From Bacteroidales bacterium (GTDB lineage: Bacteria; Bacteroidota; Bacteroidia; Bacteroidales; UBA932): a stretch of DNA of 36,561 nt. The notes under the pieces were generated by a model, which had not been told where the DNA came from, searched no databases, and saw only the letters and a program-made list of their open reading frames with translations. Made by a program: the position numbers and the translations under genes. Location: positions 1 to 36,561 of the forward strand of contig JAAYDZ010000028.1 of assembly GCA_012728975.1 (NCBI GenBank), read 5' to 3'. This document shows positions 1 through 36,561 of the stretch, piece after piece (the stretch's first letter is position 1; each line of letters starts with the position of its first letter).

Positions 1-19
1 AAATCAATGTTTTTTTCAT
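1..19 (-). CDS. Start of a TPP-riboswitch-controlled gene (partial)
   Basis: Only the first six codons are inside the window, reading MKKTLI on the minus strand. The ATG lies a few bases behind a GGGAGGA Shine-Dalgarno-like sequence, which is the 3' end of a TPP riboswitch. The basic start followed by hydrophobic residues could begin a signal peptide. In Bacteroidota, TPP riboswitches usually precede thiamine biosynthesis genes or a thiamine uptake cluster with an outer-membrane receptor. A signal-peptide start would favour uptake, but this is inference from six residues. Confidence 0.6.
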
Positions 20-26
20 AAAAATC

Positions 27-97
27 CTCCCTACGCCGGTATTATCCGGATCAGGTTTAGTGGGTGTGTTCTCAGCCCCCGCAAGGGGAGCACCCCC
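27..97 (-). promoter_or_regulatory. TPP (THI-box) riboswitch
   Basis: Read on the minus strand, the region has the conserved TPP aptamer blocks in order: GGGGGTGC, CTGAGA, ACCTGATCCGGATAATACC and GGCGTAGGGA. These bind the pyrimidine and pyrophosphate halves of thiamine pyrophosphate. The 3' end of the aptamer runs directly into GGAGGA and the ATG at position 19. No intrinsic terminator lies between, so ligand binding most likely controls translation by hiding the ribosome binding site. Confidence 0.96.
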
Positions 98-141
98 GAT
101 TGTTAATAAATCTATGTCAAAGACCCCTAAAGGGAAACTTT

Positions 142-921
142 CTATTTTTTGCCCTCCACAAGTGTTATGCGGAAGATTTTCGGCCAATATTTTCCTGTGA
201 GCCAGATAGTGCCGTCCTGATCATTGTAAGCAATACCGTTGAGCACATCTGTGGATGGTTTACGCAAAGTGCGATGCAGAAGATTGCGACAGTCGATCAT
301 GCCCGTTACTACCCCACTGGAAGGATTGATGGTCACTATTGCATCGCTGCCATAAACATTGGCCCAGATCTCGCCATTTATGTACTCCAGTTCATTTACA
401 AATCGCAGAGGCTTTCCGTTAAGTGTCACCGTAAGCTGTTTATCCACCTTGAAGTTATCGGGATTACGGAAAGTAATCGAGGATGTGCCGTCGCTCATTA
501 TCAGGTATTTACCGTCAGTAGTCAGTCCCCAGCCCTCTCCCATATAGCGTACCGAGCCTATGAGTTCCATTGTTTTTACATCATATACAAAGCAGACATT
601 TTCCTGCCAGGTAAGAATATATATACGGCCTTTTAGAGCACAAGCTCCCTCCAGGAAATATTTCCTGTCGAAATTGATCCTTTTGAGCACTTGGCCGGTA
701 GCAAGGTCCACCTTACGGAATGAAGATTCGCCATATTGCCCGCAAGACTCATAAAGCTCTCCTTCATAAAAAAAGAGCCCTTGGGTATACGCGCCGACAT
801 CGTGAGGCAGACTCTCCTCTACTTTCAAGGTATATTGTTTCACATTTTGAGCATTGCCGCTACAAGAGGCAAACAACACACAAAAAGCAAAAAGCGCTAT
901 GTGCAACAAACGATTTTTCAT
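142..921 (-). CDS. Glutaminyl-peptide cyclotransferase, beta-propeller type (lipoprotein)
   Basis: A 259-residue protein of the plant/bacterial glutaminyl cyclase family (Glu_cyclase_2). The family converts N-terminal glutamine of peptides and proteins to pyroglutamate, releasing ammonia. Signatures include AYTQGL near residue 45, GEGWGLT near 128, NELEY near 175, DVLNGIAY near 225 and LTGKYWP near 241, spread over a five-bladed propeller. The N-terminus is a lipoprotein signal with lipobox LFASC (Cys20), so the enzyme is probably anchored in the periplasm or on the surface. In Bacteroidota many exported proteins begin with Gln after signal cleavage, which fits this role. The gene is divergent from the operon starting at 991. 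The function call is firm; the native substrates are unknown. Confidence 0.93.
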   Translation of the reverse strand: MKNRLLHIALFAFCVLFASCSGNAQNVKQYTLKVEESLPHDVGAYTQGLFFYEGELYESCGQYGESSFRKVDLATGQVLKRINFDRKYFLEGACALKGRIYILTWQENVCFVYDVKTMELIGSVRYMGEGWGLTTDGKYLIMSDGTSSITFRNPDNFKVDKQLTVTLNGKPLRFVNELEYINGEIWANVYGSDAIVTINPSSGVVTGMIDCRNLLHRTLRKPSTDVLNGIAYNDQDGTIWLTGKYWPKIFRITLVEGKK

Positions 922-929
922 TACTCAGG

Positions 930-937
930 CAAAAGTA
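930..937 (-). promoter_or_regulatory. Candidate -7 promoter element for the cyclotransferase gene
   Basis: The minus strand reads TACTTTTG, matching the Bacteroidota -7 consensus TAnnTTTG. Only eight bases separate it from the ATG at 921, so the mRNA would be leaderless or nearly so. No good -33 TTTG is found about 20 nt upstream, so this is a weak call. Confidence 0.35.
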
Positions 938-990
938 GATATTTTTTTGTACATTAGCAGTCTAATTGAAAAATAAAATACCGGTAAGAT

Positions 991-1737
991 ATGGACATAG
1001 AAAGTCGTAAGAACCTCTATACCGAACATTTTTATATCAAGAGTTTTGAAACGGATCCATTTAAACATTTCAAGCTCTCTTCATTTCTGAGCGTAGCTCA
1101 GGAAATTGCTGGTGTAAGCGCCACCAGGATGGGATTCGGTTATGACGACCTGATTAAGGACAACAATGTTTGGGTGCTCTCGAGAGTAAAGGTAAAATAT
1201 CTGCGCCCTCCGCGCTGGAGAGAATGGGTTAAAATGGAGACCTGGCACAAACGCGAAGAGGGGCTGATGGCCTTGCGCGACTACGAACTATTGACTGAGG
1301 AGGGAGAAAGCATCGCGGTTTCCACCAGTTCCTGGCTCATAATGAATATGGAGAGCCGCCGTCTCAAGAGAACTTCGGAGATTCTAGGTGAGAAGGGTAT
1401 GCACTATATGGATAGAGATGCGATTGCTGAAAGCTGCGGAAAACTTGCAGCACCGGATAACCTTCAGTTTGTTTATACCAAGCGTGTCCGTATTTCCGAT
1501 ATAGATTACAATTACCACGCAAACAATGCCAGATATGCAGATTGGATTATTGATGCTTTTGGGATGGACTTTCTCAAAGAACACCCACTGGATGAAATTC
1601 AGATAAACTACAATAGCGAATGCACTTTTGACAATTTGGTGGAGATATATAAGGCACCCATAACTGACAACTCCTTTTATGTCGAGGGACGCAGTGATGG
1701 GCACAATATTTTCCAGTCTATGATTTCATTCAAGTAA
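991..1737 (+). CDS. Acyl-ACP thioesterase (FatA/FatB family, double hotdog)
   Basis: A 248-residue cytosolic enzyme that hydrolyses acyl-ACP to free fatty acid. The first hotdog domain covers about residues 10-130, with the segment NVWVLSRVKVKYLRPPRW. The second starts near 158 and holds the family motif DIDYNYHANNARY (170-182), equivalent to the catalytic D-N-H segment of plant FatA/FatB. The length is usual for bacterial members, which lack the plastid transit peptide. It opens a plus-strand operon; only 3 nt separate its stop from the next ATG. Family members occur widely in Bacteroidota with unclear physiological roles. Here the linkage to two reductases of the steroid/enone type may mean the released acid is not an ordinary fatty acid, but that is inference. 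Confidence 0.93.
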   Translation: MDIESRKNLYTEHFYIKSFETDPFKHFKLSSFLSVAQEIAGVSATRMGFGYDDLIKDNNVWVLSRVKVKYLRPPRWREWVKMETWHKREEGLMALRDYELLTEEGESIAVSTSSWLIMNMESRRLKRTSEILGEKGMHYMDRDAIAESCGKLAAPDNLQFVYTKRVRISDIDYNYHANNARYADWIIDAFGMDFLKEHPLDEIQINYNSECTFDNLVEIYKAPITDNSFYVEGRSDGHNIFQSMISFK

Positions 1738-1740
1738 TAT

Positions 1741-2502
1741 ATGAGTATCTACAACATAACACTGATTACGATGACCGCGCTGGCAGTTGTGGTTTTCGTT
1801 GCACTATTTTTCTTTGGAGCCGGATACGGCTTTCTGAGAACTTCTAAATGGGGACCTTCCATTCCTAACAAAATCGGATGGATATTGATGGAAGCGCCTA
1901 TTTTCATCACTATGTTGGCCCTCTATCTTGACAGTGACAGGATCGGTGAGCCGGCAATAATTGTCATTACGCTGCTCTTTCTGACACACTACCTCCAGCG
2001 CACTTTCATATTCCCTCTACTTATTAGGGGTAAGAATAAGATGCCACTCTCTATCATCGCCCTGGGTATGACGTTTAATTTCACTAACGCCTATATGCAG
2101 GGATATTGGCTCTATCACCTCTCCCCGAGTGATATGTATACAGTAGAATGGCTCAAGACCCCACAATTTATCATCGGAACGATTATTTTCATAGTCGGAA
2201 TGGCAATCAACCTCCACTCCGACTACATCATACGCCACTTGCGCAAACCCGGCGACAATGCCCACTATATCCCTATGGGAGGAATGTTCAAGTATGTATC
2301 ATCCGCCAACTATTTCGGTGAAATACTCGAGTGGGCGGGCTTTGCAATCCTTACATGGTCGCTCCCCGGAGCTGTATTCCTACTCTGGACTTGCGCCAAC
2401 CTGATACCGAGGGCACATTCCCTCTACAATAAATATGCGGAAGAGTTTGGTGAAGAATTTACTTCACTTAAGCGCAAACGATTATTCCCCTTTATCTATT
2501 GA
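1741..2502 (+). CDS. Steroid 5-alpha-reductase family membrane enzyme (3-oxo-5-alpha-steroid 4-dehydrogenase-like)
   Basis: A 253-residue polytopic membrane protein with about six or seven hydrophobic segments. The C-terminal half carries the SRD5A family signature: NLHSDYIIRHLRKPG near residues 157-171, then IPMGGMFKYVSSANYFGEIL and EWAGFAILTWS, then NLIPRAHSLYNKYAEEF and a basic end, KRKRLFPFIY. In eukaryotic SRD5A enzymes these residues bind NADPH and the 3-oxo-delta-4 steroid. The reaction is saturation of the C4-C5 double bond to the 5-alpha product. Homologues in gut Bacteroidales have been reported to act on 3-oxo-delta-4 bile acids. The gene lies between an acyl-ACP thioesterase and, two genes on, an Old Yellow Enzyme family reductase. 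Family assignment is firm; a bile-acid or steroid substrate is inference. Confidence 0.92.
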   Translation: MSIYNITLITMTALAVVVFVALFFFGAGYGFLRTSKWGPSIPNKIGWILMEAPIFITMLALYLDSDRIGEPAIIVITLLFLTHYLQRTFIFPLLIRGKNKMPLSIIALGMTFNFTNAYMQGYWLYHLSPSDMYTVEWLKTPQFIIGTIIFIVGMAINLHSDYIIRHLRKPGDNAHYIPMGGMFKYVSSANYFGEILEWAGFAILTWSLPGAVFLLWTCANLIPRAHSLYNKYAEEFGEEFTSLKRKRLFPFIY

Positions 2503-2528
2503 ATTATTTATTAAAAAATGACACTGAT

Positions 2529-3143
2529 ATGAAAAGAATCGGCATCATCATTTTAGCGACAGCTGCAATAGTCAGTTCCTGTAGCTTGCTGGAAAAAAAA
2601 TCACCATCCAAACTCGAAAAAGCAATCGAAAAAGAAATCACCGAATCACTTGATGGGCACCAGAAATGCTCCGTCATAGAGCTTGAAAAGCTGGACTCTA
2701 CCATCTTCATAACGGAATTTGATCGCAGAATAAAGGTGTTCGAAACACGAATTGAACAGAACAAGAAGTTTCACGATGACTACTACCGCCGAGGACTAAA
2801 AAAGAATGCTGCCATCAAGTACGATGAAATATATAGGGACTATGAAATCCTTGATACCCTCCGGACAATTAAAGAGAGGATGGGCGACTCCCTCTATATG
2901 GTAGCATATTACGATTACCGCGTCAGAGCGGAGGTTAAAACGGGAGGAATAATTAGAAGGATCATTAGGAGAAAATCACAGATATTGGATGATCTCTATT
3001 TTGCCATCACCCCTGATAACGAAATTCTCTCTATGAGTACCGATCCTAGGACACTCCATTATGCTACGGGATTTGTAATCCCCGGCTATAGTGAGATTAT
3101 CAAATCAGAATCGGACTCAACTGAAGTAATACAGGATGAGTGA
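2529..3143 (+). CDS. Unknown lipoprotein between the two reductases
   Basis: A 204-residue protein I do not recognise. I start it at the ATG at 2529, because from there it begins MKRIGIIILATAAIVSSCS, a clean lipoprotein signal with lipobox VSSC; an upstream in-frame start at 2499 would bury this signal. The rest is highly charged, with a Lys/Glu-rich helix after the lipobox and mostly alpha-helical character to about residue 120. It ends in a short acidic tail. No cysteines suitable for a cofactor are evident. Its stop overlaps the next gene by 8 nt, suggesting translational coupling with the flavin reductase. It could be a periplasmic or outer-membrane partner of the pathway, but no function can be read from the sequence. 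Confidence 0.85.
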   Translation: MKRIGIIILATAAIVSSCSLLEKKSPSKLEKAIEKEITESLDGHQKCSVIELEKLDSTIFITEFDRRIKVFETRIEQNKKFHDDYYRRGLKKNAAIKYDEIYRDYEILDTLRTIKERMGDSLYMVAYYDYRVRAEVKTGGIIRRIIRRKSQILDDLYFAITPDNEILSMSTDPRTLHYATGFVIPGYSEIIKSESDSTEVIQDE

Positions 3144-4359
3144 TACACTCTTTACACCGTATAGTATCGGCCCGATAGAACTTCGCAACCGGACCATCCG
3201 CTCAGCTGCATTCGAAGGGATGTGCCCCGGCAACAGACCCTCACAGGAGTTATTCGACTACCACACTGCAGTGGCGCGCGGAGGCGTGGGTATGACCACT
3301 ATCGCTTACGCTTCGGTATCCCGGAGCGGACTCTCTTTCGAACGGCAGCTCTGGATGAGAGAAGAGGTGGTACCTGAACTCAAAGCCCTCACGGATGCAA
3401 TCCACAAGGAGGGTGCTCTTGCCTCAATCCAACTCGGTCACTGCGGCAATATGTCGCACAGATCTATCTGTAAATGTCGTCCTAAGGGGGCAAGCAGCGG
3501 ATTTAACCTCTACTCTCCCACCTTTGTCCACGGTATGAGCGTAGAGGAAATTGACGAGATAGTAGCGGACTTCGGCAAAGCTGTGCATTTGGCCATAAAA
3601 GCGGGATTTGATGCTGTAGAGATCCATGCGGGACACGGCTACCTCATCTCTCAGTTTCTCTCGCCCTACACCAACCATCGCAAGGATGAATATGGTGGTT
3701 CGCTGGAAAACAGGATGCGCTTTATGGAACGGGTAATGAAAGAGGTAATGGCAGCTGCAGATGATAAGGTAGCTGTATTTGTGAAGATAAATACCCGCGA
3801 CGGCTTCAAGGGTGGAATGAAGATTGATGAGTGTATCAGTGTGGCACTGAAGCTTCAGGAGCTCGGAGCACACGCTCTGGTACTCAGCGGCGGATTTGTT
3901 AGCAGAATGCCTATGTATGTGATGGGTGGCCCATTTCCTGTCAAAGCAATAGCTCACTATATGCCCCTCAAGCAGTGGTGGCTCAAACTCGGAGTACGTC
4001 TATTCGGCCATATTGTGGCTCCCACAGTGCCATTTAAGGAGAATTATTTTCTGGAAGACTCCAAAAAGTTCCGCGAAGCTCTCAACATGCCGCTGGTCTA
4101 TGTCGGAGGTGCGATTTCAAGGCGAGGTATTGATGAGATAATGGATGCCGGATTTGAAATGGTTCAGATAGCACGAGCCCTTATCAGGGATACCGACTTC
4201 GTCAAAAAACTTCGTGAAGAGAAAGATCATTGCAGTGCCTGCAAACAGGTTAATTTCTGTGTAGGAAGAATGTACTCCCTCTCCATGCAGTGTCACACCA
4301 AATGTAAAGATATCCCACCAGCAATCAAACGCGATTGTGAAAAGAGATATTCAAAATAA
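3136..4359 (+). CDS. Old Yellow Enzyme family NADH:flavin oxidoreductase (BaiCD-like barrel)
   Basis: A 407-residue FMN-binding TIM barrel. The N-terminus, PYSIGPIELRNRTIRSAAFEG, is the classical opening of the family. The active-site segment HAGHGYLISQFLSPYTNHR near 166-184 is followed by DEYGGSLENRMRF, giving the usual substrate-binding histidines and FMN contacts. Phosphate binding sits near VYVGGAISRRG and MVQIARALIRD. The C-terminus has CSACKQVNFC and further cysteines, resembling the iron-sulfur site of the 2,4-dienoyl-CoA reductase/BaiCD branch, but the third Cys is spaced differently. It lacks the C-terminal FAD/NAD domain of those roughly 650-residue enzymes, so another protein or free NAD(P)H must feed electrons. 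It overlaps the upstream lipoprotein gene. Likely reaction: reduction of an activated C=C bond. A 3-oxo-delta-4 steroid is a plausible substrate given the 5-alpha-reductase neighbour. Confidence 0.93.
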   Translation: MSDTLFTPYSIGPIELRNRTIRSAAFEGMCPGNRPSQELFDYHTAVARGGVGMTTIAYASVSRSGLSFERQLWMREEVVPELKALTDAIHKEGALASIQLGHCGNMSHRSICKCRPKGASSGFNLYSPTFVHGMSVEEIDEIVADFGKAVHLAIKAGFDAVEIHAGHGYLISQFLSPYTNHRKDEYGGSLENRMRFMERVMKEVMAAADDKVAVFVKINTRDGFKGGMKIDECISVALKLQELGAHALVLSGGFVSRMPMYVMGGPFPVKAIAHYMPLKQWWLKLGVRLFGHIVAPTVPFKENYFLEDSKKFREALNMPLVYVGGAISRRGIDEIMDAGFEMVQIARALIRDTDFVKKLREEKDHCSACKQVNFCVGRMYSLSMQCHTKCKDIPPAIKRDCEKRYSK

Positions 4360-4367
4360 CATTGATT

Positions 4368-5522
4368 ATGAAACTTAAGAAATTACTGACATATGCAATA
4401 GCCATTGCTTGTGCCTTAACAATCTCATCCTGTCACGAGGATAATATCAATCCCGACAAACCGAACAACCCTAATAATGGTGAGCCCGATACTCCGTTTG
4501 TACCTTATGATAAGATAGAAGGGCGAAATGTGTGTGCTTATGTCACATACTGGGGTCTAAAAATCCCCGAGCCATCCATCATGACACACCTCAACTACGC
4601 TTTTGCAGAACTTTATGTAGTGGACGGAGAGTACAAGGGATTTAAACTCCAGGGGAATCAGTCTCGTTTCGAAACAATCGTAGCACTCAAAAAGGTAAAC
4701 CCGGACCTGAAGATCTCGCTCTCTTTTTCCCATACCGTCTCAAACTCCGACAATAAACAGGGCGGCGGTTTTTCCAAAATGGCAAGCACTGATGAGGGAC
4801 GTAAAAAGTTTGCGGAAGATTGTAAGGCTTTTCTGGAGAAATGGGGCATTGATGGTATTGATATCGACTGGGAATTTCCGGGCCTCTCCTGGAGCGGACA
4901 CGCCTGCGACCCCTCTATAGATACTGAAAACCACGTATTGCTGATGAAACAGCTTCGTGAGACTCTTGGAGACAAATATATCCTTTCATATGCCGGATAT
5001 GTCAAAGACAAAGTTGCAGTGACCGGAGGCTGGAGATATATTGACATCGCTGCCGTAGATCCCTATGTGGATTTTGTAAATATCATGACCTATGATATGG
5101 ATGCTGCGCCCAACCACCACTCAGCGATCAAATCCCCAAAAGCCTATGTTGATTGTGAAAGAGCGCTGAGGGCATATCTTGATGCCGGTGTAAAACCCTC
5201 AAAACTGGTACTTGGCATACCATTTTATGGCCGTCGCTCATTTAGTACCGCACCCACCGCCATAAATTACGACAGAATCCTTTCTCTCGATCAAAATGTC
5301 TACAAGATTGATAATTTTGATGAGGCTGCCGGGGTCCCTTACGTAACACTCAAATCAAACAACAGCTTCTATTGCGGCTATGACAATGCAAAAAGCATCG
5401 CTCTCAAAGGAGAATGGCTCCATAGAAACGGAATGAAAGGCATAATGTATTGGCAGTACGATGGGGACGATGCGAGAGGTACACTCCGCAAAGCCTGTTG
5501 GCAGGCAGTAATGAAACCCTAG
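4368..5522 (+). CDS. Glycoside hydrolase family 18 lipoprotein (chitinase/endo-N-acetylglucosaminidase type)
   Basis: A 384-residue secreted GH18 enzyme. I start it at ATG 4368; a TTG two codons upstream only extends the same frame. Residues 1-22 form a lipoprotein signal ending ISSC, followed by a Pro/Asn/Asp-rich linker to about residue 48. The barrel begins near NVCAYVTYWG. The catalytic motif DGIDIDWEFPG places the acid Glu at residue 169, and the later FVNIMTYDMD, LGIPFYGR and MYWQYDGDD blocks complete the fold. GH18 enzymes cleave beta-1,4-GlcNAc bonds in chitin or N-glycans by substrate-assisted catalysis. No carbohydrate-binding module is visible. It follows the flavin reductase by 8 nt and ends the operon, 5 nt from the stop of a convergent gene. 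A link to the reductases is not obvious. Confidence 0.94.
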   Translation: MKLKKLLTYAIAIACALTISSCHEDNINPDKPNNPNNGEPDTPFVPYDKIEGRNVCAYVTYWGLKIPEPSIMTHLNYAFAELYVVDGEYKGFKLQGNQSRFETIVALKKVNPDLKISLSFSHTVSNSDNKQGGGFSKMASTDEGRKKFAEDCKAFLEKWGIDGIDIDWEFPGLSWSGHACDPSIDTENHVLLMKQLRETLGDKYILSYAGYVKDKVAVTGGWRYIDIAAVDPYVDFVNIMTYDMDAAPNHHSAIKSPKAYVDCERALRAYLDAGVKPSKLVLGIPFYGRRSFSTAPTAINYDRILSLDQNVYKIDNFDEAAGVPYVTLKSNNSFYCGYDNAKSIALKGEWLHRNGMKGIMYWQYDGDDARGTLRKACWQAVMKP

Positions 5523-5527
5523 AGCGA

Positions 5528-6478
5528 TCAACCCTGCATACTCAAAAGCCAAATATTGTAGGCAACAAAAGCTAGAACCAACAGCAACCCCTCGAAACGT
5601 GAAATCCGCACTTTTGTGGTGGCAAAAATCATCAACAGAAGTGCTGCTCCTGTCATTACGAGATAGTCCGTAAGCACAATATCCGGGCTGTGTAGTGGCC
5701 GGATCAACGAACTGGCTCCCAGTATTAGAGTAATATTGAAGATATTTGAGCCGATAACATTTCCAAGAGCCATCTGGGTATTCTTTTTCAAAGCTGCAGC
5801 AACAGATGCTGCCAACTCCGGAAGAGAAGTACCGCAAGCTATAAGGGTAATTGAAATATAGGCATCACTTACCCCAAAATTGCGGGCTATAACCACTGCT
5901 TGTTCTACAAAGAAGTGACACCCCAAGATCAGGACACTTAGTCCCACAATCGCTACTGTGATGCTGTACCATAGAGGTTTACGACTGGAAGCTTGCACCT
6001 CGATTTCACCTGATGAATCCTGACCTCCTTTGCTGAGAGTCATCCACATGAAAAACGTGAAAACCGCAAGTAATACTACGCCGTCTATTCTGGAAATAAG
6101 GGTTTCACCTTTGGTGAAAAAATCAAAAGCAATAAGGAGCAACAATACGCTGACTCCAAAACAAAAAGGAGCATCTCTTCGAATATTTTCCCTGCTTGTT
6201 GCTATAGGAAAAAGCATTGCAGTCACTCCAAGAATGCCAAGTACGTTGAAGATATTTGAGCCTACAACATTACCAAGAGCAACATCAGAATTACCGGAAA
6301 CAGCCCCCTTAAGACTGACCAAAAGTTCGGGGAATGAGGTACCAAATCCCACTACAACTGCACCTATTACAAAGTCAGAGATTTTGAGACGGCGTGCAAT
6401 AGCCGCGGAGGCACCCACAAAACGGTCAGCTCCGACGACTATTGCAAGCAACGATATTATAAGAATTATGTATTCCAT
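5528..6478 (-). CDS. Na+/Ca2+ exchanger family antiporter (CaCA, YrbG-like)
   Basis: A 316-residue inner-membrane antiporter with about ten transmembrane helices in two inverted halves. The two alpha-repeats that form the ion site are clear: GFGTSFPELLVS near 44-55 with GNVVGSNIFN near 69-78, and ACGTSLPELAAS near 214-225 with GNVIGSNIFN near 239-248. The conserved Glu of each GTS(F/L)PE is present. Members export Ca2+ (or other divalent ions) in exchange for Na+ or H+. The central loop (about 148-168) is short and polar, typical of bacterial forms lacking the large eukaryotic regulatory domain. It lies 15 nt downstream of an unknown membrane protein gene on the same strand and is probably co-transcribed with it. 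Confidence 0.95.
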   Translation of the reverse strand: MEYIILIISLLAIVVGADRFVGASAAIARRLKISDFVIGAVVVGFGTSFPELLVSLKGAVSGNSDVALGNVVGSNIFNVLGILGVTAMLFPIATSRENIRRDAPFCFGVSVLLLLIAFDFFTKGETLISRIDGVVLLAVFTFFMWMTLSKGGQDSSGEIEVQASSRKPLWYSITVAIVGLSVLILGCHFFVEQAVVIARNFGVSDAYISITLIACGTSLPELAASVAAALKKNTQMALGNVIGSNIFNITLILGASSLIRPLHSPDIVLTDYLVMTGAALLLMIFATTKVRISRFEGLLLVLAFVAYNIWLLSMQG

Positions 6479-6493
6479 CCGATGTTATGTTAT

Positions 6494-6937
6494 TCAGACA
6501 AGATGAAGTATCTCCTCCACAGGCTTGGAGATCATTTCAGTAAAAGGGTAGTACTGGTAAGGGATATATTCTGAAAGTTGGCAAAACGCTTTGCCTGTCT
6601 TTTTATTGTAGAGGATGTCCAGTTTTATTGCTGAAGACTGGCTTGTGGTATCAGCAGTTATACTCTTGAGTGAGCCTTCTATGGCTTCTTTTAACTTGCT
6701 TTCCATTTCCCTGGAGAAGTAGAGGGTTTTGGAAGAAAATTTTTCACGGGTTTCGGTGTTTTTCCAGCCGGTTTTGAGTACTGCGAAGAGTACGATTCCC
6801 GTACAGGCGATAAAGAGGCCTGCGATATTAACTGATGCCGGCGTGGGAAGTGCCACAATTAAGACACCTCCTGCCAGGAGAACTGTAGCTATTATTATGT
6901 CTCTTGTAGATCTGGTTTTTACAAAATTATTGTCCAT
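6494..6937 (-). CDS. Unknown small membrane protein
   Basis: A 147-residue protein I do not recognise. Two hydrophobic segments near residues 13-30 and 35-54 form a membrane hairpin. A soluble domain of about 90 residues follows. It begins with a charged helix (YFSREMESKLKEAIEGSLKSI) and then has what look like beta strands (AIKLDILYNKKTGKAFCQLSEYIPYQYYP). The arrangement suggests the soluble part faces the cytosol or periplasm as a small alpha/beta domain. The stop is 15 nt before the CaCA antiporter start, so the two are probably one transcription unit. A regulatory or accessory role for the antiporter is possible but unsupported. Confidence 0.8.
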   Translation of the reverse strand: MDNNFVKTRSTRDIIIATVLLAGGVLIVALPTPASVNIAGLFIACTGIVLFAVLKTGWKNTETREKFSSKTLYFSREMESKLKEAIEGSLKSITADTTSQSSAIKLDILYNKKTGKAFCQLSEYIPYQYYPFTEMISKPVEEILHLV

Positions 6938-7042
6938 GTTCGTATTCTATTAAGGGTTGGATAAATATGATAAATAGTGGGAAGAACTCAAACGAGGTCA
7001 TTCCCGAAATTACACTTAGGGTAATACATAAAATCCGTACCG

Positions 7043-7456
7043 CTAAATAATCAGAATACAATTTAAAATACGCCTTGCGACTGAATCCATAAGTGATGAT
7101 GTAGCTAAAAATGTAATATTGTTCTCCCTGATAAAGCCGCAGGGACAGACTCGGCCATAAAGGAGTGTCGTATAGCGCTTGAAAGAATCTATTTGTCTCT
7201 TGTGGCCCGGAGAATTGTTTGCTGAGCCGGCTACCTGCTGAAAATGTATCCCCGGAACAGTAACAGCGTTTACGGGTAACATTAAATCACATCTACGATC
7301 CACTTCTGGTAGTGGCAATTTACCGGCTTGATCGGCGACAGTTGTAAAATCATCAGGTAAAAGGAATTGTCCGACCACAGCATATCCACTCTGCGCTGCA
7401 ACACAAAGCAACAGAGAGGCAACCAACGCCAGCAATATTCTCCCAATCCATTTCAT
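7043..7456 (-). CDS. Unknown small exported protein
   Basis: A 137-residue reading frame that opens with a good signal peptide (MKWIGRILLALVASLLLC, then an AxA-like cleavage region near residue 26). The mature part has no recognisable domain. Its features are a PLPEVDRRCD segment, an Asn-Ser-Pro-Gly-His stretch near residue 81, and CPC near residue 105, so three cysteines are available for disulfides. The last residues (NCILII) are hydrophobic. The gene points away from RNase P RNA, and about 105 nt of featureless AT-rich sequence lies between it and the next minus-strand gene. The signal peptide supports a real gene, but length and lack of homology recognition keep confidence moderate. Confidence 0.6.
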   Translation of the reverse strand: MKWIGRILLALVASLLLCVAAQSGYAVVGQFLLPDDFTTVADQAGKLPLPEVDRRCDLMLPVNAVTVPGIHFQQVAGSANNSPGHKRQIDSFKRYTTLLYGRVCPCGFIRENNITFLATSSLMDSVARRILNCILII

Positions 7457-7571
7457 CTGTGCAAATATAGAAATAAAGATTCACTTTAAAGAGCATAACC
7501 TGAATTCAATTTAATCACGACAAATTTCATCAAGGACCTTTTCCAAAATATATTCATATATTTGCACTGCA

Positions 7572-7887
7572 GGTGAGACTTCCTATCGCTCTTTCGGGAG
7601 AGGAAAGTCCGGACAGCACAGAGCACTTCCCTGTGGAAAGCACAGACAGATGAAAGTTTGTGGAGCGCGTAACAGAAAAGAACCGCCCGCAAGGGCAAGG
7701 GTGAAAATGTGAGGTAAGAGCTCACAACCGTCGATGGTGACACCGGCGGGGTACGTACCGGAAGGCTGCAAGACCAAATATACCGGCAATCAAGGGTTGC
7801 TCGCCCGCTGCCGGGGGGTAGGTCGCGTTAGATAAATGATAGGAGCCTTTAAGATAATAGGGTACAGAATCCGGCTTATGTCTCACC
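7572..7887 (+). ncRNA. rnpB: RNase P RNA, bacterial class A
   Basis: The catalytic RNA of RNase P, which trims tRNA 5' leaders. The P1 helix is visible as GGTGAGAC at the start and GTCTCACC at the end. Between them lie the universally conserved blocks GAGGAAAGTCCGGACA, GTAACAGAAAAGAACCGCC, GTGAGGTAAGAGCTCAC, GGTACGTACCGGAAGGC, GCAAGACCAAATA, GATAAATGATAGGAGCC and ACAGAATCCGGCTTATG, all in the correct order. A TATATTTG element at 7557-7564 just upstream matches the Bacteroidota -7 promoter consensus. Length (about 316 nt) is slightly shorter than in E. coli. Boundaries are set by the P1 stem and could be off by a few bases. Confidence 0.98.
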
Positions 7888-7893
7888 TTTTTT
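7880..7893 (+). terminator. Probable RNase P RNA terminator (P1 3' strand plus T-run)
   Basis: The 3' strand of the RNase P P1 helix (GTCTCACC) is followed at once by six T residues. No separate hairpin is seen, so the end of the RNA itself may serve as terminator. The next start codon is only 15 nt beyond the T-run. Confidence 0.5.
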
Positions 7894-7908
7894 GATAATT
7901 CCATTGCT

Positions 7909-8757
7909 ATGAGATACATACTTTCACTCCTGGTGCTACTTTGCACCCTTACAACATCCTGCAGTCAGCCTCAACCGCAAGTGCGTTTTACTCCTGAAGA
8001 CAAAGCATCTTTTGAGCGACTCCTTGAGCAAATGCTGCCCCACAAGGCACTACCGATGGATCAATTAGTGATCAAGACCGCTCTTCAAAAGCTCGGTACA
8101 CCCTATGTTGCCGGTACTCTTGAAGAGGATCCCGAGATGTTAACAGTCTGTATGGAGAAGACCGACTGCATCCTGTTTGTTGAGATGTGTCTGGCATTTT
8201 CACTCAACCTAAAGGAGGAGAATCCCAGCTTCGACTCCTATTGCAACAATCTGCTAAAACTCCGCTATCGGGATGGAGTCGCAGGAGATTATTCCTCACG
8301 TATCCACTACACTTCGGAATGGATCAGGCAAGCCGCTGAAAGAGGTATTATGGAAGAAATTACATCTGAGATCGGAGGCATTGCCTGGGCACAGGAATTC
8401 TCCTTTATGAGCACACATACTGACTCCTACCGCCAACTAAGGGAAAATCCCTCTCTTATGGAGAAGATCCGCGCTGTAGAGGAATACCTCAACGGTTTCG
8501 AATACTACTACATCCCTAAGGATGAAATCGTTACGTGTGAACCTCTGATCCACGACGGAGATATCATCTGCTTCAATAGCACTGCAAAAGGGCTTGACAT
8601 CGCGCACGTTGGTTACGCCTATTGGCAGGGAAGTCAACTGACCTTTATCCACGCCTCTTCGGTTGAAATGGAGGTGGTAATCAATAAAAAGCCGCTGACA
8701 GAGTATATCAGCGGCATTAAAAGCAATAACGGCATCAGGGTAGTAAGGCTCAAATAA
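7909..8757 (+). CDS. DUF1460 (N-acetylmuramoyl-L-alanine amidase-like) lipoprotein
   Basis: A 282-residue exported protein of the DUF1460 family, which has an NlpC/P60-like papain fold and is tied to cell-wall peptide or amide hydrolysis. The lipoprotein signal ends LTTSC (Cys18). Conserved blocks are GTPYVAGTLE near 63-72, KTDCILFVE with the presumed catalytic Cys87, LRYRDG and RIHYTSEW near 118-138, and GLDIAHVGYAY with the presumed catalytic His233. HAS near 248-250 ends the core. The start codon lies only 22 nt beyond the RNase P RNA 3' end, so its own promoter must overlap rnpB or it depends on read-through. The family is frequent in Bacteroidota, but the native substrate here is unknown. 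Confidence 0.93.
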   Translation: MRYILSLLVLLCTLTTSCSQPQPQVRFTPEDKASFERLLEQMLPHKALPMDQLVIKTALQKLGTPYVAGTLEEDPEMLTVCMEKTDCILFVEMCLAFSLNLKEENPSFDSYCNNLLKLRYRDGVAGDYSSRIHYTSEWIRQAAERGIMEEITSEIGGIAWAQEFSFMSTHTDSYRQLRENPSLMEKIRAVEEYLNGFEYYYIPKDEIVTCEPLIHDGDIICFNSTAKGLDIAHVGYAYWQGSQLTFIHASSVEMEVVINKKPLTEYISGIKSNNGIRVVRLK

Positions 8758-8780
8758 GTCCTTCAATCCTAAACCATTGG

Positions 8781-10229
8781 TTACAGACTGTCACCGAAAT
8801 CCTTTCTGAACTTCTCTACAAGTCTTGAAGGCCAGTCGGTGAGAGGCTCCAATTCTCCCATAAAGAATCTCAGTACAGGGGGCTCATAAGTAAACCTCAA
8901 CCCACCGATAAGATGCCTGTTCTCATAGAGCCAGGTAAGGCGATCGAGTGCATACATGGTTTGTGAAAGAGTAAATACCCTACGGGGAAATGCAAGGCGC
9001 AGCAACTCGACATCTGCAGGAATCTCGTTACCCTTCTCATCTCTGACGCTTGAAACAGTACCGCGTTCCATACCCCTTACACCTGAAACTAGGAAAAATG
9101 CCGCTGCTAGTGCTCCTGCAGGATATTGATGCTGGGGGATATGTTCGCAGAATTTACCCGCATTTACGTGCGCTCCAAGTACACCTGCAGGAGTTACCAT
9201 CGGAATTCCGGCCTTGACTGCATTGTTCACGAAGTATTTAATAAAATTGACACTCTGGCTGATCATCGTCTCATCAATGGTCTCATAGATTCCCACGGCC
9301 ATCGCCTCAATCTCTCTGATTGACATTCCTCCGTAAGTGAGAAATCCCTCGAAAAGGGGAATCAGAGGTTCCATTGTCATATAAAGTTCCCTTACATTGG
9401 TGCAGATGCCGCCTCCGCGTGATGAGGTAAGTTTTCTTGCAGAGAAATAGACGAGATCTGAAAGTCCTGTCATCATCTTTACAATATCCGCCATCGTGTT
9501 TTCTTTCCATTTCTCTTCACGCTGCTTAACCAGGTATGCGTTTTCGCCTAGGAGACTGGCGTCAAGTACAAGCATTATGTTGTAGTGATCTGCCACCTTG
9601 CGCACATCCATCATATTTCTAATGGAAAAGGGCTGTCCGCCGATCAGGTTGGTCGAAGCCTCCATACGGATGAACGCGATATTCTCGGCTCCGTGCTCCT
9701 CAATTGCAGCCACCAGTTTCTCTATATCGATGTTGCCCTTGAAGGGATTGGAGGATTCAAGTTCGAGTGCTTCATCGTGAAGAAGTTCGATTACCCGACC
9801 GCCCACTTCCATTATATGTGCAAGTGTAGTGGTGAAATGGTAGTTGGTAAGCACTATCTGACCGGGTTTAATGAATGCCTTAGCTATGATATTCTCGCAA
9901 GCACGCCCCTGGTGAGCCGGGAGGAGATATTTCTTGCCAAGAACTTCCTTTACACCCTTTTGCAGGCGCGCAAATGACTCTGAACCCGCATAGGCGTCAT
10001 CCGCCCTCATCATAGCTGCCAGCTGGTTGTCGCTCATAGCATTGGTACCACTGTCAGTGAGCATATCAAGAAAAACATCCTTTGTGGTCAGTTTAAAAGT
10101 ATTGTAGCCCGCCTCTTTAATAGCATCACGACGGCGCTCTATGGGCACCAGATGGAGTTTTTGTACAATTCTTACTTTGTGGAGTTCCAGAGGAATCTCC
10201 TCGCCTGAGAAAAATTTAATGTTTGCCAT
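8781..10229 (-). CDS. tnaA/tpl: Tryptophanase/tyrosine phenol-lyase family beta-eliminating lyase, TPL-like
   Basis: A 482-residue PLP enzyme. I start at ATG 10229 (MANIKFFSGEEIP); the frame extends upstream only through the leader. The family splits Trp to indole, or Tyr to phenol, plus pyruvate and ammonia. From remembered family sequences, Tyr80, Arg109, Phe132, Asn194, Asp223 and the PLP lysine Lys266 match catalytic positions. Three residues that separate TPL from tryptophanase are TPL-like: Thr133 in HFTTT, Arg389 in GMERG and Phe in VLRFF near 453-456, where E. coli TnaA has Asp, Ile and His. Oddities: the PLP-contacting Arg is Leu226, the Lys before Lys266 is Arg265, and the usual GGHA block reads GVLGAH. 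Automatic pipelines would call it tryptophanase. An attenuator with six Tyr codons lies upstream, supporting a tyrosine-linked role. Family certain; substrate likely but unproven. Confidence 0.93.
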   Translation of the reverse strand: MANIKFFSGEEIPLELHKVRIVQKLHLVPIERRRDAIKEAGYNTFKLTTKDVFLDMLTDSGTNAMSDNQLAAMMRADDAYAGSESFARLQKGVKEVLGKKYLLPAHQGRACENIIAKAFIKPGQIVLTNYHFTTTLAHIMEVGGRVIELLHDEALELESSNPFKGNIDIEKLVAAIEEHGAENIAFIRMEASTNLIGGQPFSIRNMMDVRKVADHYNIMLVLDASLLGENAYLVKQREEKWKENTMADIVKMMTGLSDLVYFSARKLTSSRGGGICTNVRELYMTMEPLIPLFEGFLTYGGMSIREIEAMAVGIYETIDETMISQSVNFIKYFVNNAVKAGIPMVTPAGVLGAHVNAGKFCEHIPQHQYPAGALAAAFFLVSGVRGMERGTVSSVRDEKGNEIPADVELLRLAFPRRVFTLSQTMYALDRLTWLYENRHLIGGLRFTYEPPVLRFFMGELEPLTDWPSRLVEKFRKDFGDSL

Positions 10230-10273
10230 AATTGTGTGTTTTTTATGTTTGTTATTGTCTTTTGATTTTTTCC

Positions 10274-10302
10274 AAAAAAAAACCCGCTCCAAAAGGACCG
10301 GG
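10274..10302 (-). terminator. Attenuator terminator in the lyase leader
   Basis: On the minus strand CCCGGTCC, a TTTT loop and GGAGCGGG form an 8-bp stem with one G-G mismatch, followed by nine T residues. It lies between the leader peptide gene and the lyase start, about 44 nt upstream of the ATG. As written it would stop transcription before the structural gene unless disrupted by the antiterminator. Confidence 0.88.
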
Positions 10303-10334
10303 ACATGCAACAGAAATTCGAATACAAAAGGGTA

Positions 10335-10400
10335 CTATCCCCGGTCGGTGGAACGGCGGTAATAGTAGTAATAATAGTTATTTGTAAAGATTCTGTTCAT
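10335..10400 (-). CDS. Leader peptide with six consecutive tyrosines
   Basis: A 21-residue reading frame on the minus strand: MNRIFTNN, then six Tyr codons in a row (10359-10376), then RRSTDRG and TAG. There is no Trp codon in it. Six tandem codons of one rare amino acid, followed by an antiterminator arm and an intrinsic terminator, is the classical layout of a ribosome-mediated attenuator such as those of trp, his and phe operons. The frame is preceded by no clear Shine-Dalgarno, as is common in Bacteroidota. The peptide itself probably has no function outside sensing. It was found by reading the leader directly; it is too short for usual gene finders. Confidence 0.85.
   Translation of the reverse strand: MNRIFTNNYYYYYYRRSTDRG
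10339..10346 (-). promoter_or_regulatory. Antiterminator arm of the Tyr attenuator
   Basis: GACCGGGG, covering the last codons of the leader peptide, can pair with TCCCGGTC, the left arm of the downstream terminator: seven Watson-Crick pairs plus one G-U. It lies 12 nt past the last Tyr codon. A ribosome stalled early in the Tyr run would leave it free to pair, whereas one that reaches the stop codon would cover it and let the terminator fold. Confidence 0.8.
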
Positions 10401-10432
10401 CTCAAACGTGCACTCTTCTGCAGTGTTGCTGG

Positions 10433-10440
10433 CAAAGGTA
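10433..10440 (-). promoter_or_regulatory. -7 promoter element for the leader/lyase transcript
   Basis: TACCTTTG on the minus strand matches the Bacteroidota TAnnTTTG consensus and lies about 33 nt upstream of the leader peptide ATG. A matching -33 TTTG at 19-21 nt spacing is not evident, so the start site is approximate. Confidence 0.55.
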
Positions 10441-10514
10441 AGTAAAATAACGTGAAGTTGTTCACCTAAAAGACTATTTCTTTAAAAAATTTGTATTTTT
10501 GCAGCCACAATAAA

Positions 10515-10590
10515 GCCTTTTTAGCTCAGTTGGTAGAGCGGCTCATTCGTAATGAGCAGGTCGCGGGTTCGAGTCCCGTGAAAGGCTCCA
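10515..10590 (+). tRNA. tRNA-Thr (CGT)
   Basis: Cloverleaf with acceptor GCCTTTT pairing GAAAGGC, D-arm TAGCTCAGTTGGTAGAGC and anticodon arm GCTCA/TGAGC. The loop is TTCGTAA (anticodon CGT), and the T-arm is CGGGTTCGAGTCCCG. CCA is encoded at 10588-10590. A -7-like TATTTTTG at 10494-10501 lies just upstream. The transporter ATG follows 24 nt after the CCA. Confidence 0.96.
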
Positions 10591-10613
10591 AGGACTTATC
10601 TCTAAGATTCATT

Positions 10614-11900
10614 ATGAGAAGCAAATTTCAAAGAAACTTTTGGGTAGTTATTGTGATGGAGTTCTTCGAAAGAGGTGCTTATTACGGTGTATTATCGGTT
10701 TTATCGGTCTATCTGGTTGCAGGTGCTATGGATGGCGGCCTCGGTTTTTCGAGAATGCAGGCAGGTACCATTTTAGGTACTATCCAACCTCTGCTTTACT
10801 TTCTTCCGATAATTGCCGGAGGAATTGCTGACCGCTACGGCTACCGAAAAATCCTATTTTTCGCCTTTACGTGTATGATAGTGGGTTATGCGCTGACAGG
10901 TGTATTTACTAATTATGGTCTTGTATTTGCCTCACTTATCATTATGGCGATAGGTGCGGGCTTTTTTAAGCCGGTTATCAGCGGCACAATTGCCAAGTCA
11001 ACGGATGAGACAAACTCTACCCTTGGTTTCGGTATATTCTACTGGTCTATCAATCTGGGTGCCTTCCTGTTTCCATTGTTCCTGGTTCCCAACCTCAAAG
11101 CGATGGGCTATGAATACATTTTCTACATGGCTGCGGTTGTGGGATTGATACTTCTGCTTATCAATACCTTTTTCTATAAAGAACCCATTTCTCTACGAGA
11201 CCCTGATACTCCGCAAAAGAGCGTGGGCGAAACGCTTCTTGGGATCCTCACAGTACTCAAGGACTTCAAGTTTATAATCTTTATTCTGCTCTATTCGGGA
11301 TTCTGGATCCTCTATTTCCAGATGTACGGTACTGTATTGTGGTATCTCAGGGATCATATGGATATGACTCCGGTTAATAATGCGGTGAACTCTTTTCTGG
11401 GACTTTTTATTGATAATCCCTCGTGGGTATTTGATACGGAGCATGTGACTGTAGTCAATGCAGGTGTCATCATCTGTCTTCAGCTCTTCGTTTCGAAGAT
11501 TGTAGCCAGGACCCGTCCCCTTCCTACTATGATTACCGGTCTGGCGCTGGGTACGCTGGGTATGCTTATTTTGAGTATCTCTTCAAAACCCTGGGTATTC
11601 ATTATCGGAATTATGGTCTTTACTATCGGTGAAATGACCACCCACCCCAAGTTCCTCTCCTACATAGGTATGATTTCCCCTCCCGACAAGAAAGCTCTAT
11701 ATATGGGTTATTCCTTCCTCTATGGAGTAATAGGCAGCTCCATCGGTTCTTTCCTCGGCTCTGCACTCTATGTAAAATTCGTGGATGAAATGGGCCGTCC
11801 CGGCCAATTATGGGCGCTTCTCTCCATCATCGGAGTTGTCAGTATCATCGGTCTGCTGATTTACAACAAAGTTGTAGTCAAGTCCAAAGCAACGGCATAA
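10614..11900 (+). CDS. POT/PTR family proton-coupled peptide transporter
   Basis: A 428-residue major facilitator with about 12 hydrophobic segments. I start at ATG 10614 (MRSKFQRNFW); the longer frame upstream only reads through the tRNA gene. The proton-coupling motif ExxER is EFFER at residues 16-20, followed by GAYYG. The loop 2-3 signature is GGIADRYGYRK near residues 81-91, and FYWSINLGAF matches the PTR2 FYxxINxGS block. The family takes up di- and tripeptides with protons and occasionally other substrates. It lies directly behind tRNA-Thr. A hairpin near 11924-11957 lies after its stop, but that hairpin has a T-run only on the other strand. Confidence 0.94.
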   Translation: MRSKFQRNFWVVIVMEFFERGAYYGVLSVLSVYLVAGAMDGGLGFSRMQAGTILGTIQPLLYFLPIIAGGIADRYGYRKILFFAFTCMIVGYALTGVFTNYGLVFASLIIMAIGAGFFKPVISGTIAKSTDETNSTLGFGIFYWSINLGAFLFPLFLVPNLKAMGYEYIFYMAAVVGLILLLINTFFYKEPISLRDPDTPQKSVGETLLGILTVLKDFKFIIFILLYSGFWILYFQMYGTVLWYLRDHMDMTPVNNAVNSFLGLFIDNPSWVFDTEHVTVVNAGVIICLQLFVSKIVARTRPLPTMITGLALGTLGMLILSISSKPWVFIIGIMVFTIGEMTTHPKFLSYIGMISPPDKKALYMGYSFLYGVIGSSIGSFLGSALYVKFVDEMGRPGQLWALLSIIGVVSIIGLLIYNKVVVKSKATA

Positions 11901-11923
11901 GAAGCAACAATAATCAAAAAAAC

Positions 11924-11957
11924 AATCCCCTCAAAATCAAACGATTGAGAGGGGATT
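11924..11957. terminator. Terminator hairpin between the POT gene and tRNA-Leu
   Basis: AATCCCCTC and GAGGGGATT form a perfect 9-bp stem, with a smaller AATC/GATT stem inside the loop. On the minus strand it is followed by GTTTTTTTG, so it most clearly ends the tRNA-Leu transcript. On the plus strand the tail is only TTTAT, so use by the transporter gene is weaker. Confidence 0.8.
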
Positions 11958-11961
11958 TATG

Positions 11962-12043
11962 TGCGGGCGAAGGGACTCGAACCCCCACGCCTTTCGGCAC
12001 TAGATCCTAAGTCTAGCTTGGCTACCAGTTACAACACGCCCGC
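11962..12043 (-). tRNA. tRNA-Leu (TAG)
   Basis: On the minus strand, acceptor GCGGGCG pairs with CGCCCGC and the discriminator is A. The anticodon arm CTAGA/TCTAG encloses loop CTTAGGA (anticodon TAG). A long variable arm, GCCGAAAGGC, marks a class II tRNA. The T-arm is GGGGGTTCGAGTCCC. No CCA is encoded. Confidence 0.95.
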
Positions 12044-12068
12044 AAATGAGAGTTTAATGTAAGGCCTG

Positions 12069-12100
12069 CAAAAGTACTTAACTTTTTATATTTCTACAAA
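12069..12100 (-). promoter_or_regulatory. Promoter of tRNA-Leu (TAG)
   Basis: On the minus strand, TTTG (12097-12100, inside a T-run) and TACTTTTG (12069-12076) are separated by exactly 20 nt, fitting the Bacteroidota primary sigma promoter. The -7 element lies about 25 nt upstream of the tRNA 5' end. Confidence 0.85.
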
Positions 12101-12175
12101 AAAAAGGGTGCGTTTGTATTCTTTTTGTAGAGAAAAGATTAAGTTTGTACTTTAATTACGAAATAGATTTATATT

Positions 12176-14032
12176 ATGATTATAAAGAAATTGAAAACCA
12201 TACTAACGGCAATTGTCGCGGTTACCCTCTATCTTACTCTTACAGCAGTTTCCTGCGATATTACACCCGGTAATGAAAATAAGGAGAATGAAGAAATAGA
12301 GGAACCCGAGCCCGAACCTGACGAGGGAGAAAAGGATAAACTCACCATTAACATCACTCCTCCGGCAGTGGATCCGACTGATCCTACCCTTGTGCCAAAC
12401 AGTCAGACAGCTATACCCTCAGATGCTATTGTAATCACATTCAAGGATGGAAATGCTGAGATACATGATCCTGTAAAAACCATCGATATCACTAATAATA
12501 AAGGGCACATTGTCATCAAACCCCGAAGCGAAGGCAACTATTCCTATTACCTTCAGGGAATCACAGACAACGGTTCAGTTGAGATCCACGGTAAAAACCG
12601 TATAAAACTCACCTTAAACGGCACCGGTATTACCAATCCGAATGGAGCTGCTCTTTCCATTCTCACCGAAGAGGGTTGCTACATGAGAATTGAAGACAAT
12701 ACTTCCAACCGTCTTATTGACGGCACTAATACTACAAACACCGCAAAAGCTACTCTAATCTGTGAAGGACCTCTTGACATAGTCGGCAAAGGGACTTTGC
12801 AACTAAGGGGCAAAAAAGCAGATGCTATCCGCTGCGGTGGCTCCATCAATATTGACCAGACCACCATAATCATAAAAGAGGCAGCCGGACACTCCATACA
12901 TTGCACTTCCGGAGATATAAAGATTGCAGGGGGACGCATAAGGACACTCTCATCGCAAAGCGGACTAAACGCAGCAGATGACGACAAAGGCTCTATCACC
13001 ATCACCGGTGGCATTCACAGATTCTCAACCCTAGGGGACCAAGCCCCCGCCATCAAAGCCGCCGGAAGCCTTGCAATATCGAACAGGGACACCATCATCA
13101 CAGACACCTACGGCGATGCATCCCACAGCATATACGTTTCTGACAAAACTTTAATAAACAATACCATCCTCTGTACCTACACACTAGGCTCTCAAACACC
13201 GGCCTGCATTTATGGCGAAGACGATATTGACATTACAGGAGGTAGTATCTCACATATAACCTCCAAAGGTTCCGGGATATTCTGCAAAGGCGACATTACC
13301 ATTAATGGCGGTTCGATAAGCGCAATCAGCACTGAAGCAGGAGCAGCAATACTTAAAAGTGATGGCAGATTTAGCATCATTAACGGATCTATAGCCATCC
13401 ATACTGAATCCTCCTATAACATGGCCATCTACTCCAAAGGGCCCATATCCATAAGAGGCGGTAAGGTAGAATTGACCTCATTCAACACATCCATGGGCAC
13501 GGCATCCACGCTAGATATTAGTAGTGGCTTTGTTTACTGTTATAGTCTGGCCGGTTATGCAATGCACAGCGACGACGATATGACCTTCTCCGGAGGATTA
13601 ATCCTTGCGCTGGGCACTGATGGAGCCGGTAAAGCACTGAATACCAAATCCTCAATACTGATGAAAGGGGGACGTTTGGTAGCAATGGGCGGAAAAAGCA
13701 GTATCCCTGATGAATCAGGCTCTACCCAGCAATCTGTGATTTACAACACCACGCTCTACGAACCTTCAATAGTAGCGGTTAAAAAAATATCCGGCAATTT
13801 CATAGCGGTATACAAGGCCACCAGAAGATACCAGCCAACTATCAGTTGCCTAATATCCGCTCCTGAAATTATTCCCAATACGACATACGAACTCTATCTC
13901 AAAGGTTCGGTTGCAGGCTCCGACCATTTTCACAACATCTATTACAACAACTTCAACTATACTATAGGATTTCTGGCAAAGACAGTGACAACAAATGGAG
14001 TTCCCGGCGGGGTCAATTATTTCTACGAATAA
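12176..14032 (+). CDS. Beta-helix lipoprotein, carbohydrate-binding domain family (Cthe_2159-like)
   Basis: A 618-residue exported protein. The N-terminal lipoprotein signal (MIIKKLKTILTAIV and on to lipobox AVSC) is followed by an acidic Glu/Pro/Asp linker to about residue 55. From about residue 80 to 500 the sequence consists of repeating strands of the type GSINIDQTTIIIK, GDIKIAGGRIRTL, GSITITGGIHRFS, GDITINGGSISAI and GPISIRGGKVELT, one rung every 20-40 residues. This is a right-handed parallel beta-helix like the carbohydrate-binding domain named after Cthe_2159, which binds acidic polysaccharide. The C-terminal 110 residues look like a separate beta-rich domain. Probably cell-surface exposed. 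No catalytic residues can be assigned. Its stop overlaps the stop of prmA on the other strand by 10 nt. Confidence 0.85.
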   Translation: MIIKKLKTILTAIVAVTLYLTLTAVSCDITPGNENKENEEIEEPEPEPDEGEKDKLTINITPPAVDPTDPTLVPNSQTAIPSDAIVITFKDGNAEIHDPVKTIDITNNKGHIVIKPRSEGNYSYYLQGITDNGSVEIHGKNRIKLTLNGTGITNPNGAALSILTEEGCYMRIEDNTSNRLIDGTNTTNTAKATLICEGPLDIVGKGTLQLRGKKADAIRCGGSINIDQTTIIIKEAAGHSIHCTSGDIKIAGGRIRTLSSQSGLNAADDDKGSITITGGIHRFSTLGDQAPAIKAAGSLAISNRDTIITDTYGDASHSIYVSDKTLINNTILCTYTLGSQTPACIYGEDDIDITGGSISHITSKGSGIFCKGDITINGGSISAISTEAGAAILKSDGRFSIINGSIAIHTESSYNMAIYSKGPISIRGGKVELTSFNTSMGTASTLDISSGFVYCYSLAGYAMHSDDDMTFSGGLILALGTDGAGKALNTKSSILMKGGRLVAMGGKSSIPDESGSTQQSVIYNTTLYEPSIVAVKKISGNFIAVYKATRRYQPTISCLISAPEIIPNTTYELYLKGSVAGSDHFHNIYYNNFNYTIGFLAKTVTTNGVPGGVNYFYE

Positions 14033-14877
14033 GAGCGTAACCTGACCATACTCCATCGATCACGTTCCCGACTCGAAACCATTTCAAGTGAATATTTGGA
14101 TGCCTCTTCCAAGAGCATTGGGATGTCTTCGGTATAAAAACCGCTGATAAAGAGTTCACCACCCGGACGCAAAGATCTGGCATAGGTCTTCATATCCTCA
14201 AGAAGGATATTGCGGTTTATATTGGCTAAAATCAGGTCGTATTTCGAAGCCTGCAAAAGTGATGCGTCTCCGCAAAGCACGTGTATCATCTCCCCTACTC
14301 CATTTTCATAGGCATTCTCCTTTGCGGAATTGAAACAGATATGGTCGACATCTATTGCGTGAACAGGAGCTTTTGCTCCCATTTTTGCCGCCAGAATAGC
14401 TAAAATCCCTGTACCGCATCCCATATCCAGTACTTGGCGACCTTTTATTCCAGCACCAAGCTCCAGCAATCCCTCAATCATAAGATAAGTGGTCTGGTGG
14501 TGGCCTGTGCCAAAAGACATCTTAGGATCAATGGTGATGGTATATTTTGTTGAAGGCAGGTTTTTGTGGTGTGAAGCTTTGACAGTGCAGAGTCCATCGA
14601 TCACGATTGGTTCAAAATTGGACTCCCAAAGTGCATTCCAGTTTTGATCCATAATGAGCTCCGTAGTATAGGAGACTCTGAACTCACCGGTAGCATAGGC
14701 GCTGAGAAGAGCCTTCAGAGCACTCTCTGAAAACGCTTCTTTAGGTATATATGCATGGAGAAAAGGCTCCTCGATGGAGAAACTTTCAAACCCAAGCTCC
14801 TCAACCTCCGCCAGCACTATCTCAGCCCTCTCTTCAATGAAGGGCTTTACCTCAATATGGACTACGATATAGTCCAT
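14023..14877 (-). CDS. prmA: Ribosomal protein L11 methyltransferase
   Basis: A 284-residue SAM-dependent methyltransferase that trimethylates ribosomal protein L11. I start at ATG 14877 (MDYIVVHIEV); an upstream TTG is less likely and would overlap tpiA. The N-terminal ferredoxin-like substrate-binding domain covers about 1-70. DPKMSFGTGHHQTT near 118-131 is the PrmA signature. SAM motif I is VLDMGCGTGILAI near 149-161, and DLILANINRNIL resembles motif IV. It begins 2 nt after the tpiA stop and is the last gene of a six-gene minus-strand operon. Its stop overlaps the convergent beta-helix gene. Confidence 0.96.
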   Translation of the reverse strand: MDYIVVHIEVKPFIEERAEIVLAEVEELGFESFSIEEPFLHAYIPKEAFSESALKALLSAYATGEFRVSYTTELIMDQNWNALWESNFEPIVIDGLCTVKASHHKNLPSTKYTITIDPKMSFGTGHHQTTYLMIEGLLELGAGIKGRQVLDMGCGTGILAILAAKMGAKAPVHAIDVDHICFNSAKENAYENGVGEMIHVLCGDASLLQASKYDLILANINRNILLEDMKTYARSLRPGGELFISGFYTEDIPMLLEEASKYSLEMVSSRERDRWSMVRLRSYS

Positions 14878-14879
14878 AA

Positions 14880-15635
14880 TCAATAGCTGGTAGCGATACC
14901 GATAAAGTCTTCTGCTTTAAGTGCAGCTCCCCCGATAAGTCCTCCATCTATATCTTTGCATGCAAAGAGCTCACGGGCATTTGAGGGTTTACAACTGCCC
15001 CCGTAAAGAATGGATGTGCCCTCTGCAATCTCGTTTCCAAATCTATCTGCAAGACATTTGCGGATAAAGGCGTGGATCTCCTGAGCCTGTTCTGAAGTGG
15101 CGGTCACACCTGTACCTATGGCCCATACCGGTTCATAGGCAATCACGATATTTTTCATTGACTCAGCAGTAAACTGAAACAGCACCTCCTGGATTTGAGC
15201 TCTCACCACATCAAAGTGTTTGCCGGCATTGCGCTCTTCGAGTTTTTCGCCTACGCAAAATATAGGGCTGATACCTGCTTCGAGCGCAAGACCAATCTTC
15301 TTTACCAGTTTCTCAGAGGTTTCAGCATAATATTCCCTTCTCTCTGAATGACCGAGGATGGTATAGGTGCAACCTGCATCTTTAAGCATCGAAACTGCTA
15401 CCTCACCAGTATAGGCACCTTTTGGCTGGTCTGCGCAATTTTGCGCTGAAAGCGCTATTGAAGTTCCTTTGATAACCTCGGCTACTGTCACCAGATGAGT
15501 GAATGGAGGCGCTACTATAAGTTGCACATCTGAGGGCACTCTATCCAGAGCGGCAACAATCTCCTGTGCAAGAACTTTTCCTTCTGCAACTGTAGTGTTC
15601 ATCTTCCAGTTGCCTGCTACGATTTTTTTTCTCAT
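14880..15635 (-). CDS. tpiA: Triosephosphate isomerase
   Basis: A 251-residue glycolytic enzyme interconverting dihydroxyacetone phosphate and glyceraldehyde 3-phosphate in the cytosol. The N-terminus RKKIVAGNWKMN contains the catalytic Lys. GHSERR near 96-101 holds the electrophilic His, and AYEPVWAIGTG near 166-176 has the catalytic Glu followed by the flexible lid. LYGGSC and DGGLIGGAAL bind phosphate. Length is usual. It begins 4 nt after prfB on the same strand, clearly within one transcript. Confidence 0.98.
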   Translation of the reverse strand: MRKKIVAGNWKMNTTVAEGKVLAQEIVAALDRVPSDVQLIVAPPFTHLVTVAEVIKGTSIALSAQNCADQPKGAYTGEVAVSMLKDAGCTYTILGHSERREYYAETSEKLVKKIGLALEAGISPIFCVGEKLEERNAGKHFDVVRAQIQEVLFQFTAESMKNIVIAYEPVWAIGTGVTATSEQAQEIHAFIRKCLADRFGNEIAEGTSILYGGSCKPSNARELFACKDIDGGLIGGAALKAEDFIGIATSY

Positions 15636-15639
15636 TGTA

Positions 15640-16711
15640 TTAGTAATTCATTAAAAATTCCTTCATAAATGCATTAAGATCACCATCGAGGACGCCTTGT
15701 ACATTGGAGGTCTCGTAATTGGTGCGAAGATCCTTAACCATCTTGTATGGATGAAGGACATAACTGCGAATCTGTGAACCCCATTCGATTTTCTTTTTCT
15801 GCCCCTCGAGCTCAGCCTGCTTTTCCTGGCGTTTCTTGAGTTCCATATCATAGAGATGGGATTTAAGGATACGCAGAGCGTTCTGACGGTTGTCCATCTG
15901 GGAGCGAGTCTCGGTATTCTCCACAACGATACCTGTAGGAATATGCTTTACACGAACTCCGGTCTCGACTTTATTCACATTCTGTCCACCGGCTCCGGAA
16001 GAGCGGTAGGTGTCCCACTCCAGATCGGATGGATTGATATCAATCTCTATGGTCTCATCGATCAAGGGGTAGACAAACACAGAGGAGAATGTGGTCTGAC
16101 GTTTGCCCTGAGCATTAAACGGAGATATCCTCACAAGACGATGAACTCCTATCTCACTCTTCAGATAACCGAATGCATAGTCACCTTCAAACTCAATGGT
16201 AACCGACTTAATACCCGCCTCATCACCTTCCAGAAGATCAGATACATGTACTTTATAACCGTTGCGTTCACCCCAGCGGATATACATACGCATCAACATT
16301 GCTGACCAGTCATTGCTTTCGGTGCCACCTGCACCGGAATTGATCTTGAGAAATGCACCCAGATTATCGCCCTCTTCGCTGAGCATATTACGCAGTTCAA
16401 GTGCTTCAATTGCACTCTGCAGCGACTCGGCCGCAGCACAAATATCAACCGAAGCATCTTCACCAAACTCGAGGAGTATCTCAAGGTCGGCAATCTGCGA
16501 CTCTATCTTATTGTAACTTTCAACCCAATAACGGAGTCCGGAAACCTCCTTTAGAAAAAGTTCAGCGGACTTGGGATCGTCCCAGAAATCGGGAGCGGTA
16601 GTTTTCAATTGTTTTGCCGAGAGTTCTTCACGCTTTGCAGCGATGTCAAAGAGACCTCCCCAACGCCATTACACGCTGTTTATATTCTTTAATCTGTTCT
16701 GTTGTTATCAT
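15640..16711 (-). CDS. prfB: Peptide chain release factor 2, with programmed +1 frameshift
   Basis: RF2 ends translation at UGA and UAA. Translation starts at ATG 16711 with MITTEQIKEYKQRVMALG and reaches an in-frame TGA at 16646-16648 after 21 codons. A +1 shift on CTT leads into DIAAKREELSAKQLKTTAPDFW and the rest, giving about 356 residues, normal for RF2. The stop-recognition tripeptide SPF lies in VRISPFNAQGKRQ, which distinguishes RF2 from RF1. The peptidyl hydrolysis motif is GAGGQNVNKVETGVR. The frameshift makes RF2 autoregulatory: low RF2 slows UGA termination and promotes the shift. The start codon lies inside the end of recX (23-nt overlap), suggesting translational coupling; tpiA follows 4 nt downstream. 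Confidence 0.96.
16645..16661 (-). other. RF2 programmed frameshift site
   Basis: On the minus strand GGGGAGG (a Shine-Dalgarno-like stimulator) is followed by TCT CTT TGA C. The ribosome slips from CTT to TTT at the TGA stop and continues with GAC in the +1 frame. Layout and sequence match the classical prfB signal of other bacteria. Confidence 0.96.
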
Positions 16712-17144
16712 ATATCTCCACTATTTCGTCATAAGTATAACCGCGGCCCATGAGGTAACGCAGGAATTTGGCTTTGCGTACGTGAGGATCGCTTTCATTC
16801 TGCAATTGTCTGAGTTTCGCCAGAGCAAGCTTCTGAAGTTTTTTTTCCGCTGCAACGAAATCTATTTCAGAAAGCGCAGCTGTTATTACTGACTCATCTA
16901 TACTTTTACGCTGCAAATCTACTCTTATTTTTACTTTTCCCCAACCTTGGAGCGAACTTTTGTCTCGCGCAAAGGCCTTTGCATACCTAACATCATCGAT
17001 ATAACCTTCGCTTACAAGCTGCTCTACCACCGATTCCGGCTCGGGAACTCCACAAGCGATCACTTTACGCAGTATATCGCTGCGACAACGTTCGCCACGG
17101 CTACAAAGCCGCCTCATCCTATTCAAAACCACATCTCTCTCCAT
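16689..17144 (-). CDS. recX: Regulatory protein RecX
   Basis: A 151-residue, all-helical, charged protein made of three-helix repeats. Family signatures are RGERCRSDILRKV near residues 16-28, VVEQLVSEGYIDDVRYAKAF near 39-58 and GWGKVKIRVDL near 67-77; the C-terminus has FLRYLMGRGYTYDEI. RecX binds RecA filaments and inhibits strand exchange and coprotease activity. In this window recA lies 3.5 kb away on the opposite strand rather than directly adjacent. The gene starts 6 nt after the patatin-barrel gene and its end overlaps the prfB start, so it is embedded in a mixed housekeeping operon. Confidence 0.92.
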   Translation of the reverse strand: MERDVVLNRMRRLCSRGERCRSDILRKVIACGVPEPESVVEQLVSEGYIDDVRYAKAFARDKSSLQGWGKVKIRVDLQRKSIDESVITAALSEIDFVAAEKKLQKLALAKLRQLQNESDPHVRKAKFLRYLMGRGYTYDEIVEIYDNNRTD

Positions 17145-17150
17145 AATAGA

Positions 17151-19469
17151 TCAGAATGAATAACCCAGGCTCAGATAGGCTCCCAACCTGCGGGTGTAAT
17201 TGGACCAGTGTAGATTGAAGGAAATCGGTCCTATCGGGGAGTTGTGGGAATAGCCCAGACGCACACCCACAATACCCGGTCCTGCAAAGAAATCTTTAAT
17301 ACCTTCACTATCCAAAGCATAACTGCCGGAAGCCAGTATATAGTGCGAACGCCCAATACGCAACCTTGCATCCAAAGAGGCGACGGTAAGGATATTTTTA
17401 AAGGCGTAGGTATAGTTAAATCCCATAAATGGAATCTGCTGCTCCATATATCTGCCCTCCTCATAGCCTCCCATCAAGTTCATAAATGCCACCGGAATAT
17501 TGCCACCGATAAGCGTACGATTGTAAATAGTTGGAATCAGCGCCAATTCACTGAAAAGGGGAACGACAACAGAAAAATGCAGATTAGCTACGGAGAAGGG
17601 ATATTCGTCAGGCTTAAGCCAGTTGAAATAGTGAGCAAAACCTGAATTCAGAACAAAGCCACTTGTTGGGAAATGCTCTCTGTCCATCCTGTCGAGTTTG
17701 AATTTAGCGTAAGCGCTGATAAAATTGGAGCGGCCGACATCGGGGTCATAAATCGAGGGCACCTCCGAAGCGGAGAGTACCGATCTAAAATTGAAGGAGT
17801 GGAATTTCATTCCAAGCGAAGTCTGACCGCTGACAAACCTCCTGGTCGAAAAATTAAGGTCTGCAATATGGTTATAGAATGAAATATTGTCAGCCCTGAG
17901 ACCCTTGTTAAATATATTGAGATCTGACGTCCTGAAAGTATAGGAAGTGTTAAACTGCAAATTGGCCCGGAATGCATAGGAGTAGTCAGCCAAAAACATT
18001 GCATTGTAAGCCAGTTTGGCCGTTATAGATGCCTTGGAACCATACAGGGCCAGGTTATTTGCACTCACGTTGAGCATGACGGTGGCTACTTCCTCTGAAT
18101 CAAATCTGAATCCGACTCCCAGCAAAGAACTGAGTCCCTTTACGAAATGTATCTCCAGATGATAGGGACTCTCTATACCTTTGAGCAGATAAGTCACCGA
18201 CGAAAAAGATCCCGTATTGTAATACTTGGAGATCTCTTCATCGATATCTTGGCCGGTAACCACTGCTCCGGGCTGAAACTTGCTTTTTTTCAAGAGCCAC
18301 TCTGCATCCCTTTGTGAAAGGCCCGTAAAAGAGACCTTACCTATGACTATGGAATCCTGGTCTATATGCACTGCCTTGGGATAAGTTTTCCGTAGCACAG
18401 GAGGACCTATAAGGGTTTTCTGTTCTTTCTGTTCCATCTCATCAAGATGTGCCTTGAGTCGTATCAGCTCTTTACTTTTCTCTCTGGCAGCCGTTTCGCC
18501 ATTATCAATCAGGCTACGGAGACTCGGTATGTCAAAACTCATCGTGGAGAAGCCTTTGACACTGGGAGCAATAACAATATCAGTCATATCTATGGCCTCC
18601 TCAGTCTTTTCCTCCATATATAGAGCTAGAAGTTCGTTTATCATATCCCCGATATTGTCAATATCTGAGCTTTGGCTGTCATCAAAACCCAACTTGACAC
18701 CTATTATGATATCCGCCCCCATCTCTTTGGCTACATCAACCGGATAATTATTGAGCATTCCACCATCCACCAGCACCATATCGTTCATTCTCACCGGAGC
18801 AAAAAAACCGGGGATAGCCATTGATGCCCTTATTGCATCCACAAAATAACCGCTACGGAAAACAACCTCCTGTTTGCTAACCAGGTCTACTGCCACGCAA
18901 GCAAACGGGATGGGCATATTGTCAAAATCAATAGAATCCTGATATCCTACGGAATATTTTGTAAAGAGATTGTAAACATTCTGACCGCTAACATAATACA
19001 TCGGAATATTAGAGAGGAACGACGTTTCCTGCTGCCCCCGAAGAGGCGGAGGGCCAATTATATCGCGATCGCGCGATAACGATCTCTTTTCAGCCTTATC
19101 ACCTCTATCCCTTCTAAAAGAAAACGGGATTTTGAGTACGTAGCGATCATCATATTTTTTGGCCTCAAAGGAAACCTGCTTGCGGGGAACCTTGTCGCTC
19201 ATCACAAAATCCCAGTCCTGCGCCATCACAAGGGAATCCAACTCACTGGCAGAATAACCTATAGCGTAGAGTCCTCCCACGATAGCACCCATACTGGTAC
19301 CCGCAATATAATCGATAGGGATATCATACTCTTCAAGCACCTTGAGCACTCCCACATGCGCTGCTCCCTTTGCTCCACCTCCACACAGAACTACTCCTAC
19401 CTTCGGTCTTTGACCGAAAGCACTGATGCAGATCATAAGAAGAAATATTATCAATATCGACCGTTTCAT
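17151..19469 (-). CDS. Patatin-like phospholipase with POTRA and outer-membrane barrel (type Vd autotransporter-like)
   Basis: A 772-residue outer-membrane protein. A signal peptide (1-19) precedes a patatin domain. This has oxyanion loop CGGGAKGAAHVG (29-40), nucleophile Ser59 in GTSMG and catalytic Asp235 in VDGGMLNNYP, the Ser-Asp dyad of lipid acyl hydrolases. A POTRA-like domain follows near 380-440 (KVSFTGLSQRDAEWLL), then a 16-strand BamA-type barrel to the terminal aromatic residue of YLSLGYSF. Such fusions (PlpD, FplA) present or release a phospholipase at the cell surface. A basic stretch near 118-147 (RRDRGDKAEKRSLSRDRD) looks like an insertion in a loop of the patatin domain. It lies between rlmN (13 nt) and recX (6 nt) on the same strand. 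Confidence 0.94.
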   Translation of the reverse strand: MKRSILIIFLLMICISAFGQRPKVGVVLCGGGAKGAAHVGVLKVLEEYDIPIDYIAGTSMGAIVGGLYAIGYSASELDSLVMAQDWDFVMSDKVPRKQVSFEAKKYDDRYVLKIPFSFRRDRGDKAEKRSLSRDRDIIGPPPLRGQQETSFLSNIPMYYVSGQNVYNLFTKYSVGYQDSIDFDNMPIPFACVAVDLVSKQEVVFRSGYFVDAIRASMAIPGFFAPVRMNDMVLVDGGMLNNYPVDVAKEMGADIIIGVKLGFDDSQSSDIDNIGDMINELLALYMEEKTEEAIDMTDIVIAPSVKGFSTMSFDIPSLRSLIDNGETAAREKSKELIRLKAHLDEMEQKEQKTLIGPPVLRKTYPKAVHIDQDSIVIGKVSFTGLSQRDAEWLLKKSKFQPGAVVTGQDIDEEISKYYNTGSFSSVTYLLKGIESPYHLEIHFVKGLSSLLGVGFRFDSEEVATVMLNVSANNLALYGSKASITAKLAYNAMFLADYSYAFRANLQFNTSYTFRTSDLNIFNKGLRADNISFYNHIADLNFSTRRFVSGQTSLGMKFHSFNFRSVLSASEVPSIYDPDVGRSNFISAYAKFKLDRMDREHFPTSGFVLNSGFAHYFNWLKPDEYPFSVANLHFSVVVPLFSELALIPTIYNRTLIGGNIPVAFMNLMGGYEEGRYMEQQIPFMGFNYTYAFKNILTVASLDARLRIGRSHYILASGSYALDSEGIKDFFAGPGIVGVRLGYSHNSPIGPISFNLHWSNYTRRLGAYLSLGYSF

Positions 19470-19482
19470 ACAAATTATATCT

Positions 19483-20526
19483 TTATGGTTTCGCCTCTCC
19501 CGCCAGAAGTCCGCAAGCCGCCATTATATCCTCACCGCGTGAGGCACGCAGGGTAGTAACGATGCCGGCATTATTGAGACGCGCCTTGAAATCATCTATC
19601 CTCGTACGCGGAGAGCTTTGCAGAGATGAGCCGGGTATAGAGTGGAATCTGATAAGATTGATACGGCACTCAAGCCCTGAAAGCAATCTTATCAGAGCAT
19701 CGGCATGGCGTTTAGTATCGTTGACTCCTGAAAACATTATATACTCAAAACTCACCCTACGCTGACCGGTAAAGTCATAACTGCGGATAAGCGAAATTAC
19801 ATCCTCCAGCTTAAATACCTTCTGCACCGGCATCAGTGCAGCTCGCTCTTCGTCGAAAGGAGTATGCAAACTCACTGCCAAATGGCACTTGAAGTCATCC
19901 AGAAAACTCTTGAGATTTGGCAACACTCCCACTGTTGAGAGAGTAATACGTTTTGGACTCCAGCCGAAACCCCAGTCGGAAGTAAGTATCTGAAGAACCT
20001 TCGACACCTCTTCCCAGTTATCCAGCGGTTCGCCCATCCCCATGAAGACCGCATTGGTAAGCTCCTGCGCCTCATCTATATTCATAAACTGGGAAATAAT
20101 CTCAGCTGCGGTGAGCTGGCCGTGGTACCTCGATCGACCAGTCATACAGAAGGAGCAATTCATCCTGCAGCCAACCTGAGAAGAGACGCAAATGGTGGCT
20201 CTTCCCATTTCCCTATCATGATCATCGTCATATTCCGGTATCATTACCGTTTCGATGTATCTACCTGCAATTGAGGTGGGAAAAATATATTTTTTGGTAC
20301 CATCCGAGGAGATGAATTTTTCGATATAAGTCGTGTGACCTATTTGATAGCGCTTTTCTAGAGCCGTACGGGCCGAATTGGAAAGATTTGTCATGCCGGA
20401 TATTTCTCTGATGCCTTTGGCATAAAGCCAGTCTGCTATCTGTCTGGCCGCAAATCTAGGCAGCGAGAGGTCTGCTGCGACCTCTTGGAGCTGTAATAAC
20501 GACATTCCCAGCAACTTAGGTTTCAT
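19483..20526 (-). CDS. rlmN: 23S rRNA (adenine-2503-C2)/tRNA-37 methyltransferase
   Basis: A 347-residue radical SAM enzyme that methylates C2 of A2503 in 23S rRNA and A37 in some tRNAs. I start at ATG 20526; an upstream TTG extends the frame by three codons. The radical SAM cluster motif CRMNCSFC places cysteines at 120, 124 and 127. Two further conserved cysteines, in ATICVSSQ near 113 and AACGLLAG near 338, are the ones used for the methyl-transfer chemistry in the family. MGMGEPLDN, RITLSTVG and HLAVSLHTP blocks are also typical. It is the first gene of the six-gene minus-strand operon and divergent from recA. Confidence 0.97.
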   Translation of the reverse strand: MKPKLLGMSLLQLQEVAADLSLPRFAARQIADWLYAKGIREISGMTNLSNSARTALEKRYQIGHTTYIEKFISSDGTKKYIFPTSIAGRYIETVMIPEYDDDHDREMGRATICVSSQVGCRMNCSFCMTGRSRYHGQLTAAEIISQFMNIDEAQELTNAVFMGMGEPLDNWEEVSKVLQILTSDWGFGWSPKRITLSTVGVLPNLKSFLDDFKCHLAVSLHTPFDEERAALMPVQKVFKLEDVISLIRSYDFTGQRRVSFEYIMFSGVNDTKRHADALIRLLSGLECRINLIRFHSIPGSSLQSSPRTRIDDFKARLNNAGIVTTLRASRGEDIMAACGLLAGEAKP

Positions 20527-20593
20527 CTTTCGCAAATTTCGTTTTCCCGCCGCAAATTTAATACAAAAAGAGTGTTTTCACATAAAAATGGAG

Positions 20594-20601
20594 TATATTT
20601 G
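20594..20601 (+). promoter_or_regulatory. -7 promoter element upstream of recA
   Basis: TATATTTG matches the Bacteroidota TAnnTTTG element and lies 56 nt upstream of the recA ATG. No TTTG at 19-21 nt spacing is seen upstream, and no convincing LexA-like operator could be identified in the 131-nt rlmN-recA gap. Confidence 0.5.
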
Positions 20602-20657
20602 TGGCAGGAATAAGCAGATTTATTGCAGCTATTAACTAACATTCAAAAACAAAGATT

Positions 20658-21695
20658 ATGGCAAAAGGAAAAGAAGAACCCGGACAGACAACTGCAGGGA
20701 AGAATCTGGAGAAGCTCAAAGCCCTCCAGGCGACTATTGACAAGATTGAGAAGGATTTCGGAAAGGGGACGATCATGAAGATGGGAGATCAGCCGAGTTT
20801 CGAAGTTTCTATTATTCCTACCGGTTCCATTGCCCTAGACAACGCCCTTGGTATTGGGGGATATCCTCGCGGCAGGGTAATCGAGATTTATGGTCCTGAG
20901 GCGAGTGGAAAGACAACTCTCGCCATCCACGCGATTGCAGAGGCCCAGAAAGCCGGCGGAATAGCAGCCATCATTGATGCCGAGCATGCATTTGACCGCA
21001 CTTATGCGATCAATCTCGGTGTCGATATCGACACGCTTTTGATATCACAGCCCGACAACGGAGAGCAGGCACTCGAAATTGCCGACAACCTCATCCGTTC
21101 CGGTGCCATTGACATCGTGGTCATAGATTCCGTCGCCGCCCTCACACCCAAGGCTGAGATCGAAGGCGATATGGGCGACAACAAGGTAGGCCTACAAGCC
21201 CGCTTGATGAGTCAGGCACTCCGCAAACTCACAGCCAATATTGCCAAGACCAATACCTGCTGTATTTTCATCAACCAGCTTCGCGAAAAGATAGGCATCA
21301 TGTTCGGCAATCCGGAGACTACCACAGGTGGAAACGCACTCAAATTCTACGCTTCGGTACGTGTTGACGTCCGCAAAATCACACAGATCAAAGATGGCGA
21401 AGAGGCCACAGGCAATCGCACACGCGCAAGGATTGTCAAAAACAAATTGGCTCCCCCCTTTCGCAAGGCGGAGTTTGACATCGTATTCGGAGAGGGCATC
21501 TCCCGTGTTGGCGAGATAGTTGACCTCGGTGTAGATTTCGATATAATCAAAAAGAGCGGATCGTGGTTCAGTTATGGCGACCAGCGTCTTGCACAGGGAC
21601 GTGATGCGGTAAAACGCCTCCTTCAGGACAATCCCGAACTATGTGAAGAGATCGAAATCAAGATCAGGGAAAAACTCAAAGAAGTAAAAGATTAA
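20658..21695 (+). CDS. recA: Recombinase A
   Basis: A 345-residue RecA. The Walker A motif GPEASGKTT near residues 75-83 binds [12 protein letters not shown] and [10 protein letters not shown] form the catalytic Glu and Walker B regions. [28 protein letters not shown] covers loop L2, but only in outline since several residues are omitted here. The C-terminus is rich in Lys and Glu. RecA pairs homologous DNA and promotes self-cleavage of LexA-type repressors. It is divergent from rlmN and followed by trpS after 11 nt, so the two probably share a transcript. Confidence 0.98.
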
Positions 21696-21706
21696 TTGAA
21701 TACTTG

Positions 21707-22846
21707 ATGGGAAAGATTATTTTGACAGGAGACCGCCCTACAGGTCGTCTCCATATAGGACACTATGTAGGTTCGCTCCGTCGCAGGGTAGAGCTTCAAA
21801 ACTCCGGCGAATATGAGAAGATATTCATAATGATTGCAGATGCTCAGGCCCTCACGGACAATGCGGACAATCCCGATAAAATACGCGAAAACATCATAGA
21901 AGTAGCCCTTGATTATATGTCAGCAGGACTTGACCCCGAAAAGTCGGTCCTCTTCATACAGTCACAAATTAGCGAGCTTACCGAGCTCACATTCTACTAT
22001 ATGAATCTTGTGACGGTACAGCGTCTCCAGCGCAACCCTACTGTGAAACAAGAGATACATTTCCGCGGCTATAGCGATAATGCCGAAGAGGCAGACAACA
22101 AGGCGGGGATTCCGGTCGGTTTTTTCTGCTATCCCATCAGTCAGGCTTCCGATATTACTGCATTTAAAGCCAACATTGTGCCCGTAGGTGAAGACCAGAT
22201 ACCGATGATCGAGCAGGCACGCGAGATCGTGCGCAAGTTCAACTCCACCTATGGGGAGACTCTCGTGGAGCCACAAGCGCTTCTGCCGAATAATTCCGCC
22301 TGTATGCGCCTTCCTGGCACAGACGGCAAGGCCAAGATGAGCAAATCATTGGGCAACTGTATTTATCTCGCGGATTCCGCAGAAGAGGTATGGGAAAAGG
22401 TCAGGGGAATGTACACGGATCCTCTGCATATTCAGGTGTCGGATCCAGGCCACGTAGAGGGCAATACCGTGTTCACCTATCTGGATGCTTTCTGCAAGGA
22501 TGAGCATTTCGAGAAGTTTGGTGACTGTTTTCATGGACGCAAGGTGAACTTTGATTTTCACAATCTGGAAGAGGTCAAGGAGCAGTACCGTAAAGGAGGC
22601 CTTGGAGATATGATGATTAAGACATTCCTCAACGCTGTGCTCAATGATGTTCTGGAACCGATAAGACAGCGCCGTAAAGAGCTTGAGCAGAACATTCCCT
22701 ATGTTTACGAAGTGCTCAAAAAAGGCTCCGAAACAGCGCGTGCCGCAGCAGCAGAAACACTTGCAGATGTCAAACGCGCAATGCGGATCAATTATTTTGA
22801 AGACAAAGAGTTGATAGCAACTCAGGCTGAGAAATATCGTTTATAG
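21707..22846 (+). CDS. trpS: Tryptophanyl-tRNA synthetase
   Basis: A 379-residue class I aminoacyl-tRNA synthetase that charges tRNA-Trp. I start at ATG 21707; a TTG one codon upstream is in frame. The HIGH motif is [12 protein letters not shown] near residues 13-24 and the KMSKS motif is AKMSKSLGN near 208-216. [19 protein letters not shown] is the substrate-binding block. The protein is longer than the roughly 330-residue E. coli form, with a C-terminal helical extension, as in a subset of bacterial TrpRS. It follows recA closely and ends in a terminator at 22875-22915. Confidence 0.97.
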
Positions 22847-22874
22847 TATCGAGTTCTGAGTTAGAAGTAAATTT

Positions 22875-22915
22875 AAAGTCCTGAGTTAATAGTAATTAGC
22901 CCAGGACTTTTTCTT
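22875..22915. terminator. Terminator between trpS and metG
   Basis: AAAGTCCTG (22875-22883) and CAGGACTTT (22902-22910) form a perfect 9-bp stem followed by TTC and more T residues on the plus strand. It sits between two convergent genes and may stop transcription from both sides, though the T-run favours trpS. Confidence 0.82.
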
Positions 22916-22933
22916 TATACTCAATACTAATAA

Positions 22934-25012
22934 TTAGCTTATGCAAGAGCCATTGAGCAGTTTCTCTTCCGGAGAGACGATGCGCATTTTGCCATCTTCC
23001 TGCTTGGCCATAAGGATCATTCCTTTTGACTCGATACCGCGGATCTTGCGGGGTTGCAGGTTGGCGAGGATACAGATTTGTTTGCCGACCATCTCTTCGG
23101 GAGTATAGTATTCCGCGATACCTGATACAATAGTGCGGGTGTCAAGACCGGTATCGATGGTTAGTTTGAGAAGTTTATCGGTTTTGGGCACTCTTTCGGC
23201 CTCAAGAACAGTGGCAGTGCGAATATCCATTGCCTGGAATTCATCAAAAGTGCATTCTGCCTTAGCCGGAGCAATCACGGGCTCTTCCTGAGCAGCTTTT
23301 TCTGCGGCAGCTGCTTCATTTGCAACCTTGGTTGCATTTAATTTTGCTATCTGATCTTCAACCTGCTCGTCCTCTATCTTGGCAAATAGCAACTCCGCGG
23401 GATTGAGTTTATGACCTACGGGAAGAAGTCCGTCTTTTCCAAGATCTTCCCATACCGGAGTTGAACCAAGAGATGCCACATTGAGAATATGGTTTAGCTT
23501 TTCAACCGAAAAAGGAAGGAAAGGTGCGAAAGCAATCGTCAGATTTGCACAGATCTGGAGCGATACATTGAGAATGGAGGCGGTACGATCAAGATCGTTT
23601 TTGGCCACCTTCCAGGGTTCTGTGTCAGCAAGATATTTGTTTCCCAAACGGGCAAGATTCATAGCTTCCTTAAGCGCTTCGCGGAATTTGTAATGTTCGA
23701 GATTATCCTCGATTGCTTTACGGATATCCGGGATCTGAGATAGAGTTTCCCTATCTATCTGCTCAGGTTTTGCATTTGACGGCACCTCACCATTGAAATA
23801 TTTGTGTGTCAGCACGACGGCACGATTGACGAAATTGCCGAAAATGGCCACCAATTCGCTATTATTGCGTGTCTGAAATTCCTTCCAGGTAAAATCATTG
23901 TCCTTGGTCTCCGGAGCATTGGCACAAAGCGCATAACGCAACACATCCTGCTGTCCGGGGAAATCCTCGAGATATTCGTGGAGCCATACAGCCCAGTTTT
24001 GAGAGGTGGATATCTTCTCACCTTCAAGATTTAGAAACTCATTGGCGGGGACATTATCCGGAAGGATATAACCGTCACCGTATGCCTTGAGCATTGAGGG
24101 AAAGACAATGCAATGGAATACTATATTGTCTTTGCCTATAAAATGCACAAGTTTGGTTTCCTTACTTTTCCACCATTTCTCCCATTCATCGGGAAGAAAT
24201 TCTATGGTATTGGAAATATATCCGATAGGGGCATCAAACCAGACATAGAGCACCTTACCTTCGGCTCCTTCCACAGGGACGGGTACACCCCAGTCGAGGT
24301 CACGGCTCACGGCACGCGGTTGAAGACCTCCATCCAACCAGGATTTGCATTGTCCGTAAACATTGCTCTTCCACTCTTTATGACCTTCGAGGATCCAATC
24401 CTTGAGCCATGGCTCATATTCGTCCAGCGGAAGATACCAGTGCTTTGTCATCTTCTTAACCGGTTTGGCACCGCTGATGGCCGAATGGGGGTCGATCAAT
24501 TCATCCGGGCTTAGAGTGCTTCCACATTTCTCGCACTGGTCACCATAGGCTCCCTCAGCACCGCATTTTGAGCAGGTACCCACTATATATCTGTCCGCAA
24601 GGAAACATTTGGCCTCCTCATCATAATACTGTTCACTCTCCCTCTCCACAAACTTGCCCTCATTATAGAGTTTCTTAAAAAATTCAGAGGCAGTTTTATG
24701 GTGGATCTCTGAACTTGTACGGGAATATATGTCAAACTTGATACCGAAATCGGCAAAAGACTTTTTGATGATGCCGTGGTATTTGTCAACAATATCCTGG
24801 GGAGTGCAACCCTCCTTTCTAGCCTTAATGGTGATTGGAACTCCGTGCTCATCGGAACCGCATACAAAGAGAGTCTCCCTGCCGCGCATACGAAGGTACC
24901 TCACATATATGTCTGCGGGAACATAGACACCCGCAAGATGACCAATATGTATTGGGCCGTTAGCATAAGGCAAAGCACAGGTTACGAGATTTCTTTTGTA
25001 ATTGGTATTCAT
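22934..25012 (-). CDS. metG: Methionyl-tRNA synthetase
   Basis: A 692-residue class I synthetase. I start at ATG 25012 ([19 protein letters not shown]); an upstream TTG ten codons earlier is less likely. The HIGH motif is PIHIGHLAG. The zinc knuckle has [19 protein letters not shown] near residues 147-165. The KMSKS counterpart is [11 protein letters not shown]-terminal EMAPII-like tRNA-binding domain begins near 588 ([18 protein letters not shown]) and continues to [12 protein letters not shown], connected by an Ala/Glu-rich linker; this domain promotes dimerisation. A TAAATTTG element in the 50-nt gap to dnaG may give metG its own promoter. Confidence 0.98.
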
Positions 25013-25062
25013 CGTCTTGAAATTTTTAAAATTGAGCTGCAAATTTAGTTAAATATTTACAA

Positions 25063-27096
25063 TCAGAGGCGGTTGAGCTCTCTGGCGAAGCGATTTTTCA
25101 CCTGATTGAACATTTGGAGCTGCATCATCAGGGCTTTCTGGCGTTCTAAATCACCATTTTTTTCAGCATCTGCTATCTCCTTGGTAAGGTCTATACAGGC
25201 CTGTTCGGTAATACGCAGTTTGTAGAGAATCATAGATTTTGGTACAGTAACGCCGAGGATTGTCTCTTCGGGAGCAATAGCCTTGCGGTACTCTTTAACA
25301 GTTAATGGATGAGTCTCCATGAGCAAGCCCAGTACAGTTTCGCGAAGTGCATCATTCTTGTTAACAGATAAAAAGCGCACAACCTGCTTCTGTTGCTCCT
25401 CATAATCCTCACCTTTTGCAAGTGTACCATAGAGAGAATAAAACTCCTCGTAAATCGAGCGATAGAGAGGATTTTCAAGTTCTAGTTCATCCTCACTGAG
25501 AGCAGAACGGATATAGTCCGCAACCGTCACCCCTTCCCTCTTCTGCGCACCATAAAGCATATCCTCTACAAAATGGATCGGATAGCAACCGAATTTGACC
25601 AGATAATAGACAAGCTCACGCTCGGAAACATCCATAGGAGTATTACTACTGTAAACATCCCCGATCAATAGTTCCCCTGCCGGCTCATAATACTCTTCAG
25701 ATGGGGGCGGTGGCTGCTGCTCATAAACCGGCCTAAGTTGCTCAGATGAGGCCTCAGCCGCCTTACGCTGCTCCAGACGCTGCTTCTCTTCTCGCCGCTT
25801 CCGACGCAGGGAAGAAATCTCCTTAAAAAGCATCTCCGGCTTCTGGTCATATTTTTTTGAGAGATTATCCACATATAGGTTCCTCAGGACCGGATCCGAG
25901 ACATAAGCAACAGTCTCTATCACATCCCTTATAGCCCTGGATTTGCGAACAGGATCGCGCTCACTATCTACCAGCAGCCTGCATTTATAGAAAATACAAT
26001 CCTCCTCGTTATTTGCGATGAAATCCCTTATCTCATCTCCCGTATGAGCCATTGCAAAACTGTCCGGATCTTCGCCTTCAGGCAATAGCAGCACCCGAAC
26101 ATTCATACCCTCTTCCAAAAGGAGATTGATATTTTTGAGAGAAGCGTTGATTCCTGCCTCATCATTGTCATATATAATCGTCACATCGGGCGAGAAGCGC
26201 TTCATAAGGCGAATCTGACCTGCCGTAAGTGCAGTACCACAAGGTGCCACCACATTTGTGATTCCTGCCTGATGCATAGAAATTACATCGGTGTATCCCT
26301 CCACCAAATAGCACTTTTTATCCCTGGCAATGGCAGATTTGGCAAAGAAGATACCATATACGGCATCACTCTTTTTGTATATTTCGCTGTTTTCGCTATT
26401 TACATATTTGGGAACATTCTTATCCTTTTTAAGGGTACGGCCGCCGAAAGCTATCACCCTGCCGCTTATAGAATGGATGGGAAACATCACCCTGTCATAA
26501 AATCTGTCGCTCACCTGACCGTTTTCTCTGGTAACGCAGAGAGTTGCTCCGATCAGATATTCCTCCTTATATCCCTCTTTACGGGCAGCGTCAATAAGGG
26601 TGTCAGGATGGTGCGAAGCAAAGCCAAGGCCGAATTTTCGGATGATATCATCATTATATCCTCTCTGCCTGAAATAAGAGAGCCCTACAGTCCTTCCGAA
26701 ATCGTTGTCCCAGAGCAAATTATGGTAGAATTTCTGTGCAAAATCACTAACTACAAGGAGGTTATCATAGCGCTGGTTACGGGCTACCTCTTCCGGAGTA
26801 AGTTCCTTTTCCACCACCTCTATATTGTACTTTGCCGCAAGATAGCGTAGTGCCTCCGGATAGCTCATGTGCTCATGTTCCATCACGAATGAGAGAGCGT
26901 TGCCTCCCTTTCCGCAGGAAAAGCATTTAAAGAGGTTTTTGGCTGAAGAGACCGCCATTGAAGGATTTCTGTCAGGATGAAATGGACAGAGACCCCACCA
27001 ATTGGAGCCTTTTCGTCTCAGGGAGACAAAATCGCCTATTACCTCCTCGATCTTTATAGCGTCGAAGATTCTGTTTATGGTATCTCTGTCAATCAT
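25063..27096 (-). CDS. dnaG: DNA primase
   Basis: A 677-residue primase that makes RNA primers at the replication fork. The N-terminal CHC2 zinc finger uses Cys37, His40, Cys58 and Cys61 (CPFHPDRNPS through KCFSCGKGGN). The TOPRIM domain has VEGYTD near residue 265 and DNDEAG near 310 as metal-binding acidic motifs. A Pro- and Glu-rich linker near 460-475 separates the core from the C-terminal helicase-interaction domain, which ends in long helices. Length is on the long side but normal for Bacteroidota. It starts 5 nt after the HU-like membrane protein gene on the same strand. Confidence 0.97.
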   Translation of the reverse strand: MIDRDTINRIFDAIKIEEVIGDFVSLRRKGSNWWGLCPFHPDRNPSMAVSSAKNLFKCFSCGKGGNALSFVMEHEHMSYPEALRYLAAKYNIEVVEKELTPEEVARNQRYDNLLVVSDFAQKFYHNLLWDNDFGRTVGLSYFRQRGYNDDIIRKFGLGFASHHPDTLIDAARKEGYKEEYLIGATLCVTRENGQVSDRFYDRVMFPIHSISGRVIAFGGRTLKKDKNVPKYVNSENSEIYKKSDAVYGIFFAKSAIARDKKCYLVEGYTDVISMHQAGITNVVAPCGTALTAGQIRLMKRFSPDVTIIYDNDEAGINASLKNINLLLEEGMNVRVLLLPEGEDPDSFAMAHTGDEIRDFIANNEEDCIFYKCRLLVDSERDPVRKSRAIRDVIETVAYVSDPVLRNLYVDNLSKKYDQKPEMLFKEISSLRRKRREEKQRLEQRKAAEASSEQLRPVYEQQPPPPSEEYYEPAGELLIGDVYSSNTPMDVSERELVYYLVKFGCYPIHFVEDMLYGAQKREGVTVADYIRSALSEDELELENPLYRSIYEEFYSLYGTLAKGEDYEEQQKQVVRFLSVNKNDALRETVLGLLMETHPLTVKEYRKAIAPEETILGVTVPKSMILYKLRITEQACIDLTKEIADAEKNGDLERQKALMMQLQMFNQVKNRFARELNRL

Positions 27097-27101
27097 ATAA
27101 G

Positions 27102-28025
27102 TTATCTACCAAGTATTCTGAGTTCCTCTTTGGTATAAAGCAGCTTATCGAGTATAGGTGAGAGCCACTCCGAGTCTCTGAAGTAATAGATCAGCAGAGC
27201 CACTACTATCACCAGAGCAATAATTGTCACAATCACCCAAAGTCCCACACGTTTTTTGAAGGGTTCGAATACAAGATCAGAAGAGTCTTGTTCGTGTCCG
27301 AATTTAGGATCAGATAATGTTTCCGAAGCTGGTTCTGCGTCAGGCTCCGGTACAGGCTCCATTTCCGGTTCAGATTCTTTTTCTGCCTCAGGCTCCCCAA
27401 CAAATTCGTTGTCTTCAATCGCTTCTGGGTCTATTACTGCAACCTCAACGGGCTCTGACTCTGTTTGAGGCTTTGATTCGAGTTCTTGTTCGGTTTGAGT
27501 TTCAATATCAGATTCTGCTAAAGGCTCTTGTTCAACCTCTGTCTCAGATTCTTTCTCAGTCTCTGGTGGAGCCACCGGTACAAATTCCGGATCCGGAACT
27601 TTGACGGAGACCGGTGTAAGACCTATACCATCGGGATAGATATCCAGATCTTCGTCTGCGACGAAAAAATACTCATTGTTGGACGTAGCGTGCATACGAC
27701 CTAACGATGGCATATCTATAACTTTTTCACTCTCCAGATTTGAGATAAAGCCTTTTATGAAATTATCATACTTCTCGACTACCTCTGCAGTGGGTAAACC
27801 TGAAAGTTCTTCCAACTTGTTAAGAAAAAGATCCTTTTCAGCAGCCGTGACTTCATCTTTTTTACTAAAAGACATCCGTCTGTAAGGAGGATTAATCATA
27901 GTCCTGCGATCTGAGAAACTTGCAGGCATCATTTCGGCCACAAAATGACCTACTTCGGGCACACCTACCCTGTCATTCTCCAGGATAAGTTCCTTAATTG
28001 TTCGTGAGAAAATTGATACGTCCAT
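27102..28025 (-). CDS. CCDC81-type HU domain protein with acidic linker and membrane anchor
   Basis: A 307-residue protein. Residues 1-60 and about 62-130 look like the paired HU/IHF-fold domains found in Bacteroidota as HU-CCDC81 (for example VGVPEVGHFVAEMMPASF with NPPYRRMSFSKKDE, then VIDMPSLGRMHA). Residues about 140-250 are a low-complexity linker of Glu, Pro, Ser and Thr. A single transmembrane helix lies near 262-282, followed by a short basic tail. Many family members carry a SPOR domain after the membrane segment; this one ends without it. The topology suggests a cytosolic DNA- or protein-binding module tethered to the inner membrane. It is directly upstream of dnaG (5-nt gap). Confidence 0.8.
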   Translation of the reverse strand: MDVSIFSRTIKELILENDRVGVPEVGHFVAEMMPASFSDRRTMINPPYRRMSFSKKDEVTAAEKDLFLNKLEELSGLPTAEVVEKYDNFIKGFISNLESEKVIDMPSLGRMHATSNNEYFFVADEDLDIYPDGIGLTPVSVKVPDPEFVPVAPPETEKESETEVEQEPLAESDIETQTEQELESKPQTESEPVEVAVIDPEAIEDNEFVGEPEAEKESEPEMEPVPEPDAEPASETLSDPKFGHEQDSSDLVFEPFKKRVGLWVIVTIIALVIVVALLIYYFRDSEWLSPILDKLLYTKEELRILGR

Positions 28026-28054
28026 AGCTTACAAAGTTAGTAACAATCGGTGAT

Positions 28055-28082
28055 AAAAAAAACCGATCTTCTCGATCGGTTT
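28055..28082 (-). terminator. Intrinsic terminator downstream of the lipoprotein gene
   Basis: On the minus strand AAACCGATC and GATCGGTTT form a 9-bp stem with a GAGAA loop; T residues continue to give eight in a row. It lies 100 nt past the stop at 28183 and 30 nt before the HU-like gene start, separating the two transcripts. The stretch 28083-28182 holds no further feature I can support. Confidence 0.9.
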
Positions 28083-28182
28083 CATTGCATTCTACTTCAT
28101 GTTCCCCAAAAAACTTTTTATACCTCGCACCCTGAACCTACTACCCCGCATCACGCAACCCGTAATCCGCACCAAAACAATC

Positions 28183-29076
28183 TCAATTTCCACCCGACTT
28201 ATTTGCAATTCTGCTTACACTTCTATAAATCAAGTCGATAGTTGATCTTTCTACCGGACTGCGATCACAGTCGTAAATAAAGGCCTTAAGGATAGAAGAC
28301 TGACTTTCAGAGAGTTTATTATCATAATGAAATGATATGACGGCACCCAGCAAATATGGATAGAAAGCAGTATGGAAACTGTATGTCCCTGTCTGGTCAA
28401 GAGTAATTTCATCAATTTTATCGAGGACCGATTTGCTAAGTTCAACGACCTGCGCAGAGGTAAAGCATTCGTTGTCAACAGCCGAGGCCAAAACAAGAGA
28501 AAAAGAAGAAATCCCTCCTACGATACTCCCCTGTTTTCTATACTCCTTACTCTCCAATATAACGACAAAAGTGTCACTCCCATCACTGTATTTCACCTCT
28601 TTGTAGAGACGCAACATTTCTATCGGAGCATCTTTGCGATTATGAAGTTCACGATATCCGTTGAAAATGGTCATAACATTATGAATTCCATCCAGAAAAG
28701 AAAAGGATGGACCGCTATATGCTATTACATTTCCGTTATATGGATAAATATAGCAGCATCGTACAAGGTTTTGGGTTGACATTGCAGAGAGCAAACGATT
28801 ATCGATCTGACACATTGCATATAACTCACTCGCACTCTTAGCCTCAAACCTATGCTCCCACCAATAGTAGAATGTACAGCCTTCCCCACTCAGCCCCTCT
28901 CCACTTTTTTTCATCTCCCATGCCGGATACTCGAGCCAGTTTTTTTCGAAATCGGTAAATAACGCCTCAAGGCCGGATGGGGTCTCTTTGTTTTCTTCGG
29001 GCTCGCAGCTTACAGCGCAGGCCATTGCTGCAACCGAAAAGATTAAGGTAAAGGCTCTCGTTAAAACATTCCTCAT
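28183..29076 (-). CDS. Unknown lipoprotein
   Basis: A 297-residue exported protein I do not recognise. I use ATG 29076 (MRNVLTRAFTLIF); a second ATG three codons upstream is also possible. The lipobox is CAVSC, followed by EPEENKE, an acidic spacer typical of surface-exposed Bacteroidota lipoproteins. The mature protein is mixed alpha/beta with several aromatic clusters (GCTFYYWWEHRF, LVRCCYIYPYNGNV) and an internal region of strands (TFVVILESKEY). It forms its own transcript, ended by the hairpin at 28055-28082. No enzymatic motif is evident. Confidence 0.83.
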   Translation of the reverse strand: MRNVLTRAFTLIFSVAAMACAVSCEPEENKETPSGLEALFTDFEKNWLEYPAWEMKKSGEGLSGEGCTFYYWWEHRFEAKSASELYAMCQIDNRLLSAMSTQNLVRCCYIYPYNGNVIAYSGPSFSFLDGIHNVMTIFNGYRELHNRKDAPIEMLRLYKEVKYSDGSDTFVVILESKEYRKQGSIVGGISSFSLVLASAVDNECFTSAQVVELSKSVLDKIDEITLDQTGTYSFHTAFYPYLLGAVISFHYDNKLSESQSSILKAFIYDCDRSPVERSTIDLIYRSVSRIANKSGGN

Positions 29077-29200
29077 GATTGGCATGCTATAGCTTAATTA
29101 TTACAAATATAGAGAAATATTTTAAAGTTTTAAGTTCTAAGTGTGTAGTATGTAGTGTTGCGAGGTGCGAGATATGGAAATTCGGAGCGAAGCGACCACG

Positions 29201-29273
29201 CAGCGCTTCTGCGCTGCTTTGGTTCCCCAAGGGAACCATTAAAAGGAGGGGTAGAAAAGGAGCGAAGCGACTG
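29201..29273 (-). repeat. 73-bp tRNA-associated repeat, copy A
   Basis: This stretch is the inverted copy of 34903-34975, matching at 71 of 73 positions. It contains two perfect hairpins: CAGCGC/GCGCTG with a TTCT loop, and TGGTTCCC/GGGAACCA with a CAA loop. Weaker similarity continues outward (GCTTCGCT and GAATT on the minus strand). Relative to the neighbouring tRNA-Leu, the order is tRNA, terminator, repeat, in the same orientation as copy B behind tRNA-Lys. Confidence 0.95.
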
Positions 29274-29310
29274 GCACTAAAAAGGAGAGCAATTATGCTC
29301 TCCTTTTTAG
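29273..29310. terminator. Long hairpin terminator behind tRNA-Leu (CAG)
   Basis: GGCACTAAAAAGGAGAGCA and its exact complement form a 19-bp stem with a 4-nt loop; the outermost bases reach into the tRNA 3' end. The stem contains A5 and T5 runs on opposite arms, so it can act in both directions. It most likely ends the minus-strand tRNA-Leu transcript. Confidence 0.88.
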
Positions 29311-29394
29311 TGCCCGGAACAGGGGTCGAACCTGCACAGCCTTGCGGCCACTAGTCCCTGAAACTAGCGCGTCTACCAATTCCGCCATCCGGGC
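29311..29394 (-). tRNA. tRNA-Leu (CAG)
   Basis: On the minus strand, acceptor GCCCGGA pairs with TCCGGGC and the discriminator is A. The anticodon arm CTAGT/ACTAG has loop TTCAGGG (anticodon CAG). A class II variable arm, GGCCGCAAGGCT, is present, and the T-arm is CAGGTTCGACCCCTG. No CCA is encoded. A -7-like TATATTTG at 29413-29420 lies just upstream. Confidence 0.95.
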
Positions 29395-29488
29395 TTTATA
29401 CGTTTCAGGCTGCAAATATAATCAAATCCGCCAAATCCACTACCAATATTTCATTTTTTACAATTATTACAACATTTCGAAATAATTA

Positions 29489-29521
29489 TTTTGGTGATCA
29501 AAGAAAAATGTTCTACATTTG
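29489..29521 (+). promoter_or_regulatory. Promoter of tRNA-Asn
   Basis: TTTTG (29489-29493) and TACATTTG (29514-29521) are separated by exactly 20 nt, matching the Bacteroidota promoter, and lie 14 nt upstream of the tRNA. Confidence 0.9.
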
Positions 29522-29535
29522 CAGTCCCAAAACAC

Positions 29536-29609
29536 TCCTCAATAGCTCAGTTGGTTAGAGCACCTGACTGTTAATCAGGGGGTCCTAGGTTCAAGTCCTA
29601 GTTGAGGAG
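29536..29609 (+). tRNA. tRNA-Asn (GTT)
   Basis: Acceptor TCCTCAA pairs with TTGAGGA and the discriminator is G. The D-arm is TAGCTCAGTTGGTTAGAGC. The anticodon arm CCTGA/TCAGG has loop CTGTTAA (anticodon GTT), and the T-arm is CTAGGTTCAAGTCCTAG. No CCA is encoded. Confidence 0.96.
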
Positions 29610-29622
29610 CAAGGCAAAAACA

Positions 29623-29648
29623 GGAGGCCGGCGATTGCCGGCCTCCTT
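29623..29648 (+). terminator. Terminator of tRNA-Asn
   Basis: GGAGGCCGGC and GCCGGCCTCC form a perfect 10-bp GC-rich stem with a GATT loop. The T tail is short (TTCG, then TATTTG). It lies between convergent transcripts and could also act on the minus strand. Confidence 0.8.
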
Positions 29649-29685
29649 CGTATTTGATATTTCTCATACGGAAAACAGGAAAATG

Positions 29686-31470
29686 CTATTTGGCTATAAA
29701 TGCAAGAATCTCACCTTTTACTACTTTATCGCCGTGATTGGCACACACCATCACGATTTTGCCGTCAAAGTTGGCTTTAATCTCCTCAAGGCCATAGAAA
29801 GTTTGAACAAAGCATACGGGCTGACCTGTCTCCACTTTGTCTCCTATATTGGGGTTTGAAGAGGCTTGAGCCACATCATACTGCCAGATAAGCTGTCCAT
29901 TGACTGTTGCTTGTACAGGCACAGCAGTAGGGAATTTCTCAAGAATTTTTTCAACGTCAAACTTGGGTATTTCGACAACCGGACGGGTAACGATAATAGG
30001 AGCACCCACTTTAGCTCTTGCAGACTCAAGATCTCTCTCGAAACGCTCTTTGGCTATGCCGCTTTTATAGTCACGATACTGTCTCTCATGCATTGCAAAC
30101 TGGAAGAGTTCTTCGTCATCCTGACCGCGGTCCCAACCCTCTTCTTCCATCATCTTCTCAAACATAGGTAGTTCATCGGGGAACTCATCCTGAGGATTGC
30201 CGGTATAGAATTCGAGACCCTTCTCTTTCACGATCTCAACAATTTCAGGCGCAAGCTCTCCCGGAAGGGTACCGGTCTTACCCAGAATCATATTCATAGT
30301 ATCCTTATCGATGGTCTTCCACCTGGGCTCACCCTTGAGGGTGTGCATGAGGTTCATCAGAGCAGTATTCTTTACATACTGGCTGAAAGGAGTAACCAAT
30401 GGAGGATAACCCAAACGTGGCCATACATACTCAACCTCCTGGAATAGAGCTACTGTGAGTTCGTCGAGGGTAGCCTCTTTCTTGCCCTGATTTTTAAGAG
30501 ACATGTTGATGGCACCAAGGAAGCCCTGGAGGTCGGCCATCATGGATCCCATCATACCACCGGGCAGCCCGCAACCTACGAGGAGTGACGAGCTTTGGTA
30601 GTTGGTAGGCTCAATGAAGTATCCGAGAAAATCGTCAATAAAGGTCTGGGTGAGATGGCGTGCTTCCATGTAGGCATCCATATTGATATCCTTAACCAGG
30701 AATCCGGCATCTTTGAGCATCGCCTGAATGGTGATTACATCAGGATGAATCTTACCCCATGAAAGTGGCTCCATAGCCACGTCAATATACTCTGCACCGG
30801 CACGTGCAACTTCCAGCATAGAAGCCACAGAAAAGCCGGGGCCGGAGTGGCCGTGATATTGCACTAAAATTTTAGGGTATTTTTTCTTAATCTCTGAAAC
30901 CAGACGGCCAAGAAATACGGGACGGCCAACACCTGCCATATCCTTCAGACAAATCTCATCACAACCGTATTCCACCACCTTGTCAACTACACCCATATAA
31001 TATTCAACAGTATGTACTGGTGAATAGGTGATACTCAAGGCTACTTGCGAAATCATACCGGCCTTCTTTGCACCCAGAACTGACCCCTTGAGGTTACGAT
31101 GGTCGTTAAGACCACAGAAAGAACGGGCAATATTGGTGCCCTGTTTTACCTTCACCTTATACATAAGCTCACGCACATCATTGGGCACCGGATTCATACG
31201 CAGGGCGTTTAGCCCTCTCTCAAGCATATGAGTCTGAATACCCGCTTTGTTGAAGGGGGCTGACCATTCGCGTACTGCGCGGTTTGGGTTTTCACCGAAT
31301 AGGAGGTTTACCTGCTCAAAAGCACCGCCATTAGTCTCTATACGGTCAAAACACCCCATGTCAATGATAACGGGAGCGATTTGATTCAACTGGTCAACCT
31401 TGGGAACATACTTTCCTGCAGATTGCCACATATCTCTGTATAACAAAGAGAATTTGATTTCACGAGCCAT
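29686..31470 (-). CDS. Pyruvate carboxylase subunit B/oxaloacetate decarboxylase alpha-like carboxyltransferase, biotinyl Lys absent
   Basis: A 594-residue protein. Residues 1-300 form the carboxyltransferase TIM barrel: metal-binding Asp13 in LYRDMWQS, the lysine that is carboxylated in the family at Lys176 in CLKDMAG, and His206/His208 in YHGHSG. A helical PYC_OADA domain follows to about 470. The last 75 residues have the biotinyl/lipoyl beta-barrel pattern with a Val/Ala/Pro-rich approach and NIGDKVETGQPVCFV. However, the attachment motif EAMKM is replaced by QTFYGLEEI, so the biotinylated lysine is a tyrosine (residue 559). The protein therefore cannot carry biotin by the usual route and would need a separate biotin carrier. 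Family members move CO2 between biotin and pyruvate/oxaloacetate. It stands alone, without a decarboxylase pump or biotin carboxylase next to it. Confidence 0.9.
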   Translation of the reverse strand: MAREIKFSLLYRDMWQSAGKYVPKVDQLNQIAPVIIDMGCFDRIETNGGAFEQVNLLFGENPNRAVREWSAPFNKAGIQTHMLERGLNALRMNPVPNDVRELMYKVKVKQGTNIARSFCGLNDHRNLKGSVLGAKKAGMISQVALSITYSPVHTVEYYMGVVDKVVEYGCDEICLKDMAGVGRPVFLGRLVSEIKKKYPKILVQYHGHSGPGFSVASMLEVARAGAEYIDVAMEPLSWGKIHPDVITIQAMLKDAGFLVKDINMDAYMEARHLTQTFIDDFLGYFIEPTNYQSSSLLVGCGLPGGMMGSMMADLQGFLGAINMSLKNQGKKEATLDELTVALFQEVEYVWPRLGYPPLVTPFSQYVKNTALMNLMHTLKGEPRWKTIDKDTMNMILGKTGTLPGELAPEIVEIVKEKGLEFYTGNPQDEFPDELPMFEKMMEEEGWDRGQDDEELFQFAMHERQYRDYKSGIAKERFERDLESARAKVGAPIIVTRPVVEIPKFDVEKILEKFPTAVPVQATVNGQLIWQYDVAQASSNPNIGDKVETGQPVCFVQTFYGLEEIKANFDGKIVMVCANHGDKVVKGEILAFIAK

Positions 31471-31614
31471 ATTATAATATTGATTTTAAATAATAATAAC
31501 CAAATAAATTGCGATTTTTAAATAACTACGAATTTAATCATTATTTTTCTAATTCACACTTTCCGAAGCAAAAATCACAACTTTTTATATCTTTGCCCAA
31601 CAATTCAAAAGGAT

Positions 31615-32211
31615 ATGGACAACTTCAATCTCTATTTTGAAATATTCGCTGCAGCGATGGGCATCACATATGTCACCCTGGAAGTGTTACAAAAGCGTTC
31701 TATGTGGGTGATGCTTTTTATTACATCGATATGCTATGGAATAGTATATTTCATCACCGGACTTTATGCCATGATGGCACTGCAGTTTTACTACATATAT
31801 ATGGCCATCAGCACCTTTATCGTATGGGGTAAAAGCTCCCGTGCGGGGATAAAGGAAGAACAGAGTGGAACCGGTATCGAGATACGCAAACTCAATCCTC
31901 GTGTTGCCCTGGCAAGCATCGGCGTCAGTGCAATTGCTTTCATAGCACTCGGATTCATATTCGGACTGACGGACAATCCCCGCCCCTGGGTGGATTCGGC
32001 TGCCGCAGTGCTAAGCATGCTCGCCACTTATTGGCTTTCGAAGAAATACATTGAGCAATGGTATGTATGGCTTGTATGCAATGCCATTTCTATCTGGCTC
32101 TATATTACGCAAGGAATGTGGCCGACAATGATTCTATATGTAGCCTACACTATAATGTCTATAATAGGCCTGATTTTGTGGAACAAGAAAGGAGTAAGGA
32201 TTTCGGATTAA
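31615..32211 (+). CDS. pnuC: PnuC family nicotinamide riboside-type transporter
   Basis: A 198-residue inner-membrane protein with about seven hydrophobic segments. PnuC family features are the N-terminal helix region EIFAAAMGITYVTLEVLQKR, the GLYAMMALQFYYIYMAIS block and the WxxW-type EQWYVWLVCNAISIWLY region near 141-158. PnuC proteins are facilitators that import nicotinamide riboside; close Bacteroidota relatives (PnuT) import thiamine. The plain promoter region here, with TATCTTTG at 31588-31595 and no TPP or NAD riboswitch visible, gives no clue to the vitamin. It is followed by a DUF486 gene 6 nt downstream. Family firm, substrate open. Confidence 0.9.
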   Translation: MDNFNLYFEIFAAAMGITYVTLEVLQKRSMWVMLFITSICYGIVYFITGLYAMMALQFYYIYMAISTFIVWGKSSRAGIKEEQSGTGIEIRKLNPRVALASIGVSAIAFIALGFIFGLTDNPRPWVDSAAAVLSMLATYWLSKKYIEQWYVWLVCNAISIWLYITQGMWPTMILYVAYTIMSIIGLILWNKKGVRISD

Positions 32212-32217
32212 AATAAA

Positions 32218-32592
32218 ATGGGAAAAGGATTAATTACAATATTGCTGCTGATAATATCCAACAGCTTTATGACTCTGGCCTGGTATGGTCACCTCAAATT
32301 TGGTAGCGGCAGTAAGCTGGTCTCCAACTGGGGACTCTTTGGAGTTATACTTCTGAGCTGGCTAATTGCATTTTTTGAATATTGCGCCCAGGTACCTGCC
32401 AATAGAATAGGTTTCCAGGGCACAGGAGGCCCCTTTTCTCTAATGCAACTCAAAGTTATCCAGGAGGTCATTACCCTTGTAATATTTGTAATATTCGCAA
32501 CTATTTTCTTCAAGAACGAAACCTTGAAATCCAACCACCTGATTGCATTTATATTCCTGATACTGGCCGTCTATTTCGTCTTCAAGAAATGA
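32218..32592 (+). CDS. DUF486 family small membrane protein
   Basis: A 124-residue protein with four transmembrane helices. The conserved DUF486 blocks are all present: LIISNSFMTLAWYGHLKF near residues 12-29, LLSWLIAFFEYCAQVPANRIG near 45-65 and GGPFSLMQLKVIQEVITL near 70-87. The family resembles half-size drug/metabolite transporter proteins and probably works as a dimer, but no substrate is established. It lies 6 nt after pnuC and is likely co-transcribed. Confidence 0.92.
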   Translation: MGKGLITILLLIISNSFMTLAWYGHLKFGSGSKLVSNWGLFGVILLSWLIAFFEYCAQVPANRIGFQGTGGPFSLMQLKVIQEVITLVIFVIFATIFFKNETLKSNHLIAFIFLILAVYFVFKK

Positions 32593-32594
32593 CA

Positions 32595-32627
32595 TATTGC
32601 CTCTCTTGACTATTTTCGTTATTTTTG
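32595..32627 (+). promoter_or_regulatory. Promoter of the GH97 gene
   Basis: TATTG (32595-32599, a one-base variant of the -33 element) and TATTTTTG (32620-32627) are 20 nt apart. The ATG follows 19 nt after the -7 element. Confidence 0.7.
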
Positions 32628-32646
32628 TCTTATAAAGAGAAACAAT

Positions 32647-34689
32647 ATGAGACGATTAATTGCATTCGCGATTTCTATCGCGACCCTATCTATTTCATTT
32701 TCCGCGGAAGCGGCAAAAGAGAAAAAAGTGACACTTAACTCCCCTGACGATCGCACAATTATCACTATCACAATCGGTGAACAGATAAAATGGTCGGTGG
32801 AGCACGAAGGCATTGAGGTCATCGCACCTTCAACCATTTCGATGGAAATCGAAAGCGCTGATGGCAGTAAAACCTTCATCTGGGGCGATGGCAGCAGACT
32901 AAAAAAAGTGAGCCGCACTACATTCGAACGCACAATCGCCTCACCGATATATAAGAGTTCAAGCGTACGGGAGCACTACAACCAGATGGAGCTCACCTTC
33001 CGCCAGGACTTCGGAATCATCTTTCGGGCTTATGACGACGGAGTAGCCTACCGCTTCTACGGGAATAAACTCAAAGAGGGTGATAAGGTAAAGGCAGAAC
33101 TTGCAGAGTTCAATTTTGGGAAAGACCATAATGCATATATCCCCTACAGCACCGGCAATCCCAACTCCTATCAGACATCTTTTGAAAACAGATACGAAGT
33201 AACACCTCTCAGCAACTTCAATGATGATAAAATCGCTTTTTCACCGCTACTGGTATGCCTCGATGGCGATTCTAAAGCTGTAATCACCGAATCGGATCTT
33301 GAGAGTTATCCAGGGATGTTCCTTGAAAAAAGCGGAGAGCACTCACTCAGGGGTCGCTTTGCCCCCTTTCCCTCAGCAATAGAGGTGCATCCTACCAGAT
33401 GTCAGGAGCGTCCTACTGCTTATAGTGAGAATCTGGCAATAATCCGCAGCAATAGCAGCAAAAAGGCTCCGAGGTATTTCCCCTGGAGGGTGATTGCAAT
33501 TTCTGACAAGGACATAGAACTTCCGGAAAATCACTTGGTATGGCTGCTTGCCTCTGAGAGTCGTATAGGGGATCTTTCCTGGATCAAGCCCGGTAAGGTG
33601 GCCTGGGATTGGTGGAATAATTGGGGAGTGACCGGAGTGGACTTCGAGGTGGGGATCAACACCGCTACCTACAAGCACTATATAGACTTCGCCTCTGCCA
33701 ACGGCATTGAGTATGTTATACTGGATGAGGGATGGTCACCTTCCAGAGATGGTGATATTATGAAGGTAATCCCGGAAATTGACCTCGAAGAACTTGTCCG
33801 TTATGGCAAGGAACGCAAGGTTGACCTGATTCTTTGGGCTGTAGCCTTCCCTCTCGACAAGAAATTGGAAGAGGCTTGCAAGTACTATTCAGCAATGGGT
33901 ATCAAGGGGTTTAAGGTGGATTTTATGGATAGGGATGATCAGGATGTTGTGGAACTCAATTACCGCATTGCGGAAGTGGCGGCAAAATACAAGATGATTA
34001 TCAATTTCCACGGTATGTATAAGCCGGCGGGCCTCAACCGCACCTGGCCCAATGTGATAAACTTCGAGGGAGTCTGGGGACTGGAGCAGATGAAGTGGAG
34101 CAAGGATGATATGGTCTCTTATGATGTTACTTTCCCCTATATCAGGATGCTCTCCGGTCCGGTGGACTACACCCAAGGGGCGATGCGCAATGCCATTCGC
34201 CGCGACTATGTTCCAAATTACAATAATCCTATGAGCCAAGGGACACGCGCCCGCCAGGTGGCCGAATATATAATCTTCGATTCACCGCTGGTAATGCTTT
34301 GCGACAACCCTACCATATACACCAAAGAGCAGGAAACCACAGATTTTATCACTTCGATCCCTACTGTGTGGGATGAAACCCGGGTGCTTCAGGGAGAGCT
34401 TGGCAAATACATAGTTACTGCCCGCCGAAGCGGTGGAATATGGTATATCGGTGGTATAAATGATTGGGATGCAAGGGATATTACTCTCGATATGAGCTTT
34501 CTCCTTAAAGGCGGCAAAAGTGCCGGAAAGGGCACCATAACTCTCTTCCGGGATGGCCCCAATGCCCATCGCTCAGCACACGATTATACTATCGAGAAAC
34601 TCAATGTGGTTGACTATATAGCCCGCAAAAGTACTCCCCTTACCATACATCTAGCTCCGGGCGGCGGCTTTGCAATGGTGGTGGAGTAA
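32647..34689 (+). CDS. Glycoside hydrolase family 97, predicted retaining alpha-glycosidase
   Basis: A 680-residue exported enzyme. A signal peptide (about 1-22) precedes an N-terminal beta-sandwich to about 280, a catalytic barrel to about 580 and a C-terminal beta domain. The segment GIKGFKVDFMDRDDQ places an Asp at residue 425 where retaining GH97 enzymes such as the alpha-galactosidase BtGH97b have their nucleophile; inverting SusB-type alpha-glucosidases differ here. Glu474 in INFEGVWGLE is a candidate acid/base. VILDEGW and MLSGPVDYTQGAM are other GH97 hallmarks. The family is mostly confined to Bacteroidota. It has its own promoter and no SusC/SusD neighbour, so it is not part of a visible polysaccharide utilisation locus. 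Alpha-galactosidase is the favoured but unproven activity. Confidence 0.93.
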   Translation: MRRLIAFAISIATLSISFSAEAAKEKKVTLNSPDDRTIITITIGEQIKWSVEHEGIEVIAPSTISMEIESADGSKTFIWGDGSRLKKVSRTTFERTIASPIYKSSSVREHYNQMELTFRQDFGIIFRAYDDGVAYRFYGNKLKEGDKVKAELAEFNFGKDHNAYIPYSTGNPNSYQTSFENRYEVTPLSNFNDDKIAFSPLLVCLDGDSKAVITESDLESYPGMFLEKSGEHSLRGRFAPFPSAIEVHPTRCQERPTAYSENLAIIRSNSSKKAPRYFPWRVIAISDKDIELPENHLVWLLASESRIGDLSWIKPGKVAWDWWNNWGVTGVDFEVGINTATYKHYIDFASANGIEYVILDEGWSPSRDGDIMKVIPEIDLEELVRYGKERKVDLILWAVAFPLDKKLEEACKYYSAMGIKGFKVDFMDRDDQDVVELNYRIAEVAAKYKMIINFHGMYKPAGLNRTWPNVINFEGVWGLEQMKWSKDDMVSYDVTFPYIRMLSGPVDYTQGAMRNAIRRDYVPNYNNPMSQGTRARQVAEYIIFDSPLVMLCDNPTIYTKEQETTDFITSIPTVWDETRVLQGELGKYIVTARRSGGIWYIGGINDWDARDITLDMSFLLKGGKSAGKGTITLFRDGPNAHRSAHDYTIEKLNVVDYIARKSTPLTIHLAPGGGFAMVVE

Positions 34690-34747
34690 GGCACAATAGG
34701 CCTCAGAATGGCGTTTTAGGGGAGTTTTTGGGAGAATTGTACTTTTT

Positions 34748-34779
34748 TTTGCAAAATATCACTTTTATCCATACCTTTG
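34748..34779 (+). promoter_or_regulatory. Promoter of tRNA-Lys
   Basis: TTTG (34748-34751, end of a T-run) and TACCTTTG (34772-34779) are exactly 20 nt apart and lie 8 nt upstream of the tRNA. Confidence 0.9.
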
Positions 34780-34787
34780 CACCTCCT

Positions 34788-34860
34788 GATTCGCTAGCTC
34801 AGCAGGTAGAGCACATCCCTTTTAAGGATGGGGTCCTGGGTTCGAGCCCCAGGCGGATCA
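34788..34860 (+). tRNA. tRNA-Lys (TTT)
   Basis: Acceptor GATTCGC pairs with GCGGATC (one G-T pair), discriminator A. The D-arm is TAGCTCAGCAGGTAGAGC. The anticodon arm CATCC/GGATG has loop CTTTTAA (anticodon TTT), and the T-arm is CTGGGTTCGAGCCCCAG. No CCA is encoded. Confidence 0.96.
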
Positions 34861-34898
34861 CAAAAGACTGAGCGACCTAAGGTCGCTTTTATCTTTTG
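34861..34898 (+). terminator. Terminator of tRNA-Lys
   Basis: AGCGACC and GGTCGCT form a 7-bp stem with a TAA loop, followed by TTTATCTTTT. An outer CAAAAGA/TCTTTTG pairing extends it. Copy B of the 73-bp repeat starts 4 nt later. Confidence 0.85.
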
Positions 34899-34902
34899 TG
34901 AT

Positions 34903-34975
34903 CAGTCGCTTCGCTCCTTGTCTACCCCTCCTTTTGATGGTTCCCTTGGGGAACCAAAGCAGCGCAGAAGCGCTG
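34903..34975 (+). repeat. 73-bp tRNA-associated repeat, copy B
   Basis: Inverted copy of 29201-29273 with two mismatches in 73 bases. It starts CAGTCGCTTCGCTCC and ends with the CAGCGC/GCGCTG hairpin. A further small hairpin, TTCAGC/GCTGAA, follows directly. As with copy A it comes right after a tRNA terminator and in the same orientation relative to the tRNA. The remaining stretch to 35130 holds only a -7-like TATTTTTG at 35089-35096. Confidence 0.95.
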
Positions 34976-35130
34976 CCTTCAGCTTCGCTGAATTAGAATG
35001 CTGGCCATTGGTCGCCTCTATCGTGTTACGAGGTGCGAGTTCCGCGGTGCGTGGTTGTATAAATCTTTAAAATGTAACACAAAAATCTTATTTTTGTACA
35101 TGAATCTGAAGATGAGATTAAAGTTCAAAA

Positions 35131-35634
35131 ATGACCAAACATCAAACCATTACTCACCCACTTCGGCCCCTTTTTCAAGCCGATTCAAAAATTTTGATTT
35201 TGGGTTCTTTTCCCTCTGTCAAAACCAGAGAGTATGGTTTCTTTTATGGGCATCCACAGAATCGTTTTTGGCCCTTGCTTGAACGGATTTTTGGTGTAAA
35301 ACTTAGCACGGATATTAAAGAAAGAAGAGCCTTTCTTTTACAGCATCATCTCGCCTTATACGATGTCATCTACCGGTGCGATATCATCGGCTCAATTGAT
35401 GCCAGCATTCAAAACGCAGTTCCCTCGGATTTAAGTCATATTTTTAAAGAGGCGGATATCAAGCAAATTTTCTGCAACGGCGGGACTGCTTATCGCTATT
35501 ATAAAAAGTATCATGAGCAGCAAACCGGATTTAAAGCCCTTCAACTACCCTCTACAAGTCCTGCCAATGCAAGATCTACTATGGATGATTTGTATAACCG
35601 CTGGAAAATAATTAAAGAAGATAATTATAAATAG
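35131..35634 (+). CDS. DNA-deoxyinosine/uracil glycosylase (family 6 type)
   Basis: A 167-residue protein of the uracil-DNA glycosylase superfamily, closest to the hypoxanthine-DNA glycosylase branch. Motif 1 is LGSFPSVKTREYGFFYGHPQNRFWPLL near residues 24-50, quoted here in outline only; its GHPQNRFW block carries the Asn considered catalytic in that branch. Motif 2 is LPSTSPANA near 138-146. The enzymes remove deaminated bases (hypoxanthine, in some cases uracil) from DNA in base excision repair. Length is normal. The gene stands alone downstream of tRNA-Lys and repeat B and ends 120 nt before the next ATG. Confidence 0.88.
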   Translation: MTKHQTITHPLRPLFQADSKILILGSFPSVKTREYGFFYGHPQNRFWPLLERIFGVKLSTDIKERRAFLLQHHLALYDVIYRCDIIGSIDASIQNAVPSDLSHIFKEADIKQIFCNGGTAYRYYKKYHEQQTGFKALQLPSTSPANARSTMDDLYNRWKIIKEDNYK

Positions 35635-35754
35635 TAGATGATGATAGAGAGTAATCGGGTGAAAAAGGCAATAATACTTTATAAATCAATATCAGAACCA
35701 AGATTTAGAACCATCGTTATATCTGAAAAAACAAAACAACCATATAAAACAACC

Positions 35755-36375
35755 ATGAAAACAAAAAAGAAAATCTTTATCATGCTCGCGCTGTTTGCTA
35801 TGACAGTAGCCGGAGCAACTTTCTGTGGCACTGCACAACAAAAAGTAAATGTTAAAACCCTGTTTGATATGCTTCCTGAAGAAGCACTCCCAGAATATGT
35901 GTCGTTGGGGGAATTAAGTCGGGATGAGTATATTTGCGAATGCGATTATGAAAACGGCTACCTGGAATTGGCCGGCGGCAACTTTGCATGGCAAATGTGT
36001 TATTGGAATTTGAAGGATGGCCGGACATTAGTTGCAACAAATGACCAAACTGACTTCGGCTCGACTATTCACATATTCTTTTATGAAAATGGACAACTCA
36101 TAGAAGATGCAAACTACAAATTAGGCGGAGAACAAACCTATACATTGGAAGATCTTGTAGATATTTCGCAGCTTAGACCTGAGGTGCTTGAACAAGCAAA
36201 AGCTGCGTTTGAGACCGGAAATTATAAGCTCTATTTTGAGCTGCCACACAAAGGCACTTCGTTAACATTATGGTTGAACGTTTATTCGTTGATGGGAGAG
36301 CACTATGCAATTCCGGAAGAAACTTTAAAACGAGTTACAATAAAATGGGAAAATGAAAAATGGGTAAAACAATAA
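35755..36375 (+). CDS. Unknown exported protein
   Basis: A 206-residue protein I do not recognise. I start at ATG 35755 (MKTKKKIFIMLALFAMTVAG), since this gives a clear signal peptide with cleavage near residue 26; the frame is open further upstream but has no signal there. The mature part has a predicted helix (VKTLFDMLPEEALPEY), then beta-rich segments with WQMCYWNLKDGRTLVATN and an acidic helix, ending KWENEKWVKQ. Alternation of strands suggests a compact periplasmic domain. The next gene starts 7 nt after the stop and also encodes an exported protein, so the two are probably co-transcribed. Confidence 0.8.
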   Translation: MKTKKKIFIMLALFAMTVAGATFCGTAQQKVNVKTLFDMLPEEALPEYVSLGELSRDEYICECDYENGYLELAGGNFAWQMCYWNLKDGRTLVATNDQTDFGSTIHIFFYENGQLIEDANYKLGGEQTYTLEDLVDISQLRPEVLEQAKAAFETGNYKLYFELPHKGTSLTLWLNVYSLMGEHYAIPEETLKRVTIKWENEKWVKQ

Positions 36376-36382
36376 AGTACCT

Positions 36383-36561
36383 ATGAAAACAAAACTGATT
36401 ATTATGACATTAGCACTCCTTTCATCTCCCGGATGCACAAACGCACAGACAAAAGAATTGTCATCCGTGTCATACCACCGTTCCGGTATGCGTTTTGATG
36501 ACTGCACCGATATTAGGGTTAACAAAACTGCGGACACCTATACCCTGGTTTTTGAAACAGG
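36383..36561 (+). CDS. Unknown lipoprotein (partial, runs off the window)
   Basis: The first 59 codons of an exported protein. It begins MKTKLIIMTLALLSSPGC, a probable lipoprotein signal with lipobox SPGC, followed by TNAQTKELSSV. The visible mature part (RSGMRFDDCTDIRVNKTAD and beyond) looks beta-rich. It lies 7 nt downstream of another exported protein gene. Too little is visible to name a family. Confidence 0.75.
   Translation, partial: MKTKLIIMTLALLSSPGCTNAQTKELSSVSYHRSGMRFDDCTDIRVNKTADTYTLVFET

Follow-up and report, generated by a model that had tools for sequence, protein, structure and literature searches.

Leader region of the lyase gene

The window, that is, the whole stretch of 36,561 nucleotides (nts) analysed here, carries on its minus strand a gene for a beta-eliminating lyase of 482 amino acids (8784..10229, ATG start codon at 10229). 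The product was assigned to the tyrosine phenol-lyase (TPL)/tryptophanase family from Pfam, NCBIfam and PDB matches and from a predicted model used in a fold search, and it belongs to a clade of its own. A terminator-like hairpin found by pattern scan 3′ of the gene (8691..8715, minus strand) suggests that the lyase mRNA is a single-gene transcript. Upstream of the leader and the lyase, the genes for a tRNA-Thr and for a transporter of the major-facilitator type are divergently oriented. Elsewhere in the window, there are a TPP riboswitch at 10-107 (minus strand) and an RNase P RNA at 7570-7893 (plus strand).

The leader region contains each of the elements listed in the original prediction, and their coordinates were confirmed on the minus strand. 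A TAnnTTTG element (TACCTTTG, 10433..10440), which we take to be the Bacteroidales promoter consensus, is probably the -7 box. Downstream of it lies a leader peptide ORF of 21 codons followed by TAG (MNRIFTNNYYYYYYRRSTDRG, 10335..10400), which has homologous or analogous Tyr leaders before the lyase in relatives and includes, as the sensor, six consecutive Tyr codons (TAT TAT TAC TAC TAT TAC, 10359..10376). The 8-nt antiterminator arm (region 2, GACCGGGG, 10339..10346) starts 12 nts past the last Tyr codon and is located directly before the stop codon. In the duplex calculation, its pairing partner is the terminator's left side (region 3, TCCCGGTC, 10296..10303), and by eye the duplex has seven Watson-Crick pairs and one G-U pair. 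The intrinsic terminator (10274..10302) consists of a stem-loop at 10302-10283 (hairpin energy, -12.6 kcal/mol) and nine T residues at 10282-10274; the hairpin, which has a mismatch in its stem, was missed by a simple terminator scan. In addition, the Tyr codons can pair with the stretch of arm and stop codon (10367-10362 with 10338-10333), giving a candidate for a 1:2 hairpin. An Rfam search of positions 9000-12000 of the window with E-values up to 1 returned a tRNA only, with no match to a T-box or any other leader, and a search of 11 relative loci at the gathering level returned 5S rRNA only.

Occurrence of Tyr leaders in the family

Runs of Tyr codons are common per se. Five TAY codons were found in 286 of the 393 genomes of the order, a backwards control pattern was about as frequent in the same genomes, and the window's genome has one more Tyr-codon run, which is pure TAT. 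The frequency of TAY repeats, along with the ordinary folding energy of the whole leader (z = -1.17, no better than shuffles), would be expected if the locus had a plain terminator or an accidental Tyr repeat and no regulation. The leader was compared among orthologues, as the original prediction had proposed. Named contigs (80 loci of the 207 relatives found) and 299 genomes of the family, 118 of which gave a lyase match at 1e-100, served as sources of lyase orthologues, and extra upstream regions were taken for 60 places. The Tyr-leader test, which asks for a short ATG-started frame with at least three Tyr within eight residues upstream of the lyase, was passed by 38 of the 147 distinct regions against 4.0 in shuffles, although four of the 38 (L040, L046, L155 and L194) resemble chance matches by eye. 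This count was made after dropping the paralogue L002 and regions shorter than 250 nts, and L105, which is without an ATG, fails the test. The Phe version of the test applied to the same 147 regions gave 15 against 17.1 shuffled, showing no enrichment. Because of the excess of passing regions and the absence of enrichment for Phe, the Tyr leader is not explained by chance.

Seven genus codes of the family (g1, g3, g5, g11, g12, g17 and g21) have a conserved Tyr-run frame ahead of the lyase. The six Tyr codons are kept in all seven window-type leaders with a single synonymous difference, and the leaders of other relatives include MIRFQSTYYYYCYCNSTLRIA (L095), MKAMNSYCYYYCYCLQPIRSPKR (L111), MKSTNYNINSLYYYYRRLPRVGYGIGLC (L170), MIQSIVINSYYCYYYQFDDRGFCISVK (L173), MIKTTINAAYMYYYYRSSASVGIGIG (L174) and MKQIANIRYYYRQS (L009). 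The g12 leader, RYYYRQS, has a shorter run than that of the window and, like those of G145 and two g21 genomes, was found by the wider of the leader scans. At three loci (L162, L164 and L165), a tandem pair of Tyr leaders with two terminators precedes one lyase gene, about 400 nts upstream. A core of YYY is present in most Tyr leaders; the flanking residues vary between leaders, and Cys, Ser or Met interrupts the core. No Tyr leader was found upstream of the lyase in the clades of Alistipes, Paludibacter and the Dysgonomonas-like bacteria, nor in G046, G034 and G052, and the presence of the leader on a tree of 48 lyases needs five changes. The lyase genes of Alistipes/Rikenellaceae (L010, L012, L014, L015, L016 and L022) have a common upstream hairpin, the loop of which is TATGC-and-A-rich, and those of the Paludibacter/Porphyromonas type (L055, L059, L076 and L079), also without a Tyr leader, share a terminator-like hairpin, GTGCTT..AGGCAC.

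Tyr-codon runs were also scanned irrespective of the lyase. In the 393 genomes of the order, the leader-terminator-gene layout was seen in none of the 30 loci listed for five TAY codons, as judged by eye. Six TAY codons gave a match in 51 of the 299 family genomes, and inspection by eye of 30 loci yielded five lyase leaders (L118, L119, L121, L123 and L125) and two new leaders (L117 and L141), each a one-off recruitment of a Tyr leader to another gene. The former of the two new ones (L117:1476-1623, MKQMINNSYYYYYYHTFMRGR), found in a genome that shares its genus code with the window, consists of a Tyr leader and a terminator before a sodium:solute symporter gene, the product of which is a candidate tyrosine transporter. 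The latter (L141, minus strand, approximately 1540-1390, MYNLNNSYYYYYYRTPNGVS) is a Tyr leader with a terminator before a phenylacetate-CoA-ligase-like (PaaK-like) gene. A general link between PaaK and Tyr leaders was rejected, as such a leader was seen at only one of 30 PaaK loci, and a PaaK match at 1e-120 is absent from the window's genome.

Genus g21 has a longer structured RNA after the leader (CYYYSYCRS or a variant of it) and before the lyase (L011:1832-1966, with equivalents in L017, L019, L023, L026, L028, L049, L100, L109, L110, L145 and L153). One element is a hairpin that includes the stop codon and, by eye, begins 10 nts past the last codon of the YYY core; the others are a multihelix element resembling a terminator and a loop-loop match of 6 nts. 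Eleven cells carry changes in both partners of a pair, against 2.9 in shuffles. The loop-loop match is kept in 12 of 12, and being invariant it is outside the reach of the covariation test; a loop-loop interaction is possible. A covariance model of this RNA gave 13 matches in 12 of the 299 family genomes, all of them in g21 and directly upstream of the lyase, and no Rfam match was found at the gathering level in the loci scanned.

Pairing and spacing of the antiterminator arm

To evaluate the pairing, the best duplex that the terminator's left side can form with the stretch following the sensor codons was determined, using 400 shuffles per leader. The set consisted of 19 leaders, approximately one per lineage with near-identical ones excluded, five of which precede biosynthetic genes and two other genes. 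For the window, the arm/terminator duplex was matched by 3 of 300 shuffles, and p was 0.020 with 400 shuffles. The combined p value of the 19 leaders was 2.7e-11, which is optimistic because some of the leaders are related. Duplex strength alone, when compared with shuffles, was not significant in L095, L111, L162a, L170, L141 and L264. As for the spacing, 12 of the 19 leaders have an arm that starts +10 to +15 nts behind the final sensor codon, compared with 2.6 expected, and none of 200,000 simulations gave as many as 12. The +10 to +15 range was picked after a first leader set, and among the eight leaders outside that set it holds in five. The arms of the orthologues, to which the original prediction had pointed as a check, differ in their letters and still pair, mostly 10-15 nts past the sensor; the sequences of arm and terminator are unrelated between lineages, while pairing and spacing are kept. 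When a ribosome is stalled with the last Tyr codon in the A-site, its footprint would leave an arm at +10 to +15 just free. The proposal that the geometry fits control by ribosome stalling is supported by this pairing and spacing across lineages.

An intrinsic terminator lies between the leader ORF and the gene in 19 of 19 leaders; terminator-less ones would have been skipped, and none was. In 18 of 19 folds, L141 being the exception, the Tyr codons pair with the following stretch, as seen by eye without a shuffle control. Of 21 leaders, 15 have a TAnnTTTG element no more than 60 nts upstream of their start, against 0.9 expected from shuffles (L105 was missed by the script), and the second leader of the tandem pairs is without it, as expected for one transcript. 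With conservation, enrichment, spacing and pairing extending over seven genus codes, an accident is hard to maintain, and we consider a locus without regulation highly improbable. Translation of the Tyr codons very probably controls the terminator.

Leaders on biosynthetic genes and the predicted switch

Similar leaders with terminators were found before genes of aromatic amino acid biosynthesis in relatives. Phe/Tyr leaders precede pheA (MPLQRFYGFFYHYQRTHGGVERVRIG in G008, MLLQRFYRFYFYRHARSGVERACID in G028, MSLQRFYFGFYLYQHAKRGCTNSIV in G024 and MKQVRFSSYFHYYFYFSNRVKVGVSM in G258), and in G040 a leader with WFYYFYFYFFF and a terminator precedes a DAHP-synthase gene. Altogether, 8 of the 28 loci scanned, in five family genomes keeping the pathway, have a Phe/Tyr leader on a biosynthetic gene. 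Loci with such leaders are L263, L264, L265, L274 and L287, and the arm is at +12 to +14 in four of the five leaders named above by genome. Attenuators of the Phe/Tyr kind on amino acid biosynthesis genes are ON at starvation by established logic. Judged from its sequence, the lyase leader is the same device as the Phe/Tyr leaders of pheA and the DAHP-synthase gene, with Tyr only.

From these features, the following course of events can be proposed. Transcription of the leader and the lyase would start near 10430. A ribosome translating without delay would reach the leader stop codon and cover region 2 (10346-10339), and with region 2 covered, the terminator at 10302-10274 would halt RNA polymerase short of the lyase. 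With little charged Tyr-tRNA available, the ribosome would stall on the Tyr run and leave region 2 free just ahead of it, and the free region 2 would pair with the left side of the terminator so that the lyase is transcribed. Because of the enrichment of Tyr leaders, the kept pairing and spacing, and the same design on the pheA and DAHP-synthase genes, we take the leader to be a classical ribosome-mediated attenuator of the trp/his type, and its ON state very probably goes with a shortage of charged Tyr-tRNA.

The sense of this switch is puzzling, as the original prediction had pointed out, since TPL and tryptophanase figure in textbooks as enzymes of breakdown and are usually catabolic. A switch suited to catabolism would result if the poly-Tyr nascent chain stalled the ribosome at high free tyrosine, in the manner of TnaC or SpeFL, exposing region 2 and turning tyrosine breakdown on. 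The read-out of a stall in the Tyr run, or immediately past it, would be the same as that of a shortage of Tyr-tRNA, and the YYY core is kept in most leaders. To our knowledge, however, the known arrest peptides responding to a free ligand keep specific residues at fixed distances, whereas here the flanks and even the Tyr run vary between lineages. Codon reading fits better than a fixed stall peptide because of these variable flanks and the Cys, Ser or Met interrupting the core. Moreover, stalling at the stop codon would place the ribosome over region 2 and promote termination, and the same architecture is found on biosynthetic genes. Induction by free tyrosine is thus quite improbable in our estimation, and the attenuator responding to Tyr-tRNA shortage is retained in the following.

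Properties of the lyase

The naming of the product after the TPL/tryptophanase family was correct at the family level, as shown by the matches to Pfam PF01212 and NCBIfam PRK13238 (572.8 bits, over the cut-off), but the protein stays below the curated cut-offs of both enzymes. Its score was 441.2 bits against the TPL family TIGR02618 (cut-off, 720.7), and for tryptophanase it was 358.7 against 825.8 (TIGR02617) and 366.6 against 750 (NF053783). Among the PDB sequence matches, TPL was the best with 379 bits, compared with 317 bits for tryptophanase, and the 15 best fold matches of the predicted model (pLDDT 77) were TPL, with 40-41% identity for most. The window's genome has another lyase, which is a tryptophanase (NF053783, 880.2 against 750), and therefore tryptophan breakdown is already covered.

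The residue positions of TPL were mapped by hand from the sequence alignment of the lyase with the PDB entries. Tyr71, Arg100, Thr124, Asn185, Asp214, Lys257, Arg381, Arg404, Phe36, Phe448 and Phe449 are kept in 107 to 112 of the 112 lyases. Thr124 and Arg381, which we take to be the tyrosine-specificity residues of TPL (the roles of the other checked residues are presumed likewise), are each kept in 111. Among the changed active-site positions, R217L and K256R are found in all 112 lyases, and R127 is mostly replaced by L or M. With these changes, activity of the lyase on Tyr is putative.

The two invariant changes and the scores below both the TPL and TnaA cut-offs would agree with an attenuator that is ON at starvation and a lyase that acts on some other beta-substituted amino acid or aromatic compound, Tyr serving as a proxy for a general shortage of aromatic or other amino acids. 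The source of phenol, being putative, also leaves room for such a lyase: 22 of 28 genomes carry a UbiD-type gene, which is not diagnostic of a chorismate-to-phenol route. Nevertheless, the two specificity residues are kept, TPL is preferred over tryptophanase among the PDB matches, and the sensor is Tyr only before the lyase but Phe/Tyr before pheA. We consider another substrate unlikely.

Tyrosine pathway in leader-bearing genomes

Chorismate synthase is encoded in the window's genome, which is 90.55% complete, but searches of it for the two prephenate enzymes, dehydrogenase and dehydratase, and for the biopterin-dependent Phe hydroxylase gave no match. We compared 61 genomes, including incomplete MAGs, 54 of which have chorismate synthase. 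Prephenate dehydrogenase was present in 2 of the 34 genomes with a leader, 11 of the 20 having the lyase without a leader and 4 of the 7 without the lyase at 1e-100; the corresponding numbers for the dehydratase were 4, 10 and 3. The difference between genomes with and without a leader was significant by Fisher's test (p = 8.9e-5 for the dehydrogenase and 0.0034 for the dehydratase), for genomes that are related to each other. On the tree, the link between leader and pathway loss was not significant; of 4 independent pairs, an average of 1.4 agree, 0.0 disagree and 2.6 show no difference. At least the dehydratase is kept in some leader-bearing genomes, namely G040 and three of g12. Two of these three g12 genomes have the dehydratase without a dehydrogenase match, probably due to a divergent TyrA below the threshold. 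Conversely, the lyase is leaderless in the TyrA-less genomes G013, G020, G005, G046, G084, G034, G052 and G080. The arylacetate route was also considered as a source of Tyr and rejected: IOR_alpha was above the cut-off in none of 28 genomes, and although 12 of the 28 gave a match at 1e-150 or better, the best of the window's genome was only 4.4e-22.

For the puzzle of the switch, the original prediction offered two solutions, synthesis of tyrosine by the lyase and stalling by free tyrosine; the former is favoured and the latter disfavoured, because relatives have Phe/Tyr attenuators on biosynthetic genes and the Tyr pathway is missing in the window's genome. A switch that is ON at starvation suggests that the enzyme may run backwards, as a source of tyrosine. 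The lyase would then form tyrosine from phenol, pyruvate and ammonia by reversing the TPL reaction, and would replace or back up the prephenate route. We hold this direction to be moderately likely. The same degree of confidence, short of that for the attenuator itself, applies to the whole reading, in which a Tyr-codon attenuator that is ON at starvation controls a lyase supplying tyrosine in reverse. A more specific version is tentative and may or may not apply: in Bacteroidales without prephenate dehydrogenase, the TPL-like lyase of this clade would make tyrosine from phenol, metered by Tyr-tRNA charging through a Tyr attenuator that stands where relatives have Phe/Tyr attenuators on pheA/tyrA genes. 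The phenol could possibly be derived from the cell's own chorismate via 4-hydroxybenzoate, which is speculative. In the literature, TPL of the gut is discussed as a source of phenol (PMC6478834).

If correct, a tyrosine attenuator of this sense on such a lyase reverses the expected direction of the enzyme, and the reading predicts uptake of phenol for tyrosine synthesis in uncultivated Bacteroidales without the Tyr pathway. The Tyr leaders would constitute a family-wide Tyr sensor that is visible in sequence.

Comparison with known systems

Clues for leader-peptide attenuation upstream of amino acid biosynthesis operons have been described in Flavobacterium psychrophilum (PMC9723704), and for B. 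thetaiotaomicron short ORFs resembling leader peptides are mentioned (PMC7366714); the passages concerned name neither Tyr codons nor the lyase. In titles and abstracts of the open-licence PMC literature, we found no description of a Tyr-codon attenuator on a TPL-like gene.

The lyase leader resembles the trp, his, pheA and ilv attenuators in having a short ORF rich in the codons of one amino acid, the end of which can pair alternatively with the left side of an intrinsic terminator, and possibly a 1:2 hairpin. It differs from them in that the sensor is Tyr and the target is a lyase of a usually catabolic family, and genus g21 has a longer structured RNA in place of the simple form. TnaC of the tna operons is likewise a leader peptide before a gene of the same enzyme superfamily. 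It is the Trp-induced leader of tryptophanase, acting by Rho-dependent control, and its arrest residues Trp, Asp and Pro are at fixed places. In contrast, the leader of the window has no Trp, its flanks are not conserved between lineages, no fixed peptide is shared among them, and it has an intrinsic terminator. The enterobacterial tpl gene encodes an enzyme of the same family (40-41% identity in structure alignments) and is activated by the transcription factor TyrR, whereas the control here would be exerted by translation of the leader. Thus the mechanism is of a known kind, and the sensor, the target and the metabolic sense are apparently new within the open-licence literature searched.
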